The position numbers were made by a program, and so were the translations under genes. Below the pieces are notes generated by a model. That model was not told the origin of the DNA and made no database searches. It saw nothing but the letters and a program-made list of their open reading frames with translations. From Hyphomicrobiales bacterium (lineage in GTDB: Bacteria; Pseudomonadota; Alphaproteobacteria; Rhizobiales; Rhizobiaceae), in contig UICE01000002.1 of the NCBI GenBank assembly GCA_900471815.1, positions 446,764 through 510,763 of the forward strand: a stretch of 64,000 nucleotides of DNA, written 5' to 3'. This document shows positions 1 to 64,000 of the stretch, in pieces. Within the stretch, counting starts at the first letter, position 1, and every line of letters starts with the position of its first letter.

Positions 1-482
1 CGAAAACGCGCGATCTGCCCGATCTGCCGCAACGCTTCCAGAACCTCCTCGCCCGAATTGTTCTCAAGCCGCTGGCGGAAGGCTGCCATGATGGAATGCT
101 TGTCGTGGCCGCGCACTGCAAGAATGAAGGGAAACCCGAATCTGCTCTGATAGGCATTGTTCAGGGCGTGAAACTCATCGAATTCTTCATCGGTCAACCG
201 GTCAAGACCTGCACCCTTTTGTTCGGATGTTGAACTTGTCGTCAGCCTGCCCTGGCGCGCGGCTTTTCCGGCGAGGTCCGGATGAGCGCGGATCAATCCG
301 AGCTGCGCCATTTGCCCTGCCTTCGCGACAACAGCCAGCATGGCGCCATGCAATTGGTCGACATTTGCAAAGGGGCGCATATCTGCGACCCCTTCCGGCA
401 CCCAGGGCGAATGTTCGAAGATGCTGCCCAGCGCCTCAATGAATTTCTGAGTGCTTGCTTCGTTCAGTTCATCAAGCGTCAT
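1..482 (-). CDS. uraD: OHCU decarboxylase, 3' end outside the window
   Basis: Partial gene. About 160 residues are visible and the C-terminus lies beyond base 1. The translation begins MTLDELNEAS and contains FEHSPWVPEG, LIRAHPDLAGKAA, LNNAYQSRFGFPFI and RGHDKHSIM, all hallmarks of 2-oxo-4-hydroxy-4-carboxy-5-ureidoimidazoline decarboxylase. This enzyme makes (S)-allantoin in the last step of urate oxidation. The family's catalytic His is in the HPDLAGK motif, and the Glu/Arg pocket around ERQ-like residues is at least partly visible. A second in-frame ATG at 497 is possible; I prefer 482 because GGA lies about six bases upstream. It is downstream of xdhB on the same strand with a 176-bp gap, so it may have its own promoter. 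It completes the urate end of the neighbouring purine-degradation genes. Confidence 0.88.
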   Translation of the reverse strand, partial: MTLDELNEASTQKFIEALGSIFEHSPWVPEGVADMRPFANVDQLHGAMLAVVAKAGQMAQLGLIRAHPDLAGKAARQGRLTTSSTSEQKGAGLDRLTDEEFDEFHALNNAYQSRFGFPFILAVRGHDKHSIMAAFRQRLENNSGEEVLEALRQIGQIARF

Positions 483-658
483 TGTGATCCAATTCATCTG
501 CTGTTGCCGATCCAACCAGGCATGGTTAGACAAGCTGAGGCATGATGCTATTGCGATCAAGGTTAAAAACGAATGCTCAAATCTGCCTTGACTGAATTGT
601 CCACACCTCGTTCAGATATAAAGTCGTTATAGGAAACGCCTATCAAGCCGGGTTTTGC

Positions 659-2977
659 TTATCGAGAGCCGGAGGGGGAGCTTTGGTTGACCGCCCTCAA
701 TACGGCTTCGGGCGTTGCCGGACTATCCAGTTGCGGCACAGATCCGGCTATGGAAGCGATGGCATCGCGGACTGCCAGCCAGATGGAAATTCCAAGCATT
801 AAAGGCGGCTCACCAATGGCTTTTGAGCGGAACACCGTTTCCTCGCGGTTGGGCATATTATCAAGAATGCGGACATTGAAAATGGGCGGCACATCGCGTG
901 ATCCGGGTATTTTGTAAGTCGATGGGCCAACAGTCCTCAATCGCCCCGTCTTGTCCCACCAAAGCTCCTCGCAAGTTACCCAGCCCATGCCCTGCACGAA
1001 GGCGCCTTCGATCTGACCAAGATCAATAGCCGGATTGAGCGGTGAGCCGACATCCTGCAAAATATCGGCGCGCAGGCAGCGCGTCTCGCCGGTCAGCGTG
1101 TCAATGGCCACCTCCGCCACTGCCGCGCCATAGCTGAAATAAAAGAATGGCCTGCCCTTCATGGTCTTGCCATCCCAGTGGATTTTAGGCGTCGCATAGT
1201 GCCCCGCTTCCGAAAGCTGCACCCGTTTCGCCCAGGCCATTTTTGCCAGCTCGCCGAAGGAAACGGATCTATTATCCGCGTGAACCCGGCCTTCGCGGTA
1301 GATGATCACCTCTTCCTCAACGTCGAAATGTTCGGCAGCAACAGTGGTTAGACGGGCCTTGATCGCGGTCGCCGCCTTGAAGGCTGCCATGCCATTGAGA
1401 TCGGACCCCGTAGATGCCGCTGTCGCGCTGGTATTGGGTACTTTTCCCGTCGCAGTGGAGGAAATTCGCACCATATCCAGATCGACCTGAAACACTTCTG
1501 CCACGACTTGCGCCACTTTGACGAACAGGCCCTGCCCCATTTCCGTGCCACCATGGTTCAGGAAAATCGAACCATCCAGATAAACATGCACCAGCGCGCC
1601 CGCCTGATTGAGCGAGGTCAAATTGAATGAAATACCGAACTTCACCGGCATCATTGCCAGCCCGCGCCGGATAATTGGATTGGCGGCATTATGCGCATCG
1701 ATTTCGGCCCGTCGCTGCTGCCAGTCCGCCGAGGCAAGCACTGCGTCCGTCACCTCGACAAGGCGATTATCCTCAACCTTCTGGCCGTAAGGCGTGGTAT
1801 CGCCTGTCCCATCGCCATAATAATTGATCGCCCGCACCGCATTCGGATCAAGCTTTAATTCGCGCGCAATCGTGTCTATCACCGCCTCAATGGTGATGAT
1901 CCCTTGCGGTCCGCCAAAACCACGAAACGCCGTATTGGAAACCGTATTGGTTTTGCAGGCATGTCCCACAAAGCGCGCATTGGGAATGTGGTAGGAATTG
2001 TCCGTATGGGTCAGCGCCCGCGTAATGACCGGCCCCGTCAGGTCCGGCAGATTGCCCGCCCGCGCAAGATATTCCGCATCAAGTCCAAGGATGCGCCCGC
2101 GCCCATCCACGCCCACCTTCCAGTTGACAACGAAATCATGACGCTTGCCGGTTCCGGCCATATCGTCACGGCGTTTGAGCCGCACCTTGCATGGCTTGCC
2201 GGTCTTGGCAGAGATCAGCGCCGCAGCGCCAGCGATAATTGTCGGCTGGCTTTCCTTGCCGCCAAAGCCGCCCCCCATACGTCGCACCTGGCATTCCACG
2301 GCATTAGCGTGAATACCAAGGATACCAGCCACATGATGTTGCACTTCGGTCGGATGCTGCGTTGAGGAATGCACCAGCATTTCGCCATTTTCGCCCGGAA
2401 TGGCATAGGCAATATGGGTTTCGAGATAGAAATGGTCCTGACCGCCCATTTTGAGCTTGCCGGAAAAGACATGCGGCGCACTTGCCAGCGCTGCATCGAC
2501 ATCACCGTCAATGACCTCCTGTACCGGCACCACATAGTTTTTGCGTCGATGCGCTTCCTCAATATCAAGCACGGCTTCCAAAGGCTCAATATCCAGCTTG
2601 ACCTTTTTGGCAGCGCGATAGGCGGTTTCGAAATCACCGGCCGCAACCACCGCAATCACGCGGCCTTCATGGTCGACAATATCTTCGGCAAACAATGTCT
2701 CGCCGGTGTGGATCGGCCCAACCTCATTGTGACCCGGCACATCTTTCGCCGACCAGACACCCGCAACACCCGGCATTGCCAGCGCTTCGCTTGCGTCAAA
2801 GCCATTAAGCTTGCCATGCGCCACAGGCGAAAGCACAAAGACAGCATGCAATGTTCCCGGCAGTTCGGGCATATCGTCAATGTAATTGGCCTCGCCTGCT
2901 ACATGGCGCGCCGCGCTGTCATGGGCGATACCCTTGCCGACAATACTGCGTTGGACGATTTTGGGATCAATGTTCAT
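659..2977 (-). CDS. xdhB: xanthine dehydrogenase, molybdopterin-binding large subunit
   Basis: 772 residues. This subunit carries the molybdopterin cofactor and oxidises hypoxanthine and xanthine to urate in the cytoplasm. The N-terminal a/b hammerhead domain runs to about residue 130. The Mo-binding region carries GGGFGGKES, AFRGFGGPQG, GGTEMGQGLFVKVAQ and the C-terminal GEPPLMLGISIWLAVRDA, whose Glu is the expected catalytic base. Length matches bacterial XdhB. The ATG overlaps the xdhA stop by four bases (ATGA), so the two subunits are probably translationally coupled. xdhC, the usual Mo-cofactor chaperone gene, is not seen within the window. Function is confident; substrate is inferred from the purine-catabolic neighbours. 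Confidence 0.95.
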   Translation of the reverse strand: MNIDPKIVQRSIVGKGIAHDSAARHVAGEANYIDDMPELPGTLHAVFVLSPVAHGKLNGFDASEALAMPGVAGVWSAKDVPGHNEVGPIHTGETLFAEDIVDHEGRVIAVVAAGDFETAYRAAKKVKLDIEPLEAVLDIEEAHRRKNYVVPVQEVIDGDVDAALASAPHVFSGKLKMGGQDHFYLETHIAYAIPGENGEMLVHSSTQHPTEVQHHVAGILGIHANAVECQVRRMGGGFGGKESQPTIIAGAAALISAKTGKPCKVRLKRRDDMAGTGKRHDFVVNWKVGVDGRGRILGLDAEYLARAGNLPDLTGPVITRALTHTDNSYHIPNARFVGHACKTNTVSNTAFRGFGGPQGIITIEAVIDTIARELKLDPNAVRAINYYGDGTGDTTPYGQKVEDNRLVEVTDAVLASADWQQRRAEIDAHNAANPIIRRGLAMMPVKFGISFNLTSLNQAGALVHVYLDGSIFLNHGGTEMGQGLFVKVAQVVAEVFQVDLDMVRISSTATGKVPNTSATAASTGSDLNGMAAFKAATAIKARLTTVAAEHFDVEEEVIIYREGRVHADNRSVSFGELAKMAWAKRVQLSEAGHYATPKIHWDGKTMKGRPFFYFSYGAAVAEVAIDTLTGETRCLRADILQDVGSPLNPAIDLGQIEGAFVQGMGWVTCEELWWDKTGRLRTVGPSTYKIPGSRDVPPIFNVRILDNMPNREETVFRSKAIGEPPLMLGISIWLAVRDAIASIAGSVPQLDSPATPEAVLRAVNQSSPSGSR

Positions 2978-4389
2978 AGCGCCATGACCTCCACGGTCTC
3001 GCCCGCTACGTCGCGCCGAAATCGCTCCACAAGATTGGCTGCCACCTGCAATCGATATTCAGCGCTGCCGCGCCAATCGCTCAATGGCTTGAACCGCGCG
3101 GTAATGGCAGCGGCGCAGCTCTCTGCCGCGCGCCTGTCAAGCGCGGTTCCGACGAGCGCCTGTTCGGCCTCTATTGCCCGGATTGGTGTTGCCGCCATGC
3201 CGCCAAAAGCGATGCGGGCACTGCGGACCTGCCCTTCTTCGCGGAAAACTGAAAAAGCTCCGCAGACTGTCGAAATATCCTGATCATAGCGCTTGGAGAT
3301 TTTGTAGACGCGAAATGCTTGGCCCTCTTTGGGTTTGGGTATGGAGATCGAAGCAATTACCTCATTGGATCGCAATTCTGTTTTGCGGTAATCGAGGAAA
3401 AAATCCTCCAGCGACAGGAACCTGTGCCCGCTCAGCGACGCCAGTTCGATCTCCGCGCCAAGCGCGATCAAGGCGGGCGGGCCATCTCCGATGGGGCTTG
3501 CCGTGCCGATATTCCCGCCGATTGTCCCCATGGAGCGTATTTGTGTGGAACCGAACCGGCGAATAAGCGTGGCGAGCGAGGGATAATGCGCGCTTACCCG
3601 CGCCAGCACCTCTTCCCAGGTTACCGCCGCGCCAAAGCTCAAATGATTGTCGGTTTCGCAAATCTGGCGAAGTTCGCGCACCGATGCGAGCGCTATCACC
3701 TCATTCCAGTCCGTATGATAATCCGCTAGCGCAACACCAAGATCAGTGCCGCCCCCAAGCAAAATTGCTTCGGGCTTCTCGCTTCGCAGTGCTAAAAGTT
3801 CGTTCAGGGATGCCGGTTGATGAAAAACCGCCCCGCCATCCGATAGCATTGATTGCGGTTCGATCTCGGCAAAGGCAGCCACATGCGGCCCGGCAATCGC
3901 CGCTCCTCCGGCAGCAACCACCTTACGCGCCGCCTCGACAATTGGCCGATAGCCGGTACACCGGCAAAGATTGCCTGCCAGCGCATCATGAATGGCCTCG
4001 TCATCGGCCTGCGGATTAGACGCCGCAAGCCCGGCTAAGGACATGACAATTCCGGGAGTACAAAAACCGCATTGCGACGAACCGTTTTCCGCCATTGCCG
4101 CCTGTATCGGGTGTAGCTCGCCGGTTTTCAGCCCTTCCACCGTAACCAGCGCGCGCCCATCGATCTGGCCCATGGCAAGGATGCAGCTATTGGCCGCGTG
4201 ATATTTCACCTGATCGCCGTCAACATGACCGATCAGCACCGAACAGGCACCGCAATCACCCTCCGCACAGCCCTCCTTTGTGCCGGTCAGCCGCGGCACA
4301 TTGCGCAGCCAATCCAGCACCGTGGTATCGGGCCGCACATTGGCTTCATGAATTTGACCATTTAGAAAAAAACGAACGGAATTTGACAT
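2974..4389 (-). CDS. xdhA: xanthine dehydrogenase, FeS/FAD small subunit
   Basis: 471 residues from MSNSVRFFLNGQ; the open frame extends further upstream but only through repeat DNA, so I take the ATG at 4389. Domains in order: 2Fe-2S ferredoxin (CAEGDCGACSV near residue 45), a second 2Fe-2S helical domain (SQCGFCTPGIVMSLAG and NLCRCTGYRPIVEAA), then a FAD-binding domain (ILLGGGTDLGV near residue 210, with GSTQIRSMGTIGGNIG). It passes electrons from the molybdenum centre in XdhB to NAD. Coupled to xdhB by an ATGA overlap. The upstream DNA is a palindromic repeat cluster rather than a normal operon joint. Confidence 0.95.
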   Translation of the reverse strand: MSNSVRFFLNGQIHEANVRPDTTVLDWLRNVPRLTGTKEGCAEGDCGACSVLIGHVDGDQVKYHAANSCILAMGQIDGRALVTVEGLKTGELHPIQAAMAENGSSQCGFCTPGIVMSLAGLAASNPQADDEAIHDALAGNLCRCTGYRPIVEAARKVVAAGGAAIAGPHVAAFAEIEPQSMLSDGGAVFHQPASLNELLALRSEKPEAILLGGGTDLGVALADYHTDWNEVIALASVRELRQICETDNHLSFGAAVTWEEVLARVSAHYPSLATLIRRFGSTQIRSMGTIGGNIGTASPIGDGPPALIALGAEIELASLSGHRFLSLEDFFLDYRKTELRSNEVIASISIPKPKEGQAFRVYKISKRYDQDISTVCGAFSVFREEGQVRSARIAFGGMAATPIRAIEAEQALVGTALDRRAAESCAAAITARFKPLSDWRGSAEYRLQVAANLVERFRRDVAGETVEVMAL

Positions 4390-4473
4390 GATATCAGCTT
4401 CATCCGCCAATGTGATCGCGTCAAGAGGGCGTGAGCAGAACCGGGTGGATGATTTAGCTGCAATAACAGAGTT

Positions 4474-4592
4474 GCGTGGTTCGACAAGCTCACCATGAGG
4501 AAGGTTGGGGCTGCAAGATAAACTCGGAGCGGCAGGATTTAGCTCCTTGCAATCAACCCTCTCCCTCATGGTGAGCTTGTCGAACAACGCAC
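4474..4592. repeat. palindromic intergenic repeat, cluster A
   Basis: Two inverted arms flank a spacer of about 55 bp. The left arm (4474-4505) reads GCGTGGTTCGACAAGCTCAC and on to CATGAGG; the right arm (4559-4592) is its near-complement, with one change (CGAACAACGC for CGAACCACGC). The spacer has smaller inverted pieces (GGTTG/CAACC, CTGCAAG/CTTGCAA), so the whole element can fold as one long hairpin. The same arms recur in clusters B, C and D of this window. It lies between the GIY-YIG gene and xdhA. Confidence 0.85.
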
Positions 4593-4636
4593 CACCGCAA
4601 ATGCAAACCAGAGCTTGCGGGCGAACCACGCACAAC

Positions 4637-4936
4637 TCAGGCGCTATGAGTTTTCCGGCGATTTTTGGACACCTCAGGCAAACCTTCGTAATTCAGTGCA
4701 ATGAGAGCCTGCTTCTTCACCCGTGACCAGCCTTTGATTTGCCGTTCACGTGCTATTGCATCAAGAATGCGATCATAGGTTTCAGTAAAAACAAGTTCTA
4801 CAGGTCGCTGGTGTTTGGTATATCCATCACAGATTCCGGCATTATGTTCCCAAACCCGGGCTTCAATTTCTTGCTTCGTTAATCCGGTATAATAAGAACC
4901 ATCAGAACATCTTAGAATGTAAACCGTTGCCTCCAT
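4637..4936 (-). CDS. single-domain GIY-YIG nuclease family protein
   Basis: 99 residues, the size of the UPF0213/YhbQ-like single-domain GIY-YIG group. The GIY-YIG signature is relaxed: VYILRCSDGSYYTGLT near the N-terminus, then RVWEHNAG with the catalytic-type Arg, KHQRPVELVFTE, and ARERQIKGWSRVKK carrying the conserved Glu and metal-site region. The start at 4936 has a good GGGAG ribosome site six bases away. Substrate and role of this family are uncertain; relatives cleave DNA or branched structures. The gene sits inside the purine-degradation block but is flanked on both sides by copies of one palindromic repeat, which suggests arrival with, or mobilisation by, the repeat rather than a role in purine metabolism. 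Confidence 0.85.
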   Translation of the reverse strand: MEATVYILRCSDGSYYTGLTKQEIEARVWEHNAGICDGYTKHQRPVELVFTETYDRILDAIARERQIKGWSRVKKQALIALNYEGLPEVSKNRRKTHSA

Positions 4937-5010
4937 TCAGTCTCCCATGCTTGAAACTGAAAGTATAAACAGACGGTCACCGGTCGAGCAATTATACCAA
5001 AGTTGCATCT

Positions 5011-5146
5011 GCGCTGTGCGTGGTTCGACAAGCTCACCATGAGGGAGGTTGAGAGTGGCAGGGAGTCTAGTTTGGGGACGTCGCAGATAACTATTTGCAA
5101 TCCAACCACCTCCCTCATGGTGAGCTTGTCGAACCACGCACAGCGC
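5011..5146. repeat. palindromic repeat cluster B with a perfect 39-bp inverted repeat
   Basis: Left arm 5011-5049 and right arm 5108-5146 are exact reverse complements over 39 bp (starting GCGCTGTGCGTGGTTCGACA). They enclose 58 bp that carries a further GGTTG/CAACC pair. It is the longest and cleanest copy of the family in the window. It lies between allA and the GIY-YIG gene and could form a long RNA hairpin or a DNA cruciform. Short open frames that read FDKLTMRE or LPHGELVEPR here are translations of the repeat, not genes. Confidence 0.9.
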
Positions 5147-5160
5147 AGGAGCAATCAGTC

Positions 5161-5210
5161 ACCTCGCTCATGGTGAGGTATGCTGAGCCTTTCGAAGAAC
5201 GAGCCACGCA
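5161..5210. repeat. additional half-copy of the palindromic repeat
   Basis: A single right-type arm in variant form: CTCATGGTGAGGTATGCTGA, then CCTTTCGAAGAACGAGCCACGCA. Compared with the short arms it has an insert between GTGAG and the CGAA core; the same long variant occurs at 14692-14740. It directly follows cluster B and ends just before the 3' end of allA. Confidence 0.75.
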
Positions 5211-5228
5211 TTATGAGGTGCGCAGGTG

Positions 5229-5729
5229 CTAAACCGCTTCAATCCGAAAAATACGATCCGGCCAAAAATATTCTTCGAGATTATCGCCTTGGCCGCCGCG
5301 ATCCACCACCATGAAATCCGAGCTCTGCTCCAGCGATATCAGCGGATGGTGCCAGACATTGCGGTGGTAGTTCACGCCCTGGTTGCCCTGCACCAAAAAT
5401 GCTACCGGATTTGCGGGTTTGCCGCCCGCATCTTCGCCCACGACGACTAAAAACGGCCTGTTCTGCAATGGATAGAATGCCTGGCTGCCGAGTGGATGCC
5501 GCTCCAGCATATGGATATCGATGGGAGGGGTAAAAGCCTGTCCGCGAAAAATATTGATCAGGACGCGCGGCTGATCACCGGCCACGTCAACCTTGGCAAG
5601 GTCATGATAACGTTCTGTCGTACCACCATTGATCAGGCGCAGCTCCGCGCCCGCCACTTCAATCACATCGCCGAATGGCCCAAATGCTGCCTTGGTCAGC
5701 GGCTGAACATCAAGGGTGATGATGTTCAT
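5229..5729 (-). CDS. allA: ureidoglycolate lyase
   Basis: 166 residues from [12 protein letters not shown] at 5729; this is the usual length of AllA, so the upstream extension in the same frame is rejected. It converts ureidoglycolate to glyoxylate and urea. The cupin-type family motifs seen are [48 protein letters not shown] and the late VWHHPLISL, giving the conserved His and Glu residues. The start lies inside the 3' end of puuE with a 20-bp overlap, so translation is probably coupled to it. The next downstream DNA is repeat cluster B. Confidence 0.93.
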
Positions 5730-6615
5730 GCCAGTGCCTTGCAATATCGATGCGGCGCGCCACCCAGACATCGCTGTGTTGCTGAACATAATCGAGAAAG
5801 CGCTCCAATGCGGCAGCGCGTCCCGGACGTCCAACCAGACGGCAATGCAGGCCGACGGACATCATCTTGGCCGCTCCTTCCTGTCCCTCTTTATAAAGAA
5901 CATCAAACGTGTCCTTCAGATAAGAATAGAACTGGTCACCGGAGTTGAAACCTTGCGGCGTGGCAAAACGCATATCATTGGCGTCAAGCGTATAGGGAAC
6001 AATGAGATGGGGGCCTTTCGGACCTTCCACCCAATAGGGCAGCTCGTCCGCATAGCTATCGGCGGAATAGACAAAGCCGCCCTCTTCCATGACGATCTTC
6101 AGCGTATTGTCCGACGGCTTGCCTTGATAAATCCCCAGCGGCCGCGAGCCCGTAATTTCGGTATGCAGGCGCACAGCTTCCAAAATGTGCTCGCGCTCGC
6201 GTTCCTCCGGAAAATCCTTGTATTCCAGCCAGCGCAGGCCGTGGCTGGCTATTTCCCAGTCAGCCTCTTTCATTGCGGCAACGGCGTCTGGATTGCGCGC
6301 CATGGCGAGCGTAACGCCATAGACCGTGACTGGCATGTTGCGGCGCGTGAACAATCGCCATAGCCGCCAGAAACCAGCGCGCGATCCATATTCGTAGATG
6401 GATTCCATATTGAGATTGCGCTGGCCCGGCCATGATTGCGCGCCAACGATCTCAGACAGAAGGTTTTCGGATGCGGGGTCCTGATCGAGGATGCAGCTTT
6501 CGCCGCCCTCCTCGTAATTCACCACAAATTGCACGGCCAGCTTGGCCCCGCCCGGCCATTTCGGGTCGGGCGTGTTACGGCCATAGCCGATCAGATTGCG
6601 CGGATAATCAACCAA
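5710..6615 (-). CDS. puuE: allantoinase of the polysaccharide-deacetylase family
   Basis: 301 residues, close to the roughly 310 of cofactor-independent PuuE allantoinases, which open allantoin to allantoate. The N-terminus [20 protein letters not shown] and VVNYEEGGE are diagnostic. Later come [32 protein letters not shown] (NodB-type histidine), [12 protein letters not shown] and [14 protein letters not shown]. The only start that fits the family N-terminus is TTG, six bases after the bioY stop and without a clear ribosome site. This suggests dependence on translation of bioY. The allA start lies within its 3' end. Confidence 0.93.
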
Positions 6616-6621
6616 GTGAGA

Positions 6622-7209
6622 TCAACGACGCTTGAGCAATGATCCGAGGGCAGGAACTCCGAGTGCTGCCAGCGCCAGCTTCAGAACATCGCCGATGATG
6701 AATACGCCAACGCCATAAGCGAAAGCCTTCTCGAAACCGAACAAATATGCCATCCATAGGAAGCCCATGGTGAGAATAATGACTTCGGCAACGAGCATCG
6801 ACAGGCCGATGGAAATCGCGTTGCGGGCAAAGCCCTTATCGGCTGCGCGTCCGACAATCCATGCAGCTGCGAGGTAAGACAAGAGATAACCGCCAGTCGG
6901 TCCAACCATATAGGCAAGACCAATGCCCTTTTCCGGTGTTCCGGTGAATACGGGCATGCCGAGAGCGCCTTCAAGCAAATAAAGCGCCATGGTTGCCACG
7001 GCGAGACGCGAGCCATAGGCGGCGGAGATCGCAAACACGGCAAATGTCTGCATCGTCACGTTGACGAAGACCATGTCCACTTTCGTCTTGGCTGAAAGCG
7101 CCATCAGGGCCGAGCCAACGAGAGCAAGCGTGACAAACCACACGGCTTTGGCCAATTGGCCTTCCGGCTGGAACGTTTCGGCGAGAGAGCGGGTTTTTGC
7201 AGTGATCAT
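6622..7209 (-). CDS. bioY: biotin transporter BioY
   Basis: 195 residues and six hydrophobic segments, as in the substrate-binding S component of ECF biotin transporters. Family marks include FVNVTMQTFAVFAISAAYG, YLLEGALGMPVF, GPTGGYLLSYLAAA and the C-terminal VGVFIIGDVLKLALA. No bioM or bioN genes lie nearby; solitary BioY proteins are known to transport biotin. A strong GGAGGA ribosome site precedes the ATG. The stop is six bases from the TTG start of puuE, so it heads the purine-degradation run. I saw no clear BioR-type palindrome (TTATNNATAA) upstream. Confidence 0.93.
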   Translation of the reverse strand: MITAKTRSLAETFQPEGQLAKAVWFVTLALVGSALMALSAKTKVDMVFVNVTMQTFAVFAISAAYGSRLAVATMALYLLEGALGMPVFTGTPEKGIGLAYMVGPTGGYLLSYLAAAWIVGRAADKGFARNAISIGLSMLVAEVIILTMGFLWMAYLFGFEKAFAYGVGVFIIGDVLKLALAALGVPALGSLLKRR

Positions 7210-7304
7210 GGTCTATCCTCCATATTGGCTTTCGCCACTTCTTGAAGAGGTATATTAAGCTTCATCCCGCACTGCAATAGGCGCATAAAGGTCAGCCCAC
7301 ATCA

Positions 7305-8207
7305 ATGTCCCTGAGTTTCGATATTAAATTCGCGCCGCATTATGGCGAGGCCGTGGATGTTGCCCCGCAGATTCAGCGAATCACGGTGAACAACCCGAGC
7401 CCCTTCACCTTTTACGGCACCAATTCCTATCTGATCGGCAAGGATACGCTGGCGCTGATTGACCCAGGTCCGCTTGATGATGCCCACAAGGCAACTTTGC
7501 TGCGTGCTATTGCCGGCCGCCCTGTCAGCCACATTTTTGTCAGCCATACGCACCGCGATCATTCCCCGCTCGCCTCGGTTCTGAAAGACGAGCTTGGCGC
7601 TGTGCTTGTAGCGGAAGGTCCGCATCGTGCAGCCCGCCCACTGCATATTGGTGAAGTCAATCTGCTCGATGCCAGCGCGGATACGGAATTCGTCCCGGAT
7701 ATTATTGCGGCAAATGATACGGTCATCAATGGCGACGGCTGGGCTTTGCGCACCATTCACACGCCGGGCCATACGGCCAATCACGCGGTTTTCGCACTGG
7801 AAGACACCGGAATACTGTTCTCGGCCGACCACATCATGGCGTGGTCCACCTCCATTGTCGCACCGCCGGACGGTTCCATGTCCGATTATATGGCGTCGCT
7901 TGATGTGATGCTGGAACTGGATTCGCGTGTCTATCTGCCCGGCCATGGTGGGGCGGTCACAAAACCCAAGGCTTTCGTGCGTGGTCTGCGCGGCCATCGT
8001 AAAATGCGGGAACGTGCCATTCTGGAAAGGGTTCGCGCCGGAGACCGTACGATTGCCGCCATGGTAAAGGCAATCTACCGCGACACGGATCCGCGCCTGC
8101 ATGGCGCTGCAGCCCTATCGGTACTGGCCCATCTGGAAGACATGGTTACGCGTGGTCTTGTGCAAACCGAAGGCAATCCCGCGATCGACGGTGTTTACTG
8201 GGCCTAG
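7305..8207 (+). CDS. metallo-beta-lactamase-fold hydrolase
   Basis: 300 residues, resembling the LACTB2-like branch of the metallo-beta-lactamase superfamily. The metal-binding motif SHTHRDHSPL occurs near residue 82. Further ligands are in IHTPGHTANH, GILFSADHIMAW and YLPGHGGAV. The C-terminal 60 residues form the helical extension common in this branch (LERVRAGDRTIAAMVKAIY). It is divergent from bioY across a 95-bp gap that must hold both promoters; AAAGG precedes the ATG. The natural substrate cannot be read from sequence; relatives include thioesterases and ribonucleases. Confidence 0.85.
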   Translation: MSLSFDIKFAPHYGEAVDVAPQIQRITVNNPSPFTFYGTNSYLIGKDTLALIDPGPLDDAHKATLLRAIAGRPVSHIFVSHTHRDHSPLASVLKDELGAVLVAEGPHRAARPLHIGEVNLLDASADTEFVPDIIAANDTVINGDGWALRTIHTPGHTANHAVFALEDTGILFSADHIMAWSTSIVAPPDGSMSDYMASLDVMLELDSRVYLPGHGGAVTKPKAFVRGLRGHRKMRERAILERVRAGDRTIAAMVKAIYRDTDPRLHGAAALSVLAHLEDMVTRGLVQTEGNPAIDGVYWA

Positions 8208-8302
8208 AGCCTTTGCGTTTTGGTCGAATCAAAACGGCGCACCAAGCCTTTGCTTTTACGCAATTCCGGACGCAAAACCGCTGCACATTTTTGCTGGAAT
8301 TG
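8208..8302. repeat. Rhizobiales-type palindromic intergenic element
   Basis: Two dyads lie side by side. The first is CGTTTTG (8216-8222) with CAAAACG (8230-8236). The second is CAATTCC (8261-8267) with GGAATTG (8296-8302), nested around GCAAAA/TTTTGC. From memory, the CAATTCCGGACGCAAAACCG type of sequence is abundant between genes of Brucella and relatives. It lies between two convergent genes and may also terminate transcription. It is unrelated in sequence to repeat clusters A-D. Confidence 0.7.
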
Positions 8303-8305
8303 CTT

Positions 8306-9127
8306 TTAGGAAGCGTCGGCGGGCGGGACTTCTGTCGTTTCTTCCTCGGGCTGCACACCCTGCACTTCCATATCGAGAGCCGTCATGAAAGCCGCAATCC
8401 GGTCAGCATTTTCACCAAGATCATGGGTTCCATAACGCGAAACGGAGCGCATATCGACATAGGTCGTTTCACCTTCATCGCTAAGGCGGATCACTACATC
8501 GCTGGTAAAGCCCAAAAGCCAGGTCCGTGCCACGACATCAACCAGAATCTCCTCTGTCTCACCGGGCTCGCCTTTTTGGCTGATAATTACCCAGCCATTG
8601 TTGGCGATAACCGTTTTGACCGCCGTGAGAATCCTGTCGGGCGAACCCTCATAGCGGCGTCCCGTGACTTCAGGATAGGCCTTCGCCTGCAGCCCGCGAC
8701 TATCCGGATCATTGATGACGGGATTCATATTGACTGAACGGCGGCCCGTTTCCAACAAAGCGGGTGGATCGGTTAAATCGGTCGAAACATCATAAATTGC
8801 CGGTAGAACCATGACTTGATAAATCGTTGTCATGAAGGGTATCAGCACCAGCAGCGCGATCAATGTGCCCCAGAATGACCGGGTGAAGCCAATATCGCCG
8901 CGCCGCCACAGGCTGGTGAAACCCTTGAGTGCCAGCAGCAATGCCAGGCATGCCAGCCCTGCTACAATAGCTAGAAGCCAGAGAAATTCGGGTGTCTCGA
9001 TTTGCTCAAAGCGGTGGCCGAGGCCCGAAACGACAAAAAGTATGAGGCTCAAAAACGCAATGCGAACGGACCATTTTGCTGAAATCGAATGGCGGCGACG
9101 CCATTGGCTTGAGTGTTGCGGTCGCAT
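8306..9127 (-). CDS. DUF1499 membrane protein
   Basis: 273 residues from MRPQHSSQWRR, with AGGGA four bases upstream; two alternative ATGs lie 18 and 45 bases further upstream. Three hydrophobic segments occupy the first 110 or so residues (AFLSLILFVVSGLG, LWLLAIVAGLACLALLLAL and FWGTLIALLVLIPFM). A soluble DUF1499 domain follows (GRRSVNMNPVI, AYPEVTGRRYEGSPDRIL, VDVVARTWLLGFTSDVVIRL, DMRSVSRYGTHDLGENADRI). The molecular role of DUF1499 is unknown. The tail is acidic (PEEETTEVPP). It is convergent with the metallo-hydrolase gene across a palindromic repeat. Confidence 0.85.
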   Translation of the reverse strand: MRPQHSSQWRRRHSISAKWSVRIAFLSLILFVVSGLGHRFEQIETPEFLWLLAIVAGLACLALLLALKGFTSLWRRGDIGFTRSFWGTLIALLVLIPFMTTIYQVMVLPAIYDVSTDLTDPPALLETGRRSVNMNPVINDPDSRGLQAKAYPEVTGRRYEGSPDRILTAVKTVIANNGWVIISQKGEPGETEEILVDVVARTWLLGFTSDVVIRLSDEGETTYVDMRSVSRYGTHDLGENADRIAAFMTALDMEVQGVQPEEETTEVPPADAS

Positions 9128-9197
9128 GATTCCCTGAAATTCCATCAATGACAGGAAAACAGCTAATCGCATTTGTGTATGGACACAAGCATATGAA

Positions 9198-9234
9198 GCC
9201 GGACTTCCACCTCCTTTGGTGGTGAAAGTCCGAC
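9198..9234. terminator. hairpin after the phospholipase gene
   Basis: GGACTTCCACC (9201-9211) pairs with GGTGG plus AAGTCC (9218-9231) with a small bulge. It sits just past the 3' end of the minus-strand phospholipase gene. There is no run of T on the minus-strand exit side, so termination efficiency is uncertain. Confidence 0.5.
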
Positions 9235-9244
9235 CATAATCAAA

Positions 9245-11524
9245 TCAAGCGATTACGGGAACATAAATTCGCTTCGTCTCATCATATGCTAAGCCGATTG
9301 CGGGATCGGTCTTGCTGATCTTGCCGTTCTCAGCATGACCCGCATAGCGCCGCAGATAGATTGAGGAACTCAAGGCATCGACAAAGGATATGTCATACCA
9401 ACCATCCTTGGTGGAGAATGAAACAGTTTTCGTACCAGTTTCGACTGTTTTTTCTTCGCCGGTATAGGCGTTGACCACTTTCAGCTTTCCGCTTGCCGTT
9501 GGCCATTCACCGAAAATAAACTCGATTGTCCGGCCGTCCAAAGAAGTTTTGACATCGACAAGGTGAGCAATCTGATTGTCGCTGACACTGCCCAATTCAC
9601 CACGGAACTCGGCCAGATAACCGTTAGGACCATGGACTGCATAGGAATACTGGTTGTTCGACCACCCACTTTCTTTACTAGTATTCATATTCCAGACGTC
9701 GGAAATATCGATCGGTGCACCGCCTAGTTTGATTCCTTCGACAGTGTCAAACCAGCCGCCATCACTCCGGTCATAGGAAAGAATGGTGAATGATGCGCCC
9801 AGCCGGCCACGGTTCCTGAATGTGATTTTCAGTTTCGGCGGCGAGTTGTTGGTAAAGCTGCATAAAGTCTGAAAATCGTAGCCGACAGGCAAGAGATCAC
9901 ATTGTGTCTTATCCTGCTTTACCGAAACGGGTCTGGTTGCATCGGGATCAGCCAGCACGTCCTTTATCGACGGTATGTATGCACTTGTGCCTTGTGCGAT
10001 TTCTCGTTCCTCTTTCGTATAGATTTTGGTCGGCTGAATCGCATTTATCAGTTTTTCCATGGGCTTGACTTTGGTGCGATTAAAATCAAACACGCTGGTC
10101 AGATCGCCGGTAATGGCCTTTCGCCACGAAGAGATCATGTCGAAGTCTGTCGGAGCCTGGACACCTCTCGCCTTAAGCCATGCTTCCAAAAACTGAAGGA
10201 CCGATGTGTGATCAAACGTCTCGGAACAGACGCGGCCACCCGAAGTCCATGGCGATACGATAATCATTGGAACGCGTGGTCCCAGGCCCATAGGCTTGCC
10301 ATTGGAGCCTTCCGAATTCAGATCGCCCTGCTCGCCGGTAGTTGTTAATTTTATACCGGGAGAAACCACACCGGCACTACTATTCATCGGTGGCGCTGGA
10401 GGCAGTACATGGTCGAAAAACCCGCCATTTTCATCGTAATTTATAATCAGTGCTGTCTTGTGCCAGACTGCCTTATTCGCCAGCAGCGCGCGCAAAACTT
10501 CACTCAAATAGTATTCACCAAAGTGCGGGGGGTATTTTGGATGTTCACTGAAGGCTTCCGGCGGCACGATCCACGAAATTGCAGGCAGCTTGTCATCGAT
10601 GACGTCCTGCTCGAAACGGGATGGCTTATCCGCCTCGCTCCGCAGCACTGAATTGACTGTTTGACTCTTGATGTTGATGACAGACCGCTCTTCCAACGAC
10701 TTGTTTGTGCCGCGGTACTGCCTGAAGTACTCAAGCGTGTTGTCACCATAATTGCCTGCAAACGGATCACGGGTCCAGGTCAGCCCGTCCTGATAGAATT
10801 TCCAATCTACCTGAAGCTCTTCAAGCCGCTCGGGATAGGTTTTCCAACTTGGTCGCAGGGGAGAATCATCGGAAACTCTAAGCCCGCTGAAAGAACTATT
10901 AGTGGCTTTGCTATGACTTGTTCCTGTCCAGAAATATGAGCGGTTGGGATCCGTTGAGCTGTTAACGGAGCAAAAATAGGCATCGCAAACTGTGAATGCT
11001 TTTGCGAGCCGGAAATAAAGTGGAATATCCGGCTCGACATAATGCGCCATGCTGACGATTCTTTTATTGGGAATCCATTTATCGCTAAGGCCAAAGTTCC
11101 AGGCAGCAATACCATCATTGAAACCATGCGGTGGATCCTGCAAGAAAACGTCTCCCGCGTCTGTGTCAGCACTTGTGCCTTGTGGCAAGCGATAGGGCTT
11201 CACCTTGGGCGCAGACTCGGTTTTTTGAGATTGATGCCAGATTGGCTCACCATTTTTTTGTTTCATTGGCCGCGGATCGCCAAACCCGCGAACTCCGCGC
11301 AATGTCCCGAAATAATGATCAAAAGAGCGGTTTTCCTGCATCAGGATAACCACATGCTCAATATCGGCCAGCGAGCCCTTTGCACAGTCCGGAACTGCAT
11401 TAAGCAAATCTGCGACCACGGTCGAACCGGCCAAGGCCTCGCTCATATAGGCCGAGCATGCCGAATAGGCTGCTGCACTTGAACCAGCCAAACCAAGCAT
11501 TTTAATAAAATCGCGTCTATCCAT
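9245..11524 (-). CDS. Tat-exported phospholipase C / phosphoesterase
   Basis: 759 residues of the non-haemolytic phospholipase C and acid phosphatase family. The N-terminus has a twin-arginine signal (MDRRDFIKMLGLAG) followed by a small-residue stretch. The catalytic domain shows DIEHVVILMQENRSFDHYFG, HDPNR-like DPNRSYFWTG, NYDENGGFFDHVLPP, RVPMIIVSPWTSGG and FDHTSVLQFLEAWL. Two small C-terminal beta domains follow (NNSPPKLKITFRNRGRLGAS and later IAHLVDVKTSLDG), as in bacterial PLCs. It is expected to cleave phosphodiester or phosphomonoester head groups in the periplasm or outside the cell, for example to scavenge phosphate. Base composition is more AT-rich than neighbouring core genes, which suggests an accessory origin. 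No Pho box was searched exhaustively. Confidence 0.88.
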   Translation of the reverse strand: MDRRDFIKMLGLAGSSAAAYSACSAYMSEALAGSTVVADLLNAVPDCAKGSLADIEHVVILMQENRSFDHYFGTLRGVRGFGDPRPMKQKNGEPIWHQSQKTESAPKVKPYRLPQGTSADTDAGDVFLQDPPHGFNDGIAAWNFGLSDKWIPNKRIVSMAHYVEPDIPLYFRLAKAFTVCDAYFCSVNSSTDPNRSYFWTGTSHSKATNSSFSGLRVSDDSPLRPSWKTYPERLEELQVDWKFYQDGLTWTRDPFAGNYGDNTLEYFRQYRGTNKSLEERSVINIKSQTVNSVLRSEADKPSRFEQDVIDDKLPAISWIVPPEAFSEHPKYPPHFGEYYLSEVLRALLANKAVWHKTALIINYDENGGFFDHVLPPAPPMNSSAGVVSPGIKLTTTGEQGDLNSEGSNGKPMGLGPRVPMIIVSPWTSGGRVCSETFDHTSVLQFLEAWLKARGVQAPTDFDMISSWRKAITGDLTSVFDFNRTKVKPMEKLINAIQPTKIYTKEEREIAQGTSAYIPSIKDVLADPDATRPVSVKQDKTQCDLLPVGYDFQTLCSFTNNSPPKLKITFRNRGRLGASFTILSYDRSDGGWFDTVEGIKLGGAPIDISDVWNMNTSKESGWSNNQYSYAVHGPNGYLAEFRGELGSVSDNQIAHLVDVKTSLDGRTIEFIFGEWPTASGKLKVVNAYTGEEKTVETGTKTVSFSTKDGWYDISFVDALSSSIYLRRYAGHAENGKISKTDPAIGLAYDETKRIYVPVIA

Positions 11525-11602
11525 TATTCTATCCTGAAATCAAAAATAAAATTCTACCCGTTGCGCCTTCAAATCATCGCGCAAGCAGTCCCACCTCGTG
11601 GA

Positions 11603-12526
11603 TTATTCACAAAGGTCTTCTCTCATGTAGTCGTTTTCAAGTTTAAGCACTGACACTGCCGTTAAAAGCGCAGCTTTGTCTGCAGCAGCCTTGTCCTTGA
11701 CCTTTGCAAGCTCCAATGCTGTTTCACCCAATAAACCATCAAGTTCTGCTCTTTTGCTTTCCAGACTAACCAGCGATGCTTTGATCTCTTTCACCTGCTT
11801 TAGAAGGTCCGGACTGTCTTCACCGGGCTTCGCCAGCTCGTCCGACAGCTCTTTCAGCTTGCTCTTGTGAGCCTTCATCTCGGTAACATTGCCGTCATGC
11901 GCCTTTTCAAGATCAGCACGCGCTTTTTCAAGATCGCTGACTTGTTTCGCCAAGGCAGCCTTATCCGCTTCAGCCGTGTCCTTGACCTTTGCAAGCTCCA
12001 ACGCTACCTCACCCAACAAGCCATCAAGTTCTGTTTTCTTGCTTTCCAGACTGACCAGCGATGCTTTGACCTCTTTCACTTGCTTTAGAAGGTCCGGGCT
12101 GTCTTCACCGGGCTTCACCAGCTCGTCCGACAGCTCTTTCAGCTTGCTCTTGAGAGCCTTCATGTCGGTGGCATTGCCGTCACGCGCCTTTTCAAGATCA
12201 GCACGCGTTTTTTCAAGATCGCTGACTTGCTTGGCCAAGGCAGCCTTGTCACTCTCAAGATTTCCATAGTTCGCCAACTCATCTGTCAGCTTTTTCAGCT
12301 TGCTCTTGAGCACATTTATCTCGACTGCGGTGCTCGCACGCGCTTGTTCAAGGTCGTCAGCTTGCTTTGCCAATACAGCTTTATCATTCTCGAGATTTTC
12401 GTTCTTTGCTTTCAGCTCATTGATTTCTCTACTGAAAGTTGATGCCGATGTGTCGGACTTTGACCCGGAGTCGTTGCACGCTGCAACCAGCATGAGAAGC
12501 AATAATAGACAAAACCGATATTTCAA
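11603..12526 (-). CDS. coiled-coil lipoprotein with an internal 95-residue tandem repeat
   Basis: 307 residues. A lipoprotein signal (LLLLLMLVAAC) is followed by almost pure coiled coil with heptads rich in Lys, Glu, Leu and Ala. Two adjacent units of 95 residues, each starting DKAALAKQVSDLEK and containing GEDSPDLLKQVKE, are nearly identical; a shorter degenerate unit precedes them and a half unit follows. The start is TTG with AGGAG six bases upstream. It ends in a C-terminal Cys (YMREDLCE). The closest general resemblance is to Lpp-like or tail-fibre-like periplasmic coiled coils; I do not recognise a named family. It lies directly upstream of the phospholipase gene on the same strand with a 78-bp gap, so the pair may be co-transcribed. 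Confidence 0.8.
   Translation of the reverse strand: MKYRFCLLLLLMLVAACNDSGSKSDTSASTFSREINELKAKNENLENDKAVLAKQADDLEQARASTAVEINVLKSKLKKLTDELANYGNLESDKAALAKQVSDLEKTRADLEKARDGNATDMKALKSKLKELSDELVKPGEDSPDLLKQVKEVKASLVSLESKKTELDGLLGEVALELAKVKDTAEADKAALAKQVSDLEKARADLEKAHDGNVTEMKAHKSKLKELSDELAKPGEDSPDLLKQVKEIKASLVSLESKRAELDGLLGETALELAKVKDKAAADKAALLTAVSVLKLENDYMREDLCE
11672..12250 (-). repeat. 285-bp direct tandem repeat inside the lipoprotein gene
   Basis: The marker CAAGGCAGCC occurs at 11951-11960 and again at 12236-12245, exactly 285 bp apart. The surrounding units match closely over their whole length, with a few third-base and a few amino-acid changes. The period is a multiple of three, so copy gain or loss keeps the frame. 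Such repeats often vary in number between strains. Confidence 0.85.
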
Positions 12527-12773
12527 AGCTCACTCCTGAAACAAATAAATCAAATTATGCGTCGTAATATGAATCGTCGTCTAAACGGCCTGTATAAAAT
12601 TCTGATGAGAGTTCCGCTACAGATTTAGGGGCAAAAAACTCGACTGATTTAAGCCGTTTACATTTTATGAGTGTATCAGATGGCACACTCCTGCCATCAT
12701 CGAATCAAGTGATTTGGCAGAAACAGAGCGCGGAGACACACCGCTGACAGAAGATAACATGACGAGGCCGGAT

Positions 12774-13085
12774 ATGATGCCTGAAGCTGGCAAAGCGGTT
12801 TCGCTTGAAGTTGTAGAAGTTGAATTGGCGCTTGGCGCGCAGGATATCGTTGCCGATGGTTTTGAAGGCGCCTTGCAAAAGGCCGTGGATTTGGTTGATG
12901 GAAAGCTGATCTTCAATATCAGGGCGCCCGAAAACAGCGATTATCAGCGCGTGGCGGCAATCTCCGTTTCAGATGGATCAGCTGAGCAGACTGTCTTTGT
13001 CACGCTTGGCAATGATGGCACCACTTTCGCCGTTACAGCGGACAAATCCGATATAAATGTCGGTGGTGATTTGCCGCTGTTATAA
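12774..13085 (+). CDS. small hypothetical protein
   Basis: 103 residues from the ATG at 12774, which has GAGG six bases upstream. The frame is open from 12648 but has only a TTG (12714) or an ATG (12759) as earlier starts. The protein is acidic and predicted beta-rich (SLEVVEVELALGAQD, AAISVSDGSAEQTVFVTLG), with no signal peptide, membrane segment or cysteine. I do not recognise it. It ends 94 bp before the aminotransferase gene on the same strand, so it could be in its transcript. Confidence 0.45.
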   Translation: MMPEAGKAVSLEVVEVELALGAQDIVADGFEGALQKAVDLVDGKLIFNIRAPENSDYQRVAAISVSDGSAEQTVFVTLGNDGTTFAVTADKSDINVGGDLPLL

Positions 13086-13179
13086 TCTCTTTCATTTCTG
13101 AATCTTCCGGAGCGACCCTTTGCCTTTCCAGCCAGTCTGGTTAGTGTTGGGAAAAACTTGCAATAACCGGAGTAACAAA

Positions 13180-14574
13180 ATGGCGAACAGCCGCCCCCTT
13201 ACCAATGTTCAGCAGCGCGATGTCAATGCGATCCTCCATCCCTATACCCCCTTGCACAAATTGCAGGAAAACGGCCCCTTGGTGATGGGGCATGGCAAGG
13301 GCGTTTATCTCTACGACACGCAAGGCAAGGAATATATTGAGGGCATGTCCGGCCTGTGGTGCGCGGGTCTTGGCTTTGGCGACGAAGAGATGATCGAGGC
13401 TGCGACGGAACAGATGCGCACCCTGCCCTATTACCACCTCTTTGGCGGCAAGGGCATGGAACCGGCGATCGAGCTTGCTGAAAAGCTCAAGGAAATAGCG
13501 CCTGTACCGATTTCAAAGGTTTTTTATACCTCGTCGGGTTCAGAAGCGAATGACACGCAGGTCAAGCTTGCCTGGTATTACAACAATGCCCTTGGCCGCC
13601 CGAAAAAGAAGAAGATCATTTCCCGCGTCAAAGCCTATCATGGCGTGACCATCATGGCTGCATCGCTGACCGGCCTGCCTTATAATCACATGGGTTGGGA
13701 TTTGCCGGTCGAAGGCATTTTGCATACGGATTGCCCGCATTATTATCGCTTTGGCCAGGAAGGCGAAAGCGAGGCGGAGTTCGTTGCGCGTCTGGCCACA
13801 TCGCTGCGCGATATGATCGAGCGTGAAGGTCCGGAAACCATCGCTGCTTTCATCGCCGAGCCTGTCATGGGCGCTGGCGGGGTGCTCGTGCCGCCTGCCA
13901 GCTATTTCAGCGCCATTGAGCCGATTCTGCGCGAACACGATATCATGATCATCGCAGATGAGGTTATAAACGGCTTCGGCCGCACCGGAAACTGGTGGGG
14001 CAGCCAGAGCGTTGGCATGACGCCGACAACCATTTCAGCAGCCAAGCAGTTGACCGCTGCCTATTCACCGCTTGGTGCAGTGCTGGTGCCCGAAGACATC
14101 TATCAGGCCTATGTGGATCATAGCGCTCAAATCGGTACATTTGGCCATGGCTTCACCTATGGCGGGCATCCGGTTGGCTGCGCCCTTGGCGTCAAGGCAA
14201 TCGAGATTTATCAGCGCCGCAATATTGTGGATTATGTGCGCGGCCTCACCCCGCTTTTTGAAGCACGCCTTGCCAAGGTGAAAGATCACCCCTTGGTTGG
14301 GGAAGTGCGTAATTGCGGTCTGATGGGCGCGGTAGAACTTGTGGCCGATAAAGCAACAAAGCGCCCGTTCAATCCCGCCCATGCGGTCGGCCCCGCTCTG
14401 GCGCGCTTCCTGGAAGGTCATGGTGCAGTGCTTCGCGCCGTCGGCGACAGTATCGCATTCTGCCCGCCAATGATCATCACGGAGGACGAGCTGAACGAGC
14501 TGTTCAACCGCTTCGAACTCGCCTTGGCAGACACGGAAGCCTATGTTTCAACGGGCGGTTTGCGCGCCGCTTGA
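13180..14574 (+). CDS. class III PLP-dependent omega-aminotransferase
   Basis: 464 residues from MANSRPLTNV; GGAG seven to eight bases upstream of 13180 decides this start over a longer frame. It is a fold-type I aminotransferase. Seen are SGSEANDTQVKLA, KAYHGVT, IAEPVMGAGGVLVPP, IIADEVINGFGRTGNWWG with the cofactor-binding Asp, and SAAKQLTAAYSPLGAV with the Schiff-base Lys. The GHGFTYGGHPVGCA loop is also typical. Close relatives use putrescine, taurine, beta-alanine or other omega-amino acids with pyruvate or 2-oxoglutarate; the exact substrate cannot be assigned. It is followed by repeat cluster C. Confidence 0.9.
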   Translation: MANSRPLTNVQQRDVNAILHPYTPLHKLQENGPLVMGHGKGVYLYDTQGKEYIEGMSGLWCAGLGFGDEEMIEAATEQMRTLPYYHLFGGKGMEPAIELAEKLKEIAPVPISKVFYTSSGSEANDTQVKLAWYYNNALGRPKKKKIISRVKAYHGVTIMAASLTGLPYNHMGWDLPVEGILHTDCPHYYRFGQEGESEAEFVARLATSLRDMIEREGPETIAAFIAEPVMGAGGVLVPPASYFSAIEPILREHDIMIIADEVINGFGRTGNWWGSQSVGMTPTTISAAKQLTAAYSPLGAVLVPEDIYQAYVDHSAQIGTFGHGFTYGGHPVGCALGVKAIEIYQRRNIVDYVRGLTPLFEARLAKVKDHPLVGEVRNCGLMGAVELVADKATKRPFNPAHAVGPALARFLEGHGAVLRAVGDSIAFCPPMIITEDELNELFNRFELALADTEAYVSTGGLRAA

Positions 14575-14602
14575 TGCGATAGCGGTTTTCAGCAGTTTTT
14601 AA

Positions 14603-14740
14603 TGCGGGGTTCGACAAGCTCCCCATGAGGAAGAATGATCGTCTGCATGATGGTTTGCCTTCGCAGACTTCGCGCTCCCTGCAATTAACTCCATTCCTCA
14701 TGGTGAGCTATCTTGAGCTTGCCGAAGGGCGAACCACGCA
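14603..14740. repeat. palindromic intergenic repeat, cluster C
   Basis: Left arm 14603-14633 (GCGGGGTTCGACAAGCTCCC then CATGAGGAAG). Right arm 14692-14740 in the long variant: TTCCTCATGGTGAGCTATCT, then TGAGCTTGCCGAAGGGCGAACCACGCA. The spacer is about 58 bp, as in clusters A and B. It lies between the aminotransferase and the epimerase-like gene. Confidence 0.8.
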
Positions 14741-14852
14741 CCACCGCTTTGCCCATGTGAGCGCAGAACGAGCCAACCTAAATTCGTGGCTTTCAAACGG
14801 CGTAAAAGTCTGCAATTCAATAGACTATAACAGGCTTTGTTAAAGGTTGTGC

Positions 14853-15743
14853 ATGCGCATAGTGCTTACAGGGAGTTCCGGGCGTGTAGGCCGCGCTATT
14901 TTTAGCGCCTTGTCTGAAAAACATGAGGTCGTTGGAATAGATCGATCGGCCTTTTCCACAACGCATATTATCGGGGATTTCGTCGATGAAGCGCTGCTTC
15001 GCTCAGCCTTCAAAGGCGCCGATGCCGTTATTCATACAGCAGCTTTGCATGCGCCCCATGTCGGAACGACACCGGACGAGGAATTTCAGCGTATCAATGT
15101 TGAAGGAACCCGTCTTGTCGCAAAAGCAGCGATTGCTGCTGATGTCAAACGCCTGATCTTCACCAGCACGACAGCTTTGTATGGATATGCCGTTTTTCCC
15201 GGCTCCTGTATATGGATCGACGAAAATACGCCGCCAGTGCCGAAAAGCATTTATCACCGGACAAAACTTGAGGCCGAGTGCCTTCTGGAAAACATGACCT
15301 CTAGCGAATTGGCCGTGAGGGTTCTGCGCATGTCCCGCTCCTTTCCGGAACCGGGCGATGTAATGGCTACATACAGGCTGCATCGCGGCATTGATATTCG
15401 CGACGTGGCTGATGCCCATTTGGCCGCGCTGACAAATGGCGGAGCAAATTTTCAACGCTACATTATCTCGTCGGCAACGCCTTTTACAAAGCAGGACTGT
15501 CAAGCACTGGCGATTGACGCAGCTTCCCAGATCAGATTGCGCGCGCCAGATCTTGCCGACGCATTCGAGCAGCGAGGTTGGAGCCTTCCGAACTCCATTG
15601 ATCGCATATATGATTCCAGCCAGGCTGAACGCGCTCTTGGATGGCAAGCGCGCTTTGGTTTTGGCGAAGTGCTGGCACAAATGGACCGGCGCAGTCTGGA
15701 AATCTTGCCTGCGGGCGCTTTGATCAGCAGAAAAGCGGAGTAG
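14853..15743 (+). CDS. NAD(P)-dependent epimerase/dehydratase family protein
   Basis: 296 residues from MRIVLTGSSG, with AAAGG six bases before the ATG. It is an extended short-chain dehydrogenase: the glycine-rich dinucleotide site GSSGRVGRAIF at the N-terminus, an Asp after beta-2 (GIDRS), the catalytic TSTTALYG region and SIYHRTKLEAE with the Tyr-x-x-x-Lys pair near residue 135. The C-terminal half is typical of sugar-nucleotide epimerases (ERALGWQARFGFGEVL). Length is at the short end of the family. The substrate is not evident, and its neighbours are not sugar-nucleotide genes. Confidence 0.82.
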   Translation: MRIVLTGSSGRVGRAIFSALSEKHEVVGIDRSAFSTTHIIGDFVDEALLRSAFKGADAVIHTAALHAPHVGTTPDEEFQRINVEGTRLVAKAAIAADVKRLIFTSTTALYGYAVFPGSCIWIDENTPPVPKSIYHRTKLEAECLLENMTSSELAVRVLRMSRSFPEPGDVMATYRLHRGIDIRDVADAHLAALTNGGANFQRYIISSATPFTKQDCQALAIDAASQIRLRAPDLADAFEQRGWSLPNSIDRIYDSSQAERALGWQARFGFGEVLAQMDRRSLEILPAGALISRKAE

Positions 15744-15814
15744 ACTTTGTAAAGCGTTGCGCCGGAGGATTGATCGCTTAAATCTCGCGACCAATCCCCC
15801 AGCAGCAATATCTA

Positions 15815-17173
15815 TTACTTCGCTTTCAGCAGGTCGCCGACTTCCAGAATGACGAATTCATTGTCATCCGCCTTGTCGACCGCGCGGCCTGCGGAGAATG
15901 GGAGATTATTGTCATTGCCGACGATGATGTGGCTATCGTCTACAATATCGACATTTTCAATGGTGACAAAAGGCATATCGTAGAAGCCTTCGCCGCCGCC
16001 TTGACGTTTCTTGTTGTCGGGATCAGCGATTTTTAGCAAATCGATATATCCGATCTTGCGCACCGCCTTATCCACATTCGCGTCAGTCATTTCGATCTTG
16101 TAGATGCGCTTGTGCTTGGATGGTTTGTCAAAGCAATCGGGCGTTGGCGCCTTGGGGTCAGCGCAAGCCTTCGCAGCAGTTCCCGCGCCATTGTCACGCT
16201 CGATTACCAGCGCCGTTGTCGCATCGATCATGTTGAAATCGCCAATGGCCTCGCCACCTGCGGAAAGGGGATAAAGCCAGCTGCGACCCGTCCAGTTTTT
16301 GGACGCAATATCGAATTCAATTACCCGTAATGCGGGCTGGTCATCAACCTTCTCAACAGCGCCGTCGTCCCCGAAAAGCGGACCTTCAAGCAGTGCATAT
16401 AATTTGGTGCCGTCTTTTGATTGCGCCAAGCCTTCATAACCGCCGGAGCGTTTCAGATTAAAAGCCGGATTTTTGAGCGTCGGATTGGCTGGTAGCGTGA
16501 TTGCAGGATTATCCGGCGAGCGAACATCCTTGTCGCCAACCTTGGTCGCGACGACATCCGTAACCTTGCCATCCATTGTTACCTTGATCAAATATGGGCC
16601 GAACTCTTCGCCCAGCCAGAAACCATCGGCAACCGGCTGGATGGATTCAATATCGAGATCGCTGCCCGTCAGGTAGCGTGTGTCGCTGGCCTCCATGACA
16701 ATGGGGAAAGGCACTTTCTTGTCTGGGTCAGTCAGGAAAATCGTCTGCTTGCGCTCGACTGTTCCCTTGTCCCAATCAAACGCCAGATGGTGCAGCATCA
16801 ACATTGCATCGACCGAATTCAGCTTCGTTCCAAAGCCATTATCCGACAATGACCAATATGTTCCATCGCCAATCGCCTTGATGCCGGAGAAGCCCTGCAA
16901 AGGTTGTCCATTAAAGGGTAATGACAAGCCGGTCAGCCTTACCCCATCCTTGCCCGGCACTGTTCCGAGTTCCACAGCGCGCTTGCGATCAGCGGTTGTA
17001 AACTTGCCTGCATGAGTCAGATGTTCCGGCGTGTTTTCCGGTGCCTTCACCATTGTGTTGGCAGGAAGGATCGCATGGGAAACGAGTTTGGCGGGAAACT
17101 CCTGTTCAGCCGCCAAGGCCGGCAATGCCATCATGGCGGTGGTAAGAAACAGAGCAGCGGAAATTGAGCGCAT
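15815..17173 (-). CDS. secreted phytase-like esterase domain protein
   Basis: 452 residues. A Sec signal peptide (ALFLTTAMMALPALAA) is followed by one beta-propeller-type domain of the esterase-like activity of phytase family. Seen are LPFNGQPLQGFSGIK, YWSLSDNGFGTKLNS, DIESIQPVADGFWLGEEFGPY, GYEGLAQSKDGTKLYALLEG, LVIERDNGAG and a late IIVGNDNNLPFS. The many acidic loops fit a calcium-bound propeller. It is expected in the periplasm. Whether it acts on phytate, other phosphoesters or something else is not known for this family. It stands alone; the 17174-17452 gap upstream contains its promoter and no convincing gene. Confidence 0.85.
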   Translation of the reverse strand: MRSISAALFLTTAMMALPALAAEQEFPAKLVSHAILPANTMVKAPENTPEHLTHAGKFTTADRKRAVELGTVPGKDGVRLTGLSLPFNGQPLQGFSGIKAIGDGTYWSLSDNGFGTKLNSVDAMLMLHHLAFDWDKGTVERKQTIFLTDPDKKVPFPIVMEASDTRYLTGSDLDIESIQPVADGFWLGEEFGPYLIKVTMDGKVTDVVATKVGDKDVRSPDNPAITLPANPTLKNPAFNLKRSGGYEGLAQSKDGTKLYALLEGPLFGDDGAVEKVDDQPALRVIEFDIASKNWTGRSWLYPLSAGGEAIGDFNMIDATTALVIERDNGAGTAAKACADPKAPTPDCFDKPSKHKRIYKIEMTDANVDKAVRKIGYIDLLKIADPDNKKRQGGGEGFYDMPFVTIENVDIVDDSHIIVGNDNNLPFSAGRAVDKADDNEFVILEVGDLLKAK

Positions 17174-17452
17174 GGAGCATCACCATCAAGTTTGAAGTAA
17201 AAGTGTCCAGCAACGCTTAGGTGCTCTTTGTGTCCGTGATTTTATGGTTTCATGACATCCTGATGAAGGAGAGCACGCATCGTGAAGTTTGGAGGAGTAA
17301 CCCCGATATTGTGATGAAACGGGCAAAAATTCTGATGGAGAACGGATTCAGGAACCGGATCACCGCAAAATTGATGAAACTTGCCGAAGAATCGCCGATT
17401 CTTCCCCAAAATTCTCTACTTCGAATTGCAATTTGATTGCGTTAAGTTGCAA

Positions 17453-18202
17453 TCAAGCATTTGGAGTGCCTGGCTTCTCACTTTCAATCACATCGTTCAG
17501 CCGAACGAAACGGAAGCCTTTTTGCTTCAGTGCCAATATGCCTTTTACCACCCCGGCCCCTGCCGCCCGACTCGGCTGATTGATATGGGCGATGATGACA
17601 TCGCCGTCTTTTGCTGCGGAAATCCGCTGCTCCACTTGGCCCGCAAGCAAGGATGCCCCCATGTCGGCATTGAGCGAATATCCTGCAACCCGGTACCCCA
17701 TTTCATGAATGAGTTTCACTGCATCGTCACTATAGCGAGCAGTCGCGTCGCGGTACCAGACAGGCTTTCCGGCGGTGGCGATCTGCATCGCATTTACACC
17801 ACCTTCAATCTCAGATCGTATCGCGGGCAATGATCCGGCGGTCTTCAATCCAAACATCAAAGGTTGGTTATCGATGGCCGGAACATGGTTAAGCCCATGA
17901 TTTTCCAATTCAAAAAGTTCTGGATGCGCCTTCATGATTGCCACCGAAGCAGCATTGCGCTTCAACCATCGGCCAGTAACGAAAATCGTTGCAGCGATCT
18001 TGTTCTCCACCAAAAAGCTGAGAATTCTCTGATCAGTTTGGCCTGAACAGGCGTCAAGAGTGAGCGCGACCTGCGGCGCCGCAGCTCCGCCCTTTGCAAT
18101 GTAAAGTTGTGGCTCGACAAAATGCGGATGGTTGCCCGCATTGGCAGCAGTTGCTGCGAGCGCGATGGAACATGTGACTAGAACTGTGGTGATGAAACGC
18201 AT
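17453..18202 (-). CDS. secreted NodB-fold polysaccharide deacetylase-like protein
   Basis: 249 residues from MRFITTVLVTC; the signal peptide ends around AATAANAG. It has the NodB fold, but motif 1 is TLDACSGQTD rather than the usual TFDDGP, so the metal-binding second Asp is replaced. Motif 2 is kept as HGLNH, and DATARYSDDAV and IIAHINQPS follow. Proteins with the TLDAC motif form a separate branch of the family whose activity is not established; activity on a sugar should not be assumed. It is periplasmic by its signal. It stands 74 bp from the ppdK stop on the same strand, upstream of nothing obviously linked. Confidence 0.8.
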   Translation of the reverse strand: MRFITTVLVTCSIALAATAANAGNHPHFVEPQLYIAKGGAAAPQVALTLDACSGQTDQRILSFLVENKIAATIFVTGRWLKRNAASVAIMKAHPELFELENHGLNHVPAIDNQPLMFGLKTAGSLPAIRSEIEGGVNAMQIATAGKPVWYRDATARYSDDAVKLIHEMGYRVAGYSLNADMGASLLAGQVEQRISAAKDGDVIIAHINQPSRAAGAGVVKGILALKQKGFRFVRLNDVIESEKPGTPNA

Positions 18203-18276
18203 TATATATTGCCGCAAGACGAGAGAACCTGCGGCGAACAGCACTTTGAACTAAGCGGAATTATGGCAATAAGCCT

Positions 18277-20946
18277 TTATTTTCCTTTGGTTTTTGCCGA
18301 TGCCTGCGCCGCGGCAAGCCGGGCAATAGGCACCCGGAACGGTGAACAGGAAACATAGTCCAGTCCTACCTGATCGCAAAAATGGATCGATGCCGGATCG
18401 CCGCCGTGCTCCCCGCAAATTCCAAGTTTTATGTTTGGCCGGGTTGCCCTGCCTTTTTCCGCGGCCAGCTTCACCAGTTCGCCTACGCCATCCACGTCAA
18501 TCGACACAAATGGGTCCTGCTCAATGATACCCTTGAGCTGGTAAGTCATCAGGAACGAAGATGCATCATCGCGGGATATTCCGAACGTCGTCTGGGTCAA
18601 GTCATTGGTTCCAAACGAGAAAAACTCGGCAGCCTCCGCAATTGAATTGGCACGGATCGCGGCTCGTGGCAGTTCGATCATCGTACCCACAAGGTAACTG
18701 ATCTTGATTTCAGTCTCCTTCATCACATCCGCCGCAACCGCATCAATCCGCGCTTTCACAAAATCCAATTCAGCTCGAAGACCGACGAGCGGCACCATGA
18801 TTTCCAGCTCGACCGGTGCGCCAGTCAATTTGGCCGCTTCCACCGCCGCTTCGAATATGGCGCGGGATTGCATCTCGGCAATTTCCGGGTAGGAAATTGC
18901 CAAACGGCAACCGCGATGTCCCAGCATGGGATTGAATTCATGTAAGGATTCTGTTCGCTCCCGTAATTTGTCGGAGCTGATCTTCATGGCTGCCGCGACT
19001 TCGGCGATTTCCTCGTCTGTCTTCGGCAGGAACTCGTGAAGTGGTGGATCAAGCAGGCGAATCGTTACGGGCAGGCCGTGCATAATTTCAAATAACTCAA
19101 TGAAATCAGCGCGTTGCATTGGCAGCAGCTTATCCAGAGCAGCGCGTCGGCCTTTCTCGCTTTCTGCCAAAATCATTTCGCGCATGGCAATAATGCGCTC
19201 GCCTTCAAAGAACATATGCTCCGTTCGGCATAGGCCGATCCCCTCGGCGCCAAAGGAACGCGCCGTACGGGCATCATTGGGAGTTTCGGCATTGGCGCGC
19301 ACTTTCATGCGGCGGGCACCATCTGCCCATTCCATGATCTTGCCAAAATCGCCCGACAATTCAGGTTGAAGCATTGGCACAGCGCCCTTCAAAACCTGAC
19401 CGATTCCCCCGTCAATCGTAATGATATCGCCCTTTTTGAGGGTAACGCCCATAGCGAGCAGTGTCTCGTTTCGATAGTCAACACGAAGCGCCCCAGCGCC
19501 TGAAACGCAGGGTTTCCCCATGCCGCGCGCCACCACGGCAGCATGACTTGTCATGCCGCCGCGTGTGGTCAGAATTGCTTCTGCAGCATGCATGCCGTGA
19601 ATGTCTTCAGGGCTGGTTTCAATACGGACCAGAATGGCCTTGCGGCCCTCTGACTTCAATTGTTCCGCATCTTCCGACGAGAAGACAATCTCACCAGTAG
19701 CCGCGCCAGGCGATGCCGGCAGGCCAGTCCCGATAACTTCGCGCTTAGCCTTTGGGTCGATTGTCGGGTGCAGCAATTGATCCAAAGATGCAGGCTCAAT
19801 GCGCAAAACAGCCTCATCGCGGGATATCAAACCCTCATCCGCCATCTCAACTGCAATCTTCAGCGCAGCCTTGGCGGTGCGCTTGCCGGATCGGGTCTGC
19901 AACATCCACAATTTACCATTTTCAATAGTAAATTCAAGGTCTTGCATGTCCGTGTAGTGTTTCTCAAGCTTGTCCGAAACAGCGCAGAATTCGGCAAATG
20001 CTGCCGGCATGATCTTTTCCAGCGAAGGTTTGTCAGAACCCGCAGCGATGCGTGCTTCCTCGGTAATATTTTGCGGGGTGCGGATACCTGCCACGACATC
20101 TTCGCCCTGTGCATTAACCAGGAATTCGCCGTAGAGCTTCTTTTCGCCCGTAGACGGATTGCGCGTGAAGGCTACGCCAGTAGCAGATTTATCGCCCATA
20201 TTGCCAAATACCATGGCTTGGACGCTGACAGCCGTACCCCAGCTTTCAGGTATGTTATGCAAACGCCGGTAGGTGACGGCCCGCGCATTCATCCAGCTTG
20301 AAAAGACCGCGCCAATAGCGCCCCAAAGCTGCTGTTCAGGGTCTTGAGGAAAAGGCTCTTCCAGCTCTTCCTCGATCGTGGCCTTGTACTGCGCAACGAC
20401 ATTTTTCCAATCGTCGGCAGTCAGCGCAGTGTCGACATCGTGGCCCAAATTGGCCTTGGCATCCTCGAGTATCTCTTCAAAAACTGAATGATCCAGCCCC
20501 ATGACAACATCAGAATACATCTGAATAAAGCGGCGATAGCTGTCATAGGCAAACCTTGGGTCGCCTGTTTCCTGGGCAATTGCTTCCACGGTTTCGTCAT
20601 TGAGCCCGAGATTAAGGACCGTATCCATCATTCCAGGCATGGAGGCGCGTGAGCCGGAACGCACTGAAACCAGAAGCGGCTTCTTGCTGTCCCCAATGGT
20701 ACGACCGGTTACACTGGCAATATGCTCCAGCGCCTGTCCGACTTCCTTGGCAAGCGTGTCTGGATAGCTGCGCTCATGCTCATAGAACCAGCTGCAAACT
20801 TCCGAAGTGATTGTAAATCCGGGGGGAACCGGCAAGCCTAGCGAACACATTTCGGCAAGGTTTGCGCCTTTTCCTCCGAGAAGATTGCGATCTCCCGCCG
20901 AACCTTCCGCCTTGCCATCCCCAAAAGTATAAACCCATTTTACCAT
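18277..20946 (-). CDS. ppdK: pyruvate, phosphate dikinase
   Basis: 889 residues, the standard bacterial PPDK length. It interconverts pyruvate, ATP and Pi with PEP, AMP and PPi. The N-terminal nucleotide-binding domain has LLGGKGANLAEM and SVRSGSRASMPGMMDTVLNL. The central phosphohistidine domain has GGMTSHAAVVARGMGKPCVSG. The C-terminal PEP-binding barrel has GIGLCRTEHMFF, HGLPVTIRLLDPPLHEF, SFGTNDLTQTTFG and LGICGEHGGDPAS. GGGAGGC precedes the ATG. It lies next to smc on the same strand with a 146-bp gap. Confidence 0.97.
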   Translation of the reverse strand: MVKWVYTFGDGKAEGSAGDRNLLGGKGANLAEMCSLGLPVPPGFTITSEVCSWFYEHERSYPDTLAKEVGQALEHIASVTGRTIGDSKKPLLVSVRSGSRASMPGMMDTVLNLGLNDETVEAIAQETGDPRFAYDSYRRFIQMYSDVVMGLDHSVFEEILEDAKANLGHDVDTALTADDWKNVVAQYKATIEEELEEPFPQDPEQQLWGAIGAVFSSWMNARAVTYRRLHNIPESWGTAVSVQAMVFGNMGDKSATGVAFTRNPSTGEKKLYGEFLVNAQGEDVVAGIRTPQNITEEARIAAGSDKPSLEKIMPAAFAEFCAVSDKLEKHYTDMQDLEFTIENGKLWMLQTRSGKRTAKAALKIAVEMADEGLISRDEAVLRIEPASLDQLLHPTIDPKAKREVIGTGLPASPGAATGEIVFSSEDAEQLKSEGRKAILVRIETSPEDIHGMHAAEAILTTRGGMTSHAAVVARGMGKPCVSGAGALRVDYRNETLLAMGVTLKKGDIITIDGGIGQVLKGAVPMLQPELSGDFGKIMEWADGARRMKVRANAETPNDARTARSFGAEGIGLCRTEHMFFEGERIIAMREMILAESEKGRRAALDKLLPMQRADFIELFEIMHGLPVTIRLLDPPLHEFLPKTDEEIAEVAAAMKISSDKLRERTESLHEFNPMLGHRGCRLAISYPEIAEMQSRAIFEAAVEAAKLTGAPVELEIMVPLVGLRAELDFVKARIDAVAADVMKETEIKISYLVGTMIELPRAAIRANSIAEAAEFFSFGTNDLTQTTFGISRDDASSFLMTYQLKGIIEQDPFVSIDVDGVGELVKLAAEKGRATRPNIKLGICGEHGGDPASIHFCDQVGLDYVSCSPFRVPIARLAAAQASAKTKGK

Positions 20947-21092
20947 TGCAGCCTCCCATGCCGCTAACGCTTCATTGAGGTCTACGCGATGAATGCGGAA
21001 ATCGCCAGCGCCAAATGCTGCATTGCAGCATTCAAATCGATTAGCAGGGTAAATCCGCGTTAAGTCTTGAAATGTTTGGTCATTTACGCAGC

Positions 21093-24000
21093 TTAGCTTG
21101 CTTCCCGCAACTGCTCTGCAGTCTGAAGATCGACTGAAACCAGTTGGCTAACGCCTTGCTCTGCCATCGTCACCCCGAACAACCGGTTCATGCGGGCCAT
21201 GGTGATCGGATTGTGGGTGATGACCACAAAACGAGTATCGGTCGACGCCGCCATTTCATCCATCAGATTACAGAAACGCTCGACATTATGGTCGTCGAGC
21301 GGTGCATCAACCTCATCCAGCACACAGATTGGAGCTGGGTTCGTCAAAAATACCGCGAAGATCAAAGCCATGGCTGTCAGCGCCTGTTCGCCACCAGATA
21401 GAAGCGTCATCGTTTGCGGCTTCTTTCCTGGGGGCCGAGCAAGAATTTCGAGCCCAGCTTCCAGCGGATCATCAGACTCGATGAGTTGCAATTCCGCTGT
21501 TCCACCACCGAAAAGATGGGTGAAAAGCCGCTTGAACTGCACATTGACCACTTCAAATGCTGCCAAAAGACGCTCCCGTCCTTCGCGATTTAGGCTCTGG
21601 ATGGCCTGGCGCAGCTTCTTTACGGCCTCGATAATATCTTCGCGCTCATTGATGATTGCTTCAAGCCGAACAGACAGTTCTTCCTGTTCTTCTTCGGCTC
21701 GCAAGTTCACGGCGCCCAATCGTTCGCGTTCGATTTTCAACCGCTCAAGATTGCGTTCGGTCACGTCGACGTCGGGCAGCGGGTCGTCTGGACCAAGCCC
21801 AGTCAATTTCATCGCCTCGTGCGGTGCGCAATTGAGCGCTTCGAAAATGCGCGCTTCCGTGTCCTTACGGCGCTCCTGTGCCGCTGACAGACGTTCTTCA
21901 GCCCGCGCCCTGCCTTCCCGAGCAGTGGCCAGCGACTGGATGGCTTCTGTTGCGGCCCGGTCAAGTTCCTGCTGTCTGGCCTCCGCTACAGCCAGTTTAT
22001 CGCCCGCGCTTTTACGCAGCTCTTCGGCTTCGGAGAGTTGCGAAAGCAGAGCGCGGTTACGCTCGGCGATTTCTTCGGGTGCATCGGCAAGATTGGCGGC
22101 TTCCCGCTCCGCTTCCAGACGCCGCTCCCCAAGCGACTTTATCTGACGATCTGCATTCTCCGCGCGGGTAATCCAGCTTTTACGCTCAAGCCCGATCGAC
22201 TCGAGGCGGCGTATCCGGGCTTCCGCTTCACGTCTTAGCCCATCATAAATGGCGCGGGTTTCCGCAAGAGTTGCACGGTCCAGCGTAACCTCGGCGGTTA
22301 ACGCAGCAAGACGGCGATTCAACTCTTCGACATCAGCGGCATTCTCAAGACGCATCTGCGTTTCGACCAACTGTTCCTGTGTCTCTTCAAGCGTTTCGCT
22401 CAGGCGGGACTTCCCTTCATCAAGTGCGGCACGCCGGCTGAACAGCTGGCCCGAAGCTCGCTCTGCCGCCGCCAAGGCCTCACGCGCATCATTCAAAGAC
22501 CGTTGCGTGGAACGCCAGTGGTCGCGGGTAGTGCGTTCATTCTCAACGGCATCACGGACAGCTTTTTCTGCTTCGGCGATAGCCGATTCAGCAACGCGCA
22601 ACTGCTTTGTCGCTTCAACAACCTCAAGATCAAGCTCTGCCAGCCGATTTTTCTGCGCCAGTCGTTGAGCTGCCGGTGTAGGAGCGTCGGCGCTTGCCGT
22701 ATATCCGTCCCAGCGCCATAGATCGCCGGAAGGGCTGACAAGCCGCTGTCCCGGTTTTAATTGCGCCTGCAGCCGCCCCCCGCCTGTTTCATCGACAAGC
22801 CCGATCTGGGCAAGTCTACGGGCCAATTGCCTTGGTGCACGAACAACTTCAGCCAACGACCTGACCCCTGCCGGTAGCGCTGGATCGTCTATTGTTGTTG
22901 CAATTTCGCCCCAGAAAACAGGTGCGGAAATATCAATCGGGGCGTCCAGATCTTCACCAAGCGCTGCCCCAAGTGCTGTTTCGTAGCCCTTTTCGACTTT
23001 GATGGCCTCCACAATCGCTGGAAACAGGTCGGAAGCCGCTGCATTGATCATCTTGGCCAAAGTATTGGCTTCAGTTTCGGCGCGTCCTAGATTGCTGCGT
23101 GCTTCTTGCAAAGGTTGCCGCAACGTCGCTTCCTTTTGGCGCGCTGTCTCTACCGCTGCTTCTGAAGCAAATGTCGCCTCCTCAGCCTGAGCAAAAATCG
23201 CTTCCGCTTCTTCGACAAGTCTTTGCTTTTCAACCGGGTCAGCCAAGGTTGAAATTTGCGTCGCAACAGAATTTAGCTCCTGCTCGACATCACCTACTTG
23301 CCGCAAAAGACGGTCACGGCGCTCGGTTATTTCGCGCAGGTTGCGTTCAATCTGCGCCCTCTCCGCTGCAGCCTCAGCGCGCTCGGCAGTAATTTTTGCG
23401 AGCGCTGCTTCACTTTCCTTAAGCTTTGCTTCAGCACGTTCAAAATCGGCCCGCGTTTGCAGTTCACGCGTTCCAGCATTGGCATTTTCGTCGGTGAGCG
23501 ACTGCTCTTCCGTGATGAGGCGCTCCAGCACGTCATCATTGTCGCTTATCATCTGCTCTTCACGAGCAATGTCAGCAGTGAATTGCTGTAGTCGCTTCTC
23601 AATTTCTGTCTGGCGGGCACGAATGCGCTCACCTTCCTCTTGTAATTGTGATCTGGCGATTGTCAGGCGCTGCAGTATAGCGGCCGCCTTTGCCTCTGCT
23701 TCACGCAGATCAGGGAGATGATGAGCGCCGATAGCCTGCTCTTTGGCAGCATTCATCTGGCGCTGCGCTTGTTCACCAACGCCGGATGTTGCGACGGCCA
23801 AAGCTGATTGCGCTTCGCCTTCCTGAGTTTTAGCGACAGACCATTTCAGGTGCAGCAAAATTGCTTCAGAACGTCTTATATCGGCTGAAAGGCTCTTGAA
23901 GCGGTTTGCTTGGCGCGATTGCCGCCTCAAGCTTTCAATCTGCGTCTCAAGCTCGCCAACAACATCTTCCAGACGCTCAAGGTTCTGCTCCGCAGCCCGC

Positions 24001-24551
24001 AAGCGCAATTCTGCTTCGTGACGACGCGTATGCAGGCCGGAAATGCCTGCGGCTTCTTCCAATAGCGCGCGCCGCGCCTGAGGCTTGGCTTGGATCAGTT
24101 CACCGATACGACCCTGCCCCACCATGGAGGGCGAACGCGCACCAGTCGACTGATCTGCGAACAGCAGTTGCACATCCTTGGCACGGGCATCCTTGCCGTT
24201 AATGCGATAGACAGATCCGGCCTCGCGCTCGATACGGCGTGAAACCTGTAGTTCGTCTGCATTATTGAAAGCCGAGGGTGCAGTACGGTCTTGATTATCG
24301 AGGAAAAGCGTTACTTCAGCTGTATTGCGCGAAGGCCTCGTCCCCGATCCCGAAAAAATGACATCATCCATGCCGGAGGCGCGCATATTCTTATATGAGC
24401 TTTCGCCCATAACCCAGCGCAGCGCCTCGACGAGATTGGATTTGCCGCAGCCATTGGGGCCGACAACACCGGTCAGCCCGCTTTCAATGACGAATTCGGC
24501 AGGCTCAACGAAAGACTTGAAACCCAGGAGGCGGAGTTTGGTAAAGCGCAT
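21093..24551 (-). CDS. smc: chromosome partition protein SMC
   Basis: 1152 residues, close to the normal SMC length. The N-terminal half-ATPase has GVVGPNGCGKSNLVEALRWV. Two long coiled coils (about 170-500 and 670-1000, rich in Glu, Ala, Arg and Leu) flank a hinge with FPAIVEAIKVEKGYETALGAALG. The C-terminal half-ATPase carries the signature LLSGGEQALTAMALIFAVF and Walker B ICVLDEVDAPLDD. It condenses and helps segregate chromosomes, working with ScpA and ScpB. It stands downstream of the DsbA-like gene with an 81-bp gap. In Rhizobiales smc near a thioredoxin-fold protein and DUF721 is a familiar order. Confidence 0.97.
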   Translation of the reverse strand: MRFTKLRLLGFKSFVEPAEFVIESGLTGVVGPNGCGKSNLVEALRWVMGESSYKNMRASGMDDVIFSGSGTRPSRNTAEVTLFLDNQDRTAPSAFNNADELQVSRRIEREAGSVYRINGKDARAKDVQLLFADQSTGARSPSMVGQGRIGELIQAKPQARRALLEEAAGISGLHTRRHEAELRLRAAEQNLERLEDVVGELETQIESLRRQSRQANRFKSLSADIRRSEAILLHLKWSVAKTQEGEAQSALAVATSGVGEQAQRQMNAAKEQAIGAHHLPDLREAEAKAAAILQRLTIARSQLQEEGERIRARQTEIEKRLQQFTADIAREEQMISDNDDVLERLITEEQSLTDENANAGTRELQTRADFERAEAKLKESEAALAKITAERAEAAAERAQIERNLREITERRDRLLRQVGDVEQELNSVATQISTLADPVEKQRLVEEAEAIFAQAEEATFASEAAVETARQKEATLRQPLQEARSNLGRAETEANTLAKMINAAASDLFPAIVEAIKVEKGYETALGAALGEDLDAPIDISAPVFWGEIATTIDDPALPAGVRSLAEVVRAPRQLARRLAQIGLVDETGGGRLQAQLKPGQRLVSPSGDLWRWDGYTASADAPTPAAQRLAQKNRLAELDLEVVEATKQLRVAESAIAEAEKAVRDAVENERTTRDHWRSTQRSLNDAREALAAAERASGQLFSRRAALDEGKSRLSETLEETQEQLVETQMRLENAADVEELNRRLAALTAEVTLDRATLAETRAIYDGLRREAEARIRRLESIGLERKSWITRAENADRQIKSLGERRLEAEREAANLADAPEEIAERNRALLSQLSEAEELRKSAGDKLAVAEARQQELDRAATEAIQSLATAREGRARAEERLSAAQERRKDTEARIFEALNCAPHEAMKLTGLGPDDPLPDVDVTERNLERLKIERERLGAVNLRAEEEQEELSVRLEAIINEREDIIEAVKKLRQAIQSLNREGRERLLAAFEVVNVQFKRLFTHLFGGGTAELQLIESDDPLEAGLEILARPPGKKPQTMTLLSGGEQALTAMALIFAVFLTNPAPICVLDEVDAPLDDHNVERFCNLMDEMAASTDTRFVVITHNPITMARMNRLFGVTMAEQGVSQLVSVDLQTAEQLREAS

Positions 24552-24632
24552 CAGAGGCCCTTTCCAAAAACGATGCCCAGAATCGAAACGGCGGACGCAA
24601 TTTCGCGCCCGCCGGAAATTTGATCGCGGGTA

Positions 24633-25319
24633 TTAGAGCAGGCCGTCAATGATCGCTGACATTTCGTCAACCGATAGGGCTCCCGAATACTTGGCACCAT
24701 TGATAAAAAAGGTTGGAGTTGAATCCACACCGAATTCTTTGGCACCGCGCTCACGCACAGCATTCACATCATCCAGAAGCTTTTGGTTCGTCAAGCAAGC
24801 TTTGAATGACTCCTGTGTAAAACCGGCCAATTTGGAGATTTGAAGCAGTGGTTCCTCGGCATTTGCTGCCGCAGCCCACTGTTCCTGCTGTTTGAACAAC
24901 ACTTCTACCATTGGATAGTAGCGATCTTCCGGTGCGCAACGTGCCAGCATAAAGGCTGCAGCAGCGCGCGGATCAAACGGAAATTCGCGCAGAATCAACT
25001 TGGCCTTGCCGGTATCAATGTACTTTTCCTTGATAGTCGGCAGAGTGGTGGTGGAGAAATGCGCGCAATGTGGGCAAGTCATCGAAGCATATTCGATGAT
25101 TGTTACGGGCGCATCGGCCTTGCCGAGAACCATGTCCTTCAAACCGCTTGCTGCAACAAGCTTGGCCTCGTCTACCTTACCCGTCGAGGCTGGTACTTTT
25201 ACGTCCTTGGGTGCCGCAGCTTCCTGCGCCCACGCGCCCGTACCCGCCGTTAAAGCAATGGCTGCTGTAGAAATAGCCGCAAGGCCCAGGATTTTTCTGC
25301 GATTCAACAATTCAGTCAT
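24633..25319 (-). CDS. DsbA-family periplasmic thiol-disulfide protein
   Basis: 228 residues from MTELLNRRKIL; longer frame rejected because this start gives a clean signal sequence ending AWAQEAAA. The thioredoxin-fold DSBA-like domain has the active site MTCPHCAHFS near residue 82, a cis-Pro in DSTPTFFING, and the helical insert RCAPEDRYYPMVEVLFKQQ. It is expected to oxidise or isomerise disulfides in periplasmic proteins. No DsbB partner is nearby. It sits between a DUF721 gene and smc, all on the minus strand. Confidence 0.9.
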   Translation of the reverse strand: MTELLNRRKILGLAAISTAAIALTAGTGAWAQEAAAPKDVKVPASTGKVDEAKLVAASGLKDMVLGKADAPVTIIEYASMTCPHCAHFSTTTLPTIKEKYIDTGKAKLILREFPFDPRAAAAFMLARCAPEDRYYPMVEVLFKQQEQWAAAANAEEPLLQISKLAGFTQESFKACLTNQKLLDDVNAVRERGAKEFGVDSTPTFFINGAKYSGALSVDEMSAIIDGLL

Positions 25320-25449
25320 CAGGGTCACCAGTCTCCGGCGTTGATCATGCATTACAAAGTATTGCAGCGTTAAAGCTCGATGGCAGTCTCTTTAAGGCAG
25401 CTTTACCATTCTGTCTTTGAATTTTTCGTGATGAGAATGCAATCCCGTC

Positions 25450-25950
25450 TCAACGTCTGTTCTTTTCAGCATGAATGCTTTGACCAAGTTTTTGCAGCGC
25501 TTCGCGGAGATTTTCATCCTCAATATTCTCCACCGAATGACTGATCTTGGCGCGCGTAGTAGCATCAACAGGAGGAAGCTCACGGGGCTTTACAATAGGC
25601 AGTGCCACAGGCTTTTGCTCAATTTTGATACGTCCGACTGCTGCAAAGCCGAGAAAGGCGTTGACGCGGCTGATAATCTCACCGGTTTCATGGCTCATCC
25701 GCATCGCCGTAAAACCCTGGCAAGCAATAATCAACGTTGCAGGCTGGAACGGATCATCCTCATGCGCCCTACGGGGCCAGAGCAGCTTTAGCGGGCGTGA
25801 TTGTTGGCCGAGATCTGGTCCAACGACTTCTTCCCATGACTGCACGAGTTCTATGGTGATCCCGGCGCGCTTGCGAAGGACAGGATCAAGAATGCCTGCT
25901 GCAGGATCGGCAAGGGGCCGAAAACCCTTTTTGCTGCGATCATTAGTCAT
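25450..25950 (-). CDS. DUF721 protein
   Basis: 166 residues. The N-terminal two thirds match DUF721 (DciA-related): DPVLRKRAGITIELVQSWEEVVGPDL, with LIIACQGFTAMRMSHETGEIISRVNAFLG. A Pro-rich linker (PIVKPRELPPVD) leads to a short helical tail ending NRR. DciA-like proteins help load the replicative helicase in many bacteria that lack DnaC; whether this family member does so is inference. It is 24 bp downstream of the epimerase gene on the same strand. Confidence 0.85.
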   Translation of the reverse strand: MTNDRSKKGFRPLADPAAGILDPVLRKRAGITIELVQSWEEVVGPDLGQQSRPLKLLWPRRAHEDDPFQPATLIIACQGFTAMRMSHETGEIISRVNAFLGFAAVGRIKIEQKPVALPIVKPRELPPVDATTRAKISHSVENIEDENLREALQKLGQSIHAEKNRR

Positions 25951-25974
25951 GAAAACAAGTCATATACGAATAAT

Positions 25975-26949
25975 TCATCGGCCATTATAGCCGCGAAACC
26001 ACTCAACGAACAATGGAAGGCCATCCTCAAGCGCCATGGTGGGCGCAAATCCAAGATCACGCGAGGCCAATTCAATGTCGGCATAGGTGCGGACCACGTC
26101 GGCAGCGGGCATCGATTCGAATTTCTTGATAGCTTCCCGGCCACAAGCCTGCTCGATGATTTCTATGAAGCGCATAAGCGCAACAGGCTTGTTATTACCC
26201 AAATTATAGATGGGCGCGGTTTCATTCGGGTGAGATAATATCCGGCGGACAGCGCCACATACACCATTGACGATATCATCAATGAACGTGAAGTCGCGCT
26301 CCATATTGCCGTGATTATAAACTTTGATCGGCTCTCCCCGCAAAATTGCGTCGGTAAAGAGCCATGGGGCCATGTCAGGTCGGCCATAGGGCCCATAGAC
26401 CGTAAAGAAGCGCAGTCCGGTCGAATTTACATTGTGGACACGTTTATAGGAGTGAGCGAGAAGCTCCGCCGAGCGCTTGGTGGCCGCGTAGACAGAAACC
26501 GGTTGGTCAACGGGATCATTTTCAGCAAACGGTACCTTTTTGTTCGCGCCGTACACCGACGACGAACTGGCATAGACAATGGGCGGGCATTTGGTCATTT
26601 TGCGGGCTTGTTCAAAGATAGTCACCTGGCCCTGAACATTCGCATCGACGTAAACTGCCGGATTTTCAACCGAATAGCGCACCCCGGCCTGCGCAGCCAG
26701 ATGTACTATGATATCCGCGTCAAGATCATGGGCTATCGCTGAAGCCAGCTCTTGCGGGTTGGCAATATTAGCCTGTACAAACCGATTACCCTGCCTGCCC
26801 TGTAGAACAGAAAGACGGGTCTCTTTGAGCGCAACAGGGTAATAATCATTGAGATTGTCGATCGCGAGAACGTCAAATCCCTCACTTACGAGACGGCTCG
26901 CCACGTGAAATCCGATAAACCCCGCCGCACCCGTTACAATTGCCTTCAT
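25975..26949 (-). CDS. UDP-glucuronate 4-epimerase-like SDR enzyme
   Basis: 324 residues of the extended SDR family. The N-terminus MKAIVTGAAGFIGFHVASRL binds NAD. VHLAAQAGVRYSVENP, SSSSVYGANKKVPF and YAATKRSAELLAH (the Tyr-x-x-x-Lys pair) and TGLRFFTVYGPYGRPDMA identify the UDP-glucuronate 4-epimerase group (LspL type), which makes UDP-galacturonate for surface polysaccharides. It follows the O-antigen-ligase-like gene by 17 bp, so the two are likely one transcript. Together they form a small polysaccharide islet. Confidence 0.9.
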   Translation of the reverse strand: MKAIVTGAAGFIGFHVASRLVSEGFDVLAIDNLNDYYPVALKETRLSVLQGRQGNRFVQANIANPQELASAIAHDLDADIIVHLAAQAGVRYSVENPAVYVDANVQGQVTIFEQARKMTKCPPIVYASSSSVYGANKKVPFAENDPVDQPVSVYAATKRSAELLAHSYKRVHNVNSTGLRFFTVYGPYGRPDMAPWLFTDAILRGEPIKVYNHGNMERDFTFIDDIVNGVCGAVRRILSHPNETAPIYNLGNNKPVALMRFIEIIEQACGREAIKKFESMPAADVVRTYADIELASRDLGFAPTMALEDGLPLFVEWFRGYNGR

Positions 26950-26966
26950 TTAATAGATTTTCTCAC

Positions 26967-28286
26967 TCAACTTGTTCGTTCGCCCAGGGCAATTTTATCG
27001 GTTTCCGCCAGTTCAGCTGTTTGCGAAACCGAGAGATAGACCGCTTCTCCCGCGATCCAGCAAAGCACTATCGTGAGATAAACGAACACCGCATCAGTTG
27101 CATCATGACCAAACATGATCCCGAATGTACCGGTAACCACATAACTGGTTACAAGCAGAAGTGAAATGGCAATTGCAATATCACGACCAGGTCCACGTTT
27201 TTTTCGAAAAGCGGCGATAAGTGGCGCAGCTAACAGCGCCAATACCCCTAACAGGCCTACAATTCCTCCATCGACAGCAGCGTTTAAAAAGCCATTGTGA
27301 ACATGCGTAAACAACAGTTTTTTCCCTCCGGGCACATCCAGAGCGCTATTCACCTTCTCCATGCGATTTTGGGGGCCATAACCCATCAAGGGCGCTTGGA
27401 GAAAGGCTTTCATTCCCCCTTCCCATAAAAGCATACGGGCCTTTAAAGAGCTTATCTCGTTTGGCTTTTCATCGAGCAAGGAAATATCCGATTCCAGCGC
27501 GTGATAACGCTCTTTTACCTTCAGTCCGGCAATGGCAAGCACAGCGACAATAAGAATGGCCAAGACCACCTTGATCGATCTACTGACTACTGGGAGTTCC
27601 TGACCACGCAAATACCAGAACAGGATCACAAAATTGAACGGCATGACGAGCCACGCGGATCGGGTACCCGAAAGGAATGCGCACAGAAGTCCACATGCAA
27701 ACCCCGCAACCGCTATTATACGCTCCGTTTTGCTCTCTGAATGCGCGTTTAAAAGCGAAATACTGCCAAACAATACGGTAAACAGTCCGAAGACAGCGGC
27801 ATTACCTGCACCACCTTCCGCTCGAATGTCGAGAAAAACGGCCTGTATGATGCTGAAAACCAAAGACCCGATCATTCCGAGCCCGGCACCGGTGATCAAA
27901 AACGGGATCAAGCGCCCCGAGATGCTAACGCGAAGCCTCGGAATGACGAACCAGATTGCCAGGAAAGGTATCATCTTCAACAGGAACGTCTTGTCATCTG
28001 ATGCATTGGGGTGCATGACGACTGACAATACGGTCGTCAAAACAAACAATGTCACGCATGACGCGACTATTTTGTCGGTGCGTGTGAGTTCAAATGGAAA
28101 GCGCTTCACGGCAAGTGAGATTAATGCCCAAGCGAACGCGCAGACCAATATTACTGAAGTTCCACTTGCGAGAAGTCCTGGAAAAAGCGCAAAAATAAAA
28201 GTGAAAATACGATTATTGCGATCAATCCCCACATAATGCCCCTTTGAAGGGATCAGTAGCGCCTTGGTCAACTGCTCTGGAAACAT
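26967..28286 (-). CDS. O-antigen ligase / Wzy-type polysaccharide polymerase membrane protein
   Basis: About 439 residues with ten or more hydrophobic segments. The C-terminal half shows the O-antigen ligase pattern: a periplasmic loop with LLFTHVHNGFLNAAVDGGIVGLLG, containing the conserved His, and LSGTRSAWLVMPFN with the conserved Arg. Such proteins join O-antigen or another undecaprenyl-linked glycan to lipid A, or polymerise it. The start is uncertain: the open frame begins as GTG at 28418, which would overlap mutY on the opposite strand; the ATG at 28286 has GGA seven bases upstream and avoids this. It is followed closely by the UDP-glucuronate epimerase gene. Confidence 0.8.
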   Translation of the reverse strand: MFPEQLTKALLIPSKGHYVGIDRNNRIFTFIFALFPGLLASGTSVILVCAFAWALISLAVKRFPFELTRTDKIVASCVTLFVLTTVLSVVMHPNASDDKTFLLKMIPFLAIWFVIPRLRVSISGRLIPFLITGAGLGMIGSLVFSIIQAVFLDIRAEGGAGNAAVFGLFTVLFGSISLLNAHSESKTERIIAVAGFACGLLCAFLSGTRSAWLVMPFNFVILFWYLRGQELPVVSRSIKVVLAILIVAVLAIAGLKVKERYHALESDISLLDEKPNEISSLKARMLLWEGGMKAFLQAPLMGYGPQNRMEKVNSALDVPGGKKLLFTHVHNGFLNAAVDGGIVGLLGVLALLAAPLIAAFRKKRGPGRDIAIAISLLLVTSYVVTGTFGIMFGHDATDAVFVYLTIVLCWIAGEAVYLSVSQTAELAETDKIALGERTS

Positions 28287-28370
28287 GACGGTTCCGAATA
28301 TGACTGAAACTGGCACAATCAGCCAATTTATGAATAACGTATTTCTACCCTGTAACGCAGTTTGTGATTG

Positions 28371-29450
28371 ATGCAACCCATAACGACAAAACTGGTAAAA
28401 TGGTATGATGCCCACCACAGGATTTTGCCGTGGCGGATTTCCCCAAGTGAACGATCACAAGGGAAAATAGCAGATCCTTATCGCATCTGGCTGTCAGAAA
28501 TCATGCTGCAACAGACAACTGTTGAAGCGGTAAAGCCATATTTCAACGCCTTTACAAAAAAATGGCCGACGGTTGCCCGTCTCGCCGCCGCCAGTCAGGA
28601 CGATGTGCTAAGGGCTTGGGCTGGCCTCGGCTATTATTCCAGAGCACGCAATCTGAAAAAATGTGCCGACATCGTTTCCAATCTTTATGATGGCCGATTT
28701 CCAAGTGAAACTCCCGATCTGAAAGCTCTGCCGGGAATAGGTGATTATACTGCTGCGGCTATCGCATCCATTGCATTCGATAGGCCTGTGGCCGTTGTCG
28801 ACGGAAACGTGGAACGTGTCATCACACGGCTTTACGCCATAACCACCCCTCTCCCTTCGGCCAAACCAGCAATACGAGCAAAGATGCAGGCGCTTACCCC
28901 GAGCGAACGACCGGGCGATTTTGCGCAAGCCATGATGGATCTCGGAGCAGGCATATGCACCCCAAAACGACCGGCATGCATTATTTGTCCTGTCAATGAT
29001 AATTGCCAGGCACTGAAAACAGGAGAGCCGGAGCTCTTTCCGGTGAAAGCTCCTAAGAAGGATAAGCCTGTTCGCCTTGGAGCCGCGTTCGTCGCCATTT
29101 CTTCCGACAATGAAATCTATCTTCAAAGCCGAGCGGAAACAGGACTGCTGGGTGGCATGGCCCAAGTGCCAACAACGGCGTGGACGGCACGGATTGATGG
29201 AGATACCCGAATCGACACAGCGCCTTTTCCCGCGGACTGGACACCAACAGGTAAAATTACGCATGTTTTCACGCATTTCGAACTGCGTTTAAGCATCTAC
29301 AAGGCTGATGGTATCGCGGCCCGTCCAGGTGTTGGCGGCTGGTGGGTGAAAGTCGAAAATCTTCATCAAGAGGCGTTGCCGACGGTCATGAAAAAGGCCA
29401 TTGCTGCTGCCATCCCAGACGCTTTTACGAAAAGAAGGAAACCGGAATGA
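28371..29450 (+). CDS. mutY: A/G-specific adenine DNA glycosylase
   Basis: 359 residues. It removes adenine paired with 8-oxoguanine. The start is the ATG at 28371. Seen are SEIMLQQTTVEAV with the catalytic Glu, the helix-hairpin-helix LPGIGDYTAAAIASIAF followed by VVDGNVERV with the catalytic Asp, and the 4Fe-4S ligands in CTPKRPACIICPVNDNC (C-x6-C-x2-C-x5-C). A C-terminal MutT-like recognition domain follows (FVAISSDNEIYLQSR, MAQVPTTAW). Its stop overlaps the next gene's ATG by four bases (ATGA). Confidence 0.96.
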   Translation: MQPITTKLVKWYDAHHRILPWRISPSERSQGKIADPYRIWLSEIMLQQTTVEAVKPYFNAFTKKWPTVARLAAASQDDVLRAWAGLGYYSRARNLKKCADIVSNLYDGRFPSETPDLKALPGIGDYTAAAIASIAFDRPVAVVDGNVERVITRLYAITTPLPSAKPAIRAKMQALTPSERPGDFAQAMMDLGAGICTPKRPACIICPVNDNCQALKTGEPELFPVKAPKKDKPVRLGAAFVAISSDNEIYLQSRAETGLLGGMAQVPTTAWTARIDGDTRIDTAPFPADWTPTGKITHVFTHFELRLSIYKADGIAARPGVGGWWVKVENLHQEALPTVMKKAIAAAIPDAFTKRRKPE

Positions 29451-30058
29451 CGCCCGTCAAGCATATCGTATTCGACATTGGTATGGTTCTCATCGGCTAC
29501 GAGCCGGATGTCGCATTTCGCGAGCTAATTCCGGATGCAGCTGAGCGGAAATGGTTTCTCGAAAACGTCTGTACAAGTGCGTGGAATATTGAACAAGACC
29601 GCGGCAGAAAATGGCCCGAAGCCGAGGCCCTGTTGATCGCAGAATATCCTGACCATGAACACAATATTCGAGCGTTCAGGCAAAACTGGCACATGATGAT
29701 CACTCATTCCATTGATGGCAGCGTTGAAATAATGCGCAAACTTATTGCCGATGGCCATGACGTTACAATGCTTACGAATTTTGCTTCGGACACATTGCGT
29801 GAGGCGTGGGAACGCTTTCCGTTTCTCACCGAAAGCCGCGGCGTTACGATTTCAGGTGATATTGGCCTCATCAAGCCTGATAGGGCCATTTACGATCACC
29901 ACGTCAAAACATTTGGTGTCGATCCAGCTGCAACATTATTCATTGACGATAGCCCGAAGAACGTTGTTGGCGCGCAAGCGGCGGGCTGGCAGTCGATACA
30001 GTTTATCGACCCTGATACGTTGAGAACTGATCTTAACAAACTCGGCATTCAGGTCTGA
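29447..30058 (+). CDS. HAD-family phosphatase (FDxGxV subtype)
   Basis: 203 residues. Motif I is VFDIGMVLIGYEPD: the nucleophile Asp is present, but the usual second Asp is Gly, as in YihX-like glucose-1-phosphatase relatives. Motif II is MLTNFAS, motif III is the Lys in LIKPDRAIYD, and motif IV is FIDDSPKNVVGA. It is presumably a cytosolic sugar or nucleotide phosphatase; the substrate is unknown. It is translationally coupled to mutY through ATGA. A strong hairpin terminator follows. Confidence 0.87.
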   Translation: MTPVKHIVFDIGMVLIGYEPDVAFRELIPDAAERKWFLENVCTSAWNIEQDRGRKWPEAEALLIAEYPDHEHNIRAFRQNWHMMITHSIDGSVEIMRKLIADGHDVTMLTNFASDTLREAWERFPFLTESRGVTISGDIGLIKPDRAIYDHHVKTFGVDPAATLFIDDSPKNVVGAQAAGWQSIQFIDPDTLRTDLNKLGIQV

Positions 30059-30084
30059 TTTTATCTCACCTTGGAACAAAACAA

Positions 30085-30111
30085 AACGCCCGAGGCCAAG
30101 CCTCGGGCGTT
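30085..30111. terminator. intrinsic terminator between the HAD gene and ccrM
   Basis: AACGCCCGAGGC (30085-30096) and GCCTCGGGCGTT (30100-30111) are perfect complements with a three-base loop. It is preceded by an A-rich run and followed by TTGG, and lies between two convergent genes, so it can serve both directions. Confidence 0.85.
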
Positions 30112-30154
30112 GGTGTATCGGAACGGCGCTGGAGATCACCGCCGATCAGATTCC

Positions 30155-31459
<1,305 letters not shown>

Positions 31460-31496
31460 TTATTTGCCGCACACTATTCCGGACAGGTATTATTCA

Positions 31497-32183
31497 ATGG
31501 AACCCCAACTCATAATCTTCGACTGCGATGGCGTGCTCGTTGATTCAGAATTCCTCGCTGCCGAAGTTGAATCTCAATTACTGACGCAATCGGGTTATCC
31601 GATTGACCCAGAGACAATCGCTGAACGTTTTGCGGGTCTGACATGGACCGATATACTGCTACAGGTCGAGAAAGAATCCGGCATTCCGATTTCAGCATCA
31701 CTGATCGAAGAATCGGCCCGCCAGATGGACCATAAATTGCGCAATGAGTTGAACGTCATTGAGGGCGCAGAACAGATTATAGCCTCGCTGAAATACCCAA
31801 AGTGCATTGCTTCCAACTCGATCAGTTCGTCACTGAAAATGATGCTTGAGCAAAGTACGCTTTACGAGTTGTTTTCCCCTCACATTTTTTCCGCACGCGA
31901 AGTGGGGACACAAAAGCCAAAGCCAGCGCCGGATGTCTATCTGTTTGCCGCCAAGCAATTCAATGTGAATCCGGCAAATGCCATCGTGATAGAAGATTCC
32001 ACGCATGGCGTGCACGCTGCACATACGGCTGGCATGCGCGTTATCGGCTTTACCGGTGGCTCGCACACCTATCCCGGCCACGCCGACAAGCTTACTGACG
32101 CCGGTGCCGAAACGGTTATCAGCCGTCACAGGGATTTGCCGGCCACCATCGAGGCCATGTCAATCTGGTCAGAAACTGTTTAA
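31497..32183 (+). CDS. HAD-family hydrolase (beta-phosphoglucomutase-like)
   Basis: 228 residues from MEPQLIIFDCDGV. Motif I FDCDGVLVDSE is complete (both Asp), motif II is CIASNSISSSLK, motif III is the Lys of GTQKPKPAPDVYL, and motif IV is VIEDSTHGVHAAHTAG. A helical cap sits between motifs I and II. This is the phosphoglycolate-phosphatase/beta-phosphoglucomutase group; substrate not assignable. It is divergent from ccrM across a 208-bp gap. It ends before a strong terminator. Confidence 0.88.
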   Translation: MEPQLIIFDCDGVLVDSEFLAAEVESQLLTQSGYPIDPETIAERFAGLTWTDILLQVEKESGIPISASLIEESARQMDHKLRNELNVIEGAEQIIASLKYPKCIASNSISSSLKMMLEQSTLYELFSPHIFSAREVGTQKPKPAPDVYLFAAKQFNVNPANAIVIEDSTHGVHAAHTAGMRVIGFTGGSHTYPGHADKLTDAGAETVISRHRDLPATIEAMSIWSETV

Positions 32184-32187
32184 ATGA

Positions 32188-32219
32188 AGAAAAAGCCGGC
32201 TACTGCCGGCTTTTTCTTA
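32188..32219. terminator. bidirectional intrinsic terminator
   Basis: AAAAAGCCGGC (32191-32201), loop TACT, GCCGGCTTTTT (32206-32216). A GC stem with A-run and T-run makes it a terminator on both strands for the convergent HAD gene and lipoprotein gene, whose stop codon overlaps it. Confidence 0.93.
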
Positions 32220-32822
32220 CTTTTTTCTCGATTTTTTGGGCGCATCGCCTGATTCATCAAAACCGATAAAGACTTGAATATTTTGAGCCGAAGGTTTTGG
32301 GAAAGAAACGTTCGCATCGTTGAAAACAAATTGTGTTGCGGCACTACCGTCATTCGCTGGAACTGCCTGATGGTGCAGTTTCGAATAGAGAACTTCAGTA
32401 CCCTGCACGACGGCGACACGGATCGGCACGTTCACAGTACTGGGCGAAAATTTCGGCCCGGGCACGATTTTACCAGCAATGGCAACATTCATCGTCATAT
32501 TGCCGTCAACCGTGCTGCAGGATCGTGTCTCATTGGAGATTGAAGCTTGGTAAATCAGATTATCTGGAGTTTTTTCGGCTTTTCCGTAGTTCGTCAAAAC
32601 GGATGTGCCCTCACGAATAGTAACTTGCGGGCAGAAAGCCAATAGTTCTGAAGCTTTGATACGCTCCTGGGCCTGGCCCAATGCCTGGGCTTTCGGACTA
32701 TTGGGATCTTCCGTTTTTGAGCCACTCGTAGAACAGGCGCTCAGTCCCACAGCAAAGACCAAAGCACAAACTGGGGCGTAAAGTTGATAGAAAGGCTTGG
32801 AATTATGTGTTTTTGACTTCAT
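32217..32822 (-). CDS. small putative lipoprotein
   Basis: 201 residues from MKSKTHNSKPFY; the much longer open frame upstream has no protein-like character. The signal sequence has the lipobox VGLSAC, predicting a lipid-anchored protein. The rest is Ser/Asn/Val rich and probably beta (GKIVPGPKFSPSTVNVPIRV), with a short basic tail (SRKK). I do not recognise a named family, though similar uncharacterised lipoproteins occur across Rhizobiales. It is divergent from thrC. Confidence 0.8.
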   Translation of the reverse strand: MKSKTHNSKPFYQLYAPVCALVFAVGLSACSTSGSKTEDPNSPKAQALGQAQERIKASELLAFCPQVTIREGTSVLTNYGKAEKTPDNLIYQASISNETRSCSTVDGNMTMNVAIAGKIVPGPKFSPSTVNVPIRVAVVQGTEVLYSKLHHQAVPANDGSAATQFVFNDANVSFPKPSAQNIQVFIGFDESGDAPKKSRKK

Positions 32823-32963
32823 GAACAGAACTTTCCCCAAAGAACGAAGCTTGACGAACCGACATGTTCTATACCAACGGTAAGCAAATAATGCGACGGG
32901 CTTCATCAGCTTTTTTACCAGCACGATATCGGCACTCTTAGACAAGGTACACAAGGCAAAAAT

Positions 32964-34370
32964 ATGAAATACATCAGTACCCGCGGCGAAGCCCCTAAAC
33001 TTGCCTTTTCCGACGCGCTTCTGGCGGGTCTGGCACGCGATGGCGGTCTCTATCTTCCGGAGCATTTTCCACAGTTTTCCGCTGCAGAGCTTCGTTCGCT
33101 TCGTGGGAAAACCTATGCTGAGATCGCGATTCATGTCCTGACGCCCTTTATCGACGGCGATATTGATCAGTCTGATTTCGAGCGTATGGTACACGAAGCC
33201 TATGAAACATTTCGTCATGATGCGGTTTGTCCCATCGTTCAAACCGCGCATAATGAATTTGTTCTAGAGCTCTTTCACGGGCCCACCCTCGCCTTCAAAG
33301 ACGTGGCGATGCAGTTGCTGGCCCGTCTGATGGATTACATACTGACACAGCGCAATGAGCGGGCCACCATAGTAGGAGCAACGTCCGGAGATACAGGCGG
33401 CGCAGCCATTGAGGCTTTTGCCAATCGCGACAGGACAGATATTTTCATCATGTTTCCGCACAACCGGGTTTCCCAGGTGCAGCAGCGACAGATGACGACA
33501 TCCGGCGCCCCCAACGTGCATGCATTGGCAATCGAAGGAAATTTCGATGATTGTCAGTCGCTCGTCAAAGGCATGTTCAATGATTTGAACTTTCGCGACA
33601 CCCTGTCATTATCAGGGGTCAATTCGATCAACTGGGCACGTATTATGCCCCAGATCGTCTATTATTTTACCTCGGCACTTTCCCTCGGCAGTCCTGATCG
33701 CAAAATATCCTTTACTGTCCCCACCGGGAATTTTGGTGATATTTTCGCTGGTTATGTGGCAAAACGCATGGGCCTGCCAATCGATCAGCTGGTCATCGCA
33801 ACGAATGACAATGACATTCTGACCCGCACGATCGAAACGGGGAATTATGAAACGCGCGGCGTTCTTCATACGACATCGCCGTCCATGGACATTCAAGTGT
33901 CATCGAATTTCGAACGGCTGCTATTTGAAGCACACGGTCGGGACGCCGAGGCTGTCCTGCGCCTGATGAATAATCTGAAACAATCCGGCAGCTTCGTGAT
34001 TGGGGAGCCCGCGCTGAGCAAGATACGCGAAGAATTTGGCGCTGGCCGGTCAACGGCAGCAGAAACAGCCGAAACAATCGGTCAAATGCTAAGGTCCACC
34101 GGTTATCTCATGGATCCGCATTCTGCCATCGGACTGAAGGTTTCCCGTGAGAAAATTCCAGCAGATCAGCAGAGCGTCGTTCTTGCGACAGCCCATCCCG
34201 CAAAATTTCCAGATGCTGTAAAAGATGCCAGCGGAGTAAATGCCGATCTTCCGGCGTGGCTCGGCGATCTGATGGAACGAAAAGAACAATATACGGTACT
34301 TCCCAACGACCTGAAAAATGTGAAAGAGTATATTAGCCAACATTCGCGTGCGTCACCTCATAAGCTTTAA
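32964..34370 (+). CDS. thrC: threonine synthase
   Basis: 468 residues. It converts O-phosphohomoserine to threonine with PLP. The N-terminus MKYISTRGEAPKLAFSDALL and the loop GPTLAFKDVAMQLLAR (PLP Lys) are typical. ATSGDTGGAAIEAF, NRVSQVQQRQMTT, ALAIEGNFDDCQSLVK and VPTGNFGDIFAGY follow. The family's longer, plant-unlike class is indicated by the length. Homoserine kinase (thrB) lies elsewhere in this window. It is followed 100 bp later by the M16 peptidase gene on the same strand. Confidence 0.97.
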   Translation: MKYISTRGEAPKLAFSDALLAGLARDGGLYLPEHFPQFSAAELRSLRGKTYAEIAIHVLTPFIDGDIDQSDFERMVHEAYETFRHDAVCPIVQTAHNEFVLELFHGPTLAFKDVAMQLLARLMDYILTQRNERATIVGATSGDTGGAAIEAFANRDRTDIFIMFPHNRVSQVQQRQMTTSGAPNVHALAIEGNFDDCQSLVKGMFNDLNFRDTLSLSGVNSINWARIMPQIVYYFTSALSLGSPDRKISFTVPTGNFGDIFAGYVAKRMGLPIDQLVIATNDNDILTRTIETGNYETRGVLHTTSPSMDIQVSSNFERLLFEAHGRDAEAVLRLMNNLKQSGSFVIGEPALSKIREEFGAGRSTAAETAETIGQMLRSTGYLMDPHSAIGLKVSREKIPADQQSVVLATAHPAKFPDAVKDASGVNADLPAWLGDLMERKEQYTVLPNDLKNVKEYISQHSRASPHKL

Positions 34371-34470
34371 ACGGATTGAGCGGTGATGAACAAATACAAG
34401 GTGCTGCTGCGTATAGTGTGCTTCCAGTCCGGATGTACGGCGCAGCAGGGCGGCAAGTGAGGAGCATTGC

Positions 34471-35766
34471 ATGGGCGTTGAAATCAGTCGCCTCTCCAAC
34501 GGTTTGACGATTGCGACAGAGACAATGCCGCATGTGGAGAGTGTAGCACTTGGCATCTGGGTAAAAGCAGGGTCGAGAAGTGAGGCGAAGAACCAGCATG
34601 GCATGGCTCACCTCCTCGAACACATGGCATTTAAAGGGACCGAAAATCGCTCCGCGTGGAAAATTGCGGCCGATATTGAAGATGTTGGCGGCGAGATCAA
34701 CGCAGCAACCAGTGTCGAGACGACATCATATTATGCTCGCGTTCTGCGCGATGACATGCCGCTGGCTATCGATATCCTCACCGACATCATGACAAGTTCC
34801 AAGTTTGATGCAGACGAACTTGAACGTGAAAAGAACGTCATTATGCAGGAAATCGGCGCTGCACATGACACGCCCGATGACGTTGTTTTTGACCGTTTTA
34901 CCGAGGCATCCTTCAAAAATCAGACTATAGGCAGGACCATTCTCGGGACACCTGAGACCGTTCAATCTTTTTCCTCAGCCGATCTGCGCCAGTATATGGA
35001 TGAGCAATACAGCGCCGAACGCATGGTCGTCGTTGCCGCAGGCGGCGTAAAGCACGACGAATTTGTGCGCGAAGTTGAAAAACGTCTCGGCTCATTCCGG
35101 GCAAAATCCACTGCGCCTGAGGCTGATCCAGCACATTATGTCGGCGGTGATTTCCGAGAAGAGCGGGAATTAATGGATGCTCAATTGGTCATTGGCTTTG
35201 AAGGTCGCGCTTATCACGTGCGTGACTTCTACGCTTCGCAATTGCTCTCCATGGTGCTTGGCGGGGGAATGTCTTCGCGGCTTTTCCAGGAGGTGCGGGA
35301 AAAACGCGGATTATGTTATTCCGTTTATGCTTTTCACTGGGGCTTTTCCGATACCGGCATTTTTGGCATTCATGCCGCAACTGGCCGAAGCAATCTTAAA
35401 AAGCTTGTTCCCGTCATTATCAACGAGCTACACGAAGCTGCACGCAATATCTCCCAGGAGGAATTGAATCGCGCCCGCGCACAGTATCGTGCGAGCCTGC
35501 TGATGTCGCATGAAAGTGCTGCCAGCAGGGCAGGACAAATCGCAAGGCAGATCATGCTTTACGGTGAACCTGTATCAACGGAAGCGCTGGTCGACCGGCT
35601 GTCCAAGATTACGGTTGAGCGGCTAACAGATCTTGCAGGCCGATTGTTTCTGGATACGACACCAACGATTGCCGCTGTTGGTCCAATTGGTTCATTAATG
35701 AAATTTGATGACGTTCGCAACGGTTTGACGTCAATATCGGCAAGCCCGCGAAAAATCGCTGTCTAA
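34471..35766 (+). CDS. M16-family zinc metallopeptidase
   Basis: 431 residues, the size of the mitochondrial-processing-peptidase-like bacterial group. The inverted zinc motif HLLEH sits at residues 47-51, with the downstream Glu region in INAATSVETTSYYARVL. The C-terminal half (LLSMVLGGGMSSRLFQEVREKRGLCYSVYAF) is the second M16 lobe. It is likely a cytoplasmic or periplasm-facing oligopeptidase; no signal peptide is visible. It is downstream of thrC, and GGAG lies seven bases before the ATG. The GNAT gene starts six bases after its stop. Confidence 0.92.
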   Translation: MGVEISRLSNGLTIATETMPHVESVALGIWVKAGSRSEAKNQHGMAHLLEHMAFKGTENRSAWKIAADIEDVGGEINAATSVETTSYYARVLRDDMPLAIDILTDIMTSSKFDADELEREKNVIMQEIGAAHDTPDDVVFDRFTEASFKNQTIGRTILGTPETVQSFSSADLRQYMDEQYSAERMVVVAAGGVKHDEFVREVEKRLGSFRAKSTAPEADPAHYVGGDFREERELMDAQLVIGFEGRAYHVRDFYASQLLSMVLGGGMSSRLFQEVREKRGLCYSVYAFHWGFSDTGIFGIHAATGRSNLKKLVPVIINELHEAARNISQEELNRARAQYRASLLMSHESAASRAGQIARQIMLYGEPVSTEALVDRLSKITVERLTDLAGRLFLDTTPTIAAVGPIGSLMKFDDVRNGLTSISASPRKIAV

Positions 35767-35772
35767 AGTGCG

Positions 35773-36354
35773 ATGATCGCGCTGCCGTTCCTGAAAAGTG
35801 CACCCCCGCCCCTTCAGGGCGAGCGGCTGTATTTACGTCCACCTCAACTTTCGGACTATAAGGCCTGGGCAACGCTCCGCGCGCAAAGCCGTGATTTTCT
35901 GGTGCCTTGGGAGCCGCTCTGGGCTGTAGACGATTTGGAGCGAAATGCATTTCGCCACAGGATCAGGCATTATGACGAGGAAGCGGCTGCCGGAACGGCC
36001 TATCCCTTTTTCCTGTTTCGCAACACCGACTCGCGCCTTATTGGTGGCATTACCCTTGGCAATATTCGCCGCGGTGTGGGGCAGAATGGCATGATTGGCT
36101 ATTGGGTTGGCGAGCCGTTTGCCGGTCAAGGCTATATGTATGAAGCTCTTCGGCTAATTATACCCTATGCTTTTACCAAGCTAAGGTTGCACCGGCTGGA
36201 AGCGGCCTGTATTCCAAGCAATGAAAGATCTATCCGGCTTCTCGAAAAAGCCGGATTTCAGAAGGAAGGACTGTTACGCTCCTACCTCAAAATCAATGGT
36301 ATGTGGCAAAACCACCTGCTCTTCTCGCTTATTGAAGACGATCGGTGGCGGTAA
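35773..36354 (+). CDS. GNAT-family N-acetyltransferase (RimJ/RimL-like)
   Basis: 193 residues with the RimJ-like GNAT domain. GERLYLRPPQLSDYKAW opens the fold; IGGITLGNIRRG, MIGYWVGEPFAGQGYMYEAL (acetyl-CoA-binding loop) and RLEAACIPSNERSIRLLEKAGF are the canonical motifs. It probably acetylates a protein N-terminus, for example a ribosomal protein. It is six bases downstream of the peptidase gene, so it is in the same transcript. The frame continues into the next gene only by chance. Confidence 0.88.
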   Translation: MIALPFLKSAPPPLQGERLYLRPPQLSDYKAWATLRAQSRDFLVPWEPLWAVDDLERNAFRHRIRHYDEEAAAGTAYPFFLFRNTDSRLIGGITLGNIRRGVGQNGMIGYWVGEPFAGQGYMYEALRLIIPYAFTKLRLHRLEAACIPSNERSIRLLEKAGFQKEGLLRSYLKINGMWQNHLLFSLIEDDRWR

Positions 36355-36394
36355 CCAAGCAAAGGTATTATCGGTGGCTTTATTGACTGGACAT

Positions 36395-39274
36395 ATGCTG
36401 AGAAGCTTGTTGCGCATGTGTGTCCTTATCGTTTCGTTGTTGGCTCTTCATGCGACCGCTCAAGCATTTGAAACCATCAAGATCACCAAGGAAAGCACTG
36501 CGCTTGACCTGTCAAAGGCGGTTGAAGTTTACAGAAATCAGGGCGAGACCTTTCAGGTTTCCACCGCGCCCGGCACCGATGGTATTGTTCGCCGCATCGA
36601 AGTGCCTGCAAATGACAAACGAGCGACCGGTGACTGGGCTGCATTCGCCCTGGCAAATCCGACCGACGAACAGATCGATCGCCTGATCGTTGTACCGCAT
36701 TTCCGGCTTGTCGGCTCTGGTTTTATCTGGCCAGATTTAGGCTCCACCCGCATTACTTCCATCACGCCCAGCGAAGGTTTTGCGCTCGACCGGCAGGCAA
36801 GTGAAGACGCCGATATCTTTCTGATTACGCTTAACCCGGGCTCTGTCATCACCTTGGTTGCCGAATTGGCGTCTCCCAATCTGCCGCAGGTTTATGTGTG
36901 GGAGCCCAACGCTTACAAGGATACGGTCAATTCTTATACGTTGTATCGCGGGATCCTGTTGGGTATTGCTGGGCTACTTGCCCTGTTTCTCACCATTCTG
37001 TTTGTGGTGAAGGGAACTTCTCTTTTTCCGGCAACGGCTGCTTTGGCATGGGCCGTGCTGGCCTATATCTGCGTCGATTTTGGTTTCTGGAACAAGCTGA
37101 TCGAGATAACTCCTGGCAACGAACAAGTCTGGCGCGCTGGAACGGAAGTTGCGCTTGCTGCAACATTGGTGATTTTTCTATTCACCTACCTAAATCTCAA
37201 TCGGTGGCACGACAATTTCAGCTATGGCGCGTTAACGTGGATTCTGGGGTTGGGCATTGTCTCCGGTGTTGCCATCTTCGATCCTCCGATTGCTGCTGGT
37301 ATCGCCCGCTTCTCGTTCGCATTAACGATTCTGTCTGGCACCTTGTTGATCGGGTTTTTCTCGTTCAGGAGCTATGATCGGGCGATCATGCTGATACCGA
37401 CATGGATGCTGTTATTGGTCTGGTTGCTTGGAAGCTGGCTGACCGTATCTGGCATTCTGTCCAATGACATCATCCAGCCGGCCTTGGCTGGAGGATTGGT
37501 GCTTATCGTCCTGTTGATCGGTTTTACCGTCATGCAGCACGCATTTTCTGGGGGTGCATTGCAACAAGGCCTCTTCTCGGACGTAGAGCGGCAGGCCTTG
37601 GCCATTATCGGCTCTGGCGATATCGTCTGGGATTGGGATGTGCCGCGTGACCGCGTAGTGACCACCCCTGACCTTACAAACTTTCTTGGGGCGTCGGCCA
37701 GTTCACTTCACGGTGCCGTCCGCAACTGGCTACCAACTTTGCATGCGGATGACCGCGATCGTTTTCGCACTACACTTGATGTCATTCTTGAAAACCGGCG
37801 GGGCCGGATATCGCAGACCTTCCGCCTGCGCGCCAATGATGGCCATTATTATTGGTATTCATTGAAAGCACGGCCCGTGATTGGCTCTGACGGAGAGATT
37901 GTGCGTTGTGTCGGTACGCTAATTGATGTGACTGAGCAGAAGAAGGCGGAAGAACGCCTGCTTCATGATGCTGTTCACGATAATCTGACGGGACTGCCCA
38001 ATCGCGAACTGTTTCTTGATCGCCTGGGTTCAGTTATCACCATGGCGCAGACAGAAAGCAAACTGCGTCCAACGATTTTTATCATCGACATTGATCGTTT
38101 CAAGCAGGTCAATGACGGCCTTGGCATGTCCGCAGGTGATACTTTCCTGCTCACAATATCGCGTCGTCTGCACCGGCTGTTGCGGCCGCAGGATACGCTG
38201 AGCCGCCTGTCGGCAGATCAGTTCGGCCTTATTCTGGTATCGGAAAGCGAGCCTGCGAAAATCGCCGCCTTTGCTGAGGCGATCAAACAGGCAATTCGTG
38301 CGCCCATCGCCTTCTCGAAACGCGAAATCGTACTCACCGCATCGCTTGGATTGATCACATGGACTAGCGGCACGTCGGCTTCGCCAGAAGACCTGGTCAA
38401 AGACGCCGAGCTTGCCATGTATCAGGCGAAAAGGTTTGGAGGGGACCGCATCGAGCCATTCCGCCCTGCTTTCCGTGCAGTCGGAAGTGACCGTCTTCAA
38501 CTTGAATCTGATTTGCGCCGCGCGCTTGAGCGCCGCGAAATTCATATGGCTTATCAGCCGATCATACGCCTGGAAGACAATAGCATTGCCGGTTTTGAAG
38601 CCCTTATGCGCTGGGATCATCCCCGCCGCGGCTCTATACCGCCATCGGAGTTCATACCTATTGCCGAGAGTTCCGGCCTGATTGTCCAGCTTGGCCTGTT
38701 TGCAATGCACCGCGCTGCTGAAGATCTGGTGAACTGGCAACGCAATCTTGGTGCTAACCCGTTATTCGTATCGGTGAATATATCCAGCAGCCAACTGATC
38801 CGCCAGGATTTGATTGATGATGTGCGATCCGTATTGCTGCAAACACAGATCAGTCCAGCCAGCCTCAAGCTGGAATTGACCGAGTCTCTTATGATGGAGA
38901 ACCCGGAGCGGTCCGCTTATGTGCTTTCGAGCATCAAAGCGATGGGCGTTGGCGTTTCGCTCGATGATTTCGGTACGGGATACTCCTCCCTGTCCTATCT
39001 GACATCTTTCCCGTTCGACATGATCAAGATTGACCGGTCTTTCCTGAAGGCGGAACAACCTCAAAAGGTTACGCTGCTGCGATCGATGATCAGCATGGCG
39101 CATGATTTGGGATTATCGGTGGTCACGGAAGGAATCGAGAACGAAAGCGATGCGCTGCAACTGCGTCAAATGGGATGTGAGTTTGCCCAGAGTTTCATGT
39201 TCAGCCCTCCGCTGACTTTGGATGTAGCAACTAAACTTCTACGCGATCAGTTCCAGCAATCCAAGGCATCCTAG
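36395..39274 (+). CDS. membrane PAS-GGDEF-EAL cyclic-di-GMP phosphodiesterase, GGDEF degenerate
   Basis: 959 residues from MLRSLLRMCVLIV. Order: signal peptide, a periplasmic beta domain (to about 185), seven-transmembrane-type region (about 190-400), a PAS domain (about 415-520, IVWDWDVPRDRV to GTLIDVTEQKK), GGDEF domain (about 528-690) and EAL domain (about 700-945). The GGDEF signature is replaced by SADQF near residue 605, so cyclase activity is not expected. The EAL site looks intact: GFEALMRW, VNISSSQL, KLELTESL, LDDFGTGYSSLSYL, IKIDRSFL and VVTEGIENE, so it likely degrades c-di-GMP. The GGDEF may instead sense GTP. It starts 41 bp after the GNAT gene. Confidence 0.9.
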   Translation: MLRSLLRMCVLIVSLLALHATAQAFETIKITKESTALDLSKAVEVYRNQGETFQVSTAPGTDGIVRRIEVPANDKRATGDWAAFALANPTDEQIDRLIVVPHFRLVGSGFIWPDLGSTRITSITPSEGFALDRQASEDADIFLITLNPGSVITLVAELASPNLPQVYVWEPNAYKDTVNSYTLYRGILLGIAGLLALFLTILFVVKGTSLFPATAALAWAVLAYICVDFGFWNKLIEITPGNEQVWRAGTEVALAATLVIFLFTYLNLNRWHDNFSYGALTWILGLGIVSGVAIFDPPIAAGIARFSFALTILSGTLLIGFFSFRSYDRAIMLIPTWMLLLVWLLGSWLTVSGILSNDIIQPALAGGLVLIVLLIGFTVMQHAFSGGALQQGLFSDVERQALAIIGSGDIVWDWDVPRDRVVTTPDLTNFLGASASSLHGAVRNWLPTLHADDRDRFRTTLDVILENRRGRISQTFRLRANDGHYYWYSLKARPVIGSDGEIVRCVGTLIDVTEQKKAEERLLHDAVHDNLTGLPNRELFLDRLGSVITMAQTESKLRPTIFIIDIDRFKQVNDGLGMSAGDTFLLTISRRLHRLLRPQDTLSRLSADQFGLILVSESEPAKIAAFAEAIKQAIRAPIAFSKREIVLTASLGLITWTSGTSASPEDLVKDAELAMYQAKRFGGDRIEPFRPAFRAVGSDRLQLESDLRRALERREIHMAYQPIIRLEDNSIAGFEALMRWDHPRRGSIPPSEFIPIAESSGLIVQLGLFAMHRAAEDLVNWQRNLGANPLFVSVNISSSQLIRQDLIDDVRSVLLQTQISPASLKLELTESLMMENPERSAYVLSSIKAMGVGVSLDDFGTGYSSLSYLTSFPFDMIKIDRSFLKAEQPQKVTLLRSMISMAHDLGLSVVTEGIENESDALQLRQMGCEFAQSFMFSPPLTLDVATKLLRDQFQQSKAS

Positions 39275-39286
39275 TTTCCAAGGCAA

Positions 39287-39889
39287 CTATGCGTGGCCCG
39301 CAACAGTTGCCAGCCTGGATGGATCAACACCCATATGACTGAGAATACGATCGTACTTGCGGTCCATATCGGTATCGAACAGCAATTCCTGTGGCGCTTG
39401 GCACGTTAGCCAGCCATTATTTGCTATCTCTGTTTCCAGCTGTCCGGATGCCCAGCCAGAATATCCGAGTGTCATCAGGGCTTTGCGGGGACCACGGCCC
39501 CCGGAAATAGCGCGCAGAATATCGATTGTCCCTGTCAGGCAAATCTCTTCGGCAACCGGCATTGTTGAATCTGTAAGATAGTCATCTGAATGCAGGACAA
39601 ACCCACGCCTCATCTCAACAGGACCACCGCTGCGGACCAGGAAATCACGTGTTCTTTCTGGCATAACAATAGCCTGCTCTTCATCAAGCACACCCAGTTG
39701 AACCAGAATATCTGCAAACTCCATTTCCTGGGCGCGGTTGATAATCAGGCCCATCGCACCCTTTTCGGAGTGCGCACAGACATAAATCACCGACCGTGCA
39801 AAGCGGCTGTCATCCATCCCCGGCATTGCGAGAAGGAACTGCCCATTCAGAAATCCTGTATTTTTACTGGCGTCTCTGAAAATCTCCAT
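39287..39889 (-). CDS. YqgE/AlgH family protein
   Basis: 200 residues from [12 protein letters not shown]; the longer frame upstream is not conserved-looking. Seen are [44 protein letters not shown] and [21 protein letters not shown], all marks of UPF0301. The family's function is poorly known; AlgH affects several virulence-related traits in Pseudomonas. It is convergent with the c-di-GMP gene and divergent from the DsbD-N-like gene. Confidence 0.9.
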
Positions 39890-40048
39890 AGCAGTAAAGG
39901 TATCAAGGAATTTGCAAATGACAACGGGCATGGATAACGAATCGTAACCATAGGCATAATTCCTTGCTAACGGAAAGCTCACGCAGAAATGATGAATTGA
40001 AGCTCAGACCCTTCTTGCCCGCGTCCCAAAGGCCTGTAATGGTTAGGC

Positions 40049-40843
40049 ATGAAGATCAGAATATTTATTTTTCTAGCGGCGTTAGCCACTGCTTTTCAAG
40101 CTCATGCTGGAAGTTCGGAATGGACAAAAACACCCGGAGGTAGCGTCCGCCTGGTGATAGACAACCCTCCGCCCAATGCAAATGAGGTACGAGGCATCGT
40201 CCAAATCGACCTTGATCCAGGCTGGAAAACCTATTGGCGTGAACCGGGCGATGCGGGCGTGCCACCAGAGCTAAGTATCACTGGCAGCACAAATGTTAAA
40301 AGTGCTACGCTTGCCTTCCCAGCGCCACATCGCTTTGACGATGGAGGCACGCATTGGGCGGGTTATAAACAGCCGGTCTCGCTTCCCGTCACACTGACTT
40401 TGACGGAACCCAACCAGCCTGCACAACTGAAAGGCCATGCGTTCCTTGGTATTTGTGAGACAATCTGCATCCCCGTTATGGCAGAATTCGATATAGACAT
40501 CGACAATTCGCCATCTGACGCTCTTTCGAGGACGTTGATAAGCACGGCTTTTGAACAATTACCCGCCAAAGCCACAACCAACTTCGGAGCGACCTCCGCA
40601 TCCAGGAAGGGTGATGCTATTGAACTCGTCGTCAACTTACCTGCCGATGACCCGGATATCGACATTTTTGCTGCGGGAAACGGATCGGTAGCCTTTGGCA
40701 TGGCCAAGCTTGAAAAACGTGACGGAAATCGCGCCGTATTTTCCGTGCCACTCACCTCCGGCAAGCAAGAGAAATCGATAATCCTGAACTATACATTGGT
40801 CCAAGGAAAGCAGGCCGCAGCTGGAACGATTGACGTTCAATAA
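40049..40843 (+). CDS. DsbD N-terminal-domain-like exported protein
   Basis: 264 residues with a signal peptide (FLAALATAFQAHAG). The remainder matches the thiol:disulfide interchange DsbD-N domain, ending before the membrane segments: GIVQIDLDPGWKTYWREPGDAGVPPEL, WAGYKQPVSLPVTL, and GICETICIPV with the Cys pair. The absence of the DsbD membrane and C-terminal thioredoxin parts makes it a stand-alone domain. It may pass reducing power to copper-stress or cytochrome maturation proteins. It is followed 68 bp later by the peroxiredoxin gene. Confidence 0.82.
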   Translation: MKIRIFIFLAALATAFQAHAGSSEWTKTPGGSVRLVIDNPPPNANEVRGIVQIDLDPGWKTYWREPGDAGVPPELSITGSTNVKSATLAFPAPHRFDDGGTHWAGYKQPVSLPVTLTLTEPNQPAQLKGHAFLGICETICIPVMAEFDIDIDNSPSDALSRTLISTAFEQLPAKATTNFGATSASRKGDAIELVVNLPADDPDIDIFAAGNGSVAFGMAKLEKRDGNRAVFSVPLTSGKQEKSIILNYTLVQGKQAAAGTIDVQ

Positions 40844-40911
40844 TAACTCGTAAAAACATGTCGGCAGCACTATGTCAGTTACGTCATACTATTTATCCAA
40901 GGAGCCAGTTC

Positions 40912-41397
40912 ATGACGATCAAGGTGGGCGAACGTTTACCCGATGCAAAGTTCAAAACAAAATCTGACGAAGGTGTAAGCGAAATCAGCTCCGACGCGCT
41001 GTTCAAAGGTAAAAAAGTGGTGCTTTTTGCCGTACCCGGCGCATTCACTCCGACCTGCAGCATGAATCATCTGCCGGGCTATCTTGAGAACCGCGACGCC
41101 ATTTTGGCAAAAGGCGTGGACTCAATCGTGGTCGTCGCAGTCAATGATCCTCACGTCATGGGCGCTTGGGCAAAAGCCACCAATGGTGAAGGCAAAATTC
41201 AGTATCTTTCTGACGGAAACGCAACCTTCACCAAGGACGTTGGACTGGAAATAGACCTCGGCGCGGGCAATATGGGCGTGCGATCGAAACGTTATTCCAT
41301 GCTGATCGAAGATGGCGTTGTGAAACAACTCAATATTGAGGAATCGCCCGGTCAGGCGGTCACTTCGAGCGCCGCTACAATTCTCGAACAGCTCTGA
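40912..41397 (+). CDS. Prx5-like peroxiredoxin
   Basis: 161 residues from MTIKVGERLPDAKF, with AAGGAG ten bases upstream. It reduces hydrogen peroxide and organic peroxides. The peroxidatic Cys is in PGAFTPTCSMNHLPGYL. Other marks are NDPHVMGAWAK and IEESPGQAVTSSAATIL. Only this Cys is obvious, consistent with a one-Cys or hybrid-glutaredoxin type of Prx5. A strong terminator follows. Confidence 0.93.
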   Translation: MTIKVGERLPDAKFKTKSDEGVSEISSDALFKGKKVVLFAVPGAFTPTCSMNHLPGYLENRDAILAKGVDSIVVVAVNDPHVMGAWAKATNGEGKIQYLSDGNATFTKDVGLEIDLGAGNMGVRSKRYSMLIEDGVVKQLNIEESPGQAVTSSAATILEQL

Positions 41398-41407
41398 TAA
41401 AGTTCAG

Positions 41408-41441
41408 AATGGCAAGGATCGGTTATCCGATCCTTGCCATT
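41408..41441. terminator. bidirectional terminator after the peroxiredoxin
   Basis: AATGGCAAGGATCGG and CCGATCCTTGCCATT pair perfectly over 15 bp around a four-base TTAT loop. It lies between the convergent peroxiredoxin and rnhA genes and touches the rnhA stop codon. Confidence 0.88.
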
Positions 41442-41881
41442 TACTTCCGTTTGTAAGGCGCCATGCCGGCGCGGGCCAATTCGTCGGCCCGTTCGTTTTC
41501 CGGATGCCCCGCATGGCCTTTTACCCAATGCCAGACAACTTTATGGCGCTTGCGCGCTTCATCAAGGGCTTGCCAAAGTTCGGCGTTCTTCACCGGTTTT
41601 TTTGCAGCCGTTTTCCAGCCATTCCGTTTCCAGCCCTCGATCCATCCGGAAATACCATCGCGCACATAGACTGAGTCCGTATAGACATCGACTTGGCACG
41701 GTTCTTTCAGTGCATTAAGAGCCGAAATTGCGGCCATCAATTCCATGCGATTATTGGTGGTATCCGCCTCACCGCCAGAAAGTTCTTTTTCATTGCCGTT
41801 CCAGCGCAGTACAGCGCCCCAGCCCCCGGGACCGGGATTGCCTGAACAAGCGCCATCAGTGAAAGCTTGTATCTCCTTCAC
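41441..41881 (-). CDS. rnhA: ribonuclease HI
   Basis: 146 residues, close to the E. coli length. It removes RNA from RNA-DNA hybrids. The four carboxylates are seen in [35 protein letters not shown] and [10 protein letters not shown], plus the substrate-binding [14 protein letters not shown]. The start overlaps the thrB stop by four bases (ATGA), so thrB and rnhA are coupled. Confidence 0.97.
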
Positions 41882-42858
41882 GCTTTTTGCCCCTCAAAGG
41901 CCAATCCGTATTCTTCAGGAGAGCTTATCTGGCGATGAAAGCGCATGCGACGCAAATATTCCCGCGGGTCTTTTTTGACTACGAAGCTTCCCTCAGGGGT
42001 ATTCAGCCAATCATAGAGCCTTGTGAGCATAAAACGCAGTGCGGAACCCCGGGCCAAAACCGGCAGACTTGCCGCCTCTTCTTTCGACAAGGGACGGACA
42101 GCGTTGTAGCCGCGCAGCAATGCCGTGCCCTTGGTCAAGTTGAACGAATTGTCTTTTTCGAAACACCAGGCATTCAGACAAACAGCAACGTCGTAGGCGA
42201 GAAGGTCTGTGCAGGCGAAATAAAAGTCGATAATCCCCGATAACTTGCTGCCGAGAAAAAAGACGTTATCGGGAAACAAGTCTGCGTGAATGACGCCAGA
42301 AGGAAGATGGGAGGGCCAATTTTTTTCCAGAAACAACAAATCTTCTTCGGCTTCCTTCGCGAGACCTGCCTCGACTTGGTCTGCATCGGTTCTGGAATTA
42401 TTCCATAACGGGCGCCAGCTTTCCACCGAGAGCGCATTCTTGCGGCGCATGGGGAAATCTTCACCAGCAAGATGCATTCGCGCCAGTGCCTCTCCAAGTG
42501 CCGCACAATGCTGCACTGTTGGCCTGCGCATCCACATGCCTTCCAGAAAAGTTACGATAGCGGCCGGACGACCTGCAAGTTCGCCGATGTTTGAGCCTGA
42601 CTTCTGAACCACAGGCAAGGGACAGCTGATACCTTTACCGGCAAGATGCTCCATGAGGCCCAGAAAAAAAGGCAGATCACTACTGTCGACGCGTTTTTCG
42701 TATAGGGTCAGAATGAACGCAGCCTTGCTCGTGTGTAAAAGATAGTTTGAGTTTTCCACGCCTTCCGCAATACCTTTGTAGGAGAGCAGCTCCCCGATAT
42801 CGTAGTTCTTTAAAAATTGTGCGAGTTCGATTTCGTTAATATCGGTATAGACGGCCAT
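41878..42858 (-). CDS. thrB: homoserine kinase (APH-fold type)
   Basis: 326 residues. This is the aminoglycoside-phosphotransferase-like homoserine kinase of proteobacteria, phosphorylating homoserine before ThrC. GYKG-like [18 protein letters not shown], the catalytic loop [16 protein letters not shown] and [19 protein letters not shown] are visible. Start 42858 is two bases from the ispH stop and the stop overlaps rnhA. The order ispH, thrB, rnhA is common in Rhizobiales. Confidence 0.94.
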
Positions 42859-42860
42859 AG

Positions 42861-43868
42861 TCAGTGGGTCCCATTGACAAAAGCCATGTCGTGACTTGTT
42901 AATTCTACATCCCGCAGATCGCGCATAACGTGGAAATTCTCTGTTTCAACTGTGGTTTCCGCCAGTTCAATCGACACCGAATACCGTTCTGAAAATGACT
43001 GGATAATTTCGTCGACGATGATCTCGGGCGCTGATGCGCCAGCAGAAAGCCCGACGGTGGCAATTTTGCCCACGCTGTTCCAGTCAATATCGGCTGCCCG
43101 CTGAACCAGAAGCGACTGTTTGGCACCGGAGCGCTCAGCCACCTCGACCAACCGCTTGGAGTTGGAAGAATTCGGCGCCCCGACGATCAGGAACAAGTCA
43201 CAGCCTGGGGCAGCAGCTTTTACCGCATCCTGACGATTGGTGGTGGCATAACAAATGGACTCGGCCGCCGGTGCGGTGAGTGCCGGAAAACGTTCCTGCA
43301 AAGTGGCAATTATCCCGGCTGTGTCATCCACAGATAAGGTGGTCTGCGTGACGAAACCAAGATTTTCTGGGTCCGCGGGCGTATAGTTTGCCGCATCTTC
43401 AATAGTTTCGATAAGTGTTACAGCTCCGTCCGGTAGCTGTCCCATGGTGCCGATCACCTCTGGATGACCGGAGTGGCCCACGAGGACCACATGACGCCCA
43501 AGACGCTGATGGCGCATCGCCTGTTTATGCACTTTGGAAACAAGAGGGCACGTGGCGTCAAGATAAAACAGGTTCTTGTTTTCAGCATCCGCTGGCACCG
43601 ATTTTGGCACGCCATGAGCGGAAAACACGACTGGCTGGCCGCGGTGCTCTGCAGGAATCTCGTCCAGTTCTTCGACAAAAACTGCGCCCCGCGCCTGCAA
43701 TCCTTCGACAACATAACGGTTGTGAACGATTTCATGACGGACATAAACTGGCGCACCATACTTCTTCAGCGCCAGAATAACGATCTGAATAGCCCGATCC
43801 ACTCCGGCGCAAAATCCGCGCGGTCCGCAAAGACGGATTGTAAGTGGAGCTTTCTCAGTCATCATCAT
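42861..43868 (-). CDS. ispH: 4-hydroxy-3-methylbut-2-enyl diphosphate reductase
   Basis: 335 residues. It makes IPP and DMAPP in the last step of the MEP pathway. The three 4Fe-4S Cys ligands are in [28 protein letters not shown] and [13 protein letters not shown]; the His residues are in RHEIVHN and GHSGHPEV. Three adjacent ATGs make the exact start uncertain by six bases. It lies 40 bp from the SURF1-gene stop on the same strand. dxs, the first MEP gene, is also in this window. Confidence 0.95.
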
Positions 43869-43907
43869 ATCTCAGCCAAATTTGTTCTTCTTGGAATTGG
43901 GCGGCAT

Positions 43908-44693
43908 TCAACGCGAAGTCAACCCCGAACTATTGGATTGAACCGGTTCCTCTTTTGGATGAGTGCGCCGCCAAACCGATATGCCTGCGATAGCGAGCAG
44001 AGTTGCGGCAAGTCCATACCAGGTAACTGCATATTGCAAATGACTGTTCGGCAAATCGATAATGGTTACGCCACCGATCGGCAGACCGCCCGGATTGGGC
44101 GTTTTATCTGCGTCAATGAAGAACGGAACTAGTTTGTCCGTCGGCACTCCAGACTGAGCCGCCATTACCGGCAAATCTTTCCAGTAGTAAATATTGGCCT
44201 TCAAATCATTATCAGGCACAATTGACGAAGGTTTGGCGTCAAGCGGATTGCGCGCCAGACCTTTAACCGCAACCGGTCCTTCTATGCTTGAGCCACGACT
44301 GCTGGGTTCTTTTTTGTCATAGGGAACAAACCCGCGATTGACGAAGATAATTCTGCCGTCGATCATCTGAAGCGGTGCATAAACATAAAAGCCTGACATT
44401 CCTGCAAATGTTGCGAAATAATGCCGTTCTTGCCCATGCAAAAATTGACCGGTCACAGTCACCGGTCGATAGTCAATATCGTGTTTTTCCGCCCACAAGC
44501 TTTCAATCTCAGTGAGCGAAGCCGGCGGTGTATGGGTACGCTGTTCTATTTCCGCCAGTAGATTTTCTTTCCACTGCAGACGCTCAACCTGCCATGTCCC
44601 CAGCGCAATGAGAATGAAAAAGACAATGGAACCGAGAATCAGCATGACCCAGGGAAAGCGCCGCCGCTCCATAATATTTGGACTAGTGTTCAT
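43908..44693 (-). CDS. SURF1-family cytochrome oxidase assembly protein
   Basis: 261 residues. SURF1 helps assemble heme a3 into cytochrome c oxidase. Two transmembrane segments flank a periplasmic domain: one at residues 13-33 (VMLILGSIVFFILIALG) followed by TWQVERLQWKENL, and one near 225-245. The signature strings GQFLHGQERHYF and VNRGFVPYDKK are present. Start overlaps the DUF983 gene by 11 bases. It is the last clear oxidase gene of the operon. Confidence 0.92.
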   Translation of the reverse strand: MNTSPNIMERRRFPWVMLILGSIVFFILIALGTWQVERLQWKENLLAEIEQRTHTPPASLTEIESLWAEKHDIDYRPVTVTGQFLHGQERHYFATFAGMSGFYVYAPLQMIDGRIIFVNRGFVPYDKKEPSSRGSSIEGPVAVKGLARNPLDAKPSSIVPDNDLKANIYYWKDLPVMAAQSGVPTDKLVPFFIDADKTPNPGGLPIGGVTIIDLPNSHLQYAVTWYGLAATLLAIAGISVWRRTHPKEEPVQSNSSGLTSR

Positions 44694-45081
44694 TTGACGA
44701 TGGAATATCCAGCTGGCCTTCTGCAGCCTTGTGCTTGTACTGAAGGGCGATCAATACACCCTTCATCCAGCGGAGCGCCGTCAAGCACAATAAAAGTGCC
44801 AGCGGTATCCACAGCAGAAAGTGTACCCATAGCGGCGGATCGACATTGACTTCCATCCACAGCGCCAGCCCGACAACGATAAAGCCGATGATCAGCATAA
44901 CAAGAACTGCAGGACCGTCTCCGGAATCAATAAACGAGTAATCCAAGCCGCAACTTGTGCAGCGCTTGGCTGGAGTAATGAAGCCGTCGAATAGCTTCCC
45001 CTGCCCGCAACGAGGGCATTTGGCCTTCACTCCTGCGGCGAATGGATCGACAGGCGGATAAAGCGCAGAATCTTCATTCAT
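44683..45081 (-). CDS. DUF983 membrane protein of the oxidase operon
   Basis: 132 residues from the ATG at 45081. The N-terminus holds two Cys pairs, KCPRCGQGKLF and CTSCGLDYS, a zinc-ribbon pattern, followed by two membrane segments (VLVMLIIGFIVVGLALW and FLLWIPLALLLCLTAL). DUF983 genes commonly lie within alphaproteobacterial cox operons and are thought to help oxidase assembly; that role is by association. It overlaps the SURF1 gene by 11 bases. Confidence 0.88.
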   Translation of the reverse strand: MNEDSALYPPVDPFAAGVKAKCPRCGQGKLFDGFITPAKRCTSCGLDYSFIDSGDGPAVLVMLIIGFIVVGLALWMEVNVDPPLWVHFLLWIPLALLLCLTALRWMKGVLIALQYKHKAAEGQLDIPSSNEH

Positions 45082-45091
45082 CAAGTATCAC

Positions 45092-45595
45092 TCAAGGGTA
45101 AATTTCGATTGGCGTTCCATCTTGGACAAGTGCCCAGATTTCATCCATCTCCGGATTAGTGACGGCTATGCACCCGTCTGTCCAGTCGATAAGTTGAAGC
45201 ACCCATCCCCACCATCCGTAGCCGTTGACCGCACCGTGGATCATGATCGCACCACCCGGCGACACTCCCATCGACTTGGCTGCCGCTTTATCTCGCGCAT
45301 TCGGGTAAGAAATATGGATTGACTTGTGCGCCATACTTTTCGGATTTCGCCAATCGAGAACGTATCGGCCTTCAGGCGTACGTTCATCGCCCTCCCATTG
45401 CTTATGGCCGACCGGCCGAGCGCCAAGTGCAATCTTGTACTCTTTAATGACCGAGCTTCCTGACAAGAGTTGCATCTTTCGCTGGGATTTTTCGACCCGC
45501 ACGAGATCAACTTTCTCAGCCGCATCGGCCAATGTTCCGCTCACCAAAATGAGGCCCACCAGCACAATCAGCAGCGACACGTGTTTAGCGATCAT
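45092..45595 (-). CDS. exported L,D-transpeptidase (YkuD) family protein
   Basis: 167 residues from MIAKHVSLLIV; signal peptide ends near TLADAAEK. A YkuD catalytic domain follows: VEKSQRKMQLLSG, ALGARPVGHKQWEGDERTPEGRY, then MIHGAVNGYGWWGW and DWTDGCIAVTNPEMDE with the catalytic His and Cys. The motif is TDGC, where many have S-x-G-C. It should cross-link or modify peptidoglycan peptides in the periplasm. It sits between ctaE and DUF983 on the minus strand, which is unusual in an oxidase operon, and is separated from ctaE by a terminator. Confidence 0.88.
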   Translation of the reverse strand: MIAKHVSLLIVLVGLILVSGTLADAAEKVDLVRVEKSQRKMQLLSGSSVIKEYKIALGARPVGHKQWEGDERTPEGRYVLDWRNPKSMAHKSIHISYPNARDKAAAKSMGVSPGGAIMIHGAVNGYGWWGWVLQLIDWTDGCIAVTNPEMDEIWALVQDGTPIEIYP

Positions 45596-45630
45596 CGAAA
45601 ATCCATGCCGCAGCAATGTGCTCAAATAAT

Positions 45631-45662
45631 GAGAGCGGCCGCATTTCTGCGACCGCTCTTTT
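45631..45662 (-). terminator. terminator after ctaE
   Basis: On the minus strand GAGCGGTCGC pairs with GCGGCCGCTC around an AGAAAT loop, with one G-U. An A/T-rich tract lies on either side. It separates ctaE from the L,D-transpeptidase gene. Confidence 0.7.
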
Positions 45663-45682
45663 AGCATCAATACTGCCAGTTT

Positions 45683-46564
45683 TTAATGTCCAGCAGCGAT
45701 CGGCGCACCCCACGATGCCCAAACATAGATCGTGAAAAACAGGAACAACCAAACCACGTCAACGAAATGCCAATACCAAGCAGCAGCTTCAAAGCCGAAA
45801 TGCTTGTCAGGCGTGAAATCGCCTCGGATAGACCGAAGTAGACAGATCGCCAGGAAGATCGTTCCGATGATGACGTGGAAACCATGGAAACCAGTCGCCA
45901 TGAAGAAGGTGGCACCATAGATCGAATCTTTGAATGCAAATGGCGCATGAATGTATTCATATGCCTGAACAAACGAGAACAGAACGCCAAGGACAACGGT
46001 AAGAGCGAGACCCGTTATAAGACCTTTGCGATCATTGTGGATCAAAGCATGGTGTGCCCAGGTCACAGTCGTGCCGGACAGCAACAGAATAACCGTGTTG
46101 TAAAGTGGCAGATGCAGTGGATCGAGAACTTCAAGTCCCTTTGGCGGCCACACACCGCCCGTAAATGTCGTGCGAGCCACCTGCTCAACTTCACCCGGGT
46201 AAAGGCTGACATCAAAAAATGCCCAGAACCAAGCGGCAAAAAACATCACTTCTGAAGCGATGAACATGATCATGCCATAGCGCAAATGCAACGACACAAC
46301 GCGGGTATGGTGTCCCTGTTTGCCTTCCTTGATCGTATCCGACCACCAGCCATACATTGTGTAGAGCACAATGACCAAGCCAATGGCGAAAAGCCAAGGT
46401 GTGGTCAGATTGGCTTTGAACAGGACAAACTCGCCGCCCTTATTGTATTGCATGAAGCCAATACCGCCGAGGGCAAGGATGAATGCGCCTACCGAGGCAA
46501 GGAACGGCCAAGGACTTGGATCGATAATATGATAATCGTGGTTCTTTTGGTGCGCTTCGGCCAT
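45683..46564 (-). CDS. ctaE: cytochrome c oxidase subunit III
   Basis: 293 residues with seven membrane segments. Typical pieces are HDYHIIDPSPWPFLASVGAF, MFFAAWFWAFFDVSLYP, GTTVTWAHHALIHNDRKG and GFHGFHVIIGTIFLAICL, as well as EAAAWYWHFVDVVWLFLF at the end. It supports the catalytic core of aa3-type oxidase in the inner membrane. It is 47 bp downstream of ctaG. Confidence 0.97.
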   Translation of the reverse strand: MAEAHQKNHDYHIIDPSPWPFLASVGAFILALGGIGFMQYNKGGEFVLFKANLTTPWLFAIGLVIVLYTMYGWWSDTIKEGKQGHHTRVVSLHLRYGMIMFIASEVMFFAAWFWAFFDVSLYPGEVEQVARTTFTGGVWPPKGLEVLDPLHLPLYNTVILLLSGTTVTWAHHALIHNDRKGLITGLALTVVLGVLFSFVQAYEYIHAPFAFKDSIYGATFFMATGFHGFHVIIGTIFLAICLLRSIRGDFTPDKHFGFEAAAWYWHFVDVVWLFLFFTIYVWASWGAPIAAGH

Positions 46565-46611
46565 GTTAACCCCCGCAAGGTCTGTTTATTGCACTAGACA
46601 TCAACATCTCC

Positions 46612-47238
46612 TCAGAGCTGTCCCGATGTCGTTGTCTTGTTCACCTCTGCACTGGCCGCAACGGGCGCAGGCATTGGTATCGGAAAGAAAGTGTAGGATA
46701 GCGTAATTGTGTTGACGCCTTTGAGCTCCGGCGCATTTACAATTTCAGGATCGATAAAAAATACGACCGGCATTTCAAGATCTTCGCCCTGCTTCAAGAC
46801 GGTGTCCGTAAAGCAGAAACATTCAACCTTGTTGAAATATGCGCCGGCAGCCATGGGCGTCACATTGAACAGCGCACGTCCCGAGGTCGGCTGCGATGCG
46901 ACATTCCTGGCTTCATATTTAATCAGCTTGGTTTCACCGATTTTCAGCGACACGTCCCGCTGCATAGGCTTGAAATCCCATGGCAACCCGCCTGATGTAT
47001 TGGCATCGAAACGCACCGTGATTGTCTTGTCGAGGATGGTGTCCGACATTTGCTCAACACGTTGTGTCGTACCGCCATAACCAGTAACCTGGCAGAACAT
47101 TGCATATAATGGCACGGCAGCAAAAGCCATGCCGACCATCCCAAAGAAAAACGCCAGACAAGAAATCGCGATCGTCCGGTCTGAAACCTTACGTTTTGCC
47201 ACTAGAACTTCTTTATCAGAGCCCGTTTCCATGCTCAT
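46612..47238 (-). CDS. ctaG: cytochrome oxidase copper-delivery protein (Cox11/CtaG)
   Basis: 208 residues from [10 protein letters not shown]. One N-terminal membrane anchor ([25 protein letters not shown]) precedes a periplasmic Ig-like domain with the copper site VECFCFTDT and [13 protein letters not shown]. It inserts copper B into subunit I. The start shares one base with the stop of the small gene upstream (TGATG), so translation is coupled. Confidence 0.95.
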
Positions 47239-47393
47239 CACATAGGCCTGTTCAGGATATTGGCACCAAGCTTGGCCCACGTACCAACATAAACGATAAG
47301 GACGAAAGCTGCGAGCGCAAGCGCAAGTGCGAGCGAGCGGCTGCGTCGAGCGCGCTTCTGCTTGTCACTTAATGTTATGCGGTCATCACTCAT
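47238..47393 (-). CDS. small CoxF-like membrane protein
   Basis: 51 residues, shorter than most gene callers report. The translation [20 protein letters not shown] is followed by a membrane helix [19 protein letters not shown] and a short tail ending NRPM. The ATG abuts the ctaB stop, and the TGA overlaps the ctaG ATG by one base, so it is very probably a real coupled gene. Small CoxF proteins of this kind occur at this position in alphaproteobacterial cox operons, presumably in oxidase assembly. Confidence 0.85.
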
Positions 47394-48338
47394 TTAAACA
47401 CCCAGAACCAGAAGTGCTTTACGCACAAGTATCTCGCCGAGCAGGACGGCGTAGAGACTGAAGAGATAGAAGATGGAAAATGCGAACATTTTCTTTGCAG
47501 GCTTGATCATTGGCTCGCCGATTTCCGCGCGCCACACGGTCCAGGCGTAAACCAAAAACGCAAAGCCCATCGCAATCGAAAACACGCCATAAACGGGTCC
47601 AGCGAAACCCATAATCCAAGGCAGAACCGCCACCGGCGCAACCAGAATTGTATATAGCCAGATCTGAAACTTCGTTGAAGCTTCGCCCATGACATTGGGC
47701 ATCATCGGGATTTTAGCTTTCTCGTAATCATCGGACATGAACAGCGACAGCGCCCAGAAATGGGGTGGCGTCCATAGAAAGATAATCAGAAAAAGAACAA
47801 TGCTTTCCATGCTGACCGAACCAGTCACAGCAGCCCAGCCAATCATTGGCGGGAAAGCCCCTGCCGCGCCGCCAATAACGATGTTTTGCGGTGTAGAGCG
47901 CTTCAGCCACATCGTATAAACGACGGCGTAGAAGAAGATCGTGAAGGCCAGCAAGAACGCCGACAGCAAATTGACAAACAGACCGAGGGTCAAAACGGAG
48001 AAAATTGAAAGCAGCAGGCCGAAAGTCAGCGCTTCATCGCGGGAGAGCCGGCCAGCTGGTATTGGACGTTTGGCTGTGCGCTTCATCACCGCGTCAATAT
48101 CGGCATCATACCACATATTGAGAGCGCCGGAGGCGCCAGCGCCAACAGCGATGCAAAGGATCGCAATGGCGGCAATTATCGGATTAATGTGGCCCGGCGC
48201 TGCCATCAAACCAACAAAACCCGTAAACACGACCAGCGACATGACGCGTGGTTTAAGAAGCGCAATATAGTCTGATGCACTGGCTTCAGAGAGGCCAATG
48301 TTTGCATCCAGTGTTGCGTGTTTCTCAATCAATGACAT
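47394..48338 (-). CDS. ctaB: protoheme IX farnesyltransferase
   Basis: 314 residues of the UbiA prenyltransferase superfamily with about eight membrane segments. It makes heme O for the oxidase. The first Asp-rich motif is [19 protein letters not shown] and the second is in the [13 protein letters not shown] loop. It follows ctaD (78-bp gap) and abuts the small gene downstream. Confidence 0.96.
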
Positions 48339-48415
48339 GCGCTCGATCTTACAAAAGTTCAGTTTCGTTCAGGAGATAACCGGACTGTATGAATCAGCCC
48401 GGTTATCATGATCAT

Positions 48416-50116
<1,701 letters not shown>

Positions 50117-50986
50117 TTAGTTGCCAGCCACATTGATATTCTTGCCATCATCGATTGATGCAGCGAGTGTCTTATAGGCTCCCGGCAAATCACTGCCAGC
50201 GGCCGCGTACCATGCGTTGTACTGCTGCTCCGATACGACACGGATCGCGATAGGCATGAAAGCATGATCTTTGCCGCAGATTTCCGAGCACTGGCCGTAA
50301 TAGAGGCCTTCTTTGTCAGCCTTGAACCATGTCTCATTCATGCGACCCGGCACAGCGTCAATCTTGACGCCGAATGCAGGCATTGCGAAAGCATGAATGA
50401 CGTCAGCGCCAGTCGCAAGGATGCGAACAGTCGTATTCACCGGAACGACCATTTCATTATCCACAGCCAAGAGCCGCGGATAGGCCTTGATGTCTGCCTT
50501 ACCTGCAGTTGCGCGGTCGGCATCCTTGAGAATCAGCGAATCAAATGAAAGCGGCGCTTCATTGGCTTGGTATTCGTAGCCCCAGTACCACTGGTATCCC
50601 GTTGCCTTGATCGTCAGCTTGGGATCTTCAGGCGAATATTGCGCCGTCAGCAACTGGAATGATGGAATGGCAAGGAAAAGAAGAATAACGACAGGACCGA
50701 CAGTCCAGACGATCTCAACAGCAGTATTGTGGCTCGTCTTTGACGGAACGGGATTGGCACTGGCGCGATAGCGGAACATCACCCAGGCCAGCAATATCAT
50801 CACAAAAATCGTGATTGGAATGATAAACCACAGCGTATAGTGCTCAAACCAGACGATCTGCTCCATAATGCCGGATGCAGCTGGCTGGAATGTCATTTGC
50901 CATGGCTCTGGTTGCGCCGCGATGGCCGTACCGGCACTCAGGAAGCTACCCAGGACACCGGCCAGCTTGACAATATTCTTCTTCAC
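50117..50986 (-). CDS. ctaC: cytochrome c oxidase subunit II
   Basis: 289 residues with a GTG start (MKKNIVKLAGVLG). Signal peptide to about AIAAQPE, two membrane helices (WFIIPITIFVMILLAW and VEIVWTVGPVVILLFLAI), then a cupredoxin domain. The CuA ligands are in VIHAFAMPAFG and QCSEICGKDHAFMPI. The aromatic YQWYWGYEY passes electrons from cytochrome c. It is the first gene of the oxidase operon; its promoter must lie in the gap towards ialB. Confidence 0.97.
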   Translation of the reverse strand: MKKNIVKLAGVLGSFLSAGTAIAAQPEPWQMTFQPAASGIMEQIVWFEHYTLWFIIPITIFVMILLAWVMFRYRASANPVPSKTSHNTAVEIVWTVGPVVILLFLAIPSFQLLTAQYSPEDPKLTIKATGYQWYWGYEYQANEAPLSFDSLILKDADRATAGKADIKAYPRLLAVDNEMVVPVNTTVRILATGADVIHAFAMPAFGVKIDAVPGRMNETWFKADKEGLYYGQCSEICGKDHAFMPIAIRVVSEQQYNAWYAAAGSDLPGAYKTLAASIDDGKNINVAGN

Positions 50987-51217
50987 CTAGAGATCTCCCG
51001 AATGAAGCATCAGTTCCATACGTTAATGCCGGACGTTCGAGGCCCGGTCGCATGTCGCGTTCAAACCACACATTAGCCTACATCGCAAGGAAGGCGAACG
51101 TGATCTCATGCGGCATTTTTGCGCGCAGCTTGTCATCGAAATGCGCCAACCTATGAAAGTTGCGATTTTTTAACGCTAGCTCACCATTTTCCGGGATAAG
51201 TATGAAGGAGGCCCACA

Positions 51218-51322
51218 ATGCAGCCATTTTTGCATTACAACACAAGATTGGCTGTCATACCTTGGGGAGTGTTCGTGCAGCATTCTTTTCATCCGGTTCC
51301 CGGCGGTCTAACGTCTGGATGA
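51218..51322 (+). CDS. possible small leader ORF upstream of ialB
   Basis: 34 codons, MQPFLHYNTRLAVIPWGVFV and on to GGLTSG. It has a near-ideal AAGGAGG site seven bases before the ATG. Its TGA overlaps an ATG (51319) that lies in frame with and seven codons before the preferred ialB start, so reading it could be coupled to ialB. It is short, of unknown family, and may be chance; no conservation is testable here. The rest of the 350-bp gap between ctaC and ialB shows no other gene. Confidence 0.4.
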   Translation: MQPFLHYNTRLAVIPWGVFVQHSFHPVPGGLTSG

Positions 51323-51339
51323 TTCGTTTTGGAGCCACC

Positions 51340-51858
51340 ATGTCCATTTTAGCCCTTCGCAATATAGCTGCTGGTATTTTTGCCCTGTCCCTGACTGCCC
51401 TTTCCGGCAGCGCACTGGCAGCGCCGCAAAGCGGGACTGTCAAATCAACCCACGGTGCCTGGTCTATTCTTTGCGATACGCCGGCAGGCGCAAAATCAGA
51501 ACAATGCGCGCTCATCCAGAACGTTGTCGCTGCAGATCGTCCCGAAATGGGTCTTTCCGTGGTGGTGCTGAAAACCGCCGACAACAAAGCAAAGATATTG
51601 CGCGTCCTTGCTCCGCTGGGCGTTCTCCTTCCGAATGGTCTTGGTCTTAATGTTGACGGCAAGGATATTGGCCGCGCTTATTTCGTGCGCTGCTTTGAAG
51701 ATGGCTGTTACGCGGAAGTCATTTTGGAAGAACAGCTGGTTCAGACCCTCAAAACCGGCAAGGCTGCAACCTTCATCGTGTTCCAGACGCCTGAAGAGGG
51801 TATCGGCATTCCGGTGGAGCTCAACGGTTTCGGCGAAGGCTTCGACGCCCTCCCCTGA
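51340..51858 (+). CDS. IalB-family invasion-associated periplasmic protein
   Basis: 172 residues from MSILALRNIAAG, with GGAG five to six bases before the ATG. Signal peptide ends at SGSALAA. The IalB domain has GAWSILCDTPAG, SEQCALIQNVVA, LRVLAPLGVLLPNGLGLNVDG and YFVRCFEDGCYAEVIL, with Cys residues positioned for disulfides. In Bartonella IalB aids erythrocyte invasion; related proteins are widespread in free-living Rhizobiales, where the role is unknown. It lies between the oxidase operon (divergent) and tldD (same strand, 80 bp). Confidence 0.88.
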   Translation: MSILALRNIAAGIFALSLTALSGSALAAPQSGTVKSTHGAWSILCDTPAGAKSEQCALIQNVVAADRPEMGLSVVVLKTADNKAKILRVLAPLGVLLPNGLGLNVDGKDIGRAYFVRCFEDGCYAEVILEEQLVQTLKTGKAATFIVFQTPEEGIGIPVELNGFGEGFDALP

Positions 51859-51938
51859 TCTTTCCTTAAGATAGCGGTTGTCGCGCGCAGCCCGAAGGCT
51901 TACATCCGGTACACCCAAATGAAACCGGACCGGATATA

Positions 51939-53351
51939 ATGAAAAGCCTGATCGATAGTTTCGATGCACCTCGCGAAAAAATTCTGGATACTGTCAAGCA
52001 GTCGCTGAAGGGCGCTGATGATGGCGAATTGTTCATCGAGTATCGCGAATCGGAAGGTCTCGTCTTCGACAATGGCCGGCTGAAGAACGGCTCTTTCAAT
52101 CAGGATCAAGGTTTTGGGCTTCGCGCTGTGGCAGGTGATGCCGTGGGCTATGCTCATGCCGGTGAACTATCGCTGGGCGCGTTAAAACGCGCTGCCGATG
52201 CTGCCTCTGCGGTCACGACCGGCTATGCCGGCGCATATACGGCGGCGCCCCCCGGAACCAATAGCAGCCTGTACAGCGACGAAAACCCGCTTGGGTCACC
52301 CGGCTTTGAAGCCAAGGTGAAATTGCTGCAGGAAATCGACGCCTATCTGCGTGCCAAAGACCCCAAAGTTCGACAAGTCTCCGTGTCGCTGGCCGGATCA
52401 TGGCAGCAAGTCGAGATTTTGCGGGCCGATGGCCATTTCGTTCGCGATGTTCGCCCGATGGTGCGCCTGAATGTTTCGGTTGTCGTGGGAAGTGGTGACC
52501 GGCAGGAAAGCGGCACTTATGGCGCTGGCGGACGCAAGGGGTTTGGCGAATTCATTGCCACCGATAAATGGCAATATGCTGCAGATGAAGCACTGCGTCA
52601 GGCGCTGGTCAACCTTGAAGCCATTCCAGCTCCAGCCGGTACGTTCGATATCGTTCTTTCAAGCGGATGGCCTGGCGTCATGCTGCACGAGGCCGTGGGT
52701 CACGGCCTCGAAGGTGATTTCAACCGAAAAAAGACATCTGCGTTTGCCGGTCTGCTTGGCCAGCAAGTGGCTTCCAAAGGCGTAACAGTGGTCGATGACG
52801 GTACGATTTCGGAACGCCGCGGCTCGCTTACCGTTGACGATGAAGGAATGCCGACAAACAAGACCGTGCTGATCGATGACGGTATTCTTGTCGGCTATAT
52901 GCAGGATCGCCAGAATGCGCGGCTGATGGGCATGCAACCCACCGGCAATGGACGGCGCGAATCATATGCCCATGCGCCAATGCCCCGCATGACCAATACT
53001 TATATGCTTGGCGGCGATAAAACGCCTGAAGAGATTATCGCATCCGTGAAAAAAGGCATCTATGCGGTGTCGTTCGGTGGCGGGCAAGTTGATATAACGT
53101 CAGGCAAGTTCGTTTTCGGCTGTACCGAAGCCTATATGATCGAAAACGGAAAAATCGGCGCGCCTGTCAAAGGTGCAATGCTTATCGGTAATGGCCCTGA
53201 CGCGATGCAGAGAATATCGATGGTCGGCAATGATTTGCAACTCGATACCGGTATCGGCAATTGTGGCAAAGGCGGTCAATGGGTGCCTGTTGGCGTAGGC
53301 CAGCCCCATTTGCGCATGGATCAGATGACCGTAGGCGGAACCTCGGTTTAA
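51939..53351 (+). CDS. tldD: metalloprotease TldD
   Basis: 470 residues. TldD acts with TldE as a zinc protease that processes peptides such as microcin precursors and antitoxins. The zinc site is VMLHEAVGHGLEGDFNRKKTS near residue 245-265. N-terminal features include DGELFIEYRESEGLVFDNGRL; the C-terminus has FVFGCTEAYMIENGKIG and the Cys in GNCGKGGQW. The partner tldE/pmbA is not in the window. A terminator follows. Confidence 0.95.
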   Translation: MKSLIDSFDAPREKILDTVKQSLKGADDGELFIEYRESEGLVFDNGRLKNGSFNQDQGFGLRAVAGDAVGYAHAGELSLGALKRAADAASAVTTGYAGAYTAAPPGTNSSLYSDENPLGSPGFEAKVKLLQEIDAYLRAKDPKVRQVSVSLAGSWQQVEILRADGHFVRDVRPMVRLNVSVVVGSGDRQESGTYGAGGRKGFGEFIATDKWQYAADEALRQALVNLEAIPAPAGTFDIVLSSGWPGVMLHEAVGHGLEGDFNRKKTSAFAGLLGQQVASKGVTVVDDGTISERRGSLTVDDEGMPTNKTVLIDDGILVGYMQDRQNARLMGMQPTGNGRRESYAHAPMPRMTNTYMLGGDKTPEEIIASVKKGIYAVSFGGGQVDITSGKFVFGCTEAYMIENGKIGAPVKGAMLIGNGPDAMQRISMVGNDLQLDTGIGNCGKGGQWVPVGVGQPHLRMDQMTVGGTSV

Positions 53352-53376
53352 TCTTCCCAATCGATTTTCAAAGAAC

Positions 53377-53410
53377 GCGGGTGTGGCGATCCCTTGCCAC
53401 GCCCGCTTTT
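53377..53410 (+). terminator. terminator after tldD
   Basis: GCGGGTGTGGC (53377-53387) pairs with GCCACGCCCGC (53396-53406), with one G-U, and is followed by TTTT. It is 25 bp past the tldD stop. Confidence 0.8.
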
Positions 53411-53429
53411 GCGTCTGGCTATTGAGATG

Positions 53430-53745
53430 GTGGGAAAGACGGGCGGTCATTGAAGCGCGTCTTTGTAGTATGTAAAGCGATCCGAAGACCGCCCGTCCGG
53501 CGATTTTGCATTCTGTCCGTTCCGCTTGGGAGGCCTCGGCTACCCAAGGAGTGCCATTTGCAGCGCGCCATGCGTTAGCCTTGCGCCCCTTAAAGTGCTC
53601 GTCCAGCACACGCCGTTCCTAGTAACGGCAGGGGAACCCTTGGACAGAACGTCCCCGGATAGCGGGTCCGTAACCCGCCATCGGAGGCGCCCATCCTTCC
53701 CCAAACTTCGAACGGCTCCGGAAGCTGTTCCCCGCAGGAAGGACA
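53430..53745. other. hairpin-rich intergenic region, candidate structured RNA
   Basis: No convincing gene. At least eight inverted repeats follow one another. GACGGGCGGTC (53438-53448) pairs with 53487-53497 over 11 bp. CTTGGG (53525) pairs with CCCAAG (53543). GTGCT (53595) pairs with AGCAC (53605). GCCGTT (53612) pairs with AACGGC (53624). GGAC (53642) pairs with GTCC (53651). GCGGGT (53662) pairs with ACCCGC (53673). TCCTTCC (53694) pairs with GGAAGGA (53737), enclosing GAACGGCT/AGCTGTTC. The block is GC-richer than the DNA after it. It does not match tRNA, 5S, tmRNA, RNase P or SRP RNA features I could recall. Remaining parts of 53352-54070 hold the tldD terminator and repeat cluster D; 53745-53825 is AT-rich with nothing seen. 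Confidence 0.5.
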
Positions 53746-53825
53746 GGAGCAGAATAGTTCAGTGCCAGAGCTGTTGGATAAGTTTGTCGAGATTATTTTT
53801 GGAAAGTCTGATTTGCACAAGCTAA

Positions 53826-53953
53826 GTGCGCGCCTTCGACAAGCTCAGGATGAGGGAGGTCGGTTGATTGCAGGGCGCCAACTCTTGCAACGCTAGCGAG
53901 TTGTCGCTGCAACCCACAAAACTTCCCTCATGGTGAGCTTGTCGAACCACGCA
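53826..53953. repeat. palindromic intergenic repeat, cluster D
   Basis: Left arm 53826-53859 is a variant (GTGCGCGCCTTCGACAAGCT, then CAGGATGAGGGAGG). Right arm 53921-53953 (ACTTCCCTCATGGTGAGCTT, then GTCGAACCACGCA) is the standard form. Spacer about 60 bp. Confidence 0.8.
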
Positions 53954-53961
53954 TTACATCA

Positions 53962-54006
53962 ATGCCTCCCTAGCGCGCTCTTGAGCTTGCCTGAGGGGCG
54001 AACCAC
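53962..54006. repeat. third, decayed arm of cluster D
   Basis: A degenerate long-variant arm, CTCTTGAGCTTGCCTGAGGG, then GCGAACCAC. It parallels the third arm seen after cluster B. Confidence 0.6.
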
Positions 54007-54070
54007 AATCAACTCAAGTGCAGTCAATAAAGACTCTTATGGCCGGGCCGTTAAGCGAGTAACTCGCAAC

Positions 54071-55300
54071 CTATTTCTTGCTAAGCAAAGCCACGGCTTC
54101 CACATGTGACGACCAGAGGAATTGATCAACCGGCACAACGCGATCAATCTTATATCCCCCCTTGACGAGAATGCTCAGATCCCGTGCCAAAGTAACCGGG
54201 TTACAGGAAACCGCAGCCACCTTTGAAACCGATGATTTGGCGATTTCGATTGCCTGTGCTTCGGCACCGGCGCGGGGCGGATCAAAAACGAGACCATTAA
54301 ATGGTGCAAGTTCTCGCGCCAGAAACGGGCGACGGAACAAATCACGTCGCTCGACACTAACCGGCTTCAATCCCTGTACGAAACGGACACTGCGATCAAT
54401 TGCTGCAACAGCGCCCTGATCGCTCTCTACCGCATGGACGGAAGACTTTTCCGCCATTCTAAAGGCGAAAGTGCCGGAACCACAAAATAGATCCAATGTC
54501 TTTTTCGACTTGGCAAGATGCCCGGCTACCAGATTGCACATGGCTTCTTCTGCTTCAGCGGTAGCTTGCAAAAACCCGCCCGGCGGCAAGAACACTGGCA
54601 CTTTACCAAAATGGACAAGCGGCTTTCGCGGCTCGACAATGATCTCACCTTCAAAAGAGAGGCGCGCAAAATCCTTTTTGATGACCAGTGCCGTTAGTGC
54701 CTGCCGCTTTGCAGCATCGGGCGCGCCGCATCCGGAAGCGGTGATATCAAGGCCGGATGCTGTTGACGTCACAGTGAGCTTGAACGGCTTCATGCCCCCG
54801 CCCAAAACCGCAACGAGACCGCGCAGATCATCAAGGCGGGATACAATCTCTGGCACCGTGATCGGGCATTCAGCAATGTCGATCAATTCGTGGCTTTGAT
54901 GTTTATTGAAGCCCAGCACGGCTCCCCGCTCACTGGTACGCACGGCAAATACCGTTCTGCGGCGCGTCTGTGGTGCGCAAGTGACGAGCGGTTCAAGTTT
55001 GAACAGCAGTCCCCTGCCGCCAAGTGCATCTTGGACCAGCGATCTTTTCCATTCCTGGTAAGCGCTATCCTGCCAGTGCTGCAATGTGCAGCCACCGCAC
55101 TCTTCAAAATGCCGGCATGCGGGTGCAACCCGCTCCGGTGATGGTTCGATCAAGGCCATCATCGTGGCGCGACCGTTTTCCAAGGCTACGTTGGCAACCT
55201 CTCCCGGCAGGGAAAATGGCACATAGGCGCTGCCAGCGGCCGTGGCAGCAATGCCGTCGCCCCCGGCGCCCATCCGTTCGATTGTTACGCGCGTGCTCAT
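54071..55300 (-). CDS. TrmA/RlmD-family 23S rRNA or tRNA uracil-C5 methyltransferase
   Basis: 409 residues from MSTRVTIERMG; an upstream extension is rejected because it lacks a TRAM start. It has an N-terminal TRAM domain (IERMGAGGDGIA), a 4Fe-4S cluster site (ACRHFEECGGCTLQHW and the later ECPITV), then a class I SAM fold (LDLFCGSGTFAFRMAE, FDPPRAGAEAQAIE). The catalytic Cys is in VSCNPVTLARDL. The target (RlmC/D or TrmA type) cannot be fixed. It lies 13 bp downstream of tlyA. Confidence 0.9.
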   Translation of the reverse strand: MSTRVTIERMGAGGDGIAATAAGSAYVPFSLPGEVANVALENGRATMMALIEPSPERVAPACRHFEECGGCTLQHWQDSAYQEWKRSLVQDALGGRGLLFKLEPLVTCAPQTRRRTVFAVRTSERGAVLGFNKHQSHELIDIAECPITVPEIVSRLDDLRGLVAVLGGGMKPFKLTVTSTASGLDITASGCGAPDAAKRQALTALVIKKDFARLSFEGEIIVEPRKPLVHFGKVPVFLPPGGFLQATAEAEEAMCNLVAGHLAKSKKTLDLFCGSGTFAFRMAEKSSVHAVESDQGAVAAIDRSVRFVQGLKPVSVERRDLFRRPFLARELAPFNGLVFDPPRAGAEAQAIEIAKSSVSKVAAVSCNPVTLARDLSILVKGGYKIDRVVPVDQFLWSSHVEAVALLSKK

Positions 55301-55313
55301 TGATCTTGTCTTT

Positions 55314-56048
55314 TCAGTTTTTGCTTTTAATACCGGCCAGAAGAAATTCGCGGTTGCCATCGCCACCCTCTATGGGTGAAGGGCAAAGCCCCAATGCTTT
55401 CCAGCCCGGCAATTGATCCAACCAGTCTCTTAGATCATTTGCGACGCGAATCCCATCCTCTGGATTGCGCAAAATGCCGCCCTTGCCAATTGCATCGCGG
55501 CCAGCCTCAAATTGCGGCTTCACCAGCAGCACACAATGAGCGCCATTTTCGGCCAGATCGAGCGCAGGGGGCAAAGCCAGCTTTAGGGAAATAAAGCTTA
55601 CATCCGAGACAACCAGATCAATATTCCGGCCCTCAAGATGATCACGCGCAAGAGCACGCGCATTGAGATTTTCAAGGTTAGTAACACGCGGATCAGAGGC
55701 GATGCGAGAATGAAGCTGGGCTGTTCCAACATCAATCGCAATCACATGCTGCGCGCCGCGCTCCAACAGGACCTGTGTGAAACCACCGGTTGAGGCACCT
55801 ATGTCCAGAGCAGTTCCTGTTACAGCAATGGTGAAATGATCCAGTGCTGCAATAAGTTTCAATGCTGCACGGGAAACATAAGCACTTGCGGGATCATCGA
55901 CTGCAATCACTACGGTTTCAGCCACCGCAGTGCCCGGCTTGGAAACGACAGAGCCATCAACCGTGACAGTACCGCGCATAATAGCGTCTCGTGCCCGCGA
56001 CCGCGTGGTAAAGAGCCCGCGCTCCACCAGAAGTTGATCGAGGCGCAT
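55314..56048 (-). CDS. tlyA: TlyA-family rRNA 2'-O-methyltransferase
   Basis: 244 residues from MRLDQLLVERGLF. S4 RNA-binding domain at residues 1-60, followed by an FtsJ-like SAM fold: LDIGASTGGFTQVLLERGA, VIAIDVG, LVVSDVSFISL and LLVKPQFEAGRD. The tail SPIEGGDGNREFL is also typical. TlyA methylates 16S and 23S rRNA, and in mycobacteria affects capreomycin sensitivity. Nine bases separate its start from the dxs stop, both minus strand. Confidence 0.93.
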   Translation of the reverse strand: MRLDQLLVERGLFTTRSRARDAIMRGTVTVDGSVVSKPGTAVAETVVIAVDDPASAYVSRAALKLIAALDHFTIAVTGTALDIGASTGGFTQVLLERGAQHVIAIDVGTAQLHSRIASDPRVTNLENLNARALARDHLEGRNIDLVVSDVSFISLKLALPPALDLAENGAHCVLLVKPQFEAGRDAIGKGGILRNPEDGIRVANDLRDWLDQLPGWKALGLCPSPIEGGDGNREFLLAGIKSKN

Positions 56049-56057
56049 CAATTGAAT

Positions 56058-57977
56058 TCAGGCACGGGCAGGCGCAACCATATGGTTACGTCCAAGTGCA
56101 CCAAACACCGCTTCCACAATTCCAGCACTATCAAGACCGGCACGGGCATAAAGCACTTCGGGCTTGGCATGATCGAGGTAAATATCCGGAAGCGTCAATG
56201 TGCGAACGCGCAATCCCTGATCGAGAAGACCATCACGACTGAGGAAGTGGAGGACATGGGAGGCAAAACCGCCAATGGCACCCTCTTCAACTGTCACGAG
56301 CACTTCGTGTTCTCTGGCCAGACGACGGATCAGATCCTCATCCAGCGGTTTGGCAAACCGTGCATCGGCGACAGTCGTTGAAAGTCCCGCCGCATTGAGT
56401 TCATCGGCAGCCATCAAGCACTCGGCCAACCGCGTTCCAAAGGATAGAAGCGCAACTTTGCTTCCTTCACGGACAATGCGTCCCTTGCCGATCTCGAGAA
56501 TGCTCCCTCGCTCTGGCAGGTCGATACCGATACCATCACCGCGTGGATAGCGGAACGAAATCGGGCCTTCATTATACTCAGCAGCGGTACGCACCATATG
56601 ACGCAGTTCCGCCTCATCCGAGGCGGCCATAACGACAAAGCCGGGAAGCGCAGCGAGAAAGCCAGTATCGAAGGAACCGGCATGCGTAGCGCCGTCGGCC
56701 CCAACCAGACCTGCCCTGTCGATGGGAAAGCGTACCGGCAGATTTTGCAATGACACATCATGCACAACCTGATCATAGCCGCGCTGCAGGAAGGTTGAGT
56801 AAATCGCCGCGAAAGGCTTCAAACCCTCACTCGCCAAACCTGCCGCAAAAGTAACCGCATGCTGTTCGGCAATGCCCACATCAAATGTACGATCGGGAAA
56901 CACTTCGCCAAACAGATCAAGACCTGTCCCACCGGGCATGGCTGCCGTGACAGCGACGACCCTGTCATCGTGGCGGGCTTCCTCAATCAGGCTGGTGGCA
57001 AAAATCTTGGTGTAGCTTGGCGCATTTGCCGGGGGCTTTGCCTGTGCGCCAGTAATAACGTCGAACTTGTTCACGCCGTGATATTTGTCAGCAGAAGCTT
57101 CCGCCGGGGCATAGCCCTTACCCTTCTGCGTCACCACGTGAATAAGGACAGGTCCGTCCATCGTGTCGCGCACATTTTTCAGTACCGGCAGCAGATGATC
57201 CAGATTGTGACCATCAATGGGGCCGACATAATAAAAGCCCAGCTCTTCAAACATTGTTCCGCCCGTCCAGAAGGCACGGGCATATTCTTCCGAGCGCCGG
57301 GCTTTCTCCTGCAGGAATTTTGGCAGTTTCTTTGCAAGCTGCTTGGCCGTTTCGCGGAAAGAACGATAGGCGCGGCCCGAAACAAGACGGGCAAGATAGG
57401 CACTCATCGCACCGGTTGGCGGAGCAATCGACATATCATTATCATTAAGGATAACGATAAGCCGTGCATCCAGCGCACCGGCATTGTTCATCGCTTCATA
57501 AGCCATACCGGCGGACATGGCGCCATCACCAATGACAGAAATAACATTGCGCTTTATGCCCGCAAGGTCACTGGCCACAGCCATGCCAAGGCCAGCCGAA
57601 ATCGACGTGGAGGAATGCGCCGCGCCAAACGGGTCGTATTCGCTTTCGCTGCGCTTGGTGAAGCCGGAAAGCCCGCCCTCCTGCCGCAATGTGCGGATAC
57701 GATCCCGCCGCCCGGTCAAAATCTTGTGCGGATAGGCCTGATGACCGACATCCCAGATGATGCGGTCATGCGGGGTATCGAAAACATGATGCAAGGCGAC
57801 AGTCAGTTCAACAACGCCAAGACCTGCACCAAGATGCCCGCCTGTCGTCGACACAGCGTCGATCAGTTCTGTGCGAAGCTCCTGTGCCAATTGCGGAAGG
57901 TCGGATTCCGGCAAAGCACGCAGCTGTGAAGGAATGGTCACGCGATCCAATAATGGCGTTTCAGGCTTGTTGTTCAC
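56058..57977 (-). CDS. dxs: 1-deoxy-D-xylulose-5-phosphate synthase
   Basis: 639 residues from a GTG start ([13 protein letters not shown]); a longer frame exists but the length and N-terminus fit this one. It starts the MEP isoprenoid route from pyruvate and glyceraldehyde-3-phosphate with TPP. Seen are [26 protein letters not shown] site [18 protein letters not shown], and [20 protein letters not shown] with catalytic Glu. [14 protein letters not shown] and the C-terminal domain follow. tlyA is downstream; in many alphaproteobacteria xseB, dxs and tlyA cluster. Confidence 0.96.
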
Positions 57978-58081
57978 TCTATAAATTCCAGTTTTAGCGT
58001 CAGAAATCGACCGGATGCGAGCTGTTGTCCTAGAGCAAATCCCCAGAACCGGCAAGCAGCCGGATTTAACGAAGGCTCACG

Positions 58082-59005
58082 TCAATTTTCAGGCAAAGGA
58101 ATGAACTCTTCTTCGTCGCCCGGCACGATATCGAAGCGGCCAGTGCGCCATTCCTCTTTCGCCTGCTCAATACGCTCTTTCGACGAAGAGACAAAATTCC
58201 ACCAGATATAGCGCTTGGACGATAGGGTAGCGCCGCCAAACAGCATGAAATGTGCGCCTTGCGGAGCAGAAATGATAATCTCGTCACCCGGACGGAACGC
58301 CAGAAGCCGGTCTGCCGGAAAGATTTGCCCCGCAATTTCGACGGGTCCATCCAACGTGTATATGGCACGCTCCTCGGCCGCATTGGCAGGAATCTGGATA
58401 TGCGCGCCCGGCTCTAGGCGAATATCGACATAAAGCGTTTCGGCATGCTGCTTAACGCCGGAACTTGCGCCATGAAACTGGCCCATGACGACGCGTGCGT
58501 CGAGCCCCGATTCTTGAAGCACGGGTAGTCGGCTCGCCTCGGTATTGGCAAAGGTGGGGTCAATTTCTTCCAGATGATCCGGGAGGGCGAGCCATGTCTG
58601 CAAACCCGATATAGGCAGCGGCTGCGTACGTAACTCTTCAGGGGACCGCTCGGAATGGACAATGCCCCGGCCCGCGGTCATCAAATTGACGTCGCCGGGC
58701 TTGATGACCATTTCCGTGCCAAGACTATCGCGGTGGCGAATATTGCCATCGAAAAGATAGGTAACTGTTGAAAGACCAATATGGGGATGCGGGCGCACAT
58801 CCAGCGGATCCGTCGGACGAAGGATTGCCGGGCCCATGCGATCAAAGAAGATGAATGGGCCAACCAGCCGTCGCTTGGCGGTCGGCAATGCACGCCGAAC
58901 TTCCAGGCCGCCAATGTCGCTTGTGCGGGGTATGATCAAGGTTTCGATTGAATCCACGGCGATGGCATCACCAGGTTCAGGATCGTTACCGGGGAAAAAG
59001 CTCAT
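58082..59005 (-). CDS. pirin-family protein
   Basis: 307 residues with two cupin lobes. The iron-binding residues are in RPHPHIGLSTVTYLFDGNIRHRDSLG and GIVHSERSPEE. The C-terminal part has EERAIYTLDGPVEI and GAHFMLFGG. Bacterial pirins range from quercetin dioxygenases to regulators of pyruvate metabolism; the role here is unknown. It lies between xseB and dxs on the same strand. Confidence 0.9.
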   Translation of the reverse strand: MSFFPGNDPEPGDAIAVDSIETLIIPRTSDIGGLEVRRALPTAKRRLVGPFIFFDRMGPAILRPTDPLDVRPHPHIGLSTVTYLFDGNIRHRDSLGTEMVIKPGDVNLMTAGRGIVHSERSPEELRTQPLPISGLQTWLALPDHLEEIDPTFANTEASRLPVLQESGLDARVVMGQFHGASSGVKQHAETLYVDIRLEPGAHIQIPANAAEERAIYTLDGPVEIAGQIFPADRLLAFRPGDEIIISAPQGAHFMLFGGATLSSKRYIWWNFVSSSKERIEQAKEEWRTGRFDIVPGDEEEFIPLPEN

Positions 59006-59077
59006 GGGAGGCAGCTCCAGACTGTTACAGTCCTAATCATAGCTGCTCATTTACAAGGTGAACAGCCTGCGCTGGTG

Positions 59078-59332
59078 TCACTCCGGATCGAGCGGCTCTG
59101 TACCCACCGGCTGACCGTCACGGCCAAGCTTGATCTTTTCCACCTTGTCTTCGGCGGATTTCAACAGGGCGTCGCAATGCTTCTTGAGCGCTTCACCGCG
59201 TTCGTAGATTCGAATTGACTGCTCCAACGGCACATCGCCGCGTTCCAGATCATCAACAATCTTTTCCAGCTGATCGAGCGCCTGCTCGAAACTCATGGCA
59301 GCGATATCGGAGTTGTTCGGTGTATCGGCCAT
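59078..59332 (-). CDS. xseB: exodeoxyribonuclease VII small subunit
   Basis: 84 residues, the usual XseB size. It contains [43 protein letters not shown], as read in short pieces [20 protein letters not shown] and [15 protein letters not shown]. It is needed for activity of XseA (not in view). Its ATG is three bases from the HDAC-like gene stop, implying co-transcription. The last residues carry an acidic tail. Confidence 0.94.
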
Positions 59333-59335
59333 TTA

Positions 59336-60262
59336 TCATCCTTCCATCAAGCGTTTGATATGTGCGCCTGCGGAGAGCGACATACCCTTGAGGTCGTACC
59401 CGCCTTCCAGAAGACTGACAAGACGGTTTGATGCGTAGCTCCCAGCTCTTTCCATAAGCTTGCCGGTTGCCCAGTCAAAATCATCCTCATTCAGGTTTAT
59501 TTCCGCAAGAGGATCGCGATGATGCGCATCAAACCCGGCGGAGACAATAATCAGCTCCGGCTGGAATGCGTCGAGCGACGGCAAAATACGTGTGTTGAAC
59601 GCCTCGCGGAAATGTTCGCTGCCAGTGTCCGGATCAAGCGGCGCATTGACAATATTGCCGACGCCTGTTTCGCTTTTGGCTCCGGAGCCCGGATAAAGCG
59701 GCATCTGATGCGTTGAGCAATAAAGCACGGATGGGTCTTCCCAGAATATATCCTGTGTACCATTGCCATGATGCACGTCCCAATCAACGATCGCCACGCG
59801 CGCAATACCATGGGCCTTTTGCGCATGCCGGGCAGCGATAGCGGCATTGTTGAAGAGGCAGAACCCCATCGCCCTGTCACGTTCGGCATGATGGCCCGGG
59901 GGCCGTGACGCCACGAATACATTATCCGCCCTGCCGGAAAACACATCATCAACCGCAGCATTGGCCGCACCAATCGCTGTCAGCGCTGCTTCCCAGCTCT
60001 TTGGACTAACAGTCGTATCAGAATCGACACGAGTGAGCCCCTCTTGCGGTATCGTCATGCGAACGCGTTCCAGATAAGTTTCTGGATGGGCATAAAGAAT
60101 GGTCGCTTCGTCGCCCATGGGCGCCTGAACGCGGTCCAACCCATCAAATGCGTGATCGTCCAATACTTTGCCAAGCGCGCGCAAACGATCCGGCCGTTCT
60201 GGGTGGCCTGCAGGCGTCAAGTGCTCAAGATAAATCGGATGAGTGTAAAGACGTGTGACCAT
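59336..60262 (-). CDS. histone-deacetylase-family metallohydrolase
   Basis: 308 residues from MVTRLYTHPIYLEH. The class II HDAC/acetylpolyamine amidohydrolase fold: GHPERPDRLRAL, SRPPGHHAERDRAMGFCLFN with catalytic His-His, VAIVDWDVHHGNGTQDIFW and SAGFDAHHRDPLAEI with zinc Asp and His. It deacetylates an unknown small molecule or protein; bacterial members act on acetylpolyamines and similar substrates. It precedes xseB by three bases. Confidence 0.92.
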   Translation of the reverse strand: MVTRLYTHPIYLEHLTPAGHPERPDRLRALGKVLDDHAFDGLDRVQAPMGDEATILYAHPETYLERVRMTIPQEGLTRVDSDTTVSPKSWEAALTAIGAANAAVDDVFSGRADNVFVASRPPGHHAERDRAMGFCLFNNAAIAARHAQKAHGIARVAIVDWDVHHGNGTQDIFWEDPSVLYCSTHQMPLYPGSGAKSETGVGNIVNAPLDPDTGSEHFREAFNTRILPSLDAFQPELIIVSAGFDAHHRDPLAEINLNEDDFDWATGKLMERAGSYASNRLVSLLEGGYDLKGMSLSAGAHIKRLMEG

Positions 60263-60346
60263 AGGGCTTCCGGGTAAAGAAAAGGGGGCCATGCAAATCT
60301 GCACAGCCCCTTGCAGTTACACAAGCCCTACCTGGGATTTTATGTT

Positions 60347-61630
60347 TTATGCCTCACTCAAGGCATGAGCCAGATCGGCAATCAAATCATCAGGATGTTC
60401 GATACCTATGGACAATCGGATTGTCGAATCCAGAACACCGATGCGCTGGCGCACATCAATTGGCACGCCGGAATGGGTCATCGTCGCAGGGTGACTGGCG
60501 AGCGATTCCGTACCGCCAAGGCTGACGGCAAGCTTCAGTATCTGCAATGCATTGAGGAATTTGAAGGCTGCAGGTTGCCCGCCAAGAATATCAAACGAGA
60601 AAGTCGAGCCTGCACCTGTACATTGCGCGGCGAATGTTTTGCCCAGCGGCGATGACGGAGCATGATAAGGCAAATAGTGGATCTTCTCGACCTTTGGGTG
60701 GTCGCGCAAAAAGTCAGCTATCGCCAACGCGTTGGTGTTCGCCTTTTCCATGCGGATGCTGAGAGTTTCGAGCGAACGACCCAGCATCCAGCAGGAATGG
60801 GGATCAAGTTGCGTTCCAATGGCGCCACGCAGCGCCTTTACCTGCTTCATCACCGCTTTGGAGCCGAGGGCAGCGCCCGCAATGAGATCGGAGTGACCGC
60901 CGACATATTTGGTCAACGAGTAGAGCGAGATGTCTGCTCCGTGTTCGATTGGCCGTTGAAATACGGGACCAAGCAAAGTGTTGTCACAGGCGATGACAGG
61001 ACGGTGGCCCTGCTTTTCGCCGATCGCTTCCGCAATACGGCGGATCATCGCGACATCAACCAGGCTGTTGGTTGGATTTGCAGGCGTCTCAATAAGAATG
61101 ACCGAAACGCGGCCCTTTTTCATAGCCTCATCGGCGGCACTTTGAACAGATGCCTCATTAACACCATCGGCGAACCCTATGGCAGCGACGCCCATATTGA
61201 GAAATGTCTTGGCCAGCAGCGTTTCGGTTCCGCCATAGAGTGGCTGCGAATGCAAGATTGCATCGCCCGGTCGAACGAAAGCAAGCAATGTCGTGGCAAT
61301 TGCTGACATACCCGACGAAAACAAGGCGCAGCTTTCGGTCCGCTCATAGACGGCAAGCCGATCCTCGACGATTTCGCTGTTTGGGTGATTGAAGCGGGAA
61401 TAGACCAAACCAGCGCCGGTGCCCGCTGGCGGCTCGCGGCGACCGGAGACGAAATCGAAAAAATCGCGCCCCTCTTCTGCCGATTTAAAGACAAATGTGG
61501 AGGTGAGAAATACGGGCGGCTTAACCGCCCCTTCCGACAGTTCAGGATCGTAACCGTAATTCAGCATCAAGGTTTCCGGATGCAGTTCGTGGTTACCAAT
61601 ATGCGTCTTTGAAGGATGGGGTGCAGTCAT
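60347..61630 (-). CDS. cystathionine gamma-synthase family PLP enzyme
   Basis: 427 residues from [12 protein letters not shown]. Fold-type I Cys/Met metabolism family. Seen are [68 protein letters not shown], the cofactor Asp in [12 protein letters not shown], and [18 protein letters not shown] with the Schiff-base Lys. The inserted stretch [13 protein letters not shown] near residue 65 is typical of the methionine gamma-lyase-like branch. Substrate is uncertain among methionine, cystathionine and O-acylhomoserine. Confidence 0.9.
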
Positions 61631-61733
61631 AATGCTTTCCTCGCTAAGCGTGGCGTTTCGCAGCGAGGTTACAGCAAAGCCGGCGACTATTCCTTGCAAA
61701 TATGCCGCCGGCTTCGCAATTGTAGAAAAGCAA

Positions 61734-62837
61734 TCAAATAATATCGGTTTTGGTAATCTGGATGCCAAAACCCTCAAGACCCACGTAATGACGCTCACGT
61801 GACGCCAAAAGCCGGATCGATGTTATGCCCAGATCTTTCAATATCTGCGCACCAAGTCCGATTTGCCGCCACTCTTCGTCGCGCACACGGGCTTCGGCAT
61901 GCGCTTCACGTTCTTGTAGCAAAGCACGGTTGCGGTCATCGTCTCGGCCGACACCCACAGAGCCCTCGCGCAGATAAACGATGACGCCACGCTTTTCTTC
62001 GGCGATACGATTCATAATGCTATCAAGTGTGTTGCGGGCGCCGAAAACGTCACTCAGCACATCTTCACGCTGCAGGCGCACTGGAACATCTTCGCCGTCA
62101 CGAATGTCGCCATAAACAATAGCAGCGTGGTGCATCGGCTCCCACGGCAACGCATAAGTAATAGCTTTTGCGGTTCCCGCGCAGGTATCGATCTCATATT
62201 CGCCGATACGCTCGATCAGCGTTTCCTTGCGCTGGCGGTATGCAATGAGATCCGCCACGGTTACCTGCTGCAGATTATGCGCTTCGGCAAAACCTGAAAC
62301 CTGCGGGCCGCGCATGACCGTTCCATCATCATTCACCAGTTCGCAAATGACTCCAACAGGCGGCAAGCCCGCCAGCTTACACAAATCCACTGCTGCTTCC
62401 GTATGACCGGACCGCATAAGAACACCACCTTCACGCGCAACCAGCGGGAAGATATGTCCGGGGCGCACAAAATCTACTGCACCGGCGTTGGGATTTGCCA
62501 GGTTGCGCGCTGTAAGCGTGCGATCTTCGGCCGAAATACCGGTGGTCGTACCGTGCTTATAGTCAACCGTAACTGTAAACGCAGTTGAATGCGGCGCGTC
62601 GTTATCGGCAACCATCGGCGCGAGGTTAAGCCGTTTTGCATGTTCACGCGTCATCGGCGTGCATACAATGCCTGATGTGTGGCGCACGATGAATGCCATT
62701 TTCTCTGGCGTACAGTGAACCGCCGCTACGATCAGATCGCCTTCGTTTTCGCGCCCATCATCATCCATGACGACAACGATTTCGCCACGTTCGAAGGCAC
62801 GAAGTGCATCGACGACCCGTTTCTGATTATAGGCCAT
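61734..62837 (-). CDS. ribB: 3,4-dihydroxy-2-butanone-4-phosphate synthase with degenerate GTP cyclohydrolase II domain (RibBX type)
   Basis: 367 residues. The N-terminal half is Rib[61 protein letters not shown]. It makes the four-carbon unit of riboflavin. The C-terminal half has the GTP cyclohydrolase II fold but not its zinc site: where active enzymes have ECLTGDVFGSLRCDCG the protein reads [16 protein letters not shown], so all three Cys are lost. Such RibBX proteins are described in Proteobacteria as lacking cyclohydrolase activity, so a separate RibA is needed. It follows aroC by 15 bp. Confidence 0.93.
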
Positions 62838-62852
62838 GGAGTAGTCCTTTGA

Positions 62853-63947
62853 TTAGATGCGTCCGGTCTGGCCGCGATGTCTGAGATAGTGATCAGCGAT
62901 AGCACAGGCAACCATTGCCTCGCCAATGGGAACTGCCCGGATGCCAACACAAGGATCATGTCTGCCCTTGGTCATGATATCCACCTGTTTTCCATCAGCA
63001 TCAATGCTTTGACGAGGTGTCAAAATCGATGAAGTGGGTTTGACCGCAAAACGCGCCACAATGGGCGCACCACTGGAAATTCCGCCTAGAATGCCGCCCG
63101 CATGATTTGACAGAAAAATCGGGTTCCCATCATTGCCCATGCGCATTTCATCGGCATTTTCTTCGCCGGTCAGTGTCGCCGCGTGAAAGCCGTCGCCAAT
63201 TTCAACGCCCTTAACCGCATTGATGGACATGAGATAGCTGGCAATGTCCTGATCCAGCTTGGCATAGATCGGAGCGCCAAGCCCTGCCGGTACATTCTCG
63301 GCAATCACTTCGATAACAGCCCCGATCGATGATCCGGCTTTGCGAATGCCGTCGAGATAATTGGCGAATGTATCCACCGATCCCGCATCGGGTGTGAAAA
63401 ACGGATTGTTGTCGATTTCCGCCCAATCCCAGCGGCTGTGATCTATCGAATGCACACCCATTTTGACCAAGGCACCGCGAACGACAAGTCCGGGCACAAC
63501 CTTGCGGGCAATTGCGCCGGCAGCAACACGAGCAGCCGTTTCGCGGGCAGATGAGCGCCCGCCACCGCGATAATCGCGGATGCCATATTTCACGTCATAT
63601 GTATAATCGGCATGGCCGGGGCGGTATTGGCGGGCGATATCGCCATAATCCTTCGAACGCTGATCGGTATTTTCGATCATCATCGAGATCGGGGTTCCAG
63701 TCGAAACCAGAGTTACGCCGTCCTCTTGCAGCATAACACCGGAAAGCACGCGCACTTGATCGGGCTCTCGGCGCTGCGTAGTGTATTTTGATTGCCCAGG
63801 CTTGCGTTTATCCAGATAGGACTGGATCTCGGCTTCGGTAAAAGAGATGCCGGGAGGGCATCCATCCACAACGCAACCAAGCGCAATGCCATGGCTTTCG
63901 CCCCAGGTGGTAACACGGAAAAGATGACCAAACGTATTATGCGACAT
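62853..63947 (-). CDS. aroC: chorismate synthase
   Basis: 364 residues from [20 protein letters not shown], an N-terminal string diagnostic for AroC. It makes chorismate from EPSP with reduced FMN. Other motifs are [38 protein letters not shown] and GMGNDGN-like [20 protein letters not shown]. The FMN link to neighbouring ribB is suggestive: the FMN-dependent AroC and a riboflavin enzyme share a transcript. The first ATG is 63947; the open frame continues upstream by five codons. The remaining 53 bp of the window show nothing clear. Confidence 0.96.
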
Positions 63948-64000
63948 GAGCCTACCCGTCATTTTATCAGGGGGTTTTATGGACGTTTACACCTGTGGTC

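Follow-up and report, generated by a model that had tools for sequence, protein, structure and literature searches.

Single-domain GIY-YIG nuclease genes flanked by two kinds of hairpin repeat: a candidate REP system with a nuclease in the place of the RAYT

Introduction

The described systems closest to the locus reported here are the REPtrons, in which a RAYT, a tyrosine transposase of the HUH/Y1 kind, goes with GTAG REPs and REPINs, the CGTC REPs, and the GIY-YIG homing endonucleases of the I-TevI kind, in which a nuclease behaves as a mobile gene. RAYTs are described as single-copy and vertically inherited (PMC8049555). The CGTC REPs are, according to Di Nocera et al. (2013, PMC3733652), mostly alphaproteobacterial repeats with a CGTC or TGTC tag, a stem starting with AT, a short loop and a CCA tail, arranged in inverted pairs, and their superfamily takes in dRS3 of Neisseria and RPE-4 and RPE-6 of Rickettsia. 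In the same paper the superfamily is apparently without a dedicated transposase, CGTC repeats flank none of the tyrosine transposase genes, and the term 'GIY' does not occur in the main text.

Among the titles and abstract openings listed from the open PMC literature we found no link of GIY-YIG proteins with REPs, and the open PMC text returned nothing for GIY-YIG together with dRS3 or for the core sequence of the repeat described below. In two further papers, a RayT and a GIY-YIG gene are named in one table, unlinked (PMC9465073), and GIY-YIG nucleases of unknown function are noted (PMC10928387).

Here we analyse a stretch of 64,000 nucleotides (the window; positions 446,764 to 510,763 of its contig) from a Hyphomicrobiales bacterium that, judging from its closest named relatives, is probably Phyllobacterium-like. 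A sequence-only reading of the window had suggested a REP system in which a GIY-YIG enzyme stands in for the RAYT, a proposal that gains support from the association reported below and from a genome in which no RAYT was found. The link of a sister branch of the enzyme to the CGTC REPs goes beyond that proposal.

Results

A GIY-YIG gene enclosed by two inverted repeat pairs

A single-domain GIY-YIG endonuclease gene of 99 aa lies on the minus strand at 4637..4936, as an open reading frame whose product matches the Pfam profile PF01541 with 53.3 bits (cut-off 22.6). Both neighbours are minus-strand reading frames: on the left 2974..4389, supported by its start and by conservation across the genus, and on the right 5229..5729, conserved across the genus and with an approximate start. 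Following the earlier reading, we take the former to be xdhA-like (small subunit of xanthine dehydrogenase) and the latter to be allA-like (ureidoglycolate lyase). The gap between them, from 4389 to 5229, holds the GIY-YIG gene with one inverted repeat pair on each side.

The gene is thereby enclosed by two inverted pairs of the TTCGACAAGCTCA hairpin repeat, which we call the TTCGA repeat. The left pair has its outer unit at 4473..4507 (plus strand) and its inner unit, inverted to it, at 4554..4592 (minus strand), and a fragment of the repeat foot (CGAACCACGCAC...) is found at the stop end of the gene (4622..4640). In the right pair the inner unit occupies 5017..5051 (plus strand) and the outer unit 5103..5141 (minus strand), followed by a degenerate further unit on the minus strand at 5151..5200, whose end is approximate and whose first part (5151-5177) matches at 81% over 27 nt. 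The arms 5003-5049 and 5108-5154 are 96% complementary over 47 nt. The clusters of repeats that the sequence-only reading had seen on both sides of the gene each hold an inverted pair. The two intergenic sites where it had placed the same repeat with no nuclease gene also exist as inverted pairs, at 14610..14709 (arms 14617-14632 and 14694-14709) and at 53835..53946 (arms 53835-53860 and 53921-53946).

A count of the repeat over the genome, called for by the same reading, gave 74 copies of the core TTCGACAAGCTCACCATGAG (20 nt, up to 2 mismatches) in 4.6 Mb, against 0 for the reversed control. Going through the positions by eye, we could group 48 of these copies into 24 inverted pairs, in each of which a plus copy is followed by a minus copy, 64-100 bp from start to start. 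A chance origin of the repeats was ruled out by the empty control and by the nearly empty distal blocks of the loci described below. Searches for known RNA elements in the window (Rfam, at gathering scores), known defence genes (PADLOC) and known phage families (PHROGs, E 0.01) gave no match, and these candidates were set aside.

On reading the window units we saw no GTAG tag beside them, and the own genome has no match to the Y1/RAYT family (PF01797). The units do not fit the features of CGTC REPs either (CGTC/TGTC tag, AT stem start, loop of 4-5 nt, CCA tail), and the strict CGTC pattern has 0 copies in this genome. The AlphaFold2 model of the 99-aa protein has a pLDDT of 86. Its nearest solved folds are the UPF0213 NMR structures 1zg2 and 1ywl (E 1e-6 and 3e-4), and the next structural match is Slx1, a structure-specific nuclease (E about 0.01). 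No NCBIfam family matched the protein at E 0.001.

The hairpin accompanies the gene in its relatives

We collected 80 named loci of related proteins (set B; 53-88% identity), chosen by protein alone. A TTCGA hairpin was found within 500 bp of the gene in 70 of them (72 with slightly different flank windows) and on both sides in 48, compared with 17 of 1,169 distal blocks of 500 bp. Genes of this subfamily are thus flanked by the repeat far beyond what chance would give, a check that the sequence-only reading had called for, and since 70 of the 80 relatives carry the hairpin, the subfamily is not one that mostly occurs with no repeat nearby. The hairpin detectors were written after the repeats had been seen, so a search that assumes no motif and the Pfam-based sample described below weigh more. 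In the former, de novo inverted repeats were recovered in the 500-bp flanks of the 80 loci upstream in 47, downstream in 49 and on both sides in 36, against 32 of 1,109 distal blocks.

The units themselves point to a constraint on their folded form. In 166 distinct TTCGA units, chosen by exact loop only, the two loop-adjacent pairs are Watson-Crick in 96%, compared with 47-49% expected from the make-up of the columns, GC and CG occurring in similar numbers (85/72 at pair 1 and 87/71 at pair 2, that is, GG/CC or CC/GG). Furthermore, a G.T at pair 4 is retained in 61% of units. As the loop-adjacent pairs covary and the G.T is kept, the data favour one folded strand as the object of constraint. 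The 140-nt pair 5011-5150 folds strongly as DNA (z = -15.9), and some single hairpins fold well on their own (z -5.1 in L113 and -3.9 in L042), others less well (z -1.1 to -1.9 in L036, L039 and L067). Four single arms of the window fold weakly (z 0.0 to -1.1), which speaks against a mobilising role.

Two branches of the enzyme go with two kinds of repeat

We searched 115 class-level and 120 phylum-level genomes with the PF01541 profile and read, among the matches listed, 154 loci, nearly all with short frames (set A). Longer frames for which no locus was made are left out of this set, as are some short frames (for example G183:C3, G137:C1:1960079 and G156:C59), and one of its genes, L261, is the same as L061 of set B. 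Two kinds of hairpin were enriched at its flanks: of 302 flanks, 34 had a CGTC-type hairpin and 12 a TTCGA hairpin, compared with 5 and 3 of the 665 distal blocks. When the flanks were read in reverse, the detectors fired at 0 (CGTC) and 2 (TTCGA) of the 154 loci. In a control with UvrC genes of genomes from the same sample, of which 20 of 22 loci were parsed, neither hairpin was present in 40 flanks. A repeat shared by both flanks with a score of 16 or more was found in 1 of 90 distal pairs and 0 of 20 UvrC loci.

Tree 1 was built from 177 proteins over 96 columns, with 153 of the 154 set A proteins and 23 of the 80 set B loci; it has a midpoint root and many unresolved forks. One fork, at 97% SH-aLRT, splits it into 67 and 110 rows. 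On the 67-row side, 66 genes are without repeats and 1 (L224) has a CGTC hairpin, which tells against mobilisation by the enzyme. The other side consists of two branches. In the TTCGA branch (39 rows, 84% support) 30 genes have TTCGA hairpins, 4 have other shared repeats, 5 have none and 0 have CGTC hairpins; in the CGTC branch (71 rows, 98% support) 24 have CGTC hairpins, 29 other shared repeats, 18 none and 0 TTCGA hairpins. Considering set A only, the repeat side has flanking repeats at 63 of 86 genes and the opposite side at 1 of 67 (Fisher p 3.5e-22, a value that ignores kinship). Strict matches divide completely, with 24 CGTC and 0 TTCGA in the CGTC branch and 0 and 8 in the TTCGA branch (p 9.5e-8, again ignoring kinship). 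In tree 2 (219 rows, midpoint root) the repeat side has 92% support and the TTCGA rows form two groups, of 24 and 29 rows, with 83% each. Both trees rest on fewer than 100 columns, and L113 and L334, which are the same gene, both stand in tree 2. Our results thus firmly establish a specific association, in two branches, of enzyme subfamily with repeat type.

The association has exceptions that count against mobilisation by the enzyme: 23 of the 86 set A genes on the repeat side are without a flanking repeat by the tests used, and 47 of the 71 CGTC-branch genes have no strict CGTC match. By eye, many of the 'other shared' repeats (for example L161, L153 and L126) resemble CGTC units that miss the strict rules.

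These data also bear on the idea that the repeats are bidirectional terminators or mRNA-stabilising hairpins around small intergenic genes, on which the nuclease would be inactive. We consider this very unlikely. Indeed the pair beside the gene forms a strong stem-loop and the sites that we read lie between genes; yet hairpins of such a function should avoid neither the UvrC flanks (0 of 40) nor the small GIY-YIG genes on the opposite side of the tree (1 of 67), nor should each enzyme branch have its own repeat with no crossover in strict matches.

The Tyr, Arg and Glu of the GIY-YIG domain are its catalytic residues. An alignment of 31 TTCGA-branch proteins shows no variation at Y16, G18, R27, H31 and E64, and 71 of 71 CGTC-branch domains retain R, H and E. 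With this conservation, a working nuclease is expected.

The gene left out of tree 1, L201 (G000:C8:160095-160307), is the own genome's second small GIY-YIG gene. It has an internal stop and is of the CGTC-branch type by motif. No strict CGTC or TTCGA hairpin was found in its 6.2-kb locus, and this gene and the CGTC repeat family may have decayed together in the own genome.

The sister branch and the CGTC REPs

The repeats at the flanks of the sister branch match the described features of CGTC REPs in tag, AT stem start, short loop, CCA tail and arrangement in inverted pairs. In four loci (L118, L138, L158 and L221) there is exactly one strict CGTC unit on each side: a plus unit 42-82 bp upstream of the domain and a minus unit 1-85 bp downstream of the stop. 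The gene thus takes the position of the spacer in a normal pair. This arrangement is not general: strict CGTC units are present on both sides in 11 of the 24 genes with a match, and the nearest units are plus and minus in only 7 of these 11. Given the CGTC features at its flanks, and REPs that apparently have no dedicated transposase, the sister GIY-YIG branch would be the best candidate for the missing partner of the CGTC REPs.

Copy number and repeat subtype follow the gene

Gene presence in the 115 genomes of the class was read among the PF01541 matches listed, and hence some genomes counted as without the gene may hold weak matches. With this scope, at least two copies of the TTCGA pattern were found in 10 of 11 genomes with a TTCGA-branch gene listed, compared with 13 of 104 without (p 1.5e-7; the pattern covers the CC/GG subtype only and lets some chance matches pass). 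At least two strict CGTC copies were found in 17 of 33 genomes with a CGTC-branch gene listed, compared with 7 of 82 without (p 1.4e-6). Conversely, and against mobilisation by the enzyme, 16 of these 33 genomes have fewer than two strict CGTC copies.

We also compared the subtype of the repeat beside the gene with that of the rest of the genome. The ACC/AGG loop-closing subtype beside the gene was that of the genome's majority in 19 of 19 unmixed genomes, out of 24 searched; the five set aside had mixed flanks (L057 and L066) or neither pattern (L043, L048 and L110). The counts of the two subtypes are 45/5 in the own genome, 279/32 in that of L034 and 14/32 in that of L036, and the majority is thin in those of L051 (37/34) and L069 (8/5). 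In the genomes of L063 and L113 no copies were found besides the 3 and 2, respectively, that lie at the gene.

That the repeats are moved by a RAYT or another transposase, the GIY-YIG genes hitching a ride, is the least plausible of the readings that we weighed. Some repeat-rich genomes do hold Y1 transposases (G087 and G012, for example), but the Y1 family, the only one sought, is absent from the own genome, from 10 of the 11 class genomes with at least 10 TTCGA copies and from 9 of the 11 with at least 10 CGTC copies. Di Nocera et al. (2013, PMC3733652), moreover, report no tyrosine transposase gene with CGTC repeats at its flanks.

A more serious alternative is that the repeats spread by other means and that a GIY-YIG gene of the homing type cuts repeat pairs and inserts itself into them. 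The enzyme would then still read the hairpin, and the repeats would be its address and not its cargo. Several CGTC-branch genes indeed sit between the halves of an inverted pair, and some repeat-holding genomes have no gene among the matches listed: G105 (84 TTCGA and 40 CGTC copies) and G094 (38 CGTC) lack a matching-branch gene among those matches, as do, for the TTCGA branch, the TTCGA-rich genomes G064 (30 copies), G071 (24), G016 (13), G004 (12) and G093 (10). These repeat-rich genomes also count against mobilisation by the enzyme. G105 and G094 have only one PF01541 match each, whose place and length lie outside the rows listed. Homing into existing pairs needs an extra reason, however, for the matching repeat being far commoner in genomes with the gene and for the repeat subtype following the gene's own flank, and a search limited to the Y1 family brought up no further enzyme to which their spread could be credited. 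We judge it less likely than mobilisation by the nuclease.

One joint in three states and a gene at many places

The allA-xdhA joint was compared in 20 genomes of the genus, the own one included (L305 and L309 were left out of the table). Two of the 20 hold repeats and GIY-YIG gene, namely the own genome, with 842 bp, and G226. A pair alone is found in five, of the TTCGA kind in three (L293, degenerate, L296 and L304; 245-267 bp) and by eye CGTC-like in two (L297 and L298). Eleven have neither: nine gaps of 50-132 bp and two longer ones (L294 and L308). The joint without the gene measures 67-70 bp in six relatives, and joints without the insert are too diverged to give its exact ends. In the comparison suggested by the sequence-only reading, the joint thus occurs empty, with a pair alone or with repeats and gene, an insertion polymorphism of gene and repeat pairs that speaks for mobilisation. 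The 3 of 20 genomes in which the TTCGA pair stands without the gene speak against it, and they bear on that reading's condition for refutation, namely repeats shared by strains that always lacked the gene; these three may or may not have had it once. Repeat pairs alone at this joint also suit the possibility that the gene homes into them. The site seems to collect repeats; by eye, the joint of L308 holds another inverted repeat, of the TTAGCCTCTTTGCTAA type, unrelated to both REP kinds.

The closest genome of the genus with the block is G226 (L291, 1-1440), where the gene is inverted compared with the window and an extra ORF precedes allA. In L064 the window's neighbours are found with sides swapped. 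Recombination between the inverted pairs would give the opposite orientation in both.

The gene is found in many other places. The window and the 80 set B loci fall into 34 neighbourhood clusters (single linkage at 40% identity), a number raised by short loci, 14 of the 80 having under 3 kb on one side. Among six named Phyllobacterium and the window, the gene stands at five places. Some neighbourhoods are common to different genera, so long stays also happen.

Bacteroidota and a third branch linked to tRNA genes

The same layout of gene and repeats was found in L113, from a Flavobacteriales MAG, and in L110, from a KSB1 MAG; as both are MAGs, they may be misbinned. Small GIY-YIG genes are numerous in 61 genomes from the phylum of L113, taken as Bacteroidota, and some genomes have several copies. 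We sampled 42 of the many short matches (set C: 30 automatic loci and 12 of 20 further stretches). Of eight array stretches, L350 and L351 were read, L352-L355 were scanned for tRNAs only, and L356-L357 were left out. A repeat shared by both flanks with a score of 16 or more was present in 32 of the 42 (25 of the 30 automatic loci) and in 0 of 34 distal pairs; some of these shared repeats are tRNA tails. In tree 2, the repeat side of 133 rows includes 23 from set C (7 TTCGA, 13 shared, 3 none), one of them the gene of L113 again.

On the other side of tree 2, a group of 48 rows with 92% support makes up a third branch. Of its genes, 24 (12 from each sample) follow a tRNA on the same strand within 200 bp. 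Examples are L329, L332, L344, L351 and L360 in the Bacteroidota set and L180, L193, L206 and L209 in set A. On the repeat side, by contrast, tRNA-following genes number 0 of 86 in set A and 0 of 80 in set B. In 4 of the 12 cases of the Bacteroidota set, the final 34 nt of the tRNA reappear, with 30 or more of them kept, no further than 40 nt past the gene's stop, which was seen in 0 of the 12 set A cases. These genes look like insertions within a tRNA gene or next to one. The T arm of tRNAs, GG-TTCGA-NN-CC, may resemble the TTCGA repeat core. Such behaviour at tRNA genes, with 24 of 48 genes behind a tRNA and 4 of 12 in the Bacteroidota set with a copy of its tail, is a further point for repeats that serve as an address.

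Two further arrangements were seen in the Bacteroidota set. L350 (G338:C34:6000-10600) has at 929-3824 a 364-bp unit repeated 7.9 times in tandem; the array contains eight small GIY-YIG-like frames, and the genome has 25 GIY-YIG matches. In L352 (G316:C44:91600-94300) two small GIY-YIG matches adjoin a tmRNA gene predicted by ARAGORN.

Discussion

We have observed that single-domain GIY-YIG genes of two sister branches are each accompanied by their own kind of hairpin repeat. Our preferred explanation, which we think probable, is a REP system in which the nuclease is the dedicated, mobilising enzyme. The association suggests that the two branches may be the missing enzymes that spread their respective repeats. 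It is likely that the enzyme recognises and cleaves the hairpin. The data are best read as a spread of the repeats by the enzyme, a reading that we hold with moderate confidence; a use of the repeats as landing sites is the other reading.

In the mechanism that we propose, the nuclease would act on single-stranded or extruded DNA, where it would recognise the hairpin fold of the repeat, reading on one strand GG or CC, TTCGA, a short loop, TCA, and CC or GG. It would nick or cut the folded repeat, and copies would then spread via host repair or replication. GIY-YIG enzymes are not known to rejoin DNA, hence the host would have to supply the joining step. The autonomous form would be a repeat pair enclosing or neighbouring the gene, and the many inverted pairs without a gene would be the non-autonomous form, as REPINs are to RAYTs.

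More broadly, and as a tentative proposal to which we give rather less than even credence, single-domain GIY-YIG proteins could form a widespread mobile superfamily addressed to hairpins (CGTC REPs, TTCGA REPs and tRNA genes) that includes the missing enzymes of the CGTC REPs. The spreader of these REPs is left open by Di Nocera et al. (2013, PMC3733652), and a GIY-YIG partner would make the question testable. If the proposal is true, the simplest unit would be a repeat, a gene of 300 bp and an inverted repeat, about 400 bp in all, and such units would be among the smallest self-spreading DNA elements, present in Pseudomonadota, Bacteroidota and a KSB1 MAG. It would imply too that REP systems have more than one origin, with unrelated nuclease folds at their centre, and that a hydrolytic nuclease is able to sustain a repeat family. 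Many small genes annotated as GIY-YIG might then be mobile or domesticated parts of repeat systems and not repair enzymes.

The 99-aa protein shares its fold with the UPF0213/YhbQ-like proteins (1zg2, 1ywl); the genes that we presume to be YhbQ-like lie on the other side of the tree and, except for L224, are without flanking repeats by the tests used. The likeness to GIY-YIG homing endonucleases is that a GIY-YIG nuclease acts as a mobile gene. Homing endonucleases have a DNA-binding domain of their own, and their genes lie within the target gene or an intron. Here, on the other hand, the protein is a single domain of about 90-100 aa without a DNA-binding tail, the gene is intergenic, and its flanks are hairpin repeats found many times in the genome. 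The CGTC REPs are alike to the flanks of the sister branch and differ from the window's own repeats, which are of another type. Shared with REPtrons are short imperfect hairpins, mostly in inverted pairs and with many copies away from any gene, one small nuclease gene flanked by its repeats, and a repeat type that follows the enzyme type. The enzymes differ, an HUH/Y1 tyrosine transposase there and a GIY-YIG nuclease (PF01541) here, for which no covalent intermediate is expected. So does their distribution, since the RAYT is described as single-copy and vertically inherited whereas the GIY-YIG gene stands at many places and, in some genomes of the Bacteroidota set, in multiple copies.
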